From Aliamphritea spongicola (GTDB lineage Bacteria > Pseudomonadota > Gammaproteobacteria > Pseudomonadales > Balneatricaceae), in NCBI GenBank assembly GCA_024347235.1, contig AP025283.1, positions 2,914,001 through 2,978,000 of the forward strand: a DNA stretch of 64,000 nt, in the 5' to 3' direction. The notes under the pieces were generated by a model. The model was not told the origin of the DNA. It did no database searches and saw only the letters and a list, made by a program, of their open reading frames with translations. Positions within the stretch are counted from its first letter, which is position 1. The number at the start of each line of letters is the position of its first letter. Positions 1 through 64,000 of the stretch are shown in pieces. The position numbers were made by a program, and so were the translations under genes.

Positions 1-329
1 CCGCAGCCAAGAAGTTGACCATCATTTATAACGTTGAGTCAGGTTGCCTGGGCCCCGGGGCCGCTCTCACATCGAGCCCTTTGCCAGTTTGCTCAGGAAC
101 AGATGGCCGATTTGCACAGTGACTTTATTAACTGGCAAATAACCCCCGTACCGATAACAGCAAACCGGAAATTCAGTACTCACTGATGAATAAACTTCTG
201 CAGGATCATCAGACAGAAAAGTTTCTCAGCTACTTCAATAAAAGCGTTGATGAGCTGGAAACCTTCCTGCTGGGCATCATTGTTATCCTGATTGAGCAAT
301 ACCATAACGAGCACCCGGAAACGAACTGA
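1..329 (+). CDS. C-terminal part of an unknown protein (5' end outside window, frame broken)
   Basis: The window opens inside a gene. Three reading-frame segments join into one protein-like stretch: KKLTIIYNVESGCLGPG in frame 3 near base 9, then a segment containing FAQEQMADLHSDFINW, then the C-terminal NKLLQDHQTEKFLSYF with a hydrophobic GIIVILIEQY patch, ending at the TGA at 327-329. The breaks lie near a GGGCCCCGGGG run (about 50-60) and a CCCCC run (about 146), which fits sequencing indels. I do not recognise the family. The Cys-x-Gly-Pro start followed by a His-rich acidic region is the most distinctive part. No function is assigned. Confidence 0.45.
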
Positions 330-432
330 ACCGGGTAAAGAAATTCCCAAACCGGTTAACCGCAGACTTCCTCCCGGGGCAGCCTGTGATAACCTAACGC
401 CTTAATTTGTCTGTTATTTTAAGGCCACTTCT

Positions 433-1690
433 TTGCTTGCTCATGCCTTCACTAAGTCGCTGCGTTTACTGGTCCCCGGCATTATTACCCTGATTGCCGG
501 TATCCTGTTACAGCAGCAGGCAGCGGCGCTGCCCCTGCACTATAAAGATATTGTTACCCTACTCCCTTACGTTCTTGGTGTGATCAGTCTGATCCTCGCC
601 ATGAGTTTTAACCAGGGACGTCTGTTTCTGGGGTCTCTTAACGCCCTTTGTTTTTATGCAGCCATTCAGGCTGAGTTGCAAACGTCGCTTAACTTGCCGG
701 CTAACTTTGTCTTTTTCAGTTTGTTGTGTCTGTTGTTTCCGGCCCAGCAGGCGCTGCTCAGCCTATATCCCGAACGGGGCTTCAGCCCCGCTGGCGATCC
801 CCGTGCGGCCATTATCATTTTCAGCTATCTGCTGTTATGTGGCCTGAAATATACCCAGAGCTTCGCCGGCTGGATAAGCACCCTGCCGTCATCCATGGTA
901 GAACTGGCCTATGACCCGCTATTGCTAAATCAGGTTAGCCTGGCAGTATTCGCAGCAACCCTGCTACTTAACGGTTATCTGTTAATGCGGCGCCAGAGTC
1001 TGGTAGACGCCGCCATGCTGATGATGACTCTGGCCGCGGCAGTTATGCTGGCGTTCTTTGCACAGCCGCTGGTATCCGCCCTGTTCGCCTGCTCGGCCCT
1101 CATCCTGCTGTTATTCACCACCCTGTTTAACTCCTACAGCATGGCGTTTATCGACGAGCTAACCGGCCTGCCCGGGCGGCGGGCACTGAAAACCAGCTTG
1201 CCAGCGTCGGCAAGCATTACACGCTGGCGATGGTGGATGTGGACCATTTCAAAAATTCAATGATACCTACGGCCACGATGTCGGCGACCAGGTACTGAGA
1301 ATGGTGGCCAGCCAGATGCGTCAGGCTGCCAAAGGCGCACAGGTATTCCGCTACGGCGGTGAAGAATTCACCATCCTCTTTAAAGGCAAAGATGAAGCTG
1401 CCGCCTGGCATACCGCAGAACGGGTCCGGGAAGCGGTAGCCGGATATCCGATGTATATTCGCGGCGACAACCGCCCTGAAGATGCCGACGAAGGTAAAAA
1501 TCAGCGCCGCAAAGGCAAACCTGAATCCGATTATGTTCAGGTCTGTATAAGTCTTGGCTTATGCCAGAATACCGATGATCTGGCTGATAGCAGCGCGGTA
1601 CTGAAAGCCGCTGATGAAGCCCTCTATAAGGCTAAACAGATGGGCCGTAACCGCACTATCGGGCGGCAAACCGGCATCACTAACGAATAG
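433..1690 (+). CDS. Membrane-anchored diguanylate cyclase (GGDEF domain), frameshifted
   Basis: The protein makes cyclic di-GMP from two GTP at the inner membrane. The first 250 residues or so contain about six hydrophobic segments, followed by a GGDEF domain. That domain opens with DELTGLPGRRAL, continues with VDVDHFK and has the active-site signature RYGGEEF at about 1360-1380, so it is predicted to be catalytically competent. The domain ends with the usual ADEALYKAKQMGRN. A charged insertion (residues around GDNRPEDADEGKNQRRKGK) interrupts the second half of the domain, which is unusual. The chosen start is TTG at 433, the first start in frame; no strong ribosome binding site is visible. 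The frame changes near 1190 and again near 1250 (AAAAA run), both in homopolymers, so the gene is probably intact in the organism. Confidence 0.88.
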
Positions 1691-1822
1691 TCACACTTTC
1701 TCATAGCCGTTTCGCCGGGTCAGGCAACTCTGCAACCGACCCGGTTGAAATAATTTCACTCGATATTTTCCCTCAGTGGCCGATAGTAAAGGGATCGTTA
1801 AACCCATTCAGAGACCGGTACT

Positions 1823-2389
1823 ATGGAGATTAATACTCAGGGAACCACTCCCCGCAGCAACGAAGTATCTGCTCAGCAAAAACCGCAGGCCGAACAGGTC
1901 AGCACCGCTCAGTCCAGCCGCACTGAGCTGAACCAGTCAATTCTGCAGGCATCACTGAATGTCAGCATCAGCTCCGGTAACGACTCCCTGGCGCTGGTGT
2001 ACCGCAGCGCAATCGATAAGCTCAATGAAGTGCTGGAAACTGATCTGGGTGAAAATGCTATCAACAAAGCCTATGACTCCGGCCTGGATGTCAGCCCGGA
2101 AGCCACGGCAGAGCGTATTGCAAGCCAGACCACGGCCTTCTTCGGCGCTTATCGGCAACAGAATCCGGAACTCAGTGAAGCGGAAGCAGCCAGCAAATTC
2201 AGCGAGATCATCCGCGGTGGGATTAAACAGGGCTTTGATGAAGCCCGTGAAATTCTCGACGGCCTGAAAGTGCTTGAAGGGGACATTGCTGCCAATATCG
2301 ATACAACCTACGATCTGGTGCAGGAAAAACTCGATGTTTTCTTTGAAAACCTGACCGGACCAGACACCTCTGAAAGCGCCGCAACATAA
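1823..2389 (+). CDS. DUF5610 domain protein
   Basis: This is an intact 188-residue soluble protein without signal peptide or membrane segment. The first 40 residues are polar, Gln/Ser-rich and probably disordered. The rest is helical, with SLNVSISSGNDSLALVYRSA followed by acidic helices and a GGIKQGFDEAREIL motif typical of the DUF5610 family as I recall it. The function of that family is not known to me; the extended N-terminus and helical body suggest an interaction protein. It stands alone, with 132 bases to the diguanylate cyclase upstream. The start ATG at 1823 follows a weak GAGACCGG sequence. Confidence 0.7.
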   Translation: MEINTQGTTPRSNEVSAQQKPQAEQVSTAQSSRTELNQSILQASLNVSISSGNDSLALVYRSAIDKLNEVLETDLGENAINKAYDSGLDVSPEATAERIASQTTAFFGAYRQQNPELSEAEAASKFSEIIRGGIKQGFDEAREILDGLKVLEGDIAANIDTTYDLVQEKLDVFFENLTGPDTSESAAT

Positions 2390-2547
2390 CCCGATTCAGA
2401 TCAATGTCCGGCATCCTACTTAGGTATATGATCAAAAAATTACGATCAGTGCCGGACGCAAATACTCCCGGGATTTTTTCAGCGACAAACTGCAGTATCT
2501 GCTCGCCAGCCAGCGTCGTTTCTAGTGTATTAGCAAATTGAGATTTA

Positions 2548-2566
2548 ATTCCAGTTCCACTAGAAT
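2548..2566. promoter_or_regulatory. Candidate operator palindrome upstream of the ArsR gene
   Basis: ATTCCAGTTCCACTAGAAT is a 19-bp palindrome of the form ATTCyAGT-N3-ACTrGAAT, ending 69 bases before the TTG start of the ArsR-type regulator. Autorepression from such a site is common in this regulator family. The assignment is an inference from symmetry and position. Confidence 0.45.
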
Positions 2567-2635
2567 CCCTGTGTTGGATTGCCGAGTGATCCTTGGTCAG
2601 CCCCGCACAATAATAAAAATTACCGGAGACTTCCC

Positions 2636-2968
2636 TTGAATACCATTGCGGATCATCCTATGACGCCAGAGACCCTGGTAATGATGAAAGACAATGCGGC
2701 CCAGGCCGCAAAAATAATGAAAGCCCTGAGTAATGAAAGCCGCTTACTGATTCTCTGCCATCTGGATGGCAAAGAACTGTCGGTTACTCAGTTAAACGAC
2801 TATCTGGACCTAAGTCAGTCGGCTTTATCGCAACATCTGGCAGTACTGCGCAAGGATGAATTAGTCAGCACCCGCCGTGAATCGCAGACCATCTACTATT
2901 CGCTGTCAGGCAATAATGCCACCCGCATTATTCACACCCTGCACGAAGTGTTCTGCCCAACGCTATAA
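2636..2968 (+). CDS. ArsR-family regulator with BigR/SqrR-type cysteine pair
   Basis: This 110-residue winged-helix repressor has the order KALSNESRLLILCHL, then the recognition helix region DLSQSALSQHLAVLRKDELV, the wing TRRESQTIYYSLS and a C-terminal helix ending HEVFCPTL. I chose TTG at 2636 because GGAGA lies six bases upstream; the ATG at 2660 lacks such a site. With this start the two cysteines fall at residues 41 and 107, matching the persulfide-sensing pair of SqrR (Cys41/Cys107) and BigR. The metal-binding CxC motif of ArsR/SmtB arsenic sensors is absent. It is therefore inferred to sense reactive sulfur or oxidants rather than metals. No sulfide-oxidation gene lies beside it: the next gene is convergent, so its targets are probably elsewhere. 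Confidence 0.85.
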   Translation: MNTIADHPMTPETLVMMKDNAAQAAKIMKALSNESRLLILCHLDGKELSVTQLNDYLDLSQSALSQHLAVLRKDELVSTRRESQTIYYSLSGNNATRIIHTLHEVFCPTL

Positions 2969-3019
2969 GTGATCAGGCATTGAAGAGTGCCCCTTCAGTG
3001 CCCATGATTACCCTGCCTG

Positions 3020-5748
3020 TCAGTGCTTCAGGCGCTGTTTCTGCCAGTCCTGTTCCGGCTCATTGAGCAACATCTCCATTTCAATTGCATCTTCATCCAT
3101 GTTGTAACGGTTATTAAAGCCCAGATGACGGGCCAGCCCCTGCATACCTTTGTTAGATACCAGAGTCGAACCCATCAGCAACAGTGTGCCCCGGCTGCGG
3201 CAGTAGTCGATGACCTTTTGCATCAGAATACGGCCCAGTCCTTCCCCTGCAGCTCATCACGGATAACCACCGAAAACTCCGCCCGGACATTATCCGCATC
3301 GGTCACTGCACGAACGACACCCAGAGTTTCCCAGCCGCTGCCGTCCGCTTTCCAGGCGGTGGCAATGAAGGCCATCTCCCGGTCGTAATCAATCTGTGTC
3401 CAGTTCGCCAGCTCCAGATGATCCGGTACGCCGCGGTTATAGAAATACCTGAGCCGGATCGATTCCGCACTGAGGCTGTTATAAAACATCAGATGATTAG
3501 GTTCGTCTTCGCCGCGAATCGGCCGGATCTCAACGGTTCTTCCGCCCTTCAGACTGACCTCTTCCCGCAAATGTTTAGGATAAGGTGAGATTGCCAGCGG
3601 TGCCGGTTCACCGAGAGAGACCGATACATCCACCGCCAAAACGCCCTGTTTATTGATCATCAGCGGGTTAATTTCCACCGCCTGCAAATGGGGCAGCTCA
3701 ACCGCCATTTGCGACAGACTCAGCAACACTTCGCACAACTGTTCCAGGTCGCTGTGCGGGCGATGGCTGTTTTCCTGCAGCACCTGCCATGCCCGACTCT
3801 GACATATCAGCTGCCGGGCCAGACTCAGATTCAGCGGCGGCAACATCACCCGCCGATCAGCAATCACATCCACCGTATAGCCACCGACACCAAATATAAT
3901 CACCGGCCCGAATACCGGGTCCCGGCTGATGCCCAGATTGATCAGAATAGACTGCTTGCCCCGCTGCATCGGCTGAACACAGAATCCCAGCGCACCGGTC
4001 TCAGGACAACGTTCCCGGGCCCGGTATGCCAGCCGGACCGCCGCCTGACGGACCTCCTGTTCATTCTCCAGATCCAGCGCCAGATCCTGCCATCGCTGCT
4101 GACTTTTTCGTCATAACAATAGGGTTGGGCATTCTGATCGTGGAGTACTTTGATAGCCGCCGGACGGTCAAACTGCTGGGAAGCCTGAACCGCCTCTTCA
4201 ATATCATCGGCATACCAGGATTTAACCACCGGAATGTTGTACTGATCCAGCAGCTCACAAGCCTCACTGTGGCGCAGGAAACTGCGCCCCTTGGCAGAGG
4301 CAACCTCCAGCAAATGCTTCGCCCGGATGTGATTCTCCCGGTTCTGGGTAATATAAGGCAGAGGGGTCTGTTTCATGGCGCTCTGGTTACGGTGAAAATC
4401 CACCATATACATAAACGCATCCACCGCCTCTTCCGGGGTGATAAAGGTTGTCATTCCGGCATCGTTAAACAGATTCCGACAATCAATCGCGGTGCTGCGG
4501 CCCATCCAGCAGGTGAGAACATTACGGACGGTTTTCTTTGCCACTGCAATGACCGCTTCAGCGGTATCCGCCCCCGAGGCCAGACGGGTTGGGGCATGCA
4601 CCACCAGCACCACATCCACCTGATCATCTTTAGTCAGTAACTGCACCGCCCGGGCAAAACACTCCGGGGTCGCTTCCGCACTCAGATCAATAGGGTTACG
4701 GCCGCTCCAGCTGCCCGGTAAAACTTCCTGCAGAGCAGTGACCGTTGCCGGAGTTAAATCCGCCAGCCGGCCGCCCCGCTTACGTAACCGGTCCACCGCC
4801 AGCGCACTGGGCCCCATGCCGTTACAGACGATAGCCAGCCGCTCACCCCGCATGGTTTTCATACGTGACAGGGTTTCCAGCGCATTAAACAGCTGATCAC
4901 TGGTATCAACCCGTACCGCACCGGCCCGGCTAAGGGCCGCGTTATACACCAGATCTTCATGGGCGATACCCGGCGCCGGTGCCTGCAACCGGTCTTCAGC
5001 GAACACCATATTCGATTTCAGCACCAGCACCAATTTGTTCCGGGATGCGGCCCGTAATGCGCTGATAAAGTCCCGGAGCTGCCGATCAGGTGATCCATCT
5101 GCAGCAGAATCGCCTGGGTGTGCGGGTCCTGCGCCAGATAATCAATAATGGAAGCAAGATCCACATCCACCCCATCCCCAGGGTCAGAAAGTGTGAAAAA
5201 CCAATCCCCTGGCCATTGGCCCAGTCGATCATGGCCGTGCCAAGCAAGCCGGACTGGCCAATATAGCTAACCTTGCCCTTCTGAATATTCAGGTGTGAAT
5301 AGCTGGCATTAATGCTCTGCCAAGGTGCCAGCATCCCCATACAGTCAGGGCCGAGAATCCGTATACCATAAGGCTCCGCCGCTTCACGGATGGCATCCCG
5401 CTGGCTCTTACCGTCGGCCCCCACGTCCCGTGACAGACCGCCGGTGAGAATCATCGCCGCCTTAACCCCCTGCTGCCCCAGCACTTCGACCATGCCCGGT
5501 ACCGTAGCCGGCGGCGAACAGATAATGGCCAGATCAACCACCCAGTCCAAAGCGCTCACCTCAGTGAACGCCGGCACGCCAAACACCTCACCGTGGCCAT
5601 CCGGATGCACCACCGCCAGTTGGCCTTTGTAACCGCCTTCCTGCAGGTTCTGCAGCACCACGCCGCCCATATTATTCAGGCGCTCAGACGCGCCAATAAT
5701 GACAATAGACCGGGGATTAAATAAACGCTTCAGATATCGGGTACTCAC
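3020..5748 (-). CDS. Acyl-CoA synthetase (ADP-forming type)/GNAT protein acetyltransferase (YfiQ/Pat-like), frameshifted
   Basis: The roughly 909-residue cytoplasmic protein is built like E. coli PatZ (YfiQ). A CoA-binding domain comes first (RSIVIIGASERLNNMGG, LGPDCMGM, SYIGQSGLLG), then the succinyl-CoA-ligase-like second domain, an ATP-grasp domain (around 3600-4250) and a C-terminal GNAT acetyltransferase domain with VVIRDELQGK near 3240-3260 and a last segment KVIDYCRSRGT. Such enzymes acetylate lysines of metabolic enzymes using acetyl-CoA. The N-terminal synthetase module of this fusion is usually catalytically dead or regulatory; I cannot judge that here. The coding sequence needs frame changes near 5070, 4100-4000 and 3235, so it appears as four fragments that together give the family's normal length. 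It is convergent with the ArsR gene. Confidence 0.88.
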
Positions 5749-5962
5749 AGCGACAGCCCTGCAATGAATTAACTGACAGAATAGCCGGTATTCTACCTGT
5801 GAAACTTCCTTTTCGCAGGTGCAGCATAATATTTATTGAGCACTTTGTGACGAGTATCAAGGATTGCCTCAGGACTGGCATCCCCCTGTCATTCTCCTGA
5901 AAGTAACAGGTGGAATAACAACACAAACGATAATCTTACGTGAATTTAAATCAGCCTGACGC

Positions 5963-5986
5963 AAAAACCCGCCGGATGGCGGGTTT
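5963..5986 (-). terminator. Rho-independent terminator of the lipoprotein gene
   Basis: AAAACCCGCCGGATGGCGGGTTTT forms an almost perfect hairpin with A/T flanks just downstream (minus strand) of the lipoprotein stop codon at 6014. The rest of 5749-6013 shows no gene. Confidence 0.75.
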
Positions 5987-6013
5987 TGACTATATTCTGA
6001 ATCCGGGCAGGGA

Positions 6014-6577
6014 TTACAGTGAATTCATTGCCTTAAAGCGTTTAACCAGCGCTTCAGGATATTGTTTTTTGTTGTCTTTATTCAGCACGAATACAACAGA
6101 CTGACCCTGCGGACCGGTACCGATCTGCGTCAGGCGGTAAGCGGCTTCACCGGTCTGACGAACGGCTTCCATGTCTTCCAGGCGGTCAAATACATACAGG
6201 CGACCGTCTTCACCGCGCATTTCACCGTAAAAGTCTTCTGCTGCAGGCATGTTGCCGTTATACATTTCCACGCCGGCCAGACCGGTGAGCTTTTTCTTAT
6301 CTTCACCGCGCAGGCCAAACACCAGGCTCTCACCGTTAGGACCGCCACCGATGAACACCTTACGGTATGAGGTTTCGCCCACTGTCAGGAATTCCTGGTA
6401 GGTAGCAAAGTCGTCAAATACATAATGACGGCCTTCATGAGCCACTTCGTAAAGGTCCTGATTATTCAGTTGTGGTGCGGCTTCTGCTACCGGCTTATCC
6501 TGCTGTGTCTGACAGGCCGTCAGAGCCAGTGCTGTACCGGCAACCATCACTGCTTTGGCAAGCGTTTTCATGGACAT
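6014..6577 (-). CDS. Outer-membrane-type lipoprotein with two related domains
   Basis: The intact 187-residue protein begins with a signal peptide ending in the lipobox LTAC, so Cys22 should be lipidated. The mature part contains two similar units of about 55-60 residues. The first has YEVAHEGRHYVFDDFATYQEF then IGGGPNGESLVFGL; the second has YGEMRGEDGRLYVFDRLEDM then IGTGPQGQSVVFVLNK. Each unit thus carries an aromatic YVFD motif and a GpGPxGxSvVF motif, pointing to an internal duplication. I do not recognise a named family; the YVFD style recalls YHS-like small domains, but this is only a resemblance. A good ribosome binding site (AGGAGAG) lies seven bases before ATG 6577. The gene is flanked by terminators on both sides and is probably monocistronic. 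Confidence 0.75.
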   Translation of the reverse strand: MSMKTLAKAVMVAGTALALTACQTQQDKPVAEAAPQLNNQDLYEVAHEGRHYVFDDFATYQEFLTVGETSYRKVFIGGGPNGESLVFGLRGEDKKKLTGLAGVEMYNGNMPAAEDFYGEMRGEDGRLYVFDRLEDMEAVRQTGEAAYRLTQIGTGPQGQSVVFVLNKDNKKQYPEALVKRFKAMNSL

Positions 6578-6685
6578 AAGTATTCTCTCCTGAGCACAAA
6601 TACGTTTCGATTGCTGAGGAGAATAAGGAAGAAATGTGACAGGGAATGTCAGAATTACTGCAGGGATGTAACAAAACTTATAGCA

Positions 6686-6713
6686 ATAAGCCGGTGAAAT
6701 AACACCGGCTTAT
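6686..6713 (-). terminator. Terminator of the ATP-NAD kinase family gene
   Basis: ATAAGCCGGTG and CACCGGCTTAT form a perfect 11-bp stem with the loop AAATAA, 15 bases beyond the stop codon of the minus-strand kinase gene. The T tract is weak. Confidence 0.65.
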
Positions 6714-6728
6714 CAATCAGTACCCGAA

Positions 6729-7844
6729 TTACAGATCCGCAACCCGGTAGAGAATCGCATCCCGGTAACCGGTGACAATCCGGATCAGACCTGACAGCTG
6801 ATGGTTAAGGGCTGCATCGCCACTGTCGACGATCAGCGGACGGCCATCCAGTGACTGAATCTTGGTTTTAGTCGCCACCACAATGATGTTGTCACGCCCC
6901 AGACGCTTCAGTAACTCAGGACTAAGCTGCTGGTTGCCACGACCAATAATGTGCCCCTGGCCACCAATAACCGTAATCACCAGCCGGGTTTCCCGCCCTT
7001 CGGTCATATCCAGCAGTTGCTGGGCGGTCAGGTCCTGGCCGATCAGCTGACCATTTTCGATCAGATCGACCCCCAGCAGGGTATTTTCCAGACCCAGTTC
7101 ATTCATCAGCGCCTGTACTGTCGAACCGGACCCCATAATGTACAGCACATCATCTTCCATGGTTTCCACAAAGTCCGCTGCAATGTCATCCAGCACCAGC
7201 TCTTCAATCTCTTTGCCGCCGCTGCTTTTCACATTCTGCACATAACGGGCTTCCTGCGGCACCAGCAGCTCACCGTAATACTTAGCCCGTACACGGCCTT
7301 CCCGAAAAGCGGCTTCGTCGATATCCCGGACTTCCTGCTCATCCAGCGTCACTATTTCGCCACGCACCAGCATGGCCACCACTTCACCGGCGGCCTTAGG
7401 GGTCACCGCATACACGCCGGAATGGATTTTAACCCCGGCAGGTACGCCCAGTACCGGCACTGCATTTTCAATGGCGTGACAGATATTCCGCGCGGTGCCG
7501 TCGCCGCCGGCAAACAGAATCAGATCCACCCCTTCTGCGACCATCGCCACAGCGGCCCGCTCGGTATCTTCCGCGGTGGTATGACCGGATTCAATTTCAC
7601 CGATCACCTTAGGGTTAAACCCCATTTCAGTCGCGGTATCTGCGCCCATCTCTGCGGGAAACGTCAGTACTTCCATCTCCAGCCCCTGAAGAGGTTCCAG
7701 TGCCTGACGGGTACGCAGATTAGCCTTGGGCTCAGCGCCCAGCGCCAGTGCTTTAGCGGCGGTGTCTTCACCATCACTGCCTTTAAGTGCCACACTGCCA
7801 CCCAACCCTGCGACGGGATTTACAATCAAACCTAATCGAAACAT
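6729..7844 (-). CDS. ATP-NAD kinase family protein
   Basis: The intact protein of 371 residues starts MFRLGLIVNPVAGLGGSVAL, with the GLIVNPVAG loop typical of the diacylglycerol kinase/NAD kinase fold. The central signature is LILFAGGDGTARNICHA (the GGDGT motif), and PVLGVPAGVKIHSGVYAVTP follows. It belongs to the long ATP-NAD-kinase-like family (the AcoX type), not to the short canonical NadK, so its true substrate is uncertain. I placed the start at ATG 7844, where AGGA is six bases upstream, and not at a farther upstream in-frame start. The C-terminus includes a GQGHIIGRGNQQLSPELL motif that is also typical of the family. It stands alone between terminator and divergent flanks. Confidence 0.82.
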   Translation of the reverse strand: MFRLGLIVNPVAGLGGSVALKGSDGEDTAAKALALGAEPKANLRTRQALEPLQGLEMEVLTFPAEMGADTATEMGFNPKVIGEIESGHTTAEDTERAAVAMVAEGVDLILFAGGDGTARNICHAIENAVPVLGVPAGVKIHSGVYAVTPKAAGEVVAMLVRGEIVTLDEQEVRDIDEAAFREGRVRAKYYGELLVPQEARYVQNVKSSGGKEIEELVLDDIAADFVETMEDDVLYIMGSGSTVQALMNELGLENTLLGVDLIENGQLIGQDLTAQQLLDMTEGRETRLVITVIGGQGHIIGRGNQQLSPELLKRLGRDNIIVVATKTKIQSLDGRPLIVDSGDAALNHQLSGLIRIVTGYRDAILYRVADL

Positions 7845-7958
7845 CTTTAATCCTGTTTGCTGTGATGCCCCCTCAAGCACCGTACTTATCACTTTCACTT
7901 GTCACGCTTCATCAGTCGCCGCCGCACCAGACGGTTTCTGATTACAATTTCTGGCCGA

Positions 7959-8653
7959 TTATAATTCCTGACCGTTCGGTTCCAGATTGCCGGTTTCCAC
8001 CAGAAACTGCTGGTAGGTAAAGGCAATCAGAATCAGTCGGGAATCTTCGTCCAGATCAATAAATTTAAATCCATGATTAATCACCACACTGCCTGCTTCA
8101 CTGCCCCGGTGTAGATTACGTAATTCCACCGGTGTCAGGATCACATGTTCAATGTCCGCAACCTTCACCCGGGTTGTCAGATAGAAACGGTCACCGATAT
8201 CCCCAGGGTCTGGCCATACTGCACACAGCAGCCGCTCAGGCTGATATCCACCCCAAGTGCGGAACAGGGCAAATCATCCCGGTGGCTCATATCATCAAAA
8301 TCATCCACCGAGACCATCAGGTTCACCGGCACCCGGCTGTTACTGCGAATCTGCTTGGATTCGATACGCCCGGGATATTCCAGCAGCCAGTAAGACACCG
8401 GCAGATCATACTGTTTCAGCAGTTTACTGGCGAAGGTAATGATCCGGTTATTGCTCAGTAAACGCAACGTAATGATGTTCCCTTCGGTGATCAGTACCGT
8501 TTCCCCGTAGGCATTTTTCGGTGCCTGAATGAAAACGCCGCTGTTCTCTACCACACCCACCAGCGAGGTCATGTAGTGGCCTTTCGGGGCTTTGATCTCA
8601 ACCCGGACCGGCTCACCGATCTGCAGTTTAAAATCTGCCAGTGTCTTCGCCAT
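7959..8653 (-). CDS. PilZ domain protein with YcgR-like N-terminal domain, frameshifted
   Basis: This is a cyclic di-GMP receptor of about 231 residues. The N-terminal half (MAKTLADFKLQIGEPVRVEI) resembles the PilZN/YcgR domain. The PilZ domain follows, with the first binding motif RSNSR (RxxxR) and the second DISLSG (DxSxxG), so both halves of the c-di-GMP site are present. The frame changes near 8190 in a CC/GG-rich spot, after which VKVADIEHVILTPVEL continues the beta barrel. Its ATG (8653) lies two bases downstream of the pdxB stop, so the two genes are almost certainly cotranscribed and translationally coupled. Role by family: flagellar braking or surface behaviour, in line with the three GGDEF proteins in this window. 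Confidence 0.85.
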
Positions 8654-8655
8654 GG

Positions 8656-9807
8656 TTAAGACTGCTCCGCGAGTTTAAACCAAGGGCCTGAAGCAGTTTG
8701 CCCTTGCTGCTGTCAGCCGTTATCCCATGCAGTGTCAGTGAGGCAAACTCACGCCGTACCGGATACTCCTTACGCAACCGGTCAAAATTCACTGGCTGTT
8801 GCGCGGCATCTGCCAGTGAATCCCGGAAGCGCTGATCATCCGCCGCCGGATGATACACAGCATCAATGGCTTCGCGAACATCAGCGGTATCTTCCAGTGT
8901 GAGATCCGTCAGCTCCGCCCGGGGTAAACAATCATCCAGCGTCAGTTGAGGCGTAATTCCTGTGCCTGGCAAAATGCCTCATACAGCATGAACGTGCCGC
9001 GAACCTTGCCCTCCAGACTGTAGCCGGCAATATGCGGCGTACCGATTCGCGCCCTTGCGGCAAGTTCTGCATCAACCGCCGGCTCATGCTCCCAGACATC
9101 CAGAATCAGGGTGACATCATCACGATGACGGTGCCAGTTCAGCAAATCCTCATTGTTGATCACCGGGCCACGGCCAGCATTCAGCAACACGGCACCGGGC
9201 TTAAGGCGATTCAGATTATCTTTATTGAGTAAATGTTTGCTCGGATGTTCGCCCGATGTGGTCAGCGGCGTATGACAACAGATAATATCGGCTTCGGCCA
9301 GCAGAGCATCTAAAGCAGTAAAGCTTTCAGATCCTTCGCGGGCTGCCCGCGGCGGATCATTGATCAGCACATCGATGCCCATCCCCTGCAGACGCTGCTG
9401 CAGCCGGCCACCAACGTTGCCGACACCGATAATGCCCACAGTTTTGTCCAGTAATTCAAACCCCTGCTCTGCCGCCAGCATATACAGGGAGCTGATAACA
9501 TACTCCACCACAGCATCAGCATTACAGCCCGGAGCACTGGAAAAACTGATGCCCTGCTGCTGTAAATAGTTCTGATCAATATGATCGGTGCCAATCGTTG
9601 CCGTCCCGACAAACTTTACCTGGCTGCCCGCCAACAGTGCTTCATTTACCCGGAAATTGACCGCACCAGCAGCACATCAGCCTCAGCAACATCTTCACCT
9701 TTCAGGTGGCGTCCCGGTAACCGGCGGATGCTGCCAAAACCACCAAACAGGGTTTCCACAGCGGGAATATTTTCATCAGCAACAATATGTAACGGCAGGT
9801 TATTCAA
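8656..9807 (-). CDS. pdxB: Erythronate-4-phosphate dehydrogenase PdxB, frameshifted
   Basis: PdxB oxidises 4-phosphoerythronate to 2-oxo-3-hydroxy-4-phosphobutanoate in pyridoxal 5'-phosphate synthesis. The sequence shows the N-terminal [14 protein letters not shown] segment, [13 protein letters not shown], the NAD-binding loop [27 protein letters not shown], and the catalytic-region histidine in GTPHIAGYS. The C-terminal PdxB-specific dimerisation domain ends near 8660. Length (about 383 residues) is normal. The likely start is TTG 9807, with GGAG six bases upstream, because no ATG precedes the conserved [11 protein letters not shown]. Frames change near 9650 and 8945, and near 8680 where a T seems to be missing from a short T run. 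It leads a two-gene unit with the PilZ gene. Confidence 0.93.
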
Positions 9808-9892
9808 ATAGGGCTCCAGATACTGAAATTACGGCTGGTTAAGCGTCTCAAGCATGATTATAATTCCCGGCCACCCAAGATTGCAGTAAAAT

Positions 9893-10167
9893 ATGCAGTC
9901 ATTTTATTTAGGAACAACTCTTGATCATTCGCTGGCGCAAACAACAGGACTTTTTATCGTCCGTCTCTATCAGGACCTGGTAGGCGACTGGGTGCTCAGC
10001 GAGTCCTGGGGCAACTCTTTGAGCCAGGATAATGCCTTCAATCACACGGTATATCACTGTTATCACGAAGCCCGGCACCGCTTACGGAAATCGGCCGTGA
10101 GAAAAAGCAGCTCGGCTTTAAGAAAACCGTGGCCAAAGAACAACAGATCGAACTGGATTTCGGTTAA
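9893..10167 (+). CDS. Small stand-alone WGR domain protein, frameshifted
   Basis: About 91 residues make up one WGR-type domain: LFIVRLYQDLVGDWVLSESWG, then a central loop, then HCYHEARHALTEIGREKKQ-like, ending QQIELDFG at the TAA 10165-10167. The signature tripeptide is WGN here rather than WGR. WGR domains bind DNA ends or nucleic acid in PARPs and ligase-like proteins; small single-domain versions in bacteria have no settled function. The reading frame shifts near 10080 (GGCACCGC), after which the normal C-terminal helix appears. The start ATG 9893 is chosen because the domain begins immediately after it. It sits between divergent pdxB and trpB. Confidence 0.72.
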
Positions 10168-10377
10168 TCGTAACCCTACCCCTTTTGCCAATTTCTTTCA
10201 CCTTCCAGCCTTCGACTTCCGTCTGTTTTCTTTACCCTGCCTATTAGACTAATGGCGAACAGTCTCCACCACGCTTAATCCCTATAGTTCATCTTTTGCT
10301 ATGCATATAACAAAGCAGCAGCAACAGCCTTTTAACGGCAACCGCTGCCTGCCCCTGCAAGAACCAGGAGAGGTACC

Positions 10378-11578
10378 ATGAGTCAGTTCAATTTTGCGCC
10401 AATGCCCGATGCCGAAGGCTACTTTGGAGAATACGGCGGACAGATTATTCCCCGGAACTGAAAGCCATTATGGATGAGATCAATCAGGCCTATGAAGAGA
10501 TCCGTCATACCGAGGCATTTCAAAATGAACTGATGCAGCTGTTTCAGGATTACGTAGGCCGCCCAAGTCCGGTTTATCACGCCAAACGGTTAAGCGATCA
10601 GCTCGGCGGTGCGCAAATTTTCCTGAAAAGGGAAGACCTGAACCACACCGGTGCCCACAAGATCAACCACTGCCTGGGCGAAGCTCTGCTGGCAAAATAT
10701 ATGGGTAAAACCAAGGTCATTGCTGAAACCGGTGCCGGCCAGCACGGTGTTGCCCTGGCAACCGCCTGTGCCCTGGTGGGTATCCCCTGTGAGATTCACA
10801 TGGGTCAGGTAGACATTGAAAAAGAACACCCCAACGTTACCAAGATGAAAATCCTTGGCTGCAACCTGATTCCGGTTACCCGCGGAACCGCCACCTTAAA
10901 AGATGCAGTCGACAGTGCCTTTGAGGAATACCTGAAAGACCCGGTGAACTCTATCTATGCCATTGGCTCCGTGGTTGGCCCGCACCCGTTCCCGAAAATG
11001 GTCCGTGACTTCCAGAGTATTATTGGCCGGGAAGCCCGCCAGCAGTTTCAGGATAAATTTAACAAGCACCCGGATTACATCACCGCCTGTGTCGGCGGTG
11101 GTTCTAATGCTATGGGGCTGTTTACGGCATTTCTGGAAGACGACGATGTTCGCATCGTCGGTGTAGAACCGGCCGGTAAAGGCCTCAGCACGCCGGATCA
11201 CTCAGCCACCCTGACCCTGGGTTCACCGGGCGAGATTCATGGTTTCAAGTGCTATGTCCTGCAGGATGATAAGGGCCAGCCACTGCCGGTTCACTCCATT
11301 GCATCCGGCCTGACTATCCGGGCGTTGGGCCGCAGCACTGCTACCTGAAAGATATCGAACGGGTACAGTACGAATCCGTCACCGACGAGGAATGCCTGAA
11401 CGCCTTCATGACCCTCTCCCGTGTTGAAGGCATTATCCCTGCACTGGAAAGCGCCCACGCGGTCGCCTGGGCCATGCGCATGGCACCACAACTGGATCAG
11501 AACCAGACCATCCTGGTGAACCTGTCCGGCCGGGGCGATAAAGACGCCGACTACGTCGCGGATAAACTTGGGCTGTAA
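10378..11578 (+). CDS. trpB: Tryptophan synthase beta chain (solitary TrpB), frameshifted
   Basis: This PLP enzyme joins indole and serine to make tryptophan. Clear family marks are GYFGEYGGQ near the N-terminus, [20 protein letters not shown] with the PLP lysine, [27 protein letters not shown], the phosphate loop [10 protein letters not shown], and NLSGRGDKD at the C-terminus. The length of about 399 residues is normal. ATG 10378 follows a strong AGGAGAGG. The frame changes near 10455 and near 11315. No trpA, trpC or trpF lies in the window, so this is a detached copy. Some positions differ from operon-encoded TrpB ([15 protein letters not shown] in place of the usual MGAxDxxRQxxNV), so it may be a second TrpB with a salvage role. 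Confidence 0.88.
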
Positions 11579-11606
11579 GCACTGAAGTTGCTTTAGTCAC
11601 AACACG

Positions 11607-11652
11607 AAAGGATCAGATCTTATTGATTGAAACGATACAGATCTGATTCTTT
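11607..11652 (+). terminator. Terminator of trpB
   Basis: AAAGGATCAGATCT pairs with AGATCTGATTCTTT (one wobble) across an 18-base loop, followed by pyrimidine-rich sequence, starting 28 bases after the trpB stop. Confidence 0.7.
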
Positions 11653-11773
11653 CTCTCTCCGAAAATCATTCTGCGAACAAATCCGCTACGCACCTCTCCA
11701 GAAAGCTGCCCCTCTGCTTCTTCACTGAAATAAGCAATCAAAACAACCGCCAGCATTAACAACACCATTAATT

Positions 11774-11793
11774 TCTTAACACTTTTTAATGCC
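11774..11793 (+). promoter_or_regulatory. Candidate response-regulator box, copy 1
   Basis: TCTTAACACTTTTTAATGCC lies 58 bases before the first gene of the efflux operon. The identical 20-mer occurs again at 19538-19557 before the cytochrome b561 gene. It contains two TTAA half-sites spaced 10 bp apart, the arrangement expected for an OmpR/PhoB-type regulator dimer and close to PmrA-type TTAA boxes. The operon encodes such a regulator. Confidence 0.6.
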
Positions 11794-11851
11794 CGCCTGC
11801 ATACCCTTGGCTCTCAGTTATCACGACGCACTAACTGCAGCGGCTTAAATC

Positions 11852-13203
11852 ATGCTACGACCCATATTCAAACTTCCGGCTTTGAGCATCATTCTGATGC
11901 TTTCAGGATGCACAGCTTTGGACGGCACACGGTTTGCTGAACAGTCCTCAGAATCGCTGAACAGCATCAGCGAATGGCAACAACAGATACCCTCCGCCTC
12001 CCGAAAAGCCTATCTGACAGACCTGATTCATTCAGAAGCTTTACAGACACTTATTCGACAGGGACTAAGGAACAACCCGGGGCTGCAGCAAACCGCGCTG
12101 GCCATCAAAATAGCCCGTGAAAATGTCACGGATGTCAGAGGTGACCGGCTGCCGCAGGCCAGCCTCAGCGTTTCGCAAAACAACAGCGAAGGCAGCGATA
12201 CGGTTTATCAAGGCAGTCTGGATGTCAGCTGGACACTGGACTGGCTGCAGAAACTGCAGGACGGTGTGAATGTCAGTGAAGCCAGCCTGGCCAACAGCAT
12301 CGCCGCGGACCGGTATGCACGCGATCTGCTTGCCGCCACCATCGCGGATACCTGGCTTCAGCTGATCCGGCAAACCCGGCTTACTGAAATAGAACAGAAC
12401 CGGCTCAGCGTACTGGAACAAAACGAGCAAACCATTGTGGAGCGCTACCGCAAAGGTCTGGACGAACTGACTGATCTGGATTCTGCACGCAGCCAGAGCG
12501 CCTCATCAAGAGCAACACTGGCAGCCTACACAGAAAACTATGAAGCATTGCAACGCTCAATGGCAGTCCTGCTGGGCGACACCAGTTACCGAAAAACAAA
12601 CCGCATCAATTTCCCCGGGTTGAGATACCACTGGCCTCAATGCCCGCTCAGGATCTCGGCCGGCGGCCTGATCTGCAGCAGGCATACCTGAATATCCGGA
12701 TCGCGGATCTGAACAGCGCCATTGCTTATAAAGCGTTACTGCCAAGCCTGTCACTGAACCTGTCCCTCTCCCAGAGTGATGCAAGCTTTCGGAATGCACT
12801 ATTCACCAGCCCCGCATGGGGATTACTGAACCGGATCACTGCCCCTGTTTCAGGGCCGCAAACTGCGCGCGCAGGCCCGTCAGGCTGACCTGACCGCCGA
12901 GCAAGTCTACTGGGCTTATCAGGAAAAGCTGTTGACTGCGGTGAAAGAAGTTGAAGACGCCATGGGGCAGGAACATGCACTGACCGCCCGACAGGCACAT
13001 ATCAGTGACGCACTGACAAACGCCGAGCGCAGCTTTGAGACTTATCAGACAAAGTATCGCCAGGGCCTGGTGTCATTTCTCGATCTGTTAACAGTTCAGA
13101 CACAAACCTTCGATCTGCAGGTGCAAAAGCCAAGCTGACTTACGCACGCTTAACCAACCGTATAACTCTGGGACTGGCATTAGGACTGGGAGTGGAATCA
13201 TGA
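11852..13203 (+). CDS. Outer membrane efflux lipoprotein (NodT/TolC-type), frameshifted
   Basis: The roughly 450-residue channel protein of a tripartite pump starts with a signal peptide and lipobox (IILMLSGC), so it is lipid-anchored like OprM. Two TolC repeats follow: the first with RQGLRNNPGLQQTALAIKIA and RYRKGLDELTDLDSARSQ, the second with DLGRRPDLQQAYLNIRIADL and KYRQGLVSFLDLLTVQTQTF. Frame changes are needed near 12600-12640, 12850 and 13130, each restoring family sequence (for instance PVFQGRKLRAQARQADL). Its TGA overlaps the ATG of the adaptor gene by two bases, so translation is coupled. The duplicated 20-bp box upstream suggests control by the response regulator encoded two genes further on. 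Confidence 0.9.
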
Positions 13204-14396
13204 AAAACACTTAAGAAACAACTGGTAGTCACCGGCATTGCCGCAGTATGTGTCCTGGCTGCTTATGCCACAGGTACCAGCTCTAGCGGTAACAGCTTCG
13301 CGCCGCCACCGGCAGATACCAAAACCTATCCGCAGGTCACCACCATTCAGCCAGCAACCGGTAACTTTCCTGCCATTATTCAGGGCTACGGGAAATCACG
13401 CCGGTTCAGAAACTGAATCTGGCTACTCAAGTGAGTGGCAGAGTGACGGAATTGTCTCCCAAGTTCAAAAGCGGAGAGCGACTGCAAGCCGGCGATATCC
13501 TGCTGAAAATTGATGACACTGAATACCGTGAAGCCGTTGCCAATGCGGAATCCTCACTGGCCGCGGCGCAAGTGACACTGTTACAGCAACAACTGAACAG
13601 AACTCAAGCAAAAGCAGAGTGGCAACGCTCAGGGCTGAGCGGATCACCGGACTCAAAACTCGCTCTCTATGAACCTCAGGTCAAAGCCGCACGGGCGGCC
13701 GTTGAACATGCCAGACGCACGCTTGAAAAAGCCAGCGCCGACCTGAACAAAACCGTTATCCGGGTACCATTTAATGCACTGGTCATATCCCGCACAGCTG
13801 AACTTGGCAGTTTTATTCAGTCAGGCACGGAGCTGGCACTCCTGTACGGTACAGACCAGGCAGAACTGACACTGCCTGTCGCAACCAAAGACTGGCGCCT
13901 CCTGCCACCACTGCCTGAGGAGAAAAAGTCCTGGCAAGTCTCATTGTCTGATACTGAATCGGACCAGCAGTGGTCAGGGTATGTGGACCGGATAAACCAG
14001 CATATTGAAAGCAGTACCCGGCAGCGCTCGCTGATCATCCGGCTGGATAACCCGCTGGATCAAAACCCGCCTCTCTATCCAGGCACATTCATTGAAGCAT
14101 CGGTTCCCGGTTTAGCAATGGAAAATGTGTGGCAACTGCCGGCATCAAGCGTGACCCAGAACAATGAGGTCTGGTTCGTTAATGACACCAACACCCTGGC
14201 TAAAACACCCGCAAATATTCGTTTACGCATGGCTGACAAGGTCTACCTGGTTCCGGCTGATGCCACTACCACGCCACGTATCGTCACATTGCCACTGGCC
14301 AGCTATTTACCGGGTATGAGGGTTGAAGCCCAAATGCCCTCCGGCGAACCCGGTGCTTTAGCTCACACTGACGCCCCTTCCGGGAGAAACCAATGA
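13200..14396 (+). CDS. RND efflux periplasmic adaptor (membrane fusion protein), frameshifted
   Basis: About 399 residues. A signal anchor (LVVTGIAAVCVLAAYATG) is followed by QVSGRVTELSPKFKSGERLQ, the lipoyl-like biotinyl half-motif, then a coiled-coil hairpin rich in Gln/Ala (around 13560-13760). The second lipoyl half is KTVIRVPFNALVISR, and beta-barrel and membrane-proximal domains follow. Frame changes occur near 13212 (AAAAACACTTAA) and near 13390. The protein links the inner membrane pump to the outer membrane channel. Start ATG and stop TGA both overlap their neighbours (ATGA), typical of a tightly coupled operon. Confidence 0.9.
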
Positions 14397-17300
14397 ATCA
14401 GCTATCCAGAACAGGCATCATCGCCTGGTTCGCCGGTAACAGTGTCGCCTCAAACCTGCTGCTGATCAGCATCATTCTGTTAGGCCTGTTATCGATCGAC
14501 AACTTACGCAAGGAAGCTTTTCCCCCTGGCCCGTCGATTCAGTCACTGTCTCTGTTACTTACGACAGCGGTGATGCCAGCCAGACCGAAGAAGGCATTGC
14601 GTTAAAGGTCGAAGAAGCAGTCGCCAGCCTTAGCGGTATCAAACGGGTCACCTCGGTATCAGACGCCAATACCTCTACTGTCACCATTGAAGGCGTCAGC
14701 GGCTATGATCTGGACATTCTTTGCGGGATGTCAAAAGCAAAGTCGATGCCATCTACAACTTCCCGGCCGACGCCGAAAACCCGGTCATCGAAAAGCAGGC
14801 ACTCAAAGAACACGCCTATTCAGTGAAAATTTACGGCGATACCGACCGTCAAACCCTGCAGACACTGGCCGAACGCATCAAGATCGACCTGCTGGCCCAA
14901 AGCCAGATCAGCAACGTGGATATCAAAGGTAAAGCGGAAAAGCTGTTGTCTGTCGAAATCGACGAAGCCAAGTTAGAGTCCTACGGCCTGACCCTTTCAG
15001 ATGTTCAGACGGCAATCAATGCGGAATCAAGCTCAGCCCTGTCCACCAGCCTGCGCAGTGAAGATCAGATTGTGCGCCTGAAAGTAGCCCGGCAGGCTTA
15101 TTATGCTGAACAGTTTGCCCAGATTCCGGTCATCACCGATCCTTCAGGAACAGTCATCAGGCTTGGCGATATCAGTCGGATTGAAGATGGTTTCACCGAT
15201 CAGACCTACACACTGGCCCGCTATAACGGCATGAACGGTATCGGGCTTGAAATGACCGTCAATGAAACCGGCGATGTTATCAAACTGGTGGAAGAAGCAG
15301 ACAAAGTCATTAAAAATGGCAAACCTCTGCGGCACTGCCGGATAATGTTTCCGTGGTAACCTGGAACGACGGCAGCACACTGATCAAAGACCGGCTCTCA
15401 CTGCTCATTAAAAACGCCCTGTCCGGTATTGCTCTGGTCTTTGTGGTTCTGGCGCTGTTTCTCAATCTGCGGGTGGCTCTGTGGGTGGTTGCCGGCCTGC
15501 CATTTATTTTCTGCGGCACCCTGTTCTTCATGTCGGAACCGTTCACTGGCATGTCGATTAATGAGATGACCACCTTTGGTTTCATTCTTGCACTGGGCAT
15601 CGTGGTGGACGATGCCGTGGTGGTTGGCGAGAGCATTTATACAGAACGGCGAATCAAAGGCGATACGCTGGCCAATACCATCGCCGGTACTAAGCGCGTT
15701 GCCGTCCCCACAATTTTCGGTGTCCTGACCACTGTTGCGGTATTTGTGGCTCTGGCAAACATCGAGGGCGGTATGGGACAGGTATATAGTCAGTTTGCGG
15801 TAATCGTAACCATCTGTTTACTGCTCTCGGTGGTGGAGTCCAAACTGATTCTTCCGGCACATCTGGCAAACCTGAACACACACCGCAAAATCGGTTCCGG
15901 CTGGAAGGATTGCTGGGCACGTATTCAGCACCGATGCGACGCCGGGCTTATGTGGGTAACTGAAAAGTTATACGCTCCGTTGATCAGGCAGGTTATTCAG
16001 TTTCGTTATGCCGCTGTATTAGCCGCCATTGCCATTTTCACTTTCGTGCTTGCCATGCCCTTTAACGGCAGTGTTCGCATTGGCTTCTTTCCGGATATTC
16101 CGGGGCAACCATCTCCGCCGGTCTGACCATGCAAAATGATGCCAGCTTTGGCCTTACCCGGAAAAACCTGCTAATTCTGGAACACCTGGCATTAAAAGCG
16201 GATCAGAACCTTTCCGGACCCGATAACACCTCTGCTATTGGCACGGTTGAGATCATTGCCAGCGGCGACTTTTCCGGTTCAGTTACCGTTGAACTGAACG
16301 ATTCGGCAACTTACTCAATTAATGAATTCACCCGCGAATGGAAATCCCTGACCGGTAGCCTTGAAGGCGTTAAATCGCTGGATATTCGCTCGGGCTTTGG
16401 TGGCGGCAATGAATTTAAAGTCGAACTGAAGGCCTGGGACAGCCAAACGCTGGCGCTTGCCGGTGAAGAATTTTTAACGGCACTGTCGCAAATAAATGGC
16501 GTACAGGGGATCGATAATAATTTCAGCAGCGGCCAGAACCAGCTGAAATTCAGCCTGACCCAACAGGGCTATGCACTGGGGTTACAACCGCGGACCTTTC
16601 CCGGCAGGTGCTCCAGGCTTTTGGCGGTGAAGTGGTCCAGCAGTATCAGCGGGGAAAGACGAGATTAAAGTCCGCATCCGCTATCCTGAATCTGCACGCC
16701 GTGATGTCAGCGACATTCTCAATGCAAAAGTCCGTCTGCCCGACGGATCGGTGGTGCCTCTTCAGATCGTCGCTTCAGTCACCGAAGAATATCAGCAAAC
16801 TGAAAGAACCCGTATCGGTGGCCTGCAGGCTTACTATGTCAGCGCCAGTGTCGATAAAACAATTTTATCGCCCACAGAGCTTGTTCAACAGCTGCAGGAA
16901 ACCCTTGTCCCAACACTTCTACAACGCTATCCGGATCTGGATATCCATTTTGCCGGCGAAGCAGAAGAACAGGCTGAAACCGCCGGATCGATGATAGAGC
17001 TGTTTATCATCGCCATGATGGCCGTCTACATCCTGCTGGCTGTTCCCCTGCGCTCCTATTTTCAGCCTCTGATCATTATGACAGCCATTCCGTTTGGTCT
17101 GGTGGGCGCCATTCTGGGCCACTGGTTTAACGATATGATGCTGAGTGTACTGTCATTCAACGGTATCGTTGCGCTGAGCGGTGTGGTGGTCAATGACAGT
17201 CTGCTGCTGGTCTCCCGTTTTAATGAAAACCGCAAACAGGATATCCCTTACCGCGAAGCCATCATTGAAGCCTGCACCGGCCGCATCAGGCCCGTATTGC

Positions 17301-17536
17301 TGACGTCCCTGACCACCTTTGCCGGGCTTGCGCCTCTGCTGAGCGAAACCTCGACTCAGGCGCAATTCATTATCCCGGCAGCCGCATCTCTGGGGTACGG
17401 CATTTTATTTGCCACCGTCATTACGTTGATAATTATTCCGGCAATGCTCATGATTCAGTATGACGTGAAAATGCTGTTCAGCTCACAGACAAATGTGTCT
17501 GAAACAAACGCTTACCCCGAGGATTCCGGATGCTGA
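14393..17536 (+). CDS. RND efflux transporter permease (AcrB/HAE-type), frameshifted
   Basis: The inner membrane pump has about 1047 residues, the full RND length. The first transmembrane helix reads NSVASNLLLISIILLGLL. Two periplasmic porter regions are visible, then LRVALWVVAGLPFIFCGTLF and the TM4 segment TFGFILALGIVVDDAVVVGE, which holds the proton-relay acidic pair (DD). The second half repeats the layout: TAIPFGLVGAILGHWF, FNGIVALSGVVVNDSLL and RIRPVLLTSLTTFAGLAPLL. The substrate cannot be read from sequence; the family ranges from drugs to lipids. Frame changes occur near 14540, 14715, 15330, 16105 and 16590. The stop overlaps the start of the response regulator gene by seven bases. 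Confidence 0.92.
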
Positions 17537-18203
17537 ATGTACTACTGGCAGAAGATGATCGTGACCTGGCACTGGCTGTAATCGACCATCTGGAAATCGA
17601 GAACATCATCTGTGACTACGCCGCCAATGGCGTGGAAGGCGCAGCACTGATCGCACAAAACCGCTATGACGTACTGATTCTGGATATCAATATGCCAGGC
17701 ATGGACGGACTGTCCCTGTGCGAAAAGATACGTTCCGACAGCAATGACACGCCAATTCTGATGCTGACCGCCCGGGATGCCCTGGCGAATAAAATTGAAG
17801 GATTTAACGCCGGTACCGACGACTACATGATCAAACCCTTCGAAATTGAAGAGTTGATTGTACGCCTGCATGCCCTGTCCAAAAGACGCAGCGGTCAGGT
17901 ATCAGTTATTCAGACCGGCCCCCTGCAACTGGACCTGCACAACCGCAGCGCAAGCATACACAATGCACCGGTCAAACTGAGCCCGACCGGTTTCAAACTG
18001 CTTGAGGTACTCATGCGGGCCAGCCCTCATCCGGTGTCTCACGCAGATCTGATCATGAAAGTCTGGGGGATGACTTACCCGACAGCAATAAACTGCGTGT
18101 TCACATTCACAATTTACGTAAGGCCCTGGAAGCAGGTAATGCCGGAGATATGCTGAGAACAGCAACCGGGATCGGCTTTTTCATTACCACTGAACACAGC
18201 TAA
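17530..18203 (+). CDS. OmpR-family response regulator of the efflux operon, frameshifted
   Basis: About 224 residues. The receiver domain has the acidic pair in LLAEDDRD, the phosphoacceptor in DVLILDINMPGMDG, the Thr in LMLTARDA and the Lys in DDYMIKPF. The C-terminal winged helix has KLSPTGFKLLEVLMRASPHP and, after a frame change near 18070, DSNKLRVHIHNLRKALEAG and TATGIGFFIT. It is cotranscribed with the pump and the kinase gene and is the obvious candidate to bind the duplicated TTAA-N6-TTAA box. The PmrA/QseB-like look of that box agrees with the regulator's class, but the link is an inference. Confidence 0.92.
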
Positions 18204-18218
18204 CACAAGGGTATATCC

Positions 18219-19478
18219 ATGCAGCAAACCAAAAGTCTGAAGTCGTATATTCTGTTCCGGATAATCCTGCTGGCGATCTGTATGTCCGCATTACTGACTT
18301 ACCAGAGTACGCAGTATTTTCTACAAGGCTTTGACTCAGTGCAGGAATCCCAGATGCAGCAGGCGGCAGAGCTATTACCAAAGGAGAACACGCCACTACC
18401 ACTGACTTCAGGTATCACGTAACAGACCGCTGGGAACATGTGCCTGATAACATCAAAAACATTTTTCCCACCCCGCCGGAAAACCATCGGCAGCTGCAGG
18501 TACATTTTGAAAACTGGTGGTATTTCGCGCCGCCAGAAAAATCATACTCCCTGATGTCATTGCTGAATAAAGATGGCGAATTACGCTACGTTTCAAAAAT
18601 CATGGTCACATCCACAATGACGAAAACTGCACATCATGAAGGGCTGGACCCCATGGTGATCATTGCTTTATGGGGGCTGGGATCATTAGCAGTGTTTATC
18701 TTTGTGATCTACCGGATGCTGAATAACCTCACCCACCCGGTACAGTCAATCTATACATGGGCCAAACAGCTGAACCTGAAAAGCGCCAGTAAATCCCCGC
18801 CGGACTTTCAGTATGATGAACTGAATCAGCTGGCGAACATCATTCATGGCAGTATTCAGAATGTGGGGCGCACACTCGAGAGAAAAAGAGTTTCTGGGCT
18901 TTGCCAGCCATGAACTGCGCACCCCCATCGCAACCCTCAGAAGTAATGCCACCCTGCTGGACAAAATAAGCACCTCCCCATCCCCCAAAGAACGGGAGGT
19001 ACGGGACCGGATTCTCCGTGCCAGCCTGACCATGAAAGGCATTACCGAAACACTGCTCTGGTTGAACAGAGACAGTCAGGAAGCCCTTGAAACCAGTGAC
19101 GTACATATTGAAGAAATTCTGAAACAGATAACCGGTGAGCTTGAATACCTGCTGGCCGGTAAAGATGTAAACGTAACCGTTCAGACTCAGCCCACGGTGA
19201 TGCAACTCCCTGAAGCAGCCTTCCGTATTCTGATCACGAATATCATCCGTAATGCCTTTCAACACACCATTCATGGGCAGATTCAGATCATTCAGGACGG
19301 CAACAGCATCCGGGTAAGCAATACATTGCCCGCCAGCCAGAGCAAGACCCAGACAACAGGATTCGGACTCGGACTGAAACTGATCCGCCGGCTCGTCAGC
19401 CGCTTTAACTGGGCACTGACAGAACAGGAAAAAGATGCAACCAAGCAGATGACTGTTATCTTCCATCCAAAACAATAA
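18219..19478 (+). CDS. Sensor histidine kinase of the efflux operon, frameshifted
   Basis: About 419 residues. An N-terminal membrane helix (YILFRIILLAICMSALL) is followed by a periplasmic domain of about 110 residues and a second helix (VIIALWGLGSLAVFIFVIY). A HAMP-like linker leads to the phosphoacceptor motif FASHELRTPIA. The ATPase domain has an N box (NIIRNAFQHT) and a G box (TGFGLGLKLI). Frame changes lie near 18395 (CCACTACCACTG) and near 18885 (AGAGAAAAAGAG), both in low-complexity spots. It starts 15 bases after the regulator stop. The periplasmic part (WEHVPDNIKNIFPTPPE, WWYFAPPEKSYS) probably sees the signal; ligand unknown. Confidence 0.9.
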
Positions 19479-19505
19479 TCATCACCCTAACCCTTTCCCC
19501 AATAT

Positions 19506-19529
19506 CAGGGCCGGTATAGTCTGGCCCTG
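19506..19529 (+). terminator. Hairpin after the efflux operon
   Basis: CAGGGCC and GGCCCTG form a perfect 7-bp stem with a 10-base loop, 28 bases after the kinase stop and just before the second regulatory box. The T tract is poor, so termination may be partial. Confidence 0.45.
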
Positions 19530-19537
19530 TTCCAATC

Positions 19538-19557
19538 TCTTAACACTTTTTAATGCC
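19538..19557 (+). promoter_or_regulatory. Candidate response-regulator box, copy 2
   Basis: This is the exact 20-bp copy of the sequence at 11774-11793, here ending 51 bases before the cytochrome b561 start codon. Same sequence, same orientation and nearly the same distance to the start (58 versus 51 bases) argue for shared control. Confidence 0.6.
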
Positions 19558-19608
19558 ATCCGGTTCAAACTCCCACACCAAGTTAAAACAATGGTATTGA
19601 GGTGAACC

Positions 19609-20190
19609 ATGAATAACGATACCCGATCAAAACTGTCCCGCACCACGGTGAGATTACACTGGCTGATAGCCTTTCTGATGATCATGCTGTTAGCCAGCGG
19701 CCTTTATATTTCAACCACAGAAACCTTTGCCCTGATGCCCTGGCATAAATCCTTTGGAGTGCTGGTATTTGGTTTTGCTGTTTTTCGCATTATCTGGCGC
19801 ATCAAACAGGGCTGGCCGGAGCACGTTGGCAACTATTCCCGGATGGAACGCATTCTGTCCAAAGCCACCCACTGGATTTTAATTTCAGGCACGATCATCA
19901 TGCCTGTCAGTGGCTTTATGATGTCAGCGATGGGTGGTTACGGCGTAGCAGCCTTTGGAATAGAGCTGTTCCCGACAAACACCGGCCCCGGTGGTCCGTT
20001 CGATTTTGTGGCAATCAATGAAAATCTGAACAGCATTATGCGTTCTGTACACAGCCTGGCCGGAGACCTGATCCTGATCACAGTGGCCCTTCACACCATC
20101 GGCGCGCTGAAGCATCACCTGATGGATAAAGATGCAACCATCCGCCGGATGCTTGGGGCCGAAACTCATATCAGAAGCACATACGAGTAA
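19609..20190 (+). CDS. Cytochrome b561 family protein
   Basis: The intact 193-residue inner membrane protein has four hydrophobic helices. Likely haem-ligand histidines lie in TVRLHWLIAFLMIMLL, MPWHKSFGVLVFGF, MRSVHSLAGDLILI and VALHTIGALKHHLMD, the spacing of the bacterial CybB/YceJ group. These proteins pass electrons from ubiquinol to periplasmic partners. GAGGTG lies five bases before ATG 19609. It probably has its own promoter carrying box copy 2, and may therefore belong to the same stress response as the efflux pump. The electron acceptor is not apparent. Confidence 0.9.
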   Translation: MNNDTRSKLSRTTVRLHWLIAFLMIMLLASGLYISTTETFALMPWHKSFGVLVFGFAVFRIIWRIKQGWPEHVGNYSRMERILSKATHWILISGTIIMPVSGFMMSAMGGYGVAAFGIELFPTNTGPGGPFDFVAINENLNSIMRSVHSLAGDLILITVALHTIGALKHHLMDKDATIRRMLGAETHIRSTYE

Positions 20191-20246
20191 GCTCCTACAT
20201 GCAGTGAACTCTGCTCAGTCGGACACAACCCAGAAATTCCGGCCAC

Positions 20247-20293
20247 AAAGAGAAAGCGCATCTGCCTGTTACGAGGCGATGCGCTTTCTCTTT
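20247..20293. terminator. Bidirectional terminator between cytochrome b561 and lipoprotein genes
   Basis: AAAGAGAAAGCGCATC pairs with GATGCGCTTTCTCTTT, a perfect 16-bp stem with a 15-base loop. A runs on one side and T runs on the other let it serve both convergent genes. Confidence 0.85.
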
Positions 20294-20314
20294 AAAAATC
20301 GCTTTTAAGAAGAA

Positions 20315-20905
20315 TCAGAAGCTGAAAGTAGGTGGTTCTGTCTCAGTTCCGGTGAACGAGCGCAGGTGCGCATTTTTCTCAATCACCCGGGCAATCATCA
20401 GTTTACAGTTTTCGGCAAAACTGACACCGGCATCCTGACTGGTCACCGCCAGCACATCTTTCAGATGCTCAGTCGTATAAGTCGTGGCGATACCTTTACC
20501 GTGTTCATAATAACTCTTGAACGGCGATTGCTGATTACCCAGATAAAGCTGATCTTGCGCAGCCGACCACTGGTTCAGCTCACTTCTTTCATAATCAGAT
20601 ACCTGACAAACCTCATGAAGGCGGGCATTAATCACCGCCAGACGGCCAGCCAGAATGGCGTTATTCTGTTCCGCTTTAAGAGGATCAGCCTCAATCAGGG
20701 ACGAAGCCGAAGGCTTGGTCACTGATGCTACCGCCGGCTTCTGAGGCGCAACTTTAACCGGTGCTTTTTCAACCGTCGTTGTCTGCGCCTGCACAGGTGT
20801 ATCTGAAGACTCTGCCTGAGATGAAGCTTCAGGCTTTAACAGAGACTGTAACTGGCAACCCGACACCCCAATCGCAGCTACCAACAAAAGAACTCTTTTG
20901 AACAT
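20315..20905 (-). CDS. Hypothetical lipoprotein
   Basis: The intact 196-residue protein starts MFKRVLLLVAAIGVSGCQLQ: a signal peptide with lipobox VSGC at residue 17. Residues 20-70 form a low-complexity Ser/Ala/Pro/Gln linker, followed by a compact C-terminal part with two cysteines (EVCQVSDYERSELNQW and FAENCKLMIARVIEK) that could form a disulfide. I recognise no family. It is a single gene between terminators, with an aromatic-rich end (TFSF). Confidence 0.65.
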   Translation of the reverse strand: MFKRVLLLVAAIGVSGCQLQSLLKPEASSQAESSDTPVQAQTTTVEKAPVKVAPQKPAVASVTKPSASSLIEADPLKAEQNNAILAGRLAVINARLHEVCQVSDYERSELNQWSAAQDQLYLGNQQSPFKSYYEHGKGIATTYTTEHLKDVLAVTSQDAGVSFAENCKLMIARVIEKNAHLRSFTGTETEPPTFSF

Positions 20906-21015
20906 ACCAATCCGTTAACTCTGTATTTTGTACAACTTTTTACAACCCCGGAATGATACACATCTACTATTCCATAATCCAAAGAAGTACGGCATTTTTC
21001 TGCTAAAAATACAAA

Positions 21016-21049
21016 AACGGCGCGAATACTGCTGAGCAGCCGCGCCGTT
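21016..21049 (-). terminator. Terminator of the antiporter gene
   Basis: AACGGCGCG and CGCGCCGTT enclose a 16-base loop, 27 bases beyond the minus-strand stop at 21076. The minus strand then runs TTTTTGTATTTTTAG. Confidence 0.8.
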
Positions 21050-21075
21050 AACTCTGTCATGTATTGAACCTGTTA

Positions 21076-22382
21076 TTACCGGCCGTAACCCGGTTTTGCA
21101 ATGACAACCGAAATAATCGCCGCCAGCCCCAGGAACCAGCAATACTGCACAGACGTCACCAGCTCCAGCGGGGACACCTTTGCAACAGAAGATGCCAGCA
21201 GAATCTGCGCCCCCAGGGAATCATTCCCTGAACCACACAGGAAAAGATATCCATCAGGCTGGCAGAGCGCTTGGCATTCACACCGTAACGTTCTGCAATG
21301 TCCCTTGCCAGAGAACCGGCAATGACAATGGATACCGTATTATTAGCAGTACACAGGTTTACTGCAGCCACACTGGCGGCGATGCTGAACTCTCCTACCC
21401 GGCGGTTATCTTCACGGCCTTCCCGGTGAGTCAGCTTCTCAATGGTCTGCGCAATAAAGTTCAAACCGCCCTGCTGCTTGATCAGCGCACCTAAACCACC
21501 GATCAGCATGGACAGGATCATAATTTCCTGCATCCCGGTATAGCCTTCATAAACCTGCTTTGAAAGCTGCGCCACACTGTAATCCGGCAGGCTCATAAAG
21601 CCGACGCCACCCGCCAGCAAGATACCGGTTAACAGAACCAGCATTACATTCACACCCAGCACCGCTAATACCAGCACAACCAGATACGGCAAGACTTTAA
21701 TGAAGTCATAATCCTGCGGTACCACATCTCCCGGATTACTCTGGTAAGCCAGAAACAGAATCGCAGCAAAGGCAGCCGGTAAGGCAATCATCAGATTAAG
21801 GCGGAATTTATCCCGCATTTCGCATCCCTGAGTACGGGTGGCAGCGATGGTTGTATCTGAAATGATTGAAAGGTTATCGCCAAACATGGCACCGCCAACA
21901 ACTGCACCGGTGGTCAGCAGCAATGGCAAATCACTGGATTCAGATAAACCGACAGCCACCGGCGCCACCGCAGCAATCGTGCCCATGGAGGTTCCCATCG
22001 ACGTGGCAATAAACGCTGCAATCACAAAAATGCCCGGCAGTAACAGCCATTCGGGGATGATGCTCAGCCCGAAGTTAACCGTTGCATCTACACCGCCAAC
22101 CGCTTTTACCACTGACGCAAACGCGCCGGCCAGCAGAAACACCAGAACCATGGTGATAATCGTGGAATCACCGATACCTTTAATAAAAGATTCCAGCCGG
22201 TTGTTCAGCGACCCGGGAGAAAAACACAGTGCCAGCACAATCGCCGGGATAATCGCGACCGGTGCAGAAATCTGATAGAAGGCAAAATCAGTACCCTGCG
22301 ACTGGTAATAAAGACCGCTGCCAATAAACAGCACAAGAAACAGCGCTAACGGTAGCAGCGCCAGTGGATTAGAAGTTTGCAT
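21076..22382 (-). CDS. NhaC-type Na+/H+ antiporter family protein, frameshifted near C-terminus
   Basis: The polytopic protein of about 435 residues has roughly ten hydrophobic segments. Family marks include TSMGTSMGTIAAVAPVAVGL, GGAMFGDNLSIISDTTIAAT with conserved Asp/Asn residues in the ion path, and NLCTANNTVSIVIAGSLA in the C-terminal half. It would exchange Na+ (or carry an organic acid, since NhaC relatives vary) across the inner membrane. The frame changes near 21215, after GMIPWG; the alternate frame then gives AQILLASSVAKVSPLELV and ends KPGYGR at the TAA 21076-21078. This fits a sodium-dependent marine lifestyle. Confidence 0.87.
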
Positions 22383-22712
22383 GAATCGTCATCCTGAAAC
22401 GAGAAATCTGTGGGTAACAGTTAACTCAGCCCGGCCGCCAGGATCTCTGTAAGCCAGACTAGAAGTGCCGGCAAAGATACTCTCAGAACACTATAAAGAA
22501 AAGATTTTTATTTCTTTTAGAATTAAAAATTATAAAACATACCGGACAGGTTATAAGCAAAAACGGTATCTGCCGGACGGAACAGACTTGAAAACCGAAC
22601 AGTGTCATCACCATTGAAATCAATAATTACCCAAAATGGGTAAGCGCTCATCGCATCATAATCACCCTCGGCTATCTTTTTCTGTGGCAAGTTTTAATAA
22701 CGAAACAGGGAT
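22383..22712. promoter_or_regulatory. Intergenic region with operator-like palindrome
   Basis: No gene is seen in this 330-base divergent region. It carries TTACCCAAAATGGGTAA at 22627-22643, a perfect 7-bp inverted repeat (TTACCCA/TGGGTAA) around AAA, 69 bases before the small gene at 22713. I read it as a candidate repressor site; the regulator is unknown. Confidence 0.4.
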
Positions 22713-22975
22713 ATGCCTATGATTAAGGCTCAGCACAAAGGCTTTCTGATTTTTGCGGCACCGGAAGAACTGGCAGACGGTGGTAAATGGAGTGTCAGGG
22801 TACTGATACAGCGCAATCTGAATACCGCTTCCGTATCAAAACAAAAGTACTTCAGAAGTAAGAACACCTGCGATTCCCGGGAAGAAGCAGAAGCCCATAG
22901 TATTTTTATGCACTCAGGGTGATTGATGGCAAGATTCCCGGCCAGAATACCAATAGCCTGTTTTCAGTTATATAA
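22713..22975 (+). CDS. Small conserved hypothetical protein, frameshifted near C-terminus
   Basis: About 87 residues, no signal peptide. The sequence begins with KGFLIFAAPEELADGGKWSV, a short beta-rich domain of the kind seen in small proteins of marine Gammaproteobacteria, and then has EEAEAHSIFMHSG. The next frame continues with VIDGKIPGQNTNSLFSVI and stops at TAA 22973-22975. The 'IDGKxPG' ending is typical of this sort of protein as I recall it, so I place a frame change near 22918. The function is unknown. The start ATG is 22713; a second in-frame ATG lies at 22719. The 258 bases downstream (22976-23233) are very AT-rich and hold no gene I can support. Confidence 0.6.
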
Positions 22976-23233
22976 ACTGAAGCGTGCAGACAACAATTAA
23001 ATCAGTATTTAATAAAAAACAGCCTGGTGCTTTTTATTTATTAATTATTGATACCCGTCAAAATTACACTTTAATAAACACAAATATTTAACAAACTATT
23101 CAGGCGACATTCATAGTATATAAGATTATTTTATTAATCCTGTATACCGTTTGATTTGCCAGTTATTTTTGTTATGATTATTGCCATTCATGATAATACT
23201 GTTTTTACACGCTGACAGTGCTGAGTATAAAAA

Positions 23234-24271
23234 ATGGCTGTTGTAAATCTTATCAATAAAATAAAAAGTGAATGTAAGACCCGCTCAGAGCAAGAAATCG
23301 TACTGCTCTCCTGCAGTGCGTTAGGTATCTTATATATCCCGCCTTTCATCATCTACCGCATCATTACTGAAGACTGGGCTGTAGCCGCCATCGACTGCAT
23401 TGTTCTGGCAATTATGCTGGCCTTTTTCAGACTGAACTATCAGAAAGGTAATATACCTGCTGCCCGGGTCACCATGTCAGTTTTCCTAATGGTCGCCTGT
23501 ATAGCCGTTGTACACATCAAAGGACTTTCATCTATTTTCTGGTACTTTCCGGCGGTCATTGTTGTTTATTATCTGATGCCCCCGGCATCTGCCGTTTTAA
23601 TCAGCATTTCCTCCGCAATTATTTTATCTTTTATATTATTTCCTCAGACAGAAGCCATCGTATTTGCATCAGTACTGGTTCCCTGCACGCTGATGAATTT
23701 AATTCTGTATATTACCTTTAACTCATACCGCAAAATCGAAAAACAACTCACCCGGCTGGTGACATTAGACGCCCTGACCGGTATCGGAAACCGGCGTTCG
23801 CTGACTCAGGAACTGGCAAACCGCGTCATGACACAACGAAGGAATTTCACTGACATTTCGCTGGTGATGTTTGATCTGGATAACTTTAAAAGCATCAATG
23901 ACCGCTACGGCCATCTGGCCGGTGACGAAGTTCTGATTCACCTGGCCAAAGTCATCAGTTTAAATATCCGCGCCGCTGATTCTTTATACCGCTATGGCGG
24001 TGAAGAGTTTGTTTTATTACTGCCGGATACCAAGCTGAGCGAAGCAGCAGACGTCTGCGAGAACCTGCGAAAGCTGATCGAAACCTATCACTTCCCCGCA
24101 GATGTTAAAGTCACTATATCCATGGGAGCAGCCCGGCAAACCGAAGGCGAATCAGCTGTAGAATGGCTGGAAAGAGCCGACGCTGCACTTTACAAAGCCA
24201 AGCAAAACGGTCGTAACTGTGTGGTCACCTCCCAGCAGGAGACAGAACTTATTGATACAGTTTCTGCTTAA
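23234..24271 (+). CDS. Membrane diguanylate cyclase (GGDEF domain)
   Basis: The gene is intact, 345 residues. Six hydrophobic segments fill residues 20-170, followed by a GGDEF domain with LDALTGIGNRRSL, MFDLDNFKSINDRYGH (substrate and metal site), the active-site RYGGEEFVLLLP and ADAALYKAKQNGRN. The catalytic signature is GGEEF, so it should make cyclic di-GMP. The inhibitory RxxD motif is not evident before GGEEF (SLYRYGGEEF is preceded by RAAD five residues upstream, which may count). It is alone in its transcription unit, preceded by AT-rich DNA and followed by a strong terminator. Confidence 0.92.
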   Translation: MAVVNLINKIKSECKTRSEQEIVLLSCSALGILYIPPFIIYRIITEDWAVAAIDCIVLAIMLAFFRLNYQKGNIPAARVTMSVFLMVACIAVVHIKGLSSIFWYFPAVIVVYYLMPPASAVLISISSAIILSFILFPQTEAIVFASVLVPCTLMNLILYITFNSYRKIEKQLTRLVTLDALTGIGNRRSLTQELANRVMTQRRNFTDISLVMFDLDNFKSINDRYGHLAGDEVLIHLAKVISLNIRAADSLYRYGGEEFVLLLPDTKLSEAADVCENLRKLIETYHFPADVKVTISMGAARQTEGESAVEWLERADAALYKAKQNGRNCVVTSQQETELIDTVSA

Positions 24272-24294
24272 CCTTACACAACAGGGCAGAGGCT

Positions 24295-24341
24295 CAGGCT
24301 TCTGATGCAGCCTGCTCACCGCATCAGAAACCTGTTTTTTT
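24295..24341 (+). terminator. Strong terminator of the diguanylate cyclase gene
   Basis: CAGGCTTCTGATGC pairs with GCATCAGAAACCTG (one mismatch), directly followed by seven T. Confidence 0.88.
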
Positions 24342-24342
24342 A

Positions 24343-24714
24343 CTAGGCAACGCAATGCCCCTCAACCGCAAGCTTTTTAAACAAATGCGGAAAAGCAACT
24401 GCACTTTCAGGATACTGATTAATCCGACTCTGAAATTCAGGATGCATAAAAGCCTCTCTGAATGCGCCGACACTTTCCCAAACCGCATAGTTTATAAACG
24501 TTGTACTCCCTGCGATGCCCTGATGCAGCTGAGTGGATATATAACCGGGCTGCATTTTCATAAAGTCAGCATCATGTGACCAGGCTGCTACCAGTGCGTC
24601 GACATCCTTACTGTCTACTGTAAACACGTTCATCAGCACAACAGGACCTTCCACATCCGACCCCATCTGATCAGCAAGAGATACCACTGCATCCAGATCT
24701 CTGAAATTTGCCAT
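24343..24714 (-). CDS. Antibiotic biosynthesis monooxygenase (ABM) domain protein
   Basis: This intact 123-residue single-domain protein has a ferredoxin-like dimeric alpha/beta barrel fold. Marks are VVLMNVFTVDSKDVDALVAAW, MKMQPGYISTQLHQG and FINYAVWESVGAFREAF. The domain occurs in small monooxygenases acting on quinols, haem or polyketides; no substrate can be read here. An AAGGAGT-like site precedes the ATG at 24714. The next genes on the same strand are a small membrane protein and cytochrome c', so it may form part of a short unit connected with redox or NO stress, although 30 bases separate them and the link is only positional. Confidence 0.8.
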   Translation of the reverse strand: MANFRDLDAVVSLADQMGSDVEGPVVLMNVFTVDSKDVDALVAAWSHDADFMKMQPGYISTQLHQGIAGSTTFINYAVWESVGAFREAFMHPEFQSRINQYPESAVAFPHLFKKLAVEGHCVA

Positions 24715-24744
24715 AAATTACTCCTTATATATGTCGTATATGAA

Positions 24745-25195
24745 TTAAGACTGATGACGGCTTCGTGCCCGGACAATCCTGAAACCATCCCTTATATTCA
24801 GAAACATTAAGCTCAGGTTGATAAATCCAGCCAGTAACTCAACACCCTGAACGGTATAAAAGACCGTATCCAGCTGCCCTTCAGAGGCCAAATAATTCAG
24901 ATAAACAGCTGACGGCAGCAGGACAAACAGACCATTCACAGCAATAAACGGCATACGTTTCTTCTTACTGCCAATCACTCCGCCCTTTACACCCGGTACC
25001 ATCAGATTTCCCGTAATACCGGCGGTAATGATGCAGGGAATTAAGACCCACATCCCGGAAACGATATAATTCTTAACAGCAGCAATCTGAGCCGGGTCCC
25101 CTGCAATTCCACGAATACTGTGCTGCAAAAATGACAATATAATCAAAAGCAATTACGCCTGCGGCCCGGTGGAAATAACTCATAACCTTTTTCAT
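24745..25195 (-). CDS. Small four-helix membrane protein, frameshifted
   Basis: About 149 residues. I start it at ATG 25195, with AGGAG seven bases upstream; this gives MKKVMSYFHRAAGVIA. The frame then changes at a TTTT run near 25150 and continues LIILSFLQHSIRG. Four hydrophobic segments follow, including YIVSGMWVLIPCIITAGITG and FINLSLMFLNIRDGF, with a basic GSKKKRMPF loop between. I do not recognise the family. It sits 14 bases after the cytochrome c' stop and is therefore probably cotranscribed. A role as a quinone- or haem-associated partner of cytochrome c' is possible but unsupported. Confidence 0.6.
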
Positions 25196-25209
25196 CTGAA
25201 TACTCCTGC

Positions 25210-25632
25210 TTACCAAAGTGAACGGTATTTCATATGGCATGACCGGCATGAACCGTCTGCGGTTTCAAAAGCACTTTTAGCCAGTCCGAAATTACTTTCA
25301 GATGCTGCCAGATAAGCATCCTGATAAGCAGTTTCGAGCGCAGCCAGTCTGGAAGAGAAATCGTCCCAGTTGTCCCAAACCTTTTCACGGCTTCGCCCTT
25401 CTCCTCTGGAATCCTCCGGAAAAAGGGTTTTCAGCATCTCTACCTTCAAAAGCATTGCTTTCGCCTGTTGAGCACTTTCAGCCATATTTCGACGGTTAAT
25501 CATCTTTTCGAGCATTTCTGTTCCGTCTTCTATCTGCTCAAACAATGCCTGTCGCTCTTCTGTAGCGGGCTGTTCTGCCCGAACAGTTAAAGCGATAAAC
25601 GTCAGGGCAAGCGTTAATGCAATTCTGTTCAT
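25210..25632 (-). CDS. Cytochrome c'
   Basis: The intact 140-residue periplasmic protein starts with a signal peptide (MNRIALTLALTFIALTVRAE). It is a four-helix bundle with the haem-attachment motif CRSCH close to the C-terminus (GSCRSCHMKYRSLW), the classic layout of cytochrome c' (C-terminal CxxCH, often followed by Lys/Arg). Cytochromes c' bind NO and protect against nitrosative stress or carry electrons. The gene diverges from a membrane cytochrome b gene over a 112-base region with a large palindrome, and a MarR regulator follows that cytochrome b. This makes a compact redox locus. Confidence 0.9.
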   Translation of the reverse strand: MNRIALTLALTFIALTVRAEQPATEERQALFEQIEDGTEMLEKMINRRNMAESAQQAKAMLLKVEMLKTLFPEDSRGEGRSREKVWDNWDDFSSRLAALETAYQDAYLAASESNFGLAKSAFETADGSCRSCHMKYRSLW

Positions 25633-25673
25633 ATCTGTTGTTCCTGTATGTGTGATTTTGACGGCAAGATATC

Positions 25674-25724
25674 ATGCAAATACAATTGTTGCAAATGCTA
25701 TAATAGCAATTACAATATTTGCAT
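25674..25724. promoter_or_regulatory. Palindromic operator region between cytochrome c' and cytochrome b genes
   Basis: The outer arms ATGCAAATA (25674-25682) and TATTTGCAT (25716-25724) are perfect inverted repeats. Inside lies a 27-bp imperfect palindrome (25689-25715) centred on TGCTATAATAGCA. A TATAAT -10-like element (25699-25704) sits within it, so a bound regulator would block promoters on both strands. The MarR protein encoded at 26387 is the likely ligand-responsive binder. Confidence 0.65.
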
Positions 25725-25744
25725 TCACTTAAGGAGGCATTAGA

Positions 25745-26375
25745 ATGATCATCAAATGGGACCTGCCCACCCGGCTTTATCATTGGATTCAGGCATTACT
25801 AACCACCCTGTTACTGATCTCAGGATACAGCGGTGATGGCTCAGCAATTGTTCACCAGGCATCAGGCGTGTTGATTTTGCTGTTACTGTTATGGCGTGTG
25901 ATATGGGGGTTTGCAGGCAGTCAGACGGCCCGCTTTACAGACTTTCTGGTCCCCCGCGGCAGATTATTCATTACTTTCGGGGTTGACTGTAAACTTCACC
26001 GGACATAACCCGGCAGGTGGTCTGATGGTACTACTGATGATCAGCCTGCTTTTGCTTCAGGCAATGTCTGGCCTGCTGACATCAGAACTTTCAGACAGTG
26101 AGAGTCTCTTAGGCAGAGGGATAACAGGATGGCTGGAACTGTTGCACGAAGTAATCCCTCCTGCGCTGACAGGACTGGTGACAATGCACCTTACTGCAAT
26201 CATTATTTATAAATACAAAGGCCAGCCACTGGTCAGGGCCATGATAAACGGATATGCAGACAGCACAGACAAACAGCCTCTTTTGCAAAGTAATCGCCGG
26301 GCCGCATTCGTATTATTTATCAGTACTGTATTATTAACGTCTCTGATTACAGTGCTAATTTTTTTAACCTATTGA
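25745..26375 (+). CDS. Cytochrome b561-type membrane protein, frameshifted
   Basis: About 210 residues with four to five hydrophobic helices. It begins IKWDLPTRLYHWIQALLTTL, where the RLYHW motif carries a haem histidine. Further likely ligands lie in IVHQASGVLILLLLLWRVIWG, LLHEVIPPALTGLV and VTMHLTAII. The frame changes near 25975 (TTACTTTCGG), giving the continuation RGLTVNFTGHNPAGG. It resembles the cytochrome b subunits that accompany cytochrome c' in several Proteobacteria. AAGGAGG lies seven bases before ATG 25745. The MarR gene follows after 11 bases. Confidence 0.82.
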
Positions 26376-26386
26376 GAACCGCCAGA

Positions 26387-26832
26387 TGACATCCCCCATA
26401 GCGAAAACTTACTTCCACGACATACCAGCTTTGGCTGGTTAATTGCGGTACTCGGCGGTCAGTTAGCAACAGAGCTTGATGGTAAACTAAAAACAATCGG
26501 CCTTAATATTACACTCTGGCCAACACTGTTTGCCCTTTGGGAAGAAGAAGGTCTGACCCAGGCCGAACTTGCAGCCCGGTGCCAGACGGCACACTACACA
26601 ACCACCCGGGTGCTGGATTCGCTGGAAAAACTTGAGCTGGTTGAAAGACGCAAGCATCCGACGAGTCGCCGGGCCTATCAGATCTTTCTGACAGAGAAAG
26701 GCCGTGAGCTGGAGGCAGAAGGCACAGCACTTGCCAAAGAATGCAACCGGAATTTTTATCTCCCTGAGCGAGGATGAAAGTGAAACCCTGCACGCCCTGA
26801 TCACTAAAGTAGTTCAGGCCCGAATGTCCTGA
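26387..26832 (+). CDS. MarR-family transcriptional regulator, frameshifted
   Basis: About 148 residues. The N-terminal helix contains SFGWLIAVLGGQLATELDG. The winged helix follows: LWPTLFALWEEEGLTQAELA, CQTAHYTTTRVLDSLEKLELVER and the wing with RKHPTSRRAYQIFLTEKG. It is a MarR dimer expected to bind the palindrome between the two cytochrome genes. Frame changes occur at a CCCCC run (26392-26396) and near 26755 (a run of T and A). ATG 26387 follows the cytochrome b stop closely, so they form an operon and probably an autoregulatory loop. Confidence 0.85.
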
Positions 26833-27448
26833 CCCGGCGGCAAACAGTTAATAAACAGAACGGTCTGCGTTCATATTAGCTATACTGATAACCGGGTACC
26901 GCAGGATGCTGACATAGCTGGTACTTCCGGTTTTAGGTACATCTGTAAAATAGGAAATCGGCCTAGTAATATAGTCAGTATGTCGATACGCCAGCAGGCA
27001 TCCGGTACCCTTCCATTTCGGGGTAAAACCGTCAAATCTCCCTCCGCCGGAGCGCCTCACCAACATTGCTTTTCTGCACACAGTTTTAGGTGAAAACCCG
27101 TACACTTAACCTATTGATATATATAGTGTTTAGTCTGGAAGGTATATATATTCAAGAGAAAATAGCGAACCGTCACATTCCACCTATACTTAGTTATACG
27201 AAAAGCTATCTGTCTGAACTCCCACGACCCACCTTTCAGACGGGTAGCTTTTTGTTTTAATCCGGCTTCTTTCCCTGATGAAGATTCAATTAACCTCTTC
27301 CTTCATATTCAAATCTCATATAATTCAGCCACTTAAATCAAACGATCGTATTAGAAAAATACACCGGACTTTTCAGACAAATACGACATTTACAGCTTGC
27401 GTGACTATACTGAATTGCAATTATCGCCATCGGCAACTCTGAATTACT
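26833..27448. other. 616-base intergenic region with inverted-repeat element and candidate small RNA terminator
   Basis: No convincing protein gene is visible; an 85-codon minus-strand frame (26848-27105) has no ribosome site and no recognisable family. Two structures stand out. At 26894-27010 the ends GGGTACCG and CGGTACCC are inverted, with a second matched block (GGATGC/GGCATCC) just inside. At 27201-27257 there is an 18-bp stem with T tail. Between them is an AT-rich tract (27113-27160) with TATATA-like promoter elements. Confidence 0.5.
27201..27257 (+). terminator. Orphan strong terminator, possible small RNA 3' end
   Basis: AAAAGCTATCTGTCTGAA pairs along its full 18 bases with TTCAGACGGGTAGCTTTT (two G-U pairs). 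The loop has 15 bases and the tail is TTTTTGTTTT. It lies 370 bases after the MarR stop with no gene in between, so it may end an uncharacterised transcript starting around 27110-27190. Confidence 0.65.
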
Positions 27449-29045
27449 ATGTCAACTGTGACGGATCAGCAGACTGCAATTTCGGAACAACCCTTCGCCT
27501 TATCCCCTGAGGTAAGTATCGCGCTGGCCCGTTTTATCAGTGCAATCATCACTGCCCCTTCTGAACAACAGATATATTCCATCCTTGCCAACAGCCTGAA
27601 AGAACTGATCCCCAATGACCGTGCCAGTGTCACCTTACACAATCCGGAAACCAATGAACTGGAGATTTTTACACTGCACGGCCAGCACGGCACACTGCCG
27701 ATGGGTAAGTCACTGACGGTAGAAAATACCTACACCGGCCGGGCATTCCGACGGTGTAAGGGACAAATCCATGAACTGCAGGCATCTACGACAAAAACAG
27801 ACGGTAGGATTCTTTATAACGACGGCCTGCGCAACATTATCAATGCGCCACTGATCATTCATGGTCATGCCATCGGTACTATCAATGCAGGTCACCGTAT
27901 CAGTACCGGATTCAACCGGGTCTCGCTACAACTGCTGGAACTGATTGCCCAGTTAGTATCAGCCAATATTGAACGCCAGCGGTTACTGGAAGACCGTCAG
28001 AAAGCAGTCAGCCATTACCGGTTTTATGCCACTCAGCTGGAAAATCTCAACCGGCTGGCACAACAGCTTTCAACCGTTACATCTGTAGCTGAAACACTGG
28101 AAATAACTACCCGTACACTACAGGTGATGATGCCGTCACGGCGTATCAGTTATGCCGCCTACTGTCCGGAGCATGACAGCTTTGAGATAACCGTTCTGGC
28201 CGGCAATGAAATTATGAACTGCCTGTGTATGCCTGCAGAAGGCACCAGCCTTCAACTGGTTATGGATTCTCAGGAACCGATGTATTTCTCCCAACTTGCC
28301 GACTCCCTTATCCTGAGCATCAGTGCCTTAGCGAACGGGGAATGAACTGTGCCTGGAGCATTCCTGTGCGCTGTGAAAACCGTGTCATCGCAGTACTTAA
28401 TGCAGCCGCTTGCGCACCTGATACAAATTCACACCGGCTTATGGACATCCTGGGGACGCTGAGCGGCATCATTGGCAGCGTACTGGAACGTCTGAATGCT
28501 CAGCAAAAACTGATTCATCAGGTTAACCATGACAGTGTCACCGGGCTGCCTAACCGGGTATTACTCAACCGGCAGATAGACCAACTGATGGAAAACCACC
28601 AGAACCAGCGGTATGCCCTGCTGTTTGTCGATCTGGATCACTTTAAAGTGGTTAACGATACCCTTGGCCATCAGGTGGGGATGAACTGCTTGCGCTGGTC
28701 GGTAAGCGTATGCGCCACACAATCCGTGAAGAGGATCTGGTCGCCCGGGTGGGAGGTGATGAGTTTATCGTGCTGCTAGAGGATGATAACCAGGCCAGTA
28801 AAAGCCAGGAGACTGCGCACCGTATCATTGATGCCCTTTCACATCCATTCGATATAAAAGGAGAAACCCTGAATATTAATGCCAGTATCGGTATCTGCCT
28901 GTCTTCTGAGACCCTCTATAAACCCGAAGACATGATACGGGCCGCTGATATGGCTATGTATGACGCCAAGCTTGCCGGCAGAGGCACTTACCGGATCAGC
29001 CAGCAGCAGCTGCCGCTGGTCAGCAGCCGCCATAACGGCCTGTAA
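27449..29045 (+). CDS. GAF-GAF-GGDEF diguanylate cyclase, frameshifted
   Basis: About 532 residues, cytoplasmic, with no membrane segment. The first GAF domain covers roughly residues 25-170 (LKELIPNDRASVTLHNPE, NIINAPLIIHGHAIGTINAG). A second GAF domain follows (SIPVRCENRVIAVLNAAA). The GGDEF domain has HDSVTGLPNRVLL, FVDLDHFKVVNDTLGH and the canonical active site ARVGGDEFIVLL. GAF domains bind small ligands, haem or cyclic nucleotides and would tune cyclic di-GMP synthesis. Frame changes lie near 28305 (GACTCCCTTATCC) and near 28680 (GTGGGGATG). No EAL domain follows. It is the third GGDEF protein in the window. Confidence 0.88.
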
Positions 29046-29074
29046 AAACCGGAAAGCACATCGGCTTTCCGGGT
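29044..29074. terminator. Bidirectional terminator between the GAF-GGDEF and pseudoazurin genes
   Basis: ACCGGAAAGC and GCTTTCCGGGT form the stem with loop ACATCG, directly at the end of the plus-strand gene. The minus strand exits into TTTTTA. Confidence 0.65.
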
Positions 29075-29089
29075 AAGAAGATATCACTT

Positions 29090-29511
29090 CTATTTGGCCT
29101 GTCCGAGATAGTTATCCAGCCGGTCCTTGTTCAGTGCAAACCGGCCCTTAAGCGCAGCTGAGTCAGCCATCACCTGATCCAGGTTTGTAGGTTCTCCGGC
29201 CACAATCACGCCAACCATTGCCATTACCACGTGCGGCAGGCACTGATAAACATAAACACCTTCTTTATCCAGCGTGACTGACACTGGCTGGCCAATGACG
29301 CCTTTCCAGCTTGTCGCTCCTTCAGGGGCCAGACCAGGCACCAACTCTGAATTATGCGCCATATCAGTGGGTACAAAGGTCACCGTATCACCCACTTCCG
29401 CTTTCACCACTGCAGGTTCAAACACCATTACACCGTCTGCCCCGGCATTTTTCATTTCAACAATGATTTCTGCCGCCCATGCTCCTGTTGTCAGGCACAT
29501 CAGCGTTTCAT
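29090..29511 (-). CDS. Pseudoazurin (blue copper protein), signal peptide region disturbed
   Basis: The mature cupredoxin is complete: IIVEMKNAGADGVMVFEPAV, then the first copper His in AHNSELVPG, then Cys, His and Met in YQCLPHVVMAMVGVI, the type 1 copper ligands of pseudoazurin. It would carry single electrons in the periplasm to nitrite or nitrous oxide reductase or a peroxidase. The signal peptide is abnormal. ATG 29511 with GGAG upstream gives only MKR before a stop, and the next frame supplies LMCLTTGAWAAE. So a frame change and probably missing bases have shortened the leader to about 13 residues. Proximity to the cytochrome c' locus suggests a shared nitrogen-oxide or low-oxygen theme. 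Confidence 0.88.
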
Positions 29512-29585
29512 AATCATCTCCAACTGAATTAAATAATCTTTACGCCATAATCATCATTATTATTTAGATTTATATCACTAGCCGG

Positions 29586-29617
29586 AATAAAAAAACGGCT
29601 GCCATGCGGCAACCGTT
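29586..29617 (-). terminator. Terminator of the lectin gene
   Basis: AACGGCTGCC and GGCAACCGTT form a hairpin with a four-base loop, followed on the minus strand by TTTTTTATTCC, 30 bases beyond the lectin stop. Confidence 0.75.
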
Positions 29618-29646
29618 CTCTTATTGAATGCTGTGATCAGAATACG

Positions 29647-29988
29647 TTAAAAAACATATCTGATTTCGATAATACTCATTTGTCCCTGAACAACGGATTC
29701 CCAGCGTCCGGTGAATTCAGCACCGTAGGAAGCCGCCAGGACCGGCCCTATTTCCTGTGCTTCATCATCACTCCAGAGCGGCCCGGCCGGCACCGTGGTC
29801 ACCAGCTCATTTTCACCCCGCTGGTCATCACTCAGCTCAACCTCTACTACACTCATCTTACCGTCAACTACGGTATTCCAGACCCCGTCCAGACACCCTG
29901 ATGTGCCGCTGCGATCATAGGTGCTTTTTTCGGCATCCGCCTGGTTCCAGATAGGACCTGCGGGCAAACTGACTTTGTAGCTAGACAT
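29647..29988 (-). CDS. MVL-like mannan-binding lectin (two tandem domains)
   Basis: The intact protein of about 113 residues consists of two homologous units. Unit 1 begins SSYKVSLPAGPIWNQADAE and ends WNTVVDGKMSVVEVEL. Unit 2 begins VTTVPAGPLWSDDEAQ, continues ASYGAEFTGRWESVVQ and ends GQMSIIEIRYVF. This is the architecture and motif set (PAGPxWsnxeAq, fTGxWxtVv, MSvvevel) of the Microcystis viridis lectin MVL, which binds Man-alpha(1-6) cores of high-mannose glycans. Unit 2 is the better match; the middle of unit 1 is divergent and holds the only cysteine. There is no signal peptide, as in MVL. Start ATG 29988 has AGGGA six bases upstream. Target glycan and purpose are unknown. Confidence 0.85.
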   Translation of the reverse strand: MSSYKVSLPAGPIWNQADAEKSTYDRSGTSGCLDGVWNTVVDGKMSVVEVELSDDQRGENELVTTVPAGPLWSDDEAQEIGPVLAASYGAEFTGRWESVVQGQMSIIEIRYVF

Positions 29989-30654
29989 CACGATTCCCTG
30001 TTGCGCACTGGCTGTACTTACATCCCGAATATTTCGTTCAGCCTGGTATCAAATGACATAATTCTGACTAACGTGTAAAGAGTGCAAACAGTCACCCGGT
30101 GGTGAAGTTTACAACAAAGCAGGAAGGCGCTGATCTGATCAGGAGATTTACGGGGTGATATGCGCCCATACCACCCCGTATAAAAATCATCCTTAACGAA
30201 GCTCCCATCCGTGAAATGGCTCTGTCCCTAAAGCCTATCATCCCTGAATCAATCCATGAGCGCCTCATCCAAATAAAGGCTAATAATCCTGCTCGTCCAT
30301 GAATGGGTGACTCCGTCCCCAGATCCATTCATGCATACATCCTGATGCAGCGCTCATCCGTGAACTTTTCAGTTCCTTTGCAGTAATTCCTGTAGCTTCG
30401 ACCAGCTTCCGTGTCATTGGCGTTATGTCATCCTGACACGCTCCCTTTCTGACTGCTGCAATGATCTCTCCGTACAAATAAGTCTAACAAAGCCTGAAAT
30501 TTAAAAAGTATCATCTTGGTATCAGTTGCAGGGGCAAAAGAGACGAAACGCCATAATTGATCACTTTTTAATCAACAGTTAACTTTTTAGTGTGATACTG
30601 GAAAATTAAAGGGTGGGAAATGAGCCGCCGGTATCGGTCACCGGCGGCGAATAA
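29989..30654. other. 666-base region without a supportable gene
   Basis: Minus-strand frames at 30092-30328 and 30280-30477 exist but lack ribosome sites and recognisable domains; one (YGEIIAAVRKGACQDD, GITAKELKSSRMSAASG) could be a decayed gene piece. The stretch 30190-30370 contains many short CCATGGA/TCATGGA-type words in both orientations (for example CCATTCATGG at 30297-30306), as seen in degenerate extragenic repeats. 30480-30600 is AT-rich. Confidence 0.4.
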
Positions 30655-33572
30655 TCAGCCGAATAAGCTGTGCTGCAGTGGCGTGCAGGAGAAGTGAAGG
30701 CGGGCTTTCTGTACCCATTCGGAAGCCACAAAGGAATTGTCACCCACCGTGCGGGACATAAGATAATACAGTTCCGGCAAATAACAGTTAGCACCCTGCT
30801 GCTCTGCCTGTCCAATGGCCTCTTCCAACACCTTAACCGCTTCCTGTTGCTGTCCGTGGCTGATCAGAACATCACCAATCAGCGCGGCATACAGGGAATG
30901 GGTCAGCCGGAATCCGGTACTGGATAACCAACGCTGAAACGCCGTTGAAATGGTCAGAATATGCTGCTCATCAGGGGTCTGCTGGTATTCAGCCCACCCC
31001 TTAAACAACGCGGCGATTCCTGATAGAACGGAAAGGCATTTTCTGCCGTCAGCACTTCCAGCTCCGCGGCATACTCAAGGGTTTTCTCAACGTTACGCTG
31101 CTTCCAGGAGAACCACGCGCCGGCCTGTAAAGCAATCGCCAGGCTGAACATATGCCCGACTTCACGGCTGGTTGCGATCATGTCTTCCAGATAGGACTCG
31201 GCCTGCTCATCCTGTAACTGCAAAGCACTCAGACACTTAAAACACCAGGCAATCATACGGGGATCCTGGCCTTCAATTTCCAGTGCTGATTCCAGCATAT
31301 CCGGCTCATACTGCTCCAGCGCCAGACTTGAATGCCGGAACGCATCCTTAGCCCGGCCGGCCCAGAAACAGGTATTCCCCAGAGCTGTCAGTGCCTGCAT
31401 TTTACAGGCGCTGTCTTCCAGTTGTTCGGATAACTCCAGAGCCTCCTGGGCATAGCCAATGGCTTCCGGAATATCCAGCCGCATCAGGGCAATTGTCCAG
31501 ATTCGGAATAAGCCATTCACCTTACGGTGATAACTCTTGGTCCGGTCACACAGCTCAAGGATTTCAGCATACACATCGCTGATCACCGGGGAGTACCAGC
31601 CGTAACGCATTTTATAAACGTTCGCCAGATAGAACAGCAGATCCAGCTTAAGGTCTTCACACTGTTCCGGCGTATATTTCCCCGGTACAGTGTTCCGGCA
31701 GGGCCGCTGTTACCAGCAAATCACGGGCTTCCAGAAGTTGCGTTTCAGCTTCACTGTAACTGTCAGCGGCAATCAGCAGATTGGCATAACGGGCCTGATA
31801 AATAACCGCCCGGAAATAATTACCTGCCAGATTAAACTGACGGTATAACCACTCCATACGTAACCGGTCACGGGAAGGCGTTTGCTCAGACAACTTGCCA
31901 TCCATCATGGCTTTCTCGACTTCATCCGCCAGTTGCCCGTGACGCTCGGAACGGTCTTCATCTTTGAGGGTTTCAACCACCAGCTCACGGATCAGCCGGT
32001 TAGCAATTTCCAGCTGCCCGTCTGAAGTAGTCCGTACCAGTTGCGACTGCCGCAGGGCCTTCAAATCAGATTGCCCTGCCAGCACATAGAGGACATCAAG
32101 CGGTAATGAAGCTCCCGCTAAAGCCAGATACTGCATTGCCTGCAGTTCACCAAAGCTCAGGGCAAACAACTGCTCTTCCAGCACAAGCTGAATAGACTCA
32201 GGCATTTGCTGACTGTCAGGATCCACCTGTTCCAGCAATAAATTCAGATAAAACGGTACTCCGTTAGAACGGGCAATGCTTTGCTGCAGCCATTCGCGGG
32301 AATGATGCTTAAAGTGCCCCGCCAGCTTCTCGCATTCCGCCACCGTTAAGCGGGATAACGCAATAAAAGAATCCGGATTCAGTAACCGGATAACCCGGTC
32401 AGAATAACGGAAGGTACTGGTAATCACTGCCGCCACCGGGAAACCCCGCAGTGTCTCACTCAGTTCAGCCAGCTGTTCCAGTGCATCCGACACACAAAGA
32501 TGAATATTATCAATCAGCAAGGCCAGCCCGGCAGGCATGTTTTCCAGCGTCGCCACCAGCACATCGCTGTCTTCGGCCAGCCCCTGAGGGCGCCATTCTT
32601 CCAGGCGGTTAATCAGGGACAGGCGCCAGTCCGTTTCATATTGCTCTGCATCCAGGCGAATCACTTGCATACCGCGGCTCTGGGCGTAACCGGACATCTC
32701 TTCCAGCATCCGGGTTTTACCCATACCGGAATCACCGGCCAGGCAGTTCAGTGTTAACCGGCCATCCCCAGACTGACGTCAAACTGGCCCTTTAAGCGGC
32801 CGAGTTCTTTATCACGGCCATACAGTGGAATTTGCCGTTCTTCCTTGCAGGTAGCACCTTCTATCACCCACCAGCCAGACTGTCCCGGCTGCAATGGTGA
32901 AAAATCAAAATGCAGGTCATAAAGAAATTTAAGCTGATCCCCACCACAATTTTATTGGCCGGAACATACATTGCTTCATCCAGCAACCGGCTGACATCAC
33001 TGTTCGGCAAGGTATATCCCTTGCCGTCGTGGTGTAACTGTTCCAGAGAAATCAGACAGAAATGCGGTGACAGCAGTGAGGCAGGCCGCTCGGTCAGCAT
33101 TTGTTCCAGCAACAGTAAAATATGTGCCCTGCCGCTGTTAGCGGAATCCGGTGCAGTAACATACTGGCTGAAGGCCGCAATGACATAAGCACCGTGCTGT
33201 TTAACAAACAGCGGGCTCAAATCATTCAGTTGTTGCTGTATAGCAGCATGTTGTTCAGCATCAGTCACCTTAACAACAGCAACCACACTCAGGCGGTTCT
33301 GTAAAAGTGCCTGCCCTTCGGCCAGATCGTACTGCTCTTTGTGCAATGACAATTCTGCGTGGGATACCGAAAAACTCCGCCAGATTATGCAATGTGCGCA
33401 GCGTTACCGGCTTATTGGTTTCCGCACGCTTAATGGTGGCAATAGATATACGTAAATGCTGGCGTTCACAGGCATCGGCCAGCGCTTCCTGACTGAGGCC
33501 GTGCTCCCTGCGGAGACGTTTCAGACGAGCACCGTCAATAAAAATCTGCCGGTCTTTTGTTTTGTCATGCAT
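30655..33572 (-). CDS. Large HTH / cyclase-like / AAA ATPase / TPR regulator, frameshifted
   Basis: About 972 residues. The N-terminus is a Cro/C1-type HTH (LKRLRREHGLSQEALADAC, ISIATIKRAE, TLRTLHNLAEFFGI). The next part, about residues 95-240, has VKVTDAEQHAAIQQQLNDL and KQHGAYVIAAF, resembling a degenerate class III nucleotide cyclase domain. An AAA/STAND ATPase follows, with Walker A GDSGMGKT and Walker B-like ALLIDNIHL. The C-terminal half is helical TPR repeats (PEAIGYAQEALELSEQLED, ALTALGNTCFWAGRAKDAF). The layout parallels cyclase-ATPase-TPR and MalT-like STAND regulators, but with an Xre-type HTH at the front. Frame changes lie near 33360, 32920, 32770, 31680 and 31010. ATG 33572 has AGGA five bases upstream. 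The signal and targets are unknown. Confidence 0.8.
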
Positions 33573-33987
33573 CAAATCCTGAACCAGGTAAAACCTGTTA
33601 TACAACCTGCTGAACGAATCAGACTTTAAAACAGAAAATGGCCATCAACTAATACAGAAACAAGCCATTTGCCAGGCTTTGATCGAGCATATTCAGCGGA
33701 TGAAACACTTTATTATTCTAATACTTATGTCACAAACGGGAGAACAGTCAGACAGGCACCTGCATCTGTATTCGCTAAACAGAAATGCACGTACCCTTAA
33801 ATGACGGATTCGCTGCCAGTTGCCGCCGACTGTCCCCACAGAAACGTTTAAACTCAAACGCTAGCCATGCAAAAACAAACGAATCCCAATACGCAAAATA
33901 TACCCGACAATTGCGGGTAACACACCTGTTGATTCCAACAGTCCATAGATCAATTGTTACAGTAAATCCTCAAAAGAAGCCCGAGAC
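33573..33987. other. 415-base intergenic region, nothing recognised
   Basis: The region lies between the start of the HTH-AAA-TPR gene and the end of the IclR gene. No coding frame, repeat or convincing terminator was found. It should contain the promoter of the large regulator near 33600-33700. Confidence 0.4.
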
Positions 33988-34755
33988 TCAGTTTTCATAA
34001 CCAAGTTGAGCAGAAATAGCCCTGCCGGCGGCTTGCAAATCTTCAATCCAGGCATCTTTGCGCCGCTCAATCGGTGCAGAAACAGACAAGCCCGCTGTAA
34101 TATTACCGGTCCGGTCGTATAACAATACGCCGATACAGCCCACATCAATTTCAGCCTCTTCATTATCCAAAGCATACCCCTGAGCAACACTTTTCAAACA
34201 CTCATCGGTCAGTGCCGGTAAGGATGAAAATGTATTACGGGTATACGCGGGCAGATTGGTACGCTGTGCGTAATTGGCAATTTCCTCTTCCCCGGAGCCG
34301 AGCATCAGCTTGCCCACACCGGTTACATGCAGGGGTGCCCGGCTGCCAATAATCTGCTGAACATGCATCATGCGGTTCGGAGTCACTTTTTCAAAATAGA
34401 TAACCACGTCTCCTTCACGGATCGTCAGGTTAACCGTTTCACCGGTCTTATCCCGTAATTTTTCCATAAAGGGTAAAGCCACCGCCCGTAAATCAATGTC
34501 CGTATGCAGGCGATTACTCAGCTGCAGCAGACGCTGCCCAAGCCGGTATTCGCCGCTGCCATTGCGCTCAACAAAACGGTTATCGATCAGTGAATGCAAA
34601 ATCCGGTGCGCGGTTGAGGATGTAACCCGGTATCGGCACTGAGCACCTTCAGCTTCACCGGCTTTGAATAGCGTGAAATGGAATCCAGCAGCGTTGCTGC
34701 CCGGTCGATTACCTGAATACGCGCTTCCGGTTTTTCTTTGTTTTTCCTGAGACAT
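33988..34755 (-). CDS. bhcR: IclR-family regulator of the beta-hydroxyaspartate cycle (BhcR-like), frameshifted
   Basis: About 256 residues. The N-terminal winged helix reads, after correcting two indels (AAAAACC near 34735 and CCTCAACC near 34625), ARIQVIDRAATLLDSISR ... STAHRILHSLIDNRFVER. The IclR effector domain follows: LPFMEKLRDKTGETVNLT, RAPLHVTGVGKLMLG, and the C-terminal GCIGVLLYDRTGNITAGLSV. The ATG at 34755 lies behind GGAGAG. The gene diverges from bhcABCD, as bhcR does in Paracoccus denitrificans, where BhcR is a glyoxylate-responsive activator. By synteny I infer the same role here; glyoxylate binding is not shown by sequence. Confidence 0.87.
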   Translation of the reverse strand: MSQEKQRKTGSAYSGNRPGSNAAGFHFTLFKAGEAEGAQCRYRVTSSTAHRILHSLIDNRFVERNGSGEYRLGQRLLQLSNRLHTDIDLRAVALPFMEKLRDKTGETVNLTIREGDVVIYFEKVTPNRMMHVQQIIGSRAPLHVTGVGKLMLGSGEEEIANYAQRTNLPAYTRNTFSSLPALTDECLKSVAQGYALDNEEAEIDVGCIGVLLYDRTGNITAGLSVSAPIERRKDAWIEDLQAAGRAISAQLGYEN

Positions 34756-34794
34756 CTGCCTGCTCTCCGAACGTTTTGAACGTATTTGCAATGG

Positions 34795-34947
34795 GAAACA
34801 ATTTCATAATGCAGCAGATATTTTCACAATACAACACACTTATTTTGCATTTCGTATTATGAAAATCAGAAAACAAAAATTAATAGATTAAAAACAATCA
34901 CTTAAGAACATAATTCCAGAAAAGCCACCAATTTTCACATAATGAAA
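34795..34947. promoter_or_regulatory. bhcR-bhcA divergent promoter region with three palindromes
   Basis: Two closely similar inverted repeats fit TTTCr-N5-TGAAA: TTTCGTATTATGAAA at 34850-34864 and TTTCACATAATGAAA at 34933-34947. A shorter one, GAAACAATTTC, is at 34795-34805, just upstream of the bhcR start. IclR proteins bind such palindromes as dimers or tetramers. The repeated TTTC/GAAA half-sites are therefore candidate BhcR operators serving both directions. Confidence 0.55.
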
Positions 34948-35055
34948 TGATTGCGTATTGCGATATAAAAACCTGACTCATAAGTTAAATAGTAACTGAC
35001 CAAGGCAGCCGTTATCCGGCACAGAGCCCAACTATCAACTTTAGGCAGAGCAATC

Positions 35056-36222
35056 ATGGCAGATCAAAACCCCGTTTTTATTCCCGGCCCGACCAACATC
35101 CCGGACCGGTTACGCAATGCAATGCACATTCAGAGCCGCGACCACCGCGCCCCTGACTTTGTAGAAACTTTTGCCCCTGTCCTGCGTGACTGCAAAAAGT
35201 ATTCGGTACCGACAGTGGTGAAATCATCACCTTCCCGGCCAGTGGGACCGGTGGGTGGGAAGCCGCTATCTGTAACACCCTGTCCCCGGGTGACAAAGTA
35301 CTGATTGCCCGCTACGGCATGTTTTCGCACCGCTGGATCGACCTTTGCGAACGCCATGGTCTGGATGTACAGATCATCGAATGCAGCTGGGGCAGCGGTG
35401 CACCGGCAGACCAGTTTGAAGAAGTGCTCCGTGGTGACAGTCAGCATGACATCAAAGCCGTTCTGGTTACCCATAACGAAACAGCCACCGGTGTACTGAG
35501 CGACATCGCAGCCGTTCGCCGGGCAATGGACAGCGCCGGCCACCCGGCAATGATGTTCGTTGACTGTGTAAGTTCGCTGGCTTCGGTGCCTTTCGAGATG
35601 GATGCCTGGGGAGTGGACATTGCCGTGTCCGGTTCGCAGAAAGGTTTCATGCTGGCTACCGGCATGGCCATTCTTGGGGTAAGCCAGAAAGCACTGGCCG
35701 CCATGGAAACTGCCACCCTGCCACGGACCTTTTTGACTTCCGCGACATGATGGCAGCCAACGCAACCGGTGGCTTCCCTTACACACCACCCCTGCAACTG
35801 ATTTACGGCCTGAAAGAAAGCCTGAACATGCTGTTTGAAGAAGGTCTGGAACAGGTTTACGCCCGCCATCACCGCCTGGCGGAAGGTGTTCGCAAAGCGG
35901 TATCAACCTGGGGACTGAAATTATGTGCCAACTCACCGGAGCTTTATTCCAACACAGTAAGTGCCATTTATGTACCGGAAGGCTTTGACAGTAACCGTTT
36001 AACGGAACATGCCTTCAGCAAATACGGCGTTTCCTTCGGCATCGGCCTGGGTGAAATGAATGGCAAGGCATTCCGTATTGGCCATCTGGGCTCACTGACC
36101 GACGTTATGGTGCTGTCGGACTGGCCACCATCGAAATGGCCATGGCCGACCTGGATTACCCGATAGAACTGGGCAGCGGTGTACGTGCCGCACAGGAATA
36201 TTTTCGCCAGACCGCCGCGTAA
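35056..36222 (+). CDS. bhcA: L-aspartate:glyoxylate aminotransferase BhcA, frameshifted
   Basis: BhcA moves the amino group of aspartate to glyoxylate, giving oxaloacetate and glycine. It is a PLP fold-type I enzyme of the serine/alanine-glyoxylate transaminase family, about 388 residues. Visible motifs are FIPGPTNIPDRLRNAM, EIITFPASGTGGWEAA-like (split at 35210), VTHNETATGVLSDIAAVRRA, MMFVDCVSSLASVPFEMD and the PLP lysine in AVSGSQKGFMLATG. Frame changes occur near 35207, 35730 and 36120. ATG 35056 lies six bases after an AGGCAGAG site. It is the first gene of four, with 32 bases to bhcB. The specific substrate is inferred from the operon; alone it would be called a serine-glyoxylate transaminase-like protein. 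Confidence 0.9.
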
Positions 36223-36254
36223 GGCACCTTCAAACTGCAGAGAAGAGGTAAATC

Positions 36255-37216
36255 ATGTCTGAACAAACAATGATCATACCGACCTGGGATGATGTAAAGA
36301 TCGCCCACGAGCGTATCAGACCCTACATCCATGAAACACCGGTCCTGACCTCACGTTTCATCAATGAGCTGACCGGCGCGGAGCTGTTCTTTAAGTGCGA
36401 AAACTTTCAGAAAGCCGGTGCGTTTAAAGTGCGCGGTGCCTGTAATGCTGTGTTTGGTCTCAGCGAAGAACAGGCGGCAGTTGGTGTGGCCACCCACTCT
36501 TCCGGTAATCACGCCCTGTCGCTGTCTTACGCTGCAGGCCAGCGCGGCATCCCCGTTTCAGTGGTGATGCCACGGACCGCGCCTCAGGCAAAGAAAGATG
36601 CAGTTATCGGCTACGGCGGAAAGATCGTCGAATGCGAACCATCTACCAGTTCACGGGAAGCAGTATTTGCAGAAATGGTCGCCCAGTCCGGTGCGGACTT
36701 CATTCACCCGTATAACGATCCGCGGGTAATCGCCGGCCAGGCAACCTGTTCCCGGGAGCTACTGGATCAGGTCGACAATCTGGACGCTGTTATCGCGCCG
36801 ATTGGCGGTGGCGGGATGATCTCCGGCACCTGTCTGACCCTGTCCAGTATCGCACCTGAAGTAAAAATCTATGCGGCAGAACCGCTGAATGCCGATGACG
36901 CAGCACGGTCTTTCCGGGCCGGTCACATCATTGCTGACGATGCCCCCAGACCATTGCGGATGGCTTAAAAGTGCCTCTGAAAGACCTCACCTGGCACTTC
37001 GTCAGCAACCACGTTACGGACATTCTGACGGCCACAGAAACAGACATTGTAGACGCCATGAAGCTCATCTGGAAGCGCATGAAAATTGTGATGGAGCCCA
37101 GCAGTGCGGTACCACTGGCGACCATTCTGAAGAATCCGGATGTATTCCGGGGCAAACGCATCGGCGTGATTATCACCGGCGGCAATGTCGATCTCGACAA
37201 ACTGCCCTGGCTGTAA
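36255..37216 (+). CDS. bhcB: beta-hydroxyaspartate dehydratase BhcB, frameshifted
   Basis: BhcB removes water from erythro-beta-hydroxyaspartate to give iminosuccinate. It is a PLP fold-type II enzyme, about 320 residues, closest to threo-3-hydroxyaspartate ammonia-lyase/serine racemase. The PLP lysine is in NFQKAGAFKVRGACN, followed by SSGNHALSLSYAAGQRGI and the phosphate loop IGGGGMISG. The C-terminal MEPSSAVPLATIL and GVIITGGNVDL are typical. It lacks the regulatory ACT domain of biosynthetic threonine deaminase. The frame changes near 36945 (GCCCCCAG), giving TIADGLKVPLKDLTW. AGAGGTAAATC precedes ATG 36255. Confidence 0.9.
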
Positions 37217-37326
37217 GCATCCCGTAAACCGAACAACGATCTTATCCCGGACAGTCTCTGCACAACAGCACGCCTCTCACTTGCTGAGAGTACTGCCGGG
37301 TAAAGAAAATTTATCTGGAGAATCCC

Positions 37327-38483
37327 ATGACAGCACAAAACAATTTACCGGCGTCCCTGGAAGTAGGTTATGACATCCCTGCTACCATCGGTATGAACGA
37401 AGCAGACATCCAGACCCCCTGTCTGGTTGTTGACCTGGACGCCCTGGAAAAACATCCGTACCATGGGCCGCTATGCCCGTGAAATGGGTGTTCGACACCG
37501 GGTACACGGCAAGATGCACAAGTCCGTTGATATAGCTTTATTACAGGAGCGCCTGGGTGACAGCTGCGGTGTTTGCTGCCAAAAGTATCGGAAGCAGAAG
37601 TATTCGCCCGTGGCGGTATCCGTGACGTACTGGTGTCCAACCAGGTACGAGACCCGGCCAAAATCGACCGCATGGTACAACTGCCGAAACTGGGTGCACG
37701 GACAATCTGCTGCGTTGACGACATCGATAACGTTGCTGAACTGTCTGCGGCTACCCAGACCCACGGCACTGAAATTGAGTGCCTGGTAGAAATCGACTGC
37801 GGTGCCGGCCGCTGCGGTGTGGCCGCCGGTGAACCGGTGGTTGAACTGGCCAAGGCTATTGCTGCTGCACCGGGCCTGAAGTTTGCCGGTATTCAGGCTT
37901 ACCAGGGCGCTATGCAGCACTTGCAGGACTACAGCGAGCGTAAAGAAAAATCAACATCGCGGTTGAAATGGTAGCCCGCTCCATCGAACTGCTGAAAGCG
38001 GAAGGCCTGGAGTGCGACATCGTTGGCGGTGGCGGCACCGGCTCCTACTACTTTGAAGGTAATTCCGGTGTGTTCAACGAACTGCAATGTGGTTCATACG
38101 CCTTTATGGATGCGGATTATCAGACCATCCACGATGAGAACGGCGAGCGTATCTCTGAATTTGAAAACTCACTGTTCATCCTGACCTCCGTCATGAGCCA
38201 CGCCAAAGCCGACAAAGCCATCTGTGATGCCGGCCTGAAAGCCCAGTCGGTAGACAGCGGCCTGCCGTATATCTTCGGCCGCGATGATGTTGAATACATC
38301 AAGTGCTCCGATGAGCACGGTGTAATTGCCGATCCGAACGGCGCCCTGAAAGTAAACCAGAAGCTGAAACTGGTACCTGGCCACTGTGACCCTACCTGTA
38401 ACGTTCACGACTGGTACGTAGGCGTTCGCGGCGGCAAGGTTGAAACCCTGTGGCCGGTATCAGCCCGCGGTAAAGCTTATTAA
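37327..38483 (+). CDS. bhcC: beta-hydroxyaspartate aldolase BhcC, frameshifted
   Basis: BhcC condenses glycine and glyoxylate to beta-hydroxyaspartate, the carbon-carbon bond-forming step of the cycle. It belongs to the fold-type III PLP (D-threonine aldolase/DSD1) family, about 385 residues. Marks are TPCLVVDLDALEKN, the PLP lysine region HGKMHKS, VEIDCGAGRCGVAAGEP, FAGIQAYQGAMQH, and the C-terminal metal site in VPGHCDPTCNVHDWYVGVRGG with His and Cys ligands. Frame changes lie near 37448 (GAAAAAC), 37568 and 37948 (AAAGAAAAATC). GGAG lies seven bases before ATG 37327. The second half (37968-38483) is read in one frame. Confidence 0.92.
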
Positions 38484-38546
38484 GCATTAACACCCTGATT
38501 TGTAGTGCCGGGCAACCGGCACACAACACCTGTAAGGAGTCACTGA

Positions 38547-39530
38547 ATGACTACTCAGAATAAAGGCGTTGCCATTGTTTCCGAAGCCGTTTGCGAAGCG
38601 ATTGTTGGCCGCCCGGAAGCCTTCACCGCTGTCGAAAACATTTTTGCTGCCATGGCAAAAATGATGCGTACAACTTTCCCGTTGTCCGCGAAGCCATTGG
38701 CCATGCCGATGCCCTGTACGGATTTAAATCCGGTTTCGACCGGGCCGGTCAGGTACTGGGGGTTAAATCCGGCGGATACTGGCCCGGCAATGCAGCCAAC
38801 GGCCTGACTAACCACCAGTCCACGGTAATCCTGTTTGATCCGAACACCGGCAAACTGAAAGCCCTGGTCGGCGGTAATTACCTGACCGCTGTCCGTACGG
38901 CAGCATCTTCTGCGGTGTCTATTGCTCACCTGGCCCGTAAAGATGCCAAAGTACTGGGCATGGTCGGCGCGGGCCACCAGTCAACCTTTCAGCTACGGGC
39001 CGCCGTGGAGCAACGCAACTTTGAAAAGTGGTTGCCTGGAACCCACACCCTGAATACCTGCCAAGGCTGCAGGCTGTCTGCGATGAACTTGGCTTGCCAT
39101 TCGAAGCGGTCAGCCGCGAAACACTGGGGCCCAGTCTGACGTTATCATCACCATCACCTCAGCCTTTGAACCCTTACTGAAGAAGAGCTGGATCAAACCC
39201 GGTACACACATTGCCTGCATGGGCACCGATACCAAAGGTAAACAGGAAGTTGATCCTGAACTGCTGGTTGCCGCCACCGTATTTACCGACGAGACCGAAC
39301 AGTCGGTCACCATCGGTGAAGCACAGCATGCCGTCGCAAACGGCAGCCTGAGCGCCAGCGACATTACCCCGATCGGTGAAGTCATCAATGCCACTCACCC
39401 GGGCCGTCGTTCTGATGATGAAATCACCCTGTTTGATGGCACAGGGGTGGGCCTGCAGGATCTGGCAGTCGCATCGGCGGCCGCTGAACTGGCCATCGCC
39501 CAGAACAAAGCTGACTGGACCGAACTGTAA
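38547..39530 (+). CDS. bhcD: Iminosuccinate reductase BhcD, frameshifted
   Basis: BhcD reduces iminosuccinate to L-aspartate with NAD(P)H, regenerating the amino donor of BhcA. It is an ornithine cyclodeaminase/mu-crystallin family protein of about 327 residues. The substrate-binding part includes GFKSGFDRAGQVLGVKSGGY and VGGNYLTAVRTAASSAVSI. The Rossmann loop is VLGMVGAGHQSTFQLRA, and THIACMGTDTKGKQEVDPELL and the C-terminal DDEITLFDGTGVGLQDLAVA follow. Frame changes lie near 38660 (AAAAATGATG), 39028 and 39118. AAGGAGT is eight bases before ATG 38547. It is the last gene of the four, followed by a long hairpin and a strong terminator. Confidence 0.92.
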
Positions 39531-39554
39531 GCAGACATCACGGCTTCTGCTTCC

Positions 39555-39650
39555 GGTATATCGCTGAACCTGCCGGCATCTCCTGCCACTGCTGACGTCC
39601 AAATGCGAATGGCGGAGTAACTCCTGTCCGTCGGTAAGTTCAGCGATACC
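39555..39650. repeat. Long imperfect hairpin downstream of bhcD
   Basis: GGTATATCGCTGAACCTGCC (39555-39574) is inverted against a tract ending GTAAGTTCAGCGATACC (39634-39650). Further matching blocks inside (CTCCTGCCA against TGGCGGAG) make one nearly 100-base hairpin. It could be a 3' mRNA-stabilising structure or a palindromic extragenic repeat unit. Confidence 0.55.
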
Positions 39651-39673
39651 CTTGCTGCCTGAATCAGGCAGCC

Positions 39674-39706
39674 AAACACCCCTTCCTTCGCCGGAGGGGT
39701 GTTTTT
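39674..39706 (+). terminator. Terminator of the bhc operon
   Basis: AAACACCCCTTCC and GGAGGGGTGTTTTT form a strong GC-rich stem with a short TTCGCC loop and five T, between bhcD and the downstream lyase-family gene. Confidence 0.88.
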
Positions 39707-39733
39707 CCTGTACTGAATTTAGGAACACACAGC

Positions 39734-40608
39734 ATGAAAAAGACTGCCCGAAGCCGCATGCGCGCCCTGCTAGAAGACAACCGCTGTATTCCCTGCGCAT
39801 CTGTTTTTGATCCAATGTCCGCACGGATGGCTGAAGATATTGGTTTTCAGACCGGTATTCTGGGAGGCTCCGTTACTTCCTGATGACCCTCGGCGTACCG
39901 GACATCTGTCAGTTAACACTCAGCGAACTGGTTGAGCAGGCCCGGCGCGTTTGCAGAGCATCCAGCCTGCCGGTCATTGTTGACGGCGATAACGGCTACG
40001 GTAATGCCCTGAATGTGGTCAGAACCATCGAAGCACTGGAATACGCCTGCGCCTCAATGGTCACACTTGAAGACACCGTTTTGCCCCGTGCCTATAATGA
40101 TTCTGCACAGCAACTGATTCCGGTTGACGAAGCCTGCAGTAAACTGAAAGCAGCCCTGCAAACCCGGCGGGATCCGGCATTCGCAATCTTTGCCCGCACC
40201 CATGCACTGCCGGGGCAGCCAGTGGATGCATTGCTGGAAAGAATCAAAGCCTACAGTGCAACCGGCATCGACGGCCTGTGTATATTCGGGCTCACCGACA
40301 AAGACGTTTTAGGTCAGATCGCCGCCAGCACCCATCTGCCACTGATGCTGATTACCTACGGTGAAGTTGATTTAGGCAGCCAGCAGATGCTGACTGATAA
40401 CAAAGTCAGAATCCGCCTGCAGGGACATCTGGCGTATGAAGCCGCTGTTCAGGCGACTTACCAGTCGTTACAGGCATTACATCTTCGGCATAACCCCGGC
40501 GCAGAACTGCGCAACGCCAGTGCCAGCGCGAAGACGCTGATCAGTGAGTATTCGCGCCAGTCACACTACGATACCCTGATTAACAACTATGTGACTCCGG
40601 ACATGTAA
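39734..40608 (+). CDS. Isocitrate lyase/PEP mutase superfamily protein, oxaloacetate decarboxylase type, frameshifted
   Basis: About 291 residues, a TIM-barrel enzyme. It begins [26 protein letters not shown] in outline, then [38 protein letters not shown] (metal-binding Asp residues), [21 protein letters not shown] and LMLITYGEV. The pattern matches the Pseudomonas PA4872-type oxaloacetate decarboxylase, which converts oxaloacetate to pyruvate and CO2; methylisocitrate lyase or PEP mutase activity is less likely because their catalytic Cys loop (KKCGH-like) is absent. Oxaloacetate is exactly the end product of the upstream Bhc pathway. The terminator between them means it may have its own promoter. 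A frame change lies near 39880. ATG 39734 follows AGGAACACACAGC. Confidence 0.78.
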
Positions 40609-40637
40609 CCTTATCAGCGATTTTATTCTGCCGGATC

Positions 40638-40718
40638 ATGCAACAATCTGTTGCATACAAACCGCTATATCCCCGTCACCGTCAGTTTTAGAGTACCCCT
40701 TTGCACTCTGAAACTGAC
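40638..40718. repeat. Two palindromes upstream of the DsbA-family gene
   Basis: ATGCAACAATCTGTTGCAT (40638-40656) has perfect 8-bp arms. Then GTCAGTTTTAGAGT (40681-40694) pairs with ACTCTGAAACTGAC (40705-40718), 14 bp with one mismatch and a 10-base loop. Neither has a T tract, so the pair may be an operator and a structured leader or a weak terminator. Confidence 0.5.
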
Positions 40719-40727
40719 GACAATACC

Positions 40728-41418
40728 GTGTCCCGAACCTATACCCTGCACTATTACTTCGACCCTTTATGTGGCTGGTGCTACGGCGCTGCCCCCTGCT
40801 AAACCAGGCCAGACAACTGGCATCTGAACTGGCCGGTCAGGATATCCGGCTAAATATGGAGCTGCATCCCGGCGGCATGTTCAGCAAGCCACACTGCATG
40901 CCGGTTTCAGAACGGTTCCGGGCAATGGCCAACCACCACGATGCCCGTATTGCGGATCTGACCGGCCAGATATTCGGCCAGGCCTACCAACAGGAACTGC
41001 TGTTTGATACCGCCAGAATACTGGATTCCACTCCCCGTCCGTGGCGGTGCTGGCGGCGCAATCCATGGCAGGAAAAGGCACAGACATGCTGCACAGCCTG
41101 CAAGGGCGCATTACATCGAAGGGCTCGATATCACAGCCGAAAAAGTACTGCTACAACGGGCAGCTGAAGTACTGAACAACCCTCAGGATTTTCTGCACAG
41201 CCTGTCCGTCATAACACCCCGTATCAGTGAACGGTTTAACGACTGTCACCAACAGATGTTGCGCTTTAACCTGCGGGGCTATCCCGGTTTTGTTCTTGAA
41301 ACGGCACCGGCCTGCAGTAAACAACCCGGCTGAGCCACATTTCAGGGTCTTAAACCATCAGCCTTTCTATGGACAGCCAATGGCATTTGCTGACCACTTA
41401 ACTAGCCTGCTTACTTAA
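40728..41418 (+). CDS. DsbA-family (FrnE-like) thiol oxidoreductase, multiple frameshifts
   Basis: About 229 residues, no signal peptide. The thioredoxin-fold active site is near the N-terminus: LHYYFDPLCGWCYGAAP with CGWC. The inserted helical domain follows, with MELHPGGMF, RFRAMANHHDARIADLTGQ, and later ITAEKVLLQRAAEVL. The C-terminal strand has LRGYPGFVLETG, including the cis-proline region typical of the fold. The protein is cytoplasmic and probably acts as a disulfide or glutathione-linked isomerase. Frame changes occur near 40793 (GCCCCCTG), 41033, 41105 and 41310. The likely start is GTG 40728; no strong ribosome site is visible. The final segment is HQPFYGQPMAFADHLTSLLT, ending at the TAA 41416-41418. 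It precedes the NTF2-like gene by 12 bases. Confidence 0.75.
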
Positions 41419-41430
41419 GGAAATGCCATC

Positions 41431-41873
41431 ATGAAAAATATGCTTGCTCTGCTTTGCCTGCTCAGCCTGCCCCTTCAGCTACACGCTGACGACTCAGCGG
41501 AAGCAAATAAAAAACTCGTGGTAGATTTTTATACTGAGATTCTGTTTCAGCAGAAACTGGACAAAATTGACCAGTACATCGGCGATGTCTATATCCAGCA
41601 CAACCCGAACGTCGCCGACGGTAAACAGGCATTACTTGATCTGCTGCGCAGCTTCCTGCACCGGAACCTGGCAGCAACCCCTTCGGTGAGATAGTCAGAG
41701 TCATAGCCGAAGATGACCTGGTGGTTTTACATGTTAAAAACGACAGCTGGCCAGGGCCAAACGGTGGGGCCGTGGTGGATATTTTTCGTGTGAAAGACAA
41801 TCTGATCGTCGAACACTGGGATGTGATTCAGGCCATTCCGGATACCGCCGCCAACGACAATACTATGTTCTGA
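41431..41873 (+). CDS. Exported NTF2-like (SnoaL-type) protein, frameshifted
   Basis: About 147 residues. A signal peptide ([20 protein letters not shown]) is followed by an NTF2-like cone fold: [40 protein letters not shown], then after a frame change near 41685 [17 protein letters not shown] and [20 protein letters not shown]. The IQHNP and EHWDV motifs are typical of the SnoaL/polyketide-cyclase-like group often annotated 'nuclear transport factor 2 family'. Substrate unknown. AAGGAAATGCCATC precedes ATG 41431. It probably forms a unit with the DsbA-family gene. Confidence 0.78.
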
Positions 41874-41905
41874 AACGGTAACTGCCCCGAGACATCAGGC
41901 CGGGG

Positions 41906-42615
41906 TTACCCGGCCCCTACCCAGATATTGCCCGCTTCACAATGCAGGCAGATACGGTTCGGATAATCCGGAAACCCCATCAGAACGCTGCAACCTTCAT
42001 CACCAATGATCAGTGGCAACGCTGAACAGCACACACCGCAGGCAGAGTCCTCCGGTAAATTAAATAACGGATTCGTGGCCCGGGCATACAACTGCCCTTC
42101 ATGCTCGGTGTACAACACGTAGCCGCTGAATTCCCGGCCCTGATTCCAGTCCGCCAGTGCCGGTAAATTAAATTCAGCAGTATTCAGTGCCTGCAGAGAA
42201 TCCACCCAGATACACAACTTAGCCTTACCGGCACTGTGTACCCCTTCAAGATGAATATTGCCGGGCATCAGCCCCAGCCAGCAGGCTGAAAACCCATTCA
42301 GATCAACAGCAGGTGACTGCCGTTCACCCAGGTTCACTTCAGCAAACTCGCCGTTACAGCGGACCTGCACAATCCCTGCCGCGGTTTCCACCTCTGCGTC
42401 AGTAATCTGCAATGCCTGAACCGCCCCTAATAACGCATGGCCACAGGGGCGCTTCCTTTGAGCCGGGGTAAAAACCGCAAACGGTACTGCGCCGTTTCAG
42501 AGCTTTCAGCAAGTACCTGAACCGGTACACCACTGTTTTCCGGATTTTCAGGCACGTCAGTCATCGCCATTAGATTACCCTGACTTGCCGTATCTCCAAA
42601 TACTCTGAATCGCAT
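41906..42615 (-). CDS. PhzF-like isomerase family protein, frameshifted
   Basis: About 236 residues, shorter than the usual 260-300. The start MRFRVFGDTASQGNLMAM is chosen at 42615 rather than five codons earlier, because PhzF proteins start close to the first strand. RLRFLPRLKGSAPVA is followed, after a frame change near 42440, by GHALLGAVQALQ, which recalls the GHxTLGAA motif of the fold. The C-terminal half has ACWLGLMPGNIHLEG, NLPEDSACGVCCSALPLI and an IWVGAG end. The fold is shared with diaminopimelate epimerase. Substrate unknown. It converges with the NTF2-like gene. Confidence 0.65.
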
Positions 42616-42785
42616 TGCTGCCTCCTGCAAAGCGGTTGCACTGAACCGTCAATAACGCCATCATATTGCGCTGAATTTATGCCGGCCCGGTATATACATT
42701 CACCCGACTGCCGACACACTTACTTACATTTTTACAGTAAGCACCGTCAGGCAGCAATCAGATTATTTTTATCAGGCGAATCTCT

Positions 42786-43254
42786 ATGAGTAATTTCAGC
42801 GACGTATCTTTTCTTAACTCAGTCTTTGGCAATGTTCAGGGTGACAAATCCAATCCTGACTGGCAAAAGCTGCCAAGCAGTTACACCTGATCAAAGAAGA
42901 ACTGGCCGAGCTGGTAGAAGGTATAGAGAATCAGGATATCAGTGAAGTCCGCGACGCCATTGCTGACGTACTGGTCACCACTTATGGCATGGCCCATGTT
43001 CTGGGGATAGACGCCGATCAGGACATGGCCACTGTACAGGCAAGCAACCTGTCCAAGCTGTGCAAGACTCAGGAAGAAGTTGAGCAGACACTGGCGTACT
43101 ACAGTGAAAAATTGGCCTGCAGGTATACAGCGGCGGCGAACTGCCGGAAGCCTTTATCAAATCAGCGGAAGATCAGACCGGTAAAGACGGTAAGTTCTAC
43201 CCGGCGCACAAATTCCTTAAATGCATTAACTGGCACGAGCCGGAATTCGTTTAA
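42786..43254 (+). CDS. MazG-like nucleotide pyrophosphohydrolase family protein, frameshifted
   Basis: About 155 residues. The all-alpha NTP-PPase signature is LHLIKEELAELVEGIE followed by VRDAIADVLVTTYGMAHVLG, giving the EExxE...DxxxD metal site. Then come DADQDMATVQASNLSKLCKT and a C-terminal part ending FLKCINWHEPEFV. Such enzymes hydrolyse non-canonical nucleotides. The C-terminal SAEDQTGKDGKFYPAHKFLK is like that of phage and marine bacterial homologues. Frame changes lie near 42878 and 43120. The gene stands alone between two minus-strand genes. Confidence 0.78.
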
Positions 43255-43315
43255 GTACTGCCTTATCTGCCGGACAGCCCCGACTGTCCGGCTTCTCTAT
43301 TCCCTCTTCTTATAC

Positions 43316-44434
43316 TCAGCCGTAACTGGCTACCGGTTCTCCCAGCACATCCAGCCTTGGGGTAATGCCCAGTCCCGGCTCATCCGGTGCCATTACCAGT
43401 CCGTTCTCCACTCTGAAATTACCGTCAGCGGTTGTCAGGCTCACCATGTCCCGGCACTCCAGAACGGAACGTAACAGTTCCGGCCTGACTGTTTGCCCCA
43501 AATGGACGATGGCGGCGAATGCAATATCAGAACCGGTGGTTTCCTGCACACTCAGGGTCAGCCCTGCAGCGGTACAGATATCACGCTGCCGGCGTCCGCG
43601 GGTCAGCCCGCCATTCTTGAAATTTTAAGGCCAATGCCGTCCGCCAGATCATTGGCAACGATCTGGGTCACAGCGGTTTCATCCAGGGCCAGCTCATCCC
43701 AGATGATCGGGATATCACAGCGGGCGCGCAGCGACTGACATTCACGGATGGTGGCACAGGGAGCCTCCAGCACAATGTCCAGTCCGGGCGGCAACAGGCG
43801 AATCATGCGCAATGCATGTTCCACGGACATGCCACCATTGGCATCCACCAGAAAATATTCACCGGGTTGTCGGTCCGCCAGTGAAGCGGTAATCCGTTCT
43901 GCATCCAGCGCCGGACCACCTTCGGCCTCCGCTGCACCCACCTTAATTGAATGGCTGCGGTAACCCTGCGCCCGGTGTTCCGCAATCCGGCTACGCATAT
44001 CGTCAGGGTCACCGGCATAAATAGACGAGATGATCGGCATCGCCGCCCGGGTACGCCCGCCTAACAAATCACACACCGGCATGCCGGTCGCTTTGCCAAA
44101 GATATCCCAGCAGGCCACATCAATGGCTGTTTTGGCGTGGTTGTGGCCGACCAGTGCACCATCCATCGCATCATTAACCCGGTCAACATGGCGGGGATCG
44201 AGACCAATCAGCTGCGGAGCCATTTCAGCAATACCGGCCCGTACCCCCAGCGCATGGGCGGCAATATAGGTTGCACCAAACGGGGTGCTCTCCCCCAACC
44301 TTCCAGACCGGTATCTGTAGTAATTCTGACAAAGGTAGCATCGAAACTGTGGTACTCGCGGCCTCCGGATAACCGGTACACGCCGCCCGAGTAAGGTAAG
44401 TCCTGTTGAAACACATCAATACGGGCATTTTCAT
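43316..44434 (-). CDS. Mandelate racemase/muconate lactonizing enzyme family protein, frameshifted
   Basis: About 372 residues of the enolase superfamily. Visible: an N-terminal capping domain (RLSGGREYHSFDATFVRITT, GLEGWGE), then KTAIDVACWDIFGKATGMPV, the barrel SIKVGA strand, and metal ligands in FLVDANGGMS (Asp), DIVLEAPC (Glu) and IIWDELALDE (Asp/Glu). The second catalytic lysine is in IGLKISR. Family relatives include cis-3-hydroxy-L-proline dehydratase and proline-betaine epimerases; the exact substrate cannot be fixed. Frame changes occur near 44295 and 43625, and one in the first codons near 44415. The start is ATG 44434. Confidence 0.82.
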
Positions 44435-44568
44435 GGCAATCTTCTTATTATGATTTTGCGGATTATGAATATCGAACTGTTCCTTTATAGCCCAGTCAAG
44501 ATACCCCTTACTCTCACAAAAGCGAAGAAGATTGCCAATCCGAAGAAACCGCTATACCACCCTGACTG

Positions 44569-46352
44569 TCAGGCTAAATGCCGGGGTGTATCCGGATACA
44601 GCGGTGGTAATTTTTCACTGCCCTGCCTGGCCGGTTCACTGACTGTATCCAGAATCCTGCTCAGGCCGCTGCTGTCATAATTTACGGCAGCCTTGCCTTC
44701 AGCACCGAACACCGCAGCCTCCAGCGCCGTGATCTCCCGGTTGAGTTCAGCATTCATCCGCGGCTGTTTACGCCAGCGCATCCAGCTGAGCAGAGCAAGG
44801 TAAATCTCACGGTTATCCCCTGCCCGGATCGCCTTGCGCAACGCCTCCAGCTGCACGGTTTCTTTATCCTTCACCGGTGAAGATGTTGCTGTCTTTCTCC
44901 CGGTTTCCGGCTGACGTCCACCGGATGTCTCAGCCAGAGGCCCACGGCGGGCCGAACGTTTACGCTGCCAGATAATTGCCAGGGTAAATAACAGCAGTAC
45001 CGCTAACGCACCGGCTTCATAACGCTTATCTTTGAGCAGAGATAACACATCGGAAGCGGCAAGCTCCGGCTCAGCCTTCCCGGTCCCGGTTGTTACCTCA
45101 GGCTTCGCCGGTAAAACCGTCGCCGGCGTCGTCTGTCCCTTACCGGCCCCCTTCCACAGTAATAGTCTGTGCCGGTAAAACGGCCTCTTTCTGCTCATTG
45201 GTAGCGGTATCCAGCCAGCTTACCCGTACTTCCGGCAATGTCACTTCACCGGCCACAGTAGGCACCACGGAAATCAGCGTATCCCGCCGGGCAACGGTGC
45301 CTTCGCCGGTCTGTACCTGATTAACACGGGTGTCATCAGAATACAGTTTCACATGTTCGGTGCCGACAATGTCCAGATCCGGTAACTGCTCCGGCCGGGC
45401 CCCTAAGGCCAGCAGGCTGATCTTACGGCTCACCGCCTCCCCACTCTGAACACCGGATTCTCAGGCTCCCAACTGGCCTCTATCTGCACAGCCCGGGCCG
45501 GCAGGAACCAGCTGTCAGCTGCTGCGTCCGGATTACCGGCAATCTGCAACCCGGTTACGTCAGAACGCACCTTAAAAGGTTTTCCCTGACTGAAAATACC
45601 GCCAAAGCCAAACTGCTGAAGCATGGAACTGCGGTCAAACGGAAAACCTGAAAACGGCGACCTTGCCTGCCGGGGATCAGCCACTTCCCCTGCAATACAA
45701 ACGGCCCCAGCGTCAGTGCACCACTGGTTTGTGGCCGTAACAGATAATCCCGCTCAATGATGTTCACGCCCTGCCCCTGTATCAGCCGGTCTTCACCGTT
45801 TTGAGTCAGTTCAAAATCCGGACTCTGAGGCGCAATCAGGGTCGCTTGCTGAACGGGCTGACGGATCTCCATCCTTACCGTCAGAGGTATTTCCTGATAA
45901 ATATAATGCTGTGCCTGATCCGCCAGGCTGACCGTCACACTGATGCCATCGGCACCAATTGCCCTGGGCATTTCACTGATGTCCACCACCCGAACCGACG
46001 TACTGTCACTGCTGACCGCACCGGCAGAAATAGCCGGGATAGTCAGCTCCCCGGTATGTTTTGCCGCCAGGGTAATGATCCAGCTCTGCTGAGCACTTTT
46101 TCTGCCATTGATGATGCTGGTCTGCATGGACTGTGATGTCCCCTGTACAGAGAAATCCTTTTCCAGCGGCGTCAGATCCGGCGCCGCAGCCTGAGGGTCA
46201 CGGGTGCTCAGAATCAGCTGAAAGTTATCTCCCACGGCAACCTTCTGTGCATTCAGCCTGGCATCCAGCCCGGCCGCCAGCAGCGCTGGCGAAATACCGG
46301 CTGCGGTAACCGCCGCAGCCAAAGCGATTGTTTTAAAACTGACTGATTTCAT
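44569..46352 (-). CDS. batD: BatD-like (BAM/oxygen-tolerance) exported protein, frameshifted
   Basis: About 594 residues. A signal peptide (MKSVSFKTIALAAAVTAAG) leads into repeated immunoglobulin-like beta domains: LNAQKVAVGDNFQLILSTRD, KHTGELTIPAISAGA, IYQEIPLTVRMEI, VIERDYLLRPQ-like and TLGPFVLQG. A transmembrane helix near residue 480 (AGALAVLLLFTLAIIWQRKR) is followed by a cytoplasmic helical tail. This is the BatD layout: a large periplasmic region anchored by one helix. It is the last gene of the MoxR/VWA operon, 21 bases after the VWA-TPR gene. Frame changes lie near 45680, 45430 and 45150. Its proposed role is in assembly or stability of envelope proteins together with the VWA partners. 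Confidence 0.85.
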
Positions 46353-46373
46353 CTTTAACCTCTTTACTGCGTT

Positions 46374-48600
<2,227 letters not shown>

Positions 48601-48601
<1 letters not shown>

Positions 48602-49627
48602 CACTGAACCTCCGCGCGATTAACCCGGTTAGCACCCGGTGCGCCACCGGATATCAGACTGAATAAAGCCAGCAATGCGGTCAGCCCCAGTGCCAGCCCT
48701 GCCGGCCAGAAATACAGGGCAACTTCAGGCCGTACGTACACCGGCTCACCGCTGACCGGTTCCAGTTGGTCAATGGCCAGGTAAATACTGGCCAGCCCCT
48801 GTTCATCGGTAGCACGAAAGTATTCACCGCCGGTCATCGCGGCGATCTCACGCAAACTGGTTTCATCCAGATCCCTTGAAGGATTAACCACCTGCCGGCC
48901 AAACACCGTATTCACCTGCACGGCATCCGCCCCCACACCGATGGTATAAATCCGGATACCCAGTTTTTAGCCAGTGCCGCTGCCTGCAGGGGCTCCATAA
49001 CCCCTTCGTTGTTGGCCCCGTCAGTCAACAGCACCAAGACCCGGCTGTCTTCGGCGCGGTCCTTCAGACGCTTGGCTGCAATGGCGATCGCATCGCCAAT
49101 GGCCGTTTTCTGGCCGGTTAGCCCCACCTGCGCCTGTCCCAATAATTCCCGGACCACTTCACGGTCAAAGGTTAATGGCGACTGCAGATAAGCCCTGTCA
49201 GAGAAAAGCACCAAGCCGACACGGTCACCTTCACGGCGCTGGAGAAAATCATCCGCGGCCTGCTTCACCACATCCAGCCGGGTTGCCCTCTGGCCGCCAC
49301 GGGTCAGATCTTCCTCTTCCATCGAACCGGACAGGTCAATGGCCATCATCAGATCCCTTCCCTGTGCTGGTAGCGGAACTTCTTCCCCACCAGTGCTGGC
49401 CGCGCAAGCGCGCTCACCAGTAACACCCAGATACTCCAGGCCATCAGTAACCGCCACAGGCTTTGACCCGCTACACCGGCGGAGGAAGTCTGTTGCAGAG
49501 AAAAACGGGAATAAAACGGCACGCGCAATGCGCCGGAAGTGCCTGCAGCCACCGGTTTCAGATACCGGCGGGCAACCAGTGGCAACGGTAGTAACAGAAA
49601 GGCCAGTGGCCATATAAAGGTAATCAT
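48601..49627 (-). CDS. batA: VWA domain membrane protein (BatA-like), frameshifted
   Basis: About 342 residues. Two membrane helices at the N-terminus (FIWPLAFLLLPLPLVARR, LLMAWSIWVLLVSALARP), a VWA domain with an intact metal site DLMMAIDLSGSMEEED, and a C-terminal helix (ALYFWPAGLALGLTALLALF). Between them are GDRVGLVLFSDRAYLQSPLT and VLVLLTDGANNEGVMEPL. It is a membrane-bound adhesion-type domain likely to bind partner proteins through Mg2+. Frame changes lie near 49370 and 48965. The ATG (49627, GGAGG five bases upstream) overlaps the DUF4381 stop by four bases. Confidence 0.88.
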
Positions 49628-50117
49628 GTATGCCTCCTGATCCAGTGTTCGCTTTTGTCCAGCAGGCTGCTGTGCTCAGGCATCTCAGTGTTTGCCGGAA
49701 AATGGACCTGCTCACGGTATGGCGCACTGGCAATAAATTCCGCAATGTCAGGGGCCATCCCTCCTTTGCCCTGAGAAAGATACTCACTCCATTGCGCATT
49801 ACTGAGCTTCCCCGACGCCCGGTTGCCCCCGCCACGGCGACACGGTGCAGCAACACCGATAACCGGGTCGCCAGCTCAACCGAGTGCATATCGCCGGCTT
49901 GTTGCCGTAGCAGCGTCAACTCCTGAAGGGCAATGTATCTGAGGCTCCGCCGGTGGAAATACAGGTATACCAGTGCCCCGGTAAGTAACGTGACAACAGT
50001 ACCGGCGGCCAGCCACCAGCCCGGTGCCAGTGGCCACCACGAAACCGCCTCCGGTAAACTGATATCGCGCAGTAAATCCAGCTGCGCCTGAACATCGGGT
50101 GTGGGATTAGAATTCAT
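49624..50117 (-). CDS. DUF4381 membrane protein, frameshifted
   Basis: About 164 residues. It begins MNSNPTPDVQAQLDLLRDIS and LPEAVSWWPLAPGWW, then one transmembrane helix (LAAGTVVTLLTGALVYLYF) and a cytoplasmic helical tail with YIALQELTLLRQQAG. LPxxVSWWPPAPGWW is the hallmark of DUF4381, which always accompanies MoxR/DUF58/VWA genes. Frame changes lie near 49830 and 49780, after which the end KSEHWIRRHT appears. Start and stop each overlap neighbours by ATGA, so it is translated with DUF58 and BatA. Confidence 0.85.
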
Positions 50118-51046
50118 CGTTGACTCCTTGCCGCCCGTGGGCTGAACAGACATGCAGGGGATTCAGGAGTGCTGATCTGATGCAACACCATGTTGTGCTG
50201 AACACTCAGCTTTTTCAGCTGCTGACTGCGATATTCAAAGGCACTGGCGTAATCTTCCAGCACCTGTTTGCCAAGACGGTTCAGCTGCAGGGTATCCCGG
50301 CCATTACTGATCCGCCCGGCAGTTGCCGGTAATGCCGAATCCAGCGGGTCGCTGATCTGTATATTGATAATGTGGGTTCGGCCTGCCAGATATTTCATTT
50401 CACGCTCACAGGCGGTATTCAGATCCGCAAAATCACTGATCACAAACACCATGCTGCCGGGCCGGCAGATCTGACGCAGTCGCCGCAGGCCATCACTTAA
50501 AGACGTTTCCTGCAGCCCGGCTTGATCCGGCAGCTCCTGCTGCCGGGTTTCCCGGCGACGGCATCGAGAAACTGCAAAACTGAGCCACGTGTACGGGCTG
50601 ATTTGAAACTGTGAATGTTGTTTCGCCCCAGAATCAGGGCGCCGATACGGTCACCACCGTCGTGGCCAATCCAGGCCAGTTTTGCAGCAACCTCCGCCGC
50701 AAGGTGAGATTTGAACCGCACCCGGGAGCCGAACTGCATCATGCTGCGCAGGTCCAGCAGGAGATAGACCGGCCGTTCCCGTTCAGCCTGAAACAGCTTG
50801 GTATGTGCCTGCCCCGTACGGGCAGTCACACACCAGTCGATATTTTTAACGTCATCTCCCGGCTGATAGATACGGGATTCAGCAAACTCCATCCCCTGGC
50901 CAAGAAATGCCGAGCGGTTGGTGCCCCACTGGTGGGTCTGAACCGGACCGGACGGTGCAAAGCCGGTCGCCCCCTCGGTAGCCGCATCTGAATCAGTTCT
51001 TTTTACTGAGCTCAATGCCCGGTGCGACAGCTTGTGTCTGTTGCAT
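50114..51046 (-). CDS. DUF58 protein of the MoxR operon, frameshifted
   Basis: About 310 residues. The DUF58 signature is GQGMEFAESRIYQPGDDVKNIDWCVTARTG in outline: YQPGDDVKNIDW, then HTKLFQAERERPVYLLLDL. The C-terminal half is a VWA-like fold with GSMVFVISDFADL and IINIQISDPLD. It is cytoplasmic with no membrane helix. Frame changes occur near 50985-50995 (the N-terminus needs ELIQMRL-like sequence) and 50540. GGAGG is eight bases before ATG 51046. It is a partner of MoxR. Confidence 0.86.
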
Positions 51047-51062
51047 CAGTACAACCTCCCTG

Positions 51063-52053
51063 TCAGCTTACCGGCACACGGTCGATCAGGGTGGAGATAA
51101 AGTCATCAGCGGTTTTGCCGTCAGCCTGGGCTTCAAAACTGAGGATAATACGGTGACGCAAAACATCATGAACAACAGCCTGTACATCCATCGGCGTAAC
51201 AAACTCTGAACCCCGCATCCAGGCATTTACCGGGCACAGCGGTCCAGCGCGATAGTACTCCGCGGGCTGGCACCGTAACTGATGACATCCACCATATCTT
51301 CGCCGTACATAAATGGCCGGCGGGTCGCCTGAATAATCTGAATGATGTATTGCAGCAGAGATTCAGAGGCATGGGTCTCCAGTGCCTGCTGACGGGCAGC
51401 AAAATTTCATCAGCACTAATCAGCCGCTGAGGTTTAGTCACTTCACCGCGGGCCTCACCGTGGACAATGCGCAGAATTTCCCGCTCAGCTTCAGCGCTGG
51501 GGAAATCAATATTCACATGCAGCAGAAAACGGTCCAGCTGAGCTTCCGGCAGCGGATAGGTACCTTCCTGTTCAATCGGGTTCTGAGTGGCCATCACAAG
51601 GAAAAGCGCCGGTAACGGATAGGTCTTACCACCCACGGTAATTTGCCGTTCAGCCATGGCTTCCAGCAGTGCAGACTGGACCTTGGCCGGAGCCCGGTTA
51701 ATCTCATCCGCCAGAATCAGACTGTTGAACAGCGGCCCTTCCTGAAAGGTAAAACTCTGTTGTTCCGGCCGGTAGATATCCGTACCGGTCAGATCACTGG
51801 GTAACAAGTCAGGGGTAAACTGAATCCGGCGAGCATCGCAGTCGATGGCTTCAGCCAGGGCATTTACCGCCTTGGTCTTTGCCAGCCCCGGAGCACCTTC
51901 CAACAAAATGTGACCATCAGCAAACAGCGCCAGTAACAGGCGATCCACAAAGCGTTCCTGCCCCACGATCCGGGCGTTCATATGGGCTTTGAGATAGGGT
52001 ATCAGTTCATTGGTCAGCTGATCCGTACCCTGCAAAGCAGTATTAGCATTCAT
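51063..52053 (-). CDS. moxR: MoxR-family AAA+ ATPase, frameshifted
   Basis: About 329 residues. Walker A is LEGAPGLAKTKAV, Walker B LILADEINRAPAKVQSALLEAM, sensor 1 FLVMATQNPIEQEGTYPLPEAQLDRFL, and the C-terminal lid begins near 51400. It is a chaperone-like ATPase that works with VWA proteins to assemble or activate protein or metal complexes. Frame changes lie near 51400 and 51250. After the second, the sequence continues into VAVVHDVLRHRIILSFEAQA-like and ends IDRVPVS at 51063. I start it at ATG 52053 with GAGGA upstream. It is the first gene of six on this strand. Confidence 0.92.
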
Positions 52054-52130
52054 CGGTTTTTCCTCTTCATCAAAAAACCAGCAGGTCAAAGAAAAGAGAC
52101 CGGCCTGCGCCGGCCCCAACGGTGAACAGA

Positions 52131-52783
52131 TTAAGATTTACTGATGGTTTCCCAGGCGAAGCCCTGCTTCGGTGTGTCAGCCACACCGTAGTCTTCGATT
52201 ACCAGAGAGGTTTCAATTGCTTTGAGGACGATGTTTGCTTCATAGAAGCTGCCATCCTGCAGGTCATCCAGCGCGTTATTCAGGCTGACAACCGTCGGGG
52301 CAACCGGCAACATGGCGTATTTGAAGTCCAGCTCGATGCCGCCTTCAATCATGGTTTTAACTGCCGCCTGCGAGTCACCTTTTGTGCCAGTTGTCCGGCC
52401 TGATTAATGACTTTTGCGTTTGATTCAGTCGGCTGGAAGCCTTCGTTAAACTCCACCGAGCTGTCGACAGGAATACCGAATCCGGCGTCATCATCCAGTT
52501 CAACTGCGTAATCCGCCACCCCGGCATCAAAGGTATCCAGTGCTTTCTGTACCAGGTCGATAGCGGCATCCGTCTGGCCTTCAAACAGTGCCACGCGGGC
52601 AGCGCGGGTATCCGCTAAAACCGACTTTGCGTGGCCCGGAATTTTGATACTTTCAATCACATAAACTGCAGCATTTTCCTGGCTGGCCGCTTTACTCTCA
52701 CTGGCTAAGACCAGACCGGAAACACTGCTGGCGGCCAGAATGCCAGTGAATGCTAATGCGATTTTTGTAGAGGCTGTTTTCAT
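52131..52783 (-). CDS. YfdX-family exported protein, frameshifted
   Basis: About 217 residues. A signal peptide (KIALAFTGILAASSVSGLVLA) is followed by the YfdX domain: AAVYVIESIKIPGHAKSVLA, ALFEGQTDAAIDLVQKALDTF and, after a frame change near 52385, AAVKTMIEGGIELDFKY, MLPVAPTVVSLNNALDDLQ and ANIVLKAIETSLVIEDY. In enterobacteria YfdX is induced by the EvgA acid-stress system and may act as a periplasmic chaperone. GGAG is seven bases before ATG 52783. It lies 77 bases upstream of moxR on the same strand. Confidence 0.85.
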
Positions 52784-52917
52784 GACTATCTCCAGTTCAT
52801 TCATTTGATGCTGAACATGGTATGCCCTGATTTTCACCCCCACCTTTAACCAACTTTAAAAAAATTAAACTTACAAAAAACACTAACCCACTGTTTTAAA
52901 TAGATATTTAAGACAAT

Positions 52918-52950
52918 AAAAAGCCCGTCCGACAAATGCCGGCGGGCTTT
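52918..52950 (-). terminator. Terminator of the 58-residue protein gene
   Basis: AAAGCCCGTCCG and CCGGCGGGCTTT form the stem. On the minus strand a T-rich stretch (TTTATTGTC) follows. Confidence 0.75.
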
Positions 52951-52974
52951 GGGTCCTCGCTCCGGATGGGTGAA

Positions 52975-53151
52975 TCAGAGCGTTTCCAGGGTGACTTTTA
53001 TCTGTTCAAGGATCATTGCACGGGCAGCAGCTTCATCGGTTTCCGGTACTTCCCATTCCATGATTCTCAGGTATTTATCAACCAGCTTATGAACATCCTG
53101 AGTGATCTGGCTGTGCAGTTTGGCAATTTCGGCCTGTTGTATGTCTGACAT
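52975..53151 (-). CDS. Small soluble protein of 58 residues
   Basis: A short intact gene: MSDIQQAEIAKLHSQITQDV at the start, a middle with KLVDKYLRIMEWEVPETDE, and an end AAARAMILEQIKVTLETL. It is entirely helical and charged, without signal peptide. GGAAAAG lies before ATG 53151, the frame uses the same codon style as its neighbours, and a terminator follows, so I consider it real. I do not recognise a family. It precedes the YfdX gene with a terminator between them. The 244 bases upstream (53152-53395) hold no gene. Confidence 0.6.
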   Translation of the reverse strand: MSDIQQAEIAKLHSQITQDVHKLVDKYLRIMEWEVPETDEAAARAMILEQIKVTLETL

Positions 53152-53395
53152 GATCTTTTCCGGTAAGCGTTAATCGGCGAAGCAACTGAAAGCCGGGCCC
53201 TGACCTGTGCACCTTTACGCGGCAGGAGTCGGTGCGCGGATGCACAGTCACTGCAGAGGCCCGGCATATCATTGCAAGACATCCTAATTTAGTGCTCTGC
53301 AGGCTTCCCCTTGTGCCCTGACAGCAACCGTTTCAGATGTTGAGGAACAGCTTAACGCCCGAAGTTTGGCTGAAATTCGGCAAAAGTTTAAAAAT

Positions 53396-54783
53396 TTAAG
53401 ATTTGGAAAGGCGTTCCGGGATCAGCCTGGGAAAGCGTATCTGAATACGCAGGCCCGGCCCGGCATCCGCCAGAGATATACTGGCATGATGGGCATCCCC
53501 GACGGCTTTCACCAATGCCAGCCCCAGCCCGTTGCCGGGTGTGGTTCTGGACTGGCTGAGACGGGTAAAAGGTTTGAAAACAGTGTCCTGCTCGGCCTCG
53601 GGAATTCCCGGACCGTTATCTTCCACCGTGAGAAGAACATCATCCCCTGCCGTACAGCACTGACTTGCACATGACTGCCAGACGGACAATGGGTAATGGC
53701 ATTGGTGAGCAGGTTAATCAGCATCTGCTGAATCATGCCCGCATCGCAATACAGGTTCAGCTCAGCCTGCTGCTGAGGCAAAACGGTCAGCTGAATGCCG
53801 GCATCCTGAGCGCCAGGCTCAAGTAAATCATAGATTTTCTCCACCAGACCGTGCAATTCAACCTCCGCAAAATTACTGCGGTCGGTATGGGCCTGAATAC
53901 GGGAAATCCGCAAAATAGTATCGAAAGTCTGGTTCAGCTGTTCCAGTTTACTCAGTGCCTGACTGATTTCCTGTTCCGGGTCTTCACCGCGGTCACACTT
54001 ATCGCCGGCTTCATAAAGGGCAATCTGAGCATGTGACAGAGGGGTTTTAAGGTCGTGAGCAATGGCAGTAGCAGTGGCCTGAATGCCGTTCACCAGTGTT
54101 GCCAGATGCTGCAGCTGGGCATTCATCTGCTGGGCGATCAGATCGATCTGATCAGGCTTTTCAGCAACAGGAATCCGGGCGGTCATATCTCCGGCGGCAA
54201 TCGCTTTAAGAATCTGCCCCATGCGCTGTAACTTACGGTAAGAACGGCGGCTGGCCAGATAGCCAAGAACTAAAGCCCCCAGTGACAGGAACACACCGGT
54301 AATCAGTAACCAGAAGATCAGCTGGGTTCTGGCGGCATCAATATGGGCCGTGCTGCGTCCGATAACCAGGGTCATACTGTCCAGCTGTAATACCCGGGCA
54401 TGATAATTCTGTTCTTTATCTGACTGGGGTTCCACCAGCGTCAGACGGGTTTTGCGCCAGCCAACAAAGTCCGGCATCAGGCTTACTTCCCCGGCCAGAT
54501 GTACCTGATCTTTATCAAACAACCCCAGTGCATGATCAAACAATACCGACTGCCTGCCCAGCTCTTCGATGGTTTTGGTAAGCCCTTGCGCCCCTTCGGC
54601 ATCGTAAATGTCTTCAAACAGCAGGGCTTCTTCTTCAAGCTGGGCCCGGGTTTCACTTTCCAGTGTATTGGTGACAGCAGAGACCAGCACAGTCCCGGCC
54701 ACCAGCAGCATGACAATAAAAACCGCCAGCAGCTGAACCGCAACCCGAAAGGCCGATCCGGCGGTGATATTAGCGAGGGGCAC
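53396..54783 (-). CDS. Two-component sensor histidine kinase, frameshifted
   Basis: About 462 residues. Membrane helices at residues 15-35 (VQLLAVFIVMLLVAGTVLVS) and about 160-185 flank a periplasmic domain of some 125 residues. A HAMP domain follows (KLQRMGQILKAIAAGDMTAR), the phosphoacceptor AIAHDLKTPLSHAQ, the N box INLLTNAITHCPSG and, after a frame change near 53640, the G1 box VEDNGPGIPEAE and G2 GNGLGLALVKAV. Its ATG overlaps the regulator stop by 14 bases. The signal is unknown; the class resembles QseC/CzcS-type kinases of metal or envelope stress. Confidence 0.9.
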
Positions 54784-55446
54784 GGAGGCTGTACCCCATG
54801 TTACGGACGGTGTGGATCAGTTGCTCAGCAAAGGGTTTGTCCACTTTCTGACGCAGCTTGCTGATATGGGTTTCGACCGCGGTCGTACCCGGGTCAAAAT
54901 TCAAATCCCACACTTTCTCGAGAATGATGGTTTTGCTGACCACTCTGTTGGCGTTTTCCATCAGCAGCTCAAGCAAGGCAAACTCTTTGTTCTTGAGCTC
55001 GATTGCCTGCCCCTGCCTTTCAGCCATCCGGGTAAGAAGGTCCAGTTTGAGATCGTGTACCACCAGTTCAGTTTTTCAGTACTTTCTCCGGGACGCCGGG
55101 AAAGCACAGTGATCCGCGCCAGCAGTTCTGAAAAATGAAACGGCTTAACCATATAGTCATCGCCACCGGCCAGCAGCCCTTCCACTTTGTCGTCCACATC
55201 GGACATGGCAGTGAGAAAGATCACCGGTAACTGACTGCCTGAAGCCCGCAGTGCTTTAACCACTGACAGGCCGTCCATGCCCGGCAGCATCCGGTCAGCA
55301 ATGAACAGGTCACACTGGTTGTAGAGACAATAGGTCAGCGCTTCCCTGCCGTCGGTGACCCAGTCCACCACAAAGCCCTTTTCTATCAGCCCTTTGCGAA
55401 TGTACTCAGCATTGACGACATCATCTTCAGCCAGCAAAATTTTCAT
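54770..55446 (-). CDS. OmpR-family response regulator, frameshifted
   Basis: About 225 residues. Receiver: MKILLAEDDVVNAEYIRKGL, phosphoacceptor Asp in DLFIADRMLPGMDGLSV, Thr in FLTAMSDVDD and Lys in DDYMVKPFHF. The winged helix contains IELKNKEFALLELLMENAN and TAVETHISKLRQKVDKP, ending HTVRNMGYSLRAPR. A frame change lies near 55075 (TTTTTCAG). The first gene of the pair, preceded by GAACGGAACAC; it is transcribed ahead of its kinase, the usual order. No target genes are evident except, by position, the YfdX/MoxR group on the same strand downstream. Confidence 0.92.
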
Positions 55447-55557
55447 CAGTGTTCCGTTCACCTGGTTGCACATTGATCCGGTTATCAGCAGTTTAAGTAC
55501 TGACAACCGGATACAACATAATTATCCCGTCTTAGGAGTGCAACCGCTAAATATTGT

Positions 55558-56001
55558 TTAGCGGGTAAACAGAAGCCGGTAATCCGGCCGGGATTCCAGC
55601 ACGGTGGCCTGAGTATCCTGTGGCTTCATTGAAAAATAGAAACAACCGGAACGCCCGGTATGGCAGGCAGGTCCGTTCTGCCGGACCAGACACAGCAGGC
55701 TGTCGCCGTCGCAGTCCGTGCGCAACTCGAGCAGTTCCTGTGTATGCCCGCTGGTAAGTCCTTTCTCCCACAGCTGATTCCGGCTACGGCTCCAGTAAGT
55801 CACCTGTCCTGTTTCCAGTGTTATACGCAGGGATTCAGCATTCATCCATGCCTGCATCAGCACCTGATAGGTATCGGCACACTGAGTGATCACAGGAATC
55901 AGCCCATCCTGATTAAACGCCAGCTGTTCCAGCAGTTCATCCAGTGGAATACTCTGGCCTGCAGTGGCATCCTCAAGTGCTAAAAAGTATTGATTATGCA
56001 T
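55558..56001 (-). CDS. hisI: Phosphoribosyl-AMP cyclohydrolase (HisI), zinc-starvation copy
   Basis: The intact 147-residue enzyme opens the purine ring of PR-AMP in histidine synthesis. Motifs: FNQDGLIPVITQCADTYQVL, MQAWMNAESLRITLETG, YWSRSRNQLWEKGLTSGHTQ, and the metal-binding DCDGDSLL with NGPACHTG. The canonical enzyme uses Zn and Mg. Its place after folE2 and DUF1826 rather than in a his operon indicates a Zur-regulated paralogue that substitutes under zinc shortage, as known in other bacteria. It starts 11 bases after the DUF1826 stop. The N-terminal extension ALEDATAGQSIPLDELLEQL is of the kind seen in such second copies. Confidence 0.9.
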   Translation of the reverse strand: MHNQYFLALEDATAGQSIPLDELLEQLAFNQDGLIPVITQCADTYQVLMQAWMNAESLRITLETGQVTYWSRSRNQLWEKGLTSGHTQELLELRTDCDGDSLLCLVRQNGPACHTGRSGCFYFSMKPQDTQATVLESRPDYRLLFTR

Positions 56002-56012
56002 ACCGCTGCCCC

Positions 56013-56615
56013 TCAGTTGGCAAAGTCAAAACTGAGAAATACCCGGGGTTCTTCAGGGCTGGCCGCCGGCGACCGGTGAACGATGCCCCGCCCTTCATTC
56101 TGCCACCAGCCATCGCCCTTAAGCAGCACCACACTGTGCGGCGGTACACTGTGTTCAGCAGGCGTATCTCCATCCACAGCATTTTCCCGCCATTCAGTGG
56201 TGGCACCGGTGTAGGTTGTTACCAGCCGGCAAGGTACTTTATCAACATGAAACTTCGGGCACATGGCCTGTTGTAACACCTGCAGACGAATACCGATGCG
56301 TGGCAAGTCGAACAGGTAGCTGAACATATCCGCCAGCATGGCGACATCTTCACTGAAGGCGGCTTTGTCCGGATGTTCCGGCAAAATATCATTCAGCCAC
56401 TCTGCAACTTCCGGCTCAGAAAGCACCGTTGATTTACTGGTGAAATGACACTCAGATCCGGCCAGGAAACGGGCATAATTCACCCCATCCTGTTCAGCCT
56501 GCCGCTGCCAGTACACCAGGTTCAGATCCGGTTGATAGATCTCACTGAGAATGACCGGCTGATCGCCACTGCACACATGAGTTGGCTGTGCAGCTAAAGC
56601 CAGTGCGGCGGTCAT
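56013..56615 (-). CDS. DUF1826 protein
   Basis: Intact, 200 residues, no signal peptide. Motifs: VILSEIYQPDLNLVYWQRQ, LADMFSYLFDLPRIGIRLQ and CPKFHVDKVPCRLVTTYTG. Histidines and aspartates in KFHVDK and GIVHRSPA look like the 2-His-1-Asp facial triad of a 2-oxoglutarate/iron oxygenase-like fold, which is my inference. DUF1826 genes are regular members of Zur regulons next to folE2, hisI paralogues and COG0523 GTPases. The start overlaps the folE2 stop by four bases (ATGA). Confidence 0.85.
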   Translation of the reverse strand: MTAALALAAQPTHVCSGDQPVILSEIYQPDLNLVYWQRQAEQDGVNYARFLAGSECHFTSKSTVLSEPEVAEWLNDILPEHPDKAAFSEDVAMLADMFSYLFDLPRIGIRLQVLQQAMCPKFHVDKVPCRLVTTYTGATTEWRENAVDGDTPAEHSVPPHSVVLLKGDGWWQNEGRGIVHRSPAASPEEPRVFLSFDFAN

Positions 56616-57568
56616 AGCCCTGCGCCTTCAGCGGAGAGTTTTTCACCTCCGGTGGGAGCTACCCAGTAGCTTTTAGCAACCGCATCGTGACCGTGCAGAC
56701 TTTCAAAATGCCGTACCTCAACCGTCGCGCTGCGATAACCGGTTACCGCATCCAGAATCCGCCGGCTGGCATCTTCCACATACATCAGGTTGCTGCCGTT
56801 ACGCAGTGCAAATGCCTGTTCATCGGCACGTTTCACGAAGGTTTGTACCGGGGTTTGCACCGCAGACTCAATCTGCTCTATCAGCGTTTGTAAACCAAAA
56901 CACGCTGAATCCTCAGGCACATCCACCGACACACGGGCGACACTGCGCTGGCTGTGAGGGGTGGCAATACTGCCCTGTTCCTGTAACCACTGGCTTATTT
57001 CTGCAACATCCGGTACAGCTCCTTCCGCAAAAGCAGCACTGAAATGTTCACTCAGCGCCTGGCGGGACAGTGCCGCTGAACAGGGGCAGGTTGACGAATA
57101 CGCCACTTCCACCGTCGATGTAATCTTTGTATGACCTTCTTTATCCGTTCCGGCAGAAAGCTCAACCGCATATCCCTGCCAGCCAGCGGCCTGCTCTGTC
57201 AGCAGTGCCGGGCGTAACAGCAGTAAATCAAAACGAACAGTGATCGCCGCCTGATAGGAGTTACAGTCTGCATGGCTGGTTACACATTCCTGCAGGCATT
57301 CAAGTACTGCAGGAACGGTTAGCGGCTGTTGGGTCAGCGCCAGCAGGGCACGGTAAAGCCGGGACATATGGATGCCTTTCCGTGCTCCCTCCCCACCCGG
57401 AAGATCTATTCCCAGATCAACAGTTGCCGTTACCGGCACAGGCTCCTGCGTTGAGTCAGCAGCAACAATTTTTAACGGTAATCTGATATTTTCCATGCCC
57501 ACCCAGTCCAGAGAATGACTGTGGGATGGCATCAGATGGCGGGCAGTATCCGGCAGAGAGGCGTTCAA
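56612..57568 (-). CDS. folE2: GTP cyclohydrolase IB (FolE2)
   Basis: Intact, 318 residues. FolE2 converts GTP to dihydroneopterin triphosphate for folate synthesis and can work with metals other than zinc. Motifs: the N-terminal SLDWVGMENIRLPLKI, DLPGGEGARKGIHMSRLYRAL, the catalytic-cysteine region VAYSSTCPCSAALSRQ, and TFVKRADEQAFALRNGSNLM with VEDASRRIL. The start is TTG 57568 with AGGAG seven bases upstream. It is the first gene of the unit and is preceded by a Zur-like box at 57672-57686. It is thus the zinc-free substitute for FolE1. Confidence 0.93.
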   Translation of the reverse strand: MNASLPDTARHLMPSHSHSLDWVGMENIRLPLKIVAADSTQEPVPVTATVDLGIDLPGGEGARKGIHMSRLYRALLALTQQPLTVPAVLECLQECVTSHADCNSYQAAITVRFDLLLLRPALLTEQAAGWQGYAVELSAGTDKEGHTKITSTVEVAYSSTCPCSAALSRQALSEHFSAAFAEGAVPDVAEISQWLQEQGSIATPHSQRSVARVSVDVPEDSACFGLQTLIEQIESAVQTPVQTFVKRADEQAFALRNGSNLMYVEDASRRILDAVTGYRSATVEVRHFESLHGHDAVAKSYWVAPTGGEKLSAEGAGL

Positions 57569-57671
57569 GCAAGAGCTCCTGAATATAAAAGAAAAGCTAT
57601 CGGTTACTGCCCAGATTCATCTCGGATGTCGGCAGGTCCAGTAACCGGACTACACTACTTATGCTAAGAGA

Positions 57672-57686
57672 TGTTATGTTATAACA
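57672..57686 (-). promoter_or_regulatory. Zur box upstream of folE2
   Basis: TGTTATGTTATAACA differs in one base from the gammaproteobacterial Zur consensus TGTTATA-N-TATAACA. It lies 104 bases before the folE2 start. Repression in the presence of zinc is expected. Confidence 0.75.
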
Positions 57687-57723
57687 ATTCTTTTTATATC
57701 TACAAGCAACATTTATCTGCAAG

Positions 57724-58638
57724 CTAAACGCTCAGTAACCGCTGATGCTCCAAACCGGCATAATGTAACTTCAGAAAATCCAGCAGTACCCTGAGTTTCT
57801 TGGTTTTCGCCGCGCCCGGCGCAAACACTCCATACACTTCAATATCGTTAAGCTGATAATCATCCAGTACAGACTCCAGCGTTCTCCCGTGGATTTTCGG
57901 CGCGGCATCATAAGCAGGTATCCGGCCCAGCCCGTGCCCACCCTCCACAAACGCGGTACGGGCAGCGGCATTATTAGTAGAGATATCCCCTTGGGGCCGG
58001 ATGCTAAAAGAACGTTCCCTTTGCGCAGCTCCAGGCTGCCCGATGACAGCTGATACATAATCCAGTTATGGCGGCTCAGATCTTCCGGTGACAGTGGCCG
58101 GCCATGTTTACGGAAATACGCCGGCGATCCGCAGATATGGGTTTTCAGCACCGCCAGCTGCACCGCCTGTAAAGAAGAGTCCGCCAGTGGGGCGCCCCTG
58201 ATTGCCAGATCAATGCCTTCTTCCAGAATATTCACCACCTGATCCGCCAGCACGATATCCAGCTCGATCCTGGGATAGCGTTGTTTAAACTCATTCAGTG
58301 CCGGCACAATAATCTGCAACCCCATATTCACCGGACAGGTAATTTTCAGTAATCCTTCCGGCACCTGCCTGAAGTTTTCCATCTGCTGTTGTGCTGAAGC
58401 AGCCTGTTCCGTGATGGCTTTGCAGTACGCGTAATAGCTGCGGCCTTCATCCGTCAGGGATAACGAACGGGTTGACCGGTTAAGTAACTGCACCCTAACT
58501 GACGCTCAAGCTTTTGATGTGATAACTGACCACACCACGGGACAACCCCATATGGCGGGCAGCCGCGCTGAAACTGCCCCGTCCCGCTACATGGGCAAAA
58601 ACCACCATACTTTTGAGCTGTTCAAAAGACAGATCCAT
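57724..58638 (-). CDS. LysR-family transcriptional regulator, frameshifted
   Basis: About 304 residues. The HTH is MDLSFEQLKSMVVFAHVAGR, SFSAAARHMGLSRGVVSYHI. The effector domain has GLLKITCPVNMGLQIIVPAL, EFKQRYPRIELDIVLADQ and ILEEGIDLAIRGAPLADSSL, the last being the typical RIG/RGAPL segment. Frame changes lie near 58515 and 57985. It diverges from the DJ-1-type gene, the classic LysR arrangement, and probably controls it; the signal may be a reactive aldehyde or a thiol-reactive compound. Confidence 0.88.
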
Positions 58639-58755
58639 AAAGCACCCTTTGTATCAATTATTAAAACAAAGTTACCAATTTAATAACCATTATGTAATCA
58701 GGCTGATTAATTCATACTGCAGTTATTCTGGATTCTTACTTGAAGGACACTGCTC

Positions 58756-59444
58756 ATGTCACAGTTAAACATTCTTATGGTGCTGACCTCTCACTCTGAA
58801 CTGGGTAATACCGGCGAGAAGACCGGTTTCTGGGTGGAAGAATTCGCTGCACCTTACTACGTCTTTGCAGATGCCGGCGTAAATATCACCCTCGCATCCC
58901 CGCCGGTGGCCAGCCTCCGGTAGACCCTAAAAGTGAACTTCCTGATTTTCAGACCGATGCTACCCGTCGTTTTGATGCTGACAAACCGGCTCAGCAACAA
59001 CTTGCTGCCACGCTGCCCCTCAGTGAAATCAAGGCTGATGACTACGATGCAGTATTTTTCCCCGGTGGCCACGGCCCGCTGTGGGACCTGACAGAAGATC
59101 AGCATTCGATTGCGCTGATTGAAGCAATGATCCGCAGTAACAAGCCGGTTTCAGCGGTCTGTCATGCCAGTGCTGTGCTCTTGCATGCTAAAGATTCTAC
59201 CGGTACGGCAGTGGTTAAAGACCGGGCGGTAACAGGCTTCAGTAACAGTGAAGAAGCAGCCGTACAGTTAACCGAAATCGTCCCGTTCTTACTGGAAGAT
59301 GCTCTGCTGGCTGCCGGTGCGGAATATCAGAAAGCGGAAGACTGGCACGCCTTTGCCATACAGGATGGCCTGATCATTACCGGCCAGAACCCTGCCAGTT
59401 CGGAGCTGGTTGCCGAAAAACTGCTGGGACATCTGAACGGCTAA
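58756..59444 (+). CDS. DJ-1/PfpI family protein (Hsp31-like, glyoxalase III type), frameshifted
   Basis: About 229 residues. The start SQLNILMVLTSHSELGNTG continues with EKTGFWVEEFAAPYYVFADAG, with the Glu that assists catalysis. The nucleophile elbow is KPVSAVCHASAVLLHA, preceded by YDAVFFPGGHGPLWDL. The C-terminal part has PFLLEDALLAAGAEY and ITGQNPASSELVAEKLL. This is the Hsp31-like type 1 glutamine amidotransferase group, many of which detoxify methylglyoxal without glutathione. A frame change lies near 58905 (CCCCGCCGG). AAGGACACTGCTC precedes ATG 58756. Confidence 0.88.
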
Positions 59445-59461
59445 ACTCTCTTTCTTTTGCC

Positions 59462-59487
59462 TGACCTTCACGTCTGACCTTCACGTC
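59462..59487. repeat. 13-bp tandem duplication
   Basis: TGACCTTCACGTC occurs twice in direct succession, followed by TGA, in the space between the DJ-1 gene and topB. It may be a replication slip. Confidence 0.7.
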
Positions 59488-59567
59488 TGAAGCGATCTGT
59501 CATCCCCCGATATGACCGGTGACAGGTCAGGCCCCTTCTTCAGAGCCGTTTCGTTTATATACAGGCT

Positions 59568-61535
59568 TTATGCAGTTGTTGCTTTGCGCTTACGTCCCGC
59601 TGCAGAACGGGTGGTTTTCGCTGATGATTTAGTGGCAGTTCCTTTCGCTTTACCTGTAGTTTTACGGCGTTTGTAGCTCTTTTACGGGCCGGCGAAGCAG
59701 CTTTCAGTGAGGCCGGAATCTGCACCCCGGCTGAGCCTGCCACCAGGTCTTTTAAACTTGTCAGCAATGGTTGCATGAATGCGTCGTAACTGCTCTGCTT
59801 ATGGCAGATATCGTTAAGAGTAGCCTCCCACCGGGCAGTCATATCCGGCGTCGTTGCCGAATCCGGCAAACAACTGATCAAAGCCTTACCCACCTCAGAG
59901 GCTCTTACCGCTTTGCCTTCCCGGTATAAAAACCACGGGTAAACAACAGCTCAATAATGCCGGCACGGGTAGCTTCCGTGCCCAGCCCGTCGGTTTCCTT
60001 CAAAATCTTACGGATATCCGGGTCCTGAACATAACGGGCAATGCCGGTCATCGCCGCCAGCAAAGTAGCATCGGTGAAATATTTAGGGGCTGGGTATGCT
60101 TTTCTTCCACCTCGCCACGCAAACAGTCAACCACCTGCCCCTGATGTAATTCAGGTAACTGCTGATCCTTGCTGGCATCTTTATTCAGCAAATGCTTCCA
60201 GCCCAGCTCCAGCGTACGGTGCGCATTACAGACAAACAAACCACCGGCGATCGTCACCTCGGCCTTAGTTTCAAAGTAACTGTACTTAGGCATAAACTGG
60301 TACAGATAAAGGTGGCGATCAGCGTATAAATTTTCTTCTCAGTCTCACTCAGTGAGGCAGGCATTTTACGGCTGGTGGGGATAATCGCGTGGTGGGCGTC
60401 GACTTTGCTGTCATTCCAGGCTGCACTGCGGCGGCTCAGATCCAGCATCCCGGACACTTTCTCAAAGCCCGGACAATTCCCCAGCACAACGGGCATGACG
60501 TCCTTTGCCAACCCGTGATGCTCCCAGGGCAGATAACGGCTGTCAGAGCGGGGATAGGTAATCAGTTTGTGCCGTTCATACAAACTCTGACAGGTATCCA
60601 GTACCGCCTTGGCATTCATGCCAAAGCGTTTCGCCGCTTCTATCTGCAATGCGGACAGGTTGAACGGTAACGGCGCGGCCTGCTGTTTCTGTTTCTGTTC
60701 CAGTTTTGTGACGGTACCCGGCTGTCCAGAAATTCTGGAGACGACATTCTCCGCCAGCGGACGTGATAACACCCGCCCTTCTTCGTCCTGATATGGCGCA
60801 CAGTTTTCACTGGGTTTCCAGCGGGCCTGAAAATCTTCCTGTTTGTCTGTCTGTAAATGCGCAGTCACTTCATAGAAAGGTTTGGACACAAAGTCTTCTA
60901 TGCTCTGATCCCGCCGAACCACCAGCCCCAGTACCGGGGTCTGTACCCGGCCAACCGACAGCACCCGCTATATCCGGCCTGCTGTCCGCGTAACGTGTAG
61001 GCCCGGGTCATATTCATCCCGTACAGCCAGTCCGCCCGGGAACGGGCCAGTGCTGATACCGACAGAGGCACGAATTCCTGATTAGAACGCAGCTGCTGCA
61101 GTGCCCGGCGCACCGCACTGGCATTCAGGTCGCTGATCAGGCACCGCTGTGTAGCTGCTTTTTAGCTGCGCTGACACCCAGGTAGTTAATGACTTCATCC
61201 ACCAGCAACTGCCCTTCCCGGTCCGGGTCACCAACGTGAACAAGCTGATCTGCCTGCTTAACAAGCTTACGCAATACACTCAGCTGGCTGCGGGTTTTGC
61301 TGCGCGGCTGCAGTTTCCACTGTTCCGGTACTATGGGTAAATGTTCAAAACGCCATTGCTTAAACTGTGGGTCATAGTGATCCGGTTCAGCCTGCTCCAG
61401 CAAATGCCCCAGACACCAACTGACAACATCGCCGTTTCCCAGCCGGATGAACCCCTGATCTTTGCTGTGCGGTTTTGGCAGCACATCGGCCAGTGCCCGT
61501 GCCAGGCTGGGTTTTTCGGCAATATATAAAATCAT
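59568..61535 (-). CDS. topB: DNA topoisomerase III (TopB), frameshifted
   Basis: About 655 residues. Type IA topoisomerase that decatenates single-strand-linked DNA. TOPRIM domain: [51 protein letters not shown] (DxD triad). The active-site tyrosine is in [14 protein letters not shown]. The cleavage domain continues [18 protein letters not shown], and [19 protein letters not shown]-like in the C-terminal part. Frame changes occur near 61140, 60960, 60300, 60090, 59930 and 59680. The last 40 residues, read after the final frame change ([19 protein letters not shown]), are a Lys/Arg/Thr-rich tail that probably binds DNA nonspecifically. Confidence 0.92.
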
Positions 61536-61615
61536 AAATAGCTCAACCGGATAACTTACTGGCTAAATATACAGTTAAGCATTCTGTAACGGCAAGCCCT
61601 GTCAGCCCCAGACAC

Positions 61616-61642
61616 AAAAAAGCAGCCCATGGCTGCTTTTTC
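61616..61642 (-). terminator. Terminator of the glutaredoxin-like gene
   Basis: AAAAAGCAGCC and GGCTGCTTTTT flank CAT. It lies just downstream of the minus-strand stop at 61660 and has T runs on the exit side. Confidence 0.85.
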
Positions 61643-61659
61643 TCACCGCTGAAAGCGGC

Positions 61660-62019
61660 TTATTTTACGTAGTTCTTTTCAAGATACTGAATAATGTCAC
61701 CGGACTCATACATCCAGCGCACACCATCCTGCTCTTCGATTCGCAGGCACGGCACTTTCAGTTTGCCGCCATTCTGCTCAAGCTCAGTTTTGTAATCCTG
61801 ATTACGCTTGGCATCCCGCACTTCTACATTCAGATTAAAGCGGCGCATTGCGCGGCGAACCTTGACGCAGAAAGGACATGCTTCGTACTGATACAGCGAT
61901 AAACTGGCCGTCAGCTTATCCAGCTCAGCCTGCTGTTCAGGCTGCGCTGCATTTTTCGGCGGAGTAAGCGCATTCACCAGTAAAATAATACGGCCAAGAA
62001 TCCAGCGAATAATAAACAC
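61660..62019 (-). CDS. Membrane-anchored glutaredoxin/GST N-domain protein
   Basis: Intact, 119 residues. The N-terminus has one hydrophobic segment (FIIRWILGRIILLVNAL), then a short Gln/Pro linker and a glutaredoxin fold with the active site LYQYEACPFCVKVRRAM (CPFC). The cis-proline is in KVPCLRIEE, and ESGDIIQYLEKNY ends the domain. GTG 62019 is chosen because AGGAAG lies seven bases upstream and the hydrophobic segment then starts the protein. It probably reduces disulfides at the cytoplasmic face. A second glutaredoxin gene starts at 63778. Confidence 0.85.
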   Translation of the reverse strand: MFIIRWILGRIILLVNALTPPKNAAQPEQQAELDKLTASLSLYQYEACPFCVKVRRAMRRFNLNVEVRDAKRNQDYKTELEQNGGKLKVPCLRIEEQDGVRWMYESGDIIQYLEKNYVK

Positions 62020-62358
62020 TTCTATCTTCCTCAGAGAACAAAAACGGTGGGCGATTCTAGCACACAACAACCCCTTGTGACGATGCCGCAGATACGCTTA
62101 ACCGTCAGCACCGGACATATGCACGACAAAGCTGAAATAAAACTGAAAATAATAAACAAATGTTCGAACTTTTCCCTGGCACCGAAGTCACAGGCTAAGC
62201 TGTACAGGGATGAGACAAAATTTTAGCGATTTACCCGGGGTCTGCGCCCTGCGAAACGAAGGACAATACCGTTCCCGCAAGCAGGCGCCCGAGAAAACAA
62301 ATATAAACTTGCAGCCCTGTTATGCAGCAAGAGCAGATTATTGAGTTACGGTGTCACC
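62020..62358. other. 339-base divergent intergenic region
   Basis: Promoters for the glutaredoxin-like gene and the SH3 gene should lie here. A GC-rich tract (62235-62295) may fold into short hairpins, but I could not match it to a known riboswitch. Nothing else is recognised. Confidence 0.4.
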
Positions 62359-62928
62359 ATGCGTTTATTGATTGCTTCCTGTTTTACCCTGGTTTCTCTT
62401 TTCAGCCTGAACACCCAGGCAGCTTATATAAGTGATGATGTTTTTACCTATTACCATGGTGGTCCCAGTGATCAGTACAGGATCACCGGGCGGATTCGCA
62501 GTGGCACCAGCATTACCATTCTGGACCGTAATAAAGACAGCGGCTACGTTAAAATCAAAACCGCTTCAGGGCGTACCGGATGGCTGCCCGGTGCGAATGT
62601 CAGCGAAGGCTCAAGCATGTCGGTCCGTTTTCCCCAGCTGGAAGAAAAACTGGGTAAAAGTAATGCCATGATCACCCAGCAGAATGAAGTTATTCAGTCA
62701 CTGAAACAGCAAACCGTCGGTCTGCAGCAACAGAACAAAGAATACGCCGATACCATTGCCAAGCTGGAACTGGAAATCTCCAGCCTGAACCGCTCCATTA
62801 ACAGCATGGACGACTCAAACCTGATGCGCTGGTTTACCTACGGCGGGCTGGTTGCGTTTGGCGGCCTGGTGCTGGGCCTGATTATCCCGCTGATTCCACG
62901 CCGTAAGAAACGTCCGGACGTGTGGTAA
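62359..62928 (+). CDS. TIGR04211-type SH3 domain membrane protein
   Basis: Intact, 189 residues. A signal peptide (MRLLIASCFTLVSLFSLNTQ) leads to a bacterial SH3 domain (AYISDDVFTYYHGGPSDQY, GTSITILDRNKDSGYVKI, GRTGWLPGANVSEG). A coiled coil rich in Gln/Glu/Leu follows (LKQQTVGLQQQNKEYADTIA), then a C-terminal transmembrane helix (YGGLVAFGGLVLGLIIPLIP) and a basic tail RRKKRPDVW. This is the YgiM-like architecture. The function is unknown, probably at the envelope or septum. I start at ATG 62359; the farther upstream in-frame start has no better site. Confidence 0.88.
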   Translation: MRLLIASCFTLVSLFSLNTQAAYISDDVFTYYHGGPSDQYRITGRIRSGTSITILDRNKDSGYVKIKTASGRTGWLPGANVSEGSSMSVRFPQLEEKLGKSNAMITQQNEVIQSLKQQTVGLQQQNKEYADTIAKLELEISSLNRSINSMDDSNLMRWFTYGGLVAFGGLVLGLIIPLIPRRKKRPDVW

Positions 62929-62960
62929 GTCCGGATATTCTTCAGAAAGAAAGTCAGATA

Positions 62961-62985
62961 AAAAACCGCCGTTATCCGGCGGTTT
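62961..62985. terminator. Bidirectional terminator between SH3 and cyclic-nucleotide-binding genes
   Basis: AAACCGCC and GGCGGTTT form the stem with a GTTATCC-type loop. The minus strand exits into TTTTTTATC. It overlaps the last codons of the convergent minus-strand gene. Confidence 0.75.
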
Positions 62986-63485
62986 CTGCATTTAGCTGGT
63001 CTATACAGCCTGCCAGCTGACAATCTCCGTCACGCAGGCGTCTGCTCAGATCACGGGCCATGTTCATAAATATCAGCATGTACTGCTCGGCATCCTGCTG
63101 ATATAGCGAAAACAACTGATCGGCCTTAATTTCAATCGCGTGGCACTGGTCATCCGCGATGACCACACCGCTACGAGGATAAACCCCAAGCAACGCCATG
63201 GCACCGAAGCACTCTGTCGCCTGAAAGCTGCGAATTTTATGCAGGGTGCCGTTTTCACTGCCGTGCTTATACAGGGATGCGTGGCCTGAAACCACTACAA
63301 AGGCTGAGTCGCCCCGTTCACCTTCTGAAAAACGCTTCTCCCGGTGCGTGTTCAACGCATTTACAACCGGCAATCAGCATCCGGATACTGTCTTCACGCA
63401 GGCCACCAAATACAGGCATGTTCTGCAATTGCTCAATAGGAATATCTACTGCCACGCGACTACTCAACTTTTCCCGAGACGACAT
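62972..63485 (-). CDS. Cyclic-nucleotide-binding domain protein (CRP-like sensor without HTH), frameshifted
   Basis: About 170 residues. It starts MSSREKLSSRVAVDIPIEQL and PVFGGLREDSIRMLIAGC. After a frame change near 63345 the cNMP barrel continues FSEGERGDSAFVVVSGHASLY, CFGAMALLGVYPRSGVVIA (in the position of the FGE...R.A phosphate-binding cassette, here with G-A-M) and ADQLFSLYQQDAEQYMLIFM. There is no winged helix, so it is a sensor domain and not a transcription factor. The ligand pocket is degenerate at the Arg position I would expect for cAMP binding, so ligand binding is uncertain. Confidence 0.8.
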
Positions 63486-63777
63486 TTTATTATGTCAAAC
63501 TCGTGACATAATAAACCAAGCAGCGCCGCGGTCAAACAGGCACTTTTACTCCTGGTAAAATCAAACGCTCAGCAAGGTTAAAGATTACATAGCATCCTTT
63601 ACTCAAACTGGTTGCTATACTGACATTACTGGCGCGGCTTCAGTCCCGGTTTATGGCATACTTCACCGGTCTATAGAGCTAATAACCAATAGCTATGTTT
63701 GATATAAACATTCACTATTGGCATACGGGTTAATAAATTGTTTCAATGTCACCCGTTCTTATGAGGAGATTATTTAG

Positions 63778-64000
63778 ATGCAACGTGTGACTATTTTTGG
63801 TCGTGAAGGATGCGGATTCTGTGTCCGTGCCAAGCAACTTTGTGAAATCAAAGATTTAGATCATCGCTATATTGATATCCATAAAGAAGGTATCAGCAAA
63901 GAAGATCTGGAAAAACTATCGGTAAACCAGTCACAACTGTTCCTCAGATCTTCCACGGAAAGGAGCACATCGGAGGCTTTACCGAGTTTTCTGCATTAGT
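63778..64000 (+). CDS. Glutaredoxin (GrxA-like), partial at window end, frameshifted
   Basis: The first 74 residues are visible. The active site is CGFC in MQRVTIFGREGCGFCVRAKQ, then DLDHRYIDIHKEGISKEDLE. After a frame change near 63928 the cis-proline strand TVPQIFHGKEHIGGFTEF appears. This is the full core of a monomeric dithiol glutaredoxin of the GrxA type; the remaining residues lie past 64000. GAGGAGATTATTTAG precedes ATG 63778, a good ribosome site. The 292 bases upstream hold no gene. Confidence 0.88.

Follow-up and report, generated by a model that had tools for sequence, protein, structure and literature searches.

The window, a stretch of 64,000 nucleotides of the Aliamphritea spongicola genome, carries the genes of the beta-hydroxyaspartate (bhc) cycle, and the locus raised the question of which source of glyoxylate the cycle serves in this organism and how its genes are controlled. 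Glycolate use is the published role of the cycle (PMC11323563), and bhc genes in metagenomes can be taken to indicate that algal glycolate is being used. The core of the cluster was ordinary because the cycle has already been published for Gammaproteobacteria.

A preliminary description of this DNA had placed an IclR-family gene on the minus strand, followed by aminotransferase, dehydratase, aldolase, and reductase genes on the plus strand. This arrangement was borne out, and its outer coordinates (33988 to 39530) were correct. The motifs SGSQKG, GAFKVRG, HGKMHKS, GHCDPTC, and GMVGAGHQ occurred in that order on the plus strand, and the best NCBIfam match of each enzyme piece that was scanned was the corresponding Bhc model. 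Specifically, the BhcA pieces scored 259 and 211 bits (runner-up models, 75 and 90 bits), the BhcB piece scored 423 bits (runner-up, 264 bits), the BhcD pieces scored 255 and 158 bits (runners-up, 78 and 81 bits), and the BhcC pieces scored 70, 214, and 337 bits, with no second model matched. The BhcA pieces of the window were under the curated cut-off because the gene is in pieces. The four enzymes were intact in Amphritea balenae, and each exceeded its curated equivalog cut-off: BhcA, 724 bits (NF045640; cut-off, 650 bits); BhcB, 609 bits (NF045641; cut-off, 550 bits); BhcC, 725 bits (NF045642; cut-off, 690 bits); and BhcD, 595 bits (NF045643; cut-off, 500 bits). Among solved structures, the A. 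balenae proteins came closest to D-3-hydroxyaspartate aldolase (633 bits with 6qkb) and to iminosuccinate reductase (447 bits with 6rqa). A grouping of BhcC with D-threonine aldolases had been named as grounds for rejecting the identification; in a quick tree of 77 rows, the window BhcC fell inside the BhcC clade, apart from the D-threonine-aldolase-like proteins. Tree placement was examined for BhcC, and BhcD was assigned to its family by profile scores only. Judged by sequence, the four window enzymes are members of the Bhc equivalog families.

Table 1. Features of the bhc locus in the window. The starts of bhcA to bhcD are approximate and come from alignment to intact proteins of G348, the nearest congener.
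Feature	Position	Strand	Remarks
IclR-family regulator gene	33988..34791	-	Divergent from bhcA; frameshift near 5' end; bhcR by position only
Predicted operator	34850..34864	.	12/13 positions of TTTCAYANNRTGAAA; regulator side of intergenic region
Predicted operator	34933..34947	.	13/13 positions; 124 bp upstream of bhcA
bhcA, L-aspartate:glyoxylate aminotransferase	35056..36222	+	4 alignment pieces
bhcB, beta-hydroxyaspartate dehydratase	36255..37216	+	2 alignment pieces
bhcC, 3-hydroxy-D-aspartate aldolase	37315..38483	+	2 alignment pieces; spread over three or more frames
bhcD, iminosuccinate reductase	38547..39530	+	4 alignment pieces
PA4872 oxaloacetate decarboxylase homologue, PEP mutase/isocitrate lyase superfamily	39734..40608	+	2 pieces; probable fifth enzyme of unit

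As shown in Table 1, no bhc enzyme gene was a single open reading frame in the window. Decay of the genes into pseudogenes of a dead pathway would account for a frameshift in every bhc gene, but rpoB of the same genome was also broken by a frameshift, and the genes neighboring bhc were broken and yet collinear with open genes of G348. In addition, the window BhcC was 99% identical to the G348 copy over 171 residues, and the genome, a single contig, was 78% complete. Because rpoB and the neighboring genes were frameshifted too and the congener's copies were open, we concluded that the broken frames are assembly errors. With rpoB as a control and an unbroken congener for comparison, we rejected decay and consider it highly improbable.

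The preliminary description called the cluster complete. All of the genes from bhcA to bhcD were indeed present, but a further gene of the unit had gone unmentioned. A PA4872-like gene came after bhcD in all eight full congeneric clusters, and PA4872 (3b8i) was the closest solved relative of the A. balenae homologue (231 bits; next structure, 101 bits). The homologue aligned with PA4872 over residues 6 to 249, with the EDT, ART, Y, and GH positions in common, and the GH and Y positions of PA4872 were retained in the PA4872-like protein. It differed from PA4872 in that the gene adjoins bhcD in Amphritea and in that its decarboxylase activity is putative. The PA4872-like protein shares a superfamily with methylisocitrate lyase and dimethylmalate lyase, and its best NCBIfam match was prpB (TIGR02317; 152 and 138 bits, under the cut-off of 354 bits); both points would also fit a lyase that forms glyoxylate or cleaves some other 2-oxo or hydroxy acid. 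The KKCGH-type catalytic loop is a feature of the superfamily's lyases. This loop was absent from the alignment, as it was from PA4872, and PA4872 was by far the nearest solved relative, so a lyase function seemed unlikely. The fifth gene likely encodes an oxaloacetate decarboxylase.

The four reactions proposed here are those established for Paracoccus and, by analogy, would proceed as follows. BhcA would transaminate glyoxylate to glycine, with aspartate as the amino donor; BhcC would join glycine to a second glyoxylate, yielding beta-hydroxyaspartate; BhcB would dehydrate this product to iminosuccinate; and BhcD would reduce iminosuccinate to aspartate. The net product of the cycle would be oxaloacetate, made from two molecules of glyoxylate with no CO2 given off, and the putative decarboxylase would convert part of it to pyruvate. 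Like the bhcRABCD locus of Paracoccus denitrificans, the Aliamphritea locus has all four enzymes, from matching equivalog families, and a divergent IclR-type gene beside bhcA (PMC11323563). It differs in that its regulator is not a member of the BhcR equivalog, its predicted operator is another one, and an extra enzyme gene follows bhcD; moreover, no glcD was found in the genome.

Algal glycolate use had been suggested for this bacterium, and a genome search for glycolate oxidase had been proposed. When this search was run for GlcD, the protein was not found in the A. spongicola genome, and the top matches scored 104 bits or less. Because no GlcD was found, algal glycolate use was not supported for this genome, and purines were indicated instead. 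Glycolate oxidase (glcDEF), the supplier of glyoxylate in Paracoccus, is not required for the cycle as such. The case was otherwise in relatives: GlcD candidates were present in A. balenae (513 bits) and in the metagenome-assembled genome L012 of the same genus, and 33 of the 50 bhc-carrying genomes, including these two, Pontibacterium, and Motiliproteus, had a candidate of at least 430 bits. The curated cut-off for GlcD, 568 bits, was passed by none of the 50 genomes, so presence was set by a score gap of our own at 430 bits. These candidates and the published role would suit an ordinary glycolate-fed cycle as in Paracoccus, in which glycolate is oxidized by an unrecognized enzyme or glcD has been lost from the faulty assembly; a gene could be missing because the genome is error-ridden (completeness, 78%), and FMN-dependent 2-hydroxy-acid oxidases are among the other enzymes that can oxidize glycolate. 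However, the same method detected the frameshifted BhcA, BhcC, AllA, and RpoB and gave no GlcD signal, and the two weak GlcD loci were accounted for as orthologues of other large oxidases. We therefore regard a glycolate-fed cycle in this organism as a rather doubtful alternative.

The A. spongicola genome did contain a purine-degradation cluster at 4.110 to 4.130 Mb, 1.17 Mb away from bhc, a distance that tells against the link. It encoded AllA (167 bits), XdhB (1,304 bits), guanine deaminase (625 bits), OHCU decarboxylase (230 bits), allantoicase (347 bits), and a protein with a urate oxidase N-terminal domain (440 bits). Ureidoglycolate lyase (AllA) releases glyoxylate. The cycle would thus be fed from guanine or xanthine by way of urate, allantoate, ureidoglycolate, and glyoxylate, with allantoinase and hydroxyisourate hydrolase as putative steps. 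Genes for purine and allantoin catabolism (xdh, puuD, uraD, alc, and allA) also occurred near bhc in several relatives, and in at least 14 other genomes the gene for AllA lay about 25 kb or less from bhc. On the other hand, AllA was common across the order in general, with 78 of 293 genomes having it; it was present in 8 of the 11 genomes with BhcC, five of the eight being from one genus, versus 70 of the 282 others. Glyoxylate carboligase (Gcl) is the textbook Escherichia coli sink for the glyoxylate of purine and allantoin catabolism. In contrast to E. coli, no Gcl above the cut-off was found in any of 17 genomes, the A. spongicola genome among them, and bhc would replace it. Glyoxylate in this genome most likely comes from purines and not from glycolate.

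The divergent regulator had been named bhcR, a name that our results did not support. In the window, the IclR piece scored 134 bits with BhcR and 125 bits with KdgR. The regulators of intact relatives fell far short of the BhcR equivalog cut-off of 350 bits (NF045644; A. balenae, 156 bits; Thalassotalea, 154 bits; G348, 159 bits) and were under the curated cut-off of every IclR-family model matched. The regulator is not one of the enzymes that define the cycle. The predicted operator also differed: an exact TTTCA-N5-TGAAA palindrome was present in 19 of the 24 promoter regions of the regulator's gammaproteobacterial kin (0.07 expected) and was unlike the palindrome that occurred most often at the remaining loci, which were mostly alphaproteobacterial. 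In relatives, predicted sites also lay between the genes for an NCS2 permease and a BicA-like protein and upstream of xdhA; in the A. spongicola stretch with the purine cluster, matches were weak (11/13). AllR (1tf1) and IclR (1td5 and 2o99), the E. coli members of the family to which the bhc-linked regulator belongs, were among its closest solved structures, and AllR and IclR are glyoxylate responsive. Based on these sequence comparisons, the unit is probably controlled by an IclR-type regulator that differs from the BhcR of alphaproteobacteria and binds the two TTTCA-N5-TGAAA-like operators.

On balance, we favor a model in which the bhc operon of this species, with a likely oxaloacetate decarboxylase as its fifth gene product, takes up purine-derived glyoxylate under the control of a non-BhcR IclR-type regulator acting through two operators. 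The preliminary description thus held for the four Bhc enzymes and was not supported for the name bhcR and for algal glycolate use in this genome; the purine link without GlcD or Gcl, the non-BhcR regulator with a shared operator, and the PA4872 homologue after bhcD go beyond it. More tentatively, bhc may be the glyoxylate sink of purine breakdown in many Gammaproteobacteria, tied to purine genes by a separate IclR-type regulator on TTTCAYANNRTGAAA operators; the Amphritea form would add oxaloacetate decarboxylase, and the Colwellia/Shewanella form would drop bhcA and make aspartate directly from glyoxylate and glycine. If many gammaproteobacterial bhc clusters are purine fed, then reading them as a sign of glycolate use would overcount glycolate users and overlook a carbon-conserving recycling of nucleic-acid bases in the sea. 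Both the operator motif and the clusters without bhcA open the purine idea to direct testing in culturable strains.

In the bhc clusters of Colwellia, Shewanella, and Thalassotalea, bhcA was absent in 16 of 16 cases. The bhc cluster of genome L038 was without bhcA, and the tables of bhcA and GlcD counted this genome as bhcA bearing. The Fisher values calculated in this analysis ignore kinship; beyond kinship, bhcA loss and GlcD loss could be compared in two to three independent pairs only, which gave no power. No report of bhcA-less or purine-linked bhc clusters was found in the titles and abstract openings of the literature searched.

In a first sample, the cycle appeared to be absent from the rest of the family (0 of 11 other members), a view that the full family search overturned. 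BhcC matches at an E value of 1e-60 or less were found in 23 of 116 family genomes. Of these matches, 21 were above the cut-off, and the two below it were those of the A. spongicola genome, where the gene is in pieces, and G344.

The list of open reading frames bore out the gene order and motifs of the preliminary description, since it contained an IclR-type frame on the minus strand and a plus-strand run of frames that carried the quoted aminotransferase, dehydratase, aldolase and reductase motifs in the same order. The enzyme pieces of the window had BhcA, BhcB, BhcC and BhcD as their top NCBIfam models, by wide margins. In the Amphritea balenae locus, where the genes are intact, all four proteins exceeded the curated cut-offs (BhcA, 724 bits against 650; BhcB, 609 against 550; BhcC, 725 against 690; BhcD, 595 against 500), and the nearest solved structures were D-3-hydroxyaspartate aldolase (6qkb) for BhcC and iminosuccinate reductase (6rqa) for BhcD. 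The results indicated that the four genes encoded the Bhc set, as had been proposed.

Features referred to in the text, with their locations
Feature	Location	Strand	Remarks
IclR-type frame	window 33988-34791	minus	from the ORF list
Regulator-like gene (HTH + AAA + TPR), 973 residues	window 30658-33563		adjoins the IclR gene; six frame-shifted pieces; gene of 973-975 residues at the same place in the family genomes G347, G348 and G358
Enolase-superfamily gene	window 43319-44426		related to cis-3-hydroxy-L-proline dehydratase; homologue in G348, 346 bits, cut-off 500
Purine cluster	own genome 4.110-4.130 Mb		AllA, xanthine dehydrogenase, XdhC, guanine deaminase, urate oxidase, OHCU decarboxylase, allantoicase, xanthine/uracil-type permease
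Thiamine-diphosphate enzyme	own genome 4129570-4131166		two pieces; adjoins the purine cluster; well under the Gcl cut-off
BicA-like SulP-family transporter (under curated cut-offs) and NCS2-like permease	L020:4657-6264 and kin		near bhc, 6 loci
HbpS/GlcG-like gene (PF03928)	L146:6880-7314 (Thalassotalea) and kin		adjoins the regulator where examined
Loci with bhcBCD but without bhcA	L014-L018, L020-L022, L024, L026, L027, L029, L031-L033, L035		16 compared loci

In searches with A. balenae proteins or those of the nearest congener (G348), every bhc enzyme gene in the window aligned as two to four frame-shifted pieces. The breakage was not specific to bhc, because neighboring genes were also broken (six pieces for a gene of 973 residues, four for one of 594) and rpoB of the same genome was split in two, with a stop in one of the pieces. 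In addition, the genome was only 78% complete despite being a single contig of 4.99 Mb, and the alignment of the window to G348 (13.7 kb, 87.6% identity) contained 145 gap positions. We therefore concluded that the bhc frameshifts were assembly errors.

In a quick BhcC tree of 77 rows, built without a mixture model and with a program warning of long outgroup branches, the 171-residue BhcC piece of the window grouped with its congeners inside the BhcC clade, and eight D-threonine-aldolase-like outgroup rows stood apart. Hence, the placement among D-threonine aldolases that would have spoken against the original assignment was not observed. A further row considered for the outgroup, the ninth (L229, with a BhcC score of 603 bits), branched beside the clade. 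Gammaproteobacterial and other rows were largely separate, with exceptions in both directions (L055, L076 and L216; L028 and L030). At E≤1e-60, BhcC was found in 23 of 116 family genomes, own genome counted. Sixteen other genomes were listed for the genus, and nine of them had it; the match in one, G344, was a distant one of 493 bits (L211) that branched outside the BhcC clade and had no bhcA, bhcB or bhcD called alongside. The bhc proteins of G346, a genome of the same genus, were identical to those of A. balenae, and the RpoB proteins of our genome and A. balenae were 92.5% identical over 1233 residues; the genus was inferred to be Amphritea. Two family genomes, G377 and G378, each carried two BhcC copies above the cut-off, and the second copy of G378 (L215) grouped among mostly alphaproteobacterial rows. 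In an Oceanospirillaceae MAG (L038), bhcC stood alone in a 20 kb locus, with bhcA, bhcB and bhcD absent.

Glycolate had been suggested as the substrate, with a search for glycolate oxidase as a check. No GlcD was found in our genome, where the best match to model TIGR00387 scored only 104 bits; elsewhere, the model scored 513 bits in A. balenae, 509 in Pontibacterium, 528 in Motiliproteus and 524 in Colwellia ponticola. The two weak loci in our genome corresponded to A. balenae proteins 1017 and 969 residues long rather than to its GlcD candidate. Because none of these candidates passed the curated cut-off of 568 bits, we set our own presence line at 430 bits, which is higher than a second group of scores at 273-362 bits. 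By this line, 33 of 50 bhc-carrying genomes had a GlcD candidate: all 24 outside Gammaproteobacteria (one a planctomycete MAG) versus 9 of the 26 gammaproteobacteria.

Ureidoglycolate lyase AllA was present in all 17 bhc-carrying genomes of one set, own genome included, and in 45 of 50 in a second set (16 genomes were common to both); the background rate in the order was 78 of 293 genomes. The purine cluster was not near bhc in our genome, but in relatives it was. AllA lay near bhc in at least 14 relatives in total. The distance from bhcC, in contig coordinates, was about 6-24 kb in A. balenae, Pontibacterium, MAG L012, Colwellia demingiae, Thalassotalea ND16A, Shewanella UCD-KL12 and C. psychrerythraea GAB14E, and AllA shared the bhc locus in L029, L032, G343, G345, G357, G389 and G405. 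In Marinomonas MED121, Motiliproteus, Bermanella and C. ponticola, the two were on separate contigs, and in G347, G348 and G358 AllA was absent from the genes up to about 10 kb away from bhc. Glyoxylate carboligase was above the cut-off in none of 17 genomes; each had weaker matches (290-364 bits at best), which we took for acetolactate synthases. The best explanation was a bhc operon whose glyoxylate probably came from purines rather than glycolate, although our confidence was slightly reduced because no GlcD candidate reached the curated cut-off.

A fifth gene, of the PEP mutase/isocitrate lyase family, started 82-336 bp 3' of bhcD on the same strand in the 12 loci measured (11 distinct genomes). 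It was present in all eight full Amphritea clusters besides the window. It was seen in only 4 of 80 named loci (L009 from A. balenae, L010, L012 and L019) and therefore belongs to this corner of Gammaproteobacteria. The nearest solved relative of its product was the oxaloacetate decarboxylase PA4872, whose reported function is confirmed in a review passage (PMC8100219). All 13 homologues kept the EDT, ART, Y and GH positions that align with PA4872, as did the larger piece of the window gene, from which the N-terminal part is missing.

The regulator and bhcBCD were present without bhcA in 16 loci, which carry the names Colwellia, Thalassotalea or Shewanella. A frame-independent search found no bhcA in any of the 16, and the gap 5' of bhcB was too short for it, at 354-609 bp in the five loci where it was measured. 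Whole-genome searches of seven of the 16 gave top BhcA matches of 208-215 bits; in six relatives having bhcA, matches were at least 720 bits. Some other loci without a full bhcA (L040, L041, L044, L046, L056 and L078) were mostly at contig ends or in MAGs. The clusters of the 16 loci would make aspartate from glyoxylate plus glycine, and an AGXT-like aminotransferase, present close to bhc in five of them, might supply the glycine. With L038 left out, a GlcD candidate was present in 1 of the 16 (C. ponticola) versus 7 of the 10 gammaproteobacteria that have bhcA (our genome is among the ten), a difference for which kinship may account.

The cycle, its enzymes and their occurrence in Gammaproteobacteria have been published (PMC11323563). 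No report of the purine link, the separate regulator and operator, the fifth gene or the bhcA-less clusters was found in the literature searched, whose coverage excluded the key 2019 paper, or in the available parts of PMC11323563, PMC12214560, PMC8100219 and PMC8371827.

The name bhcR, given initially to the divergent IclR gene, was not supported, as the regulators of A. balenae, Thalassotalea and G348 were under the BhcR cut-off. Within the main gammaproteobacterial group, the regulator was 69-82% identical to the A. balenae protein; in other loci, among them those of L055 and L076 (gammaproteobacterial MAGs), identity was only 24-35% for the IclR protein but about 59-86% for the enzymes. 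The predicted operator, TTTCA-N5-TGAAA, occurred in 19 of the 24 intergenic regions from gammaproteobacteria, the window among them (shuffle mean 0.07, from shuffles that do not model kinship), and in 1 of 24 regions from other loci, where the inverted TGAAA-N5-TTTCA was the commonest palindrome (11 of 24).

A tighter pattern gave 54 one-strand occurrences versus about 0.4 expected in 61 partly overlapping gammaproteobacterial loci (1.17 Mb), none inside a called gene. After overlaps were removed by coordinates, 42 distinct sites remained, and 35 lay in the region that separates the regulator from bhcA or bhcB. Of the other seven, two were found where NCS2 permease and BicA-like genes diverge (L022 and L027), one preceded xdhA (L141), one was close to a GlcG-like gene (L009), and three flanked aminotransferase or CBS-domain genes of Colwellia (L016/L142 and L017). 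In the purine stretch of our genome, the top matches were weak (11 of 13 positions), one of them before the permease. The window had two predicted sites 83 bp apart, and the three nearest congeners had two each, with one mismatch in every congener site; a pair of sites in each promoter would fit the dual action that has been proposed for BhcR of Paracoccus (PMC11323563). The HbpS/GlcG-like gene was present in 17 of 24 gammaproteobacterial loci.
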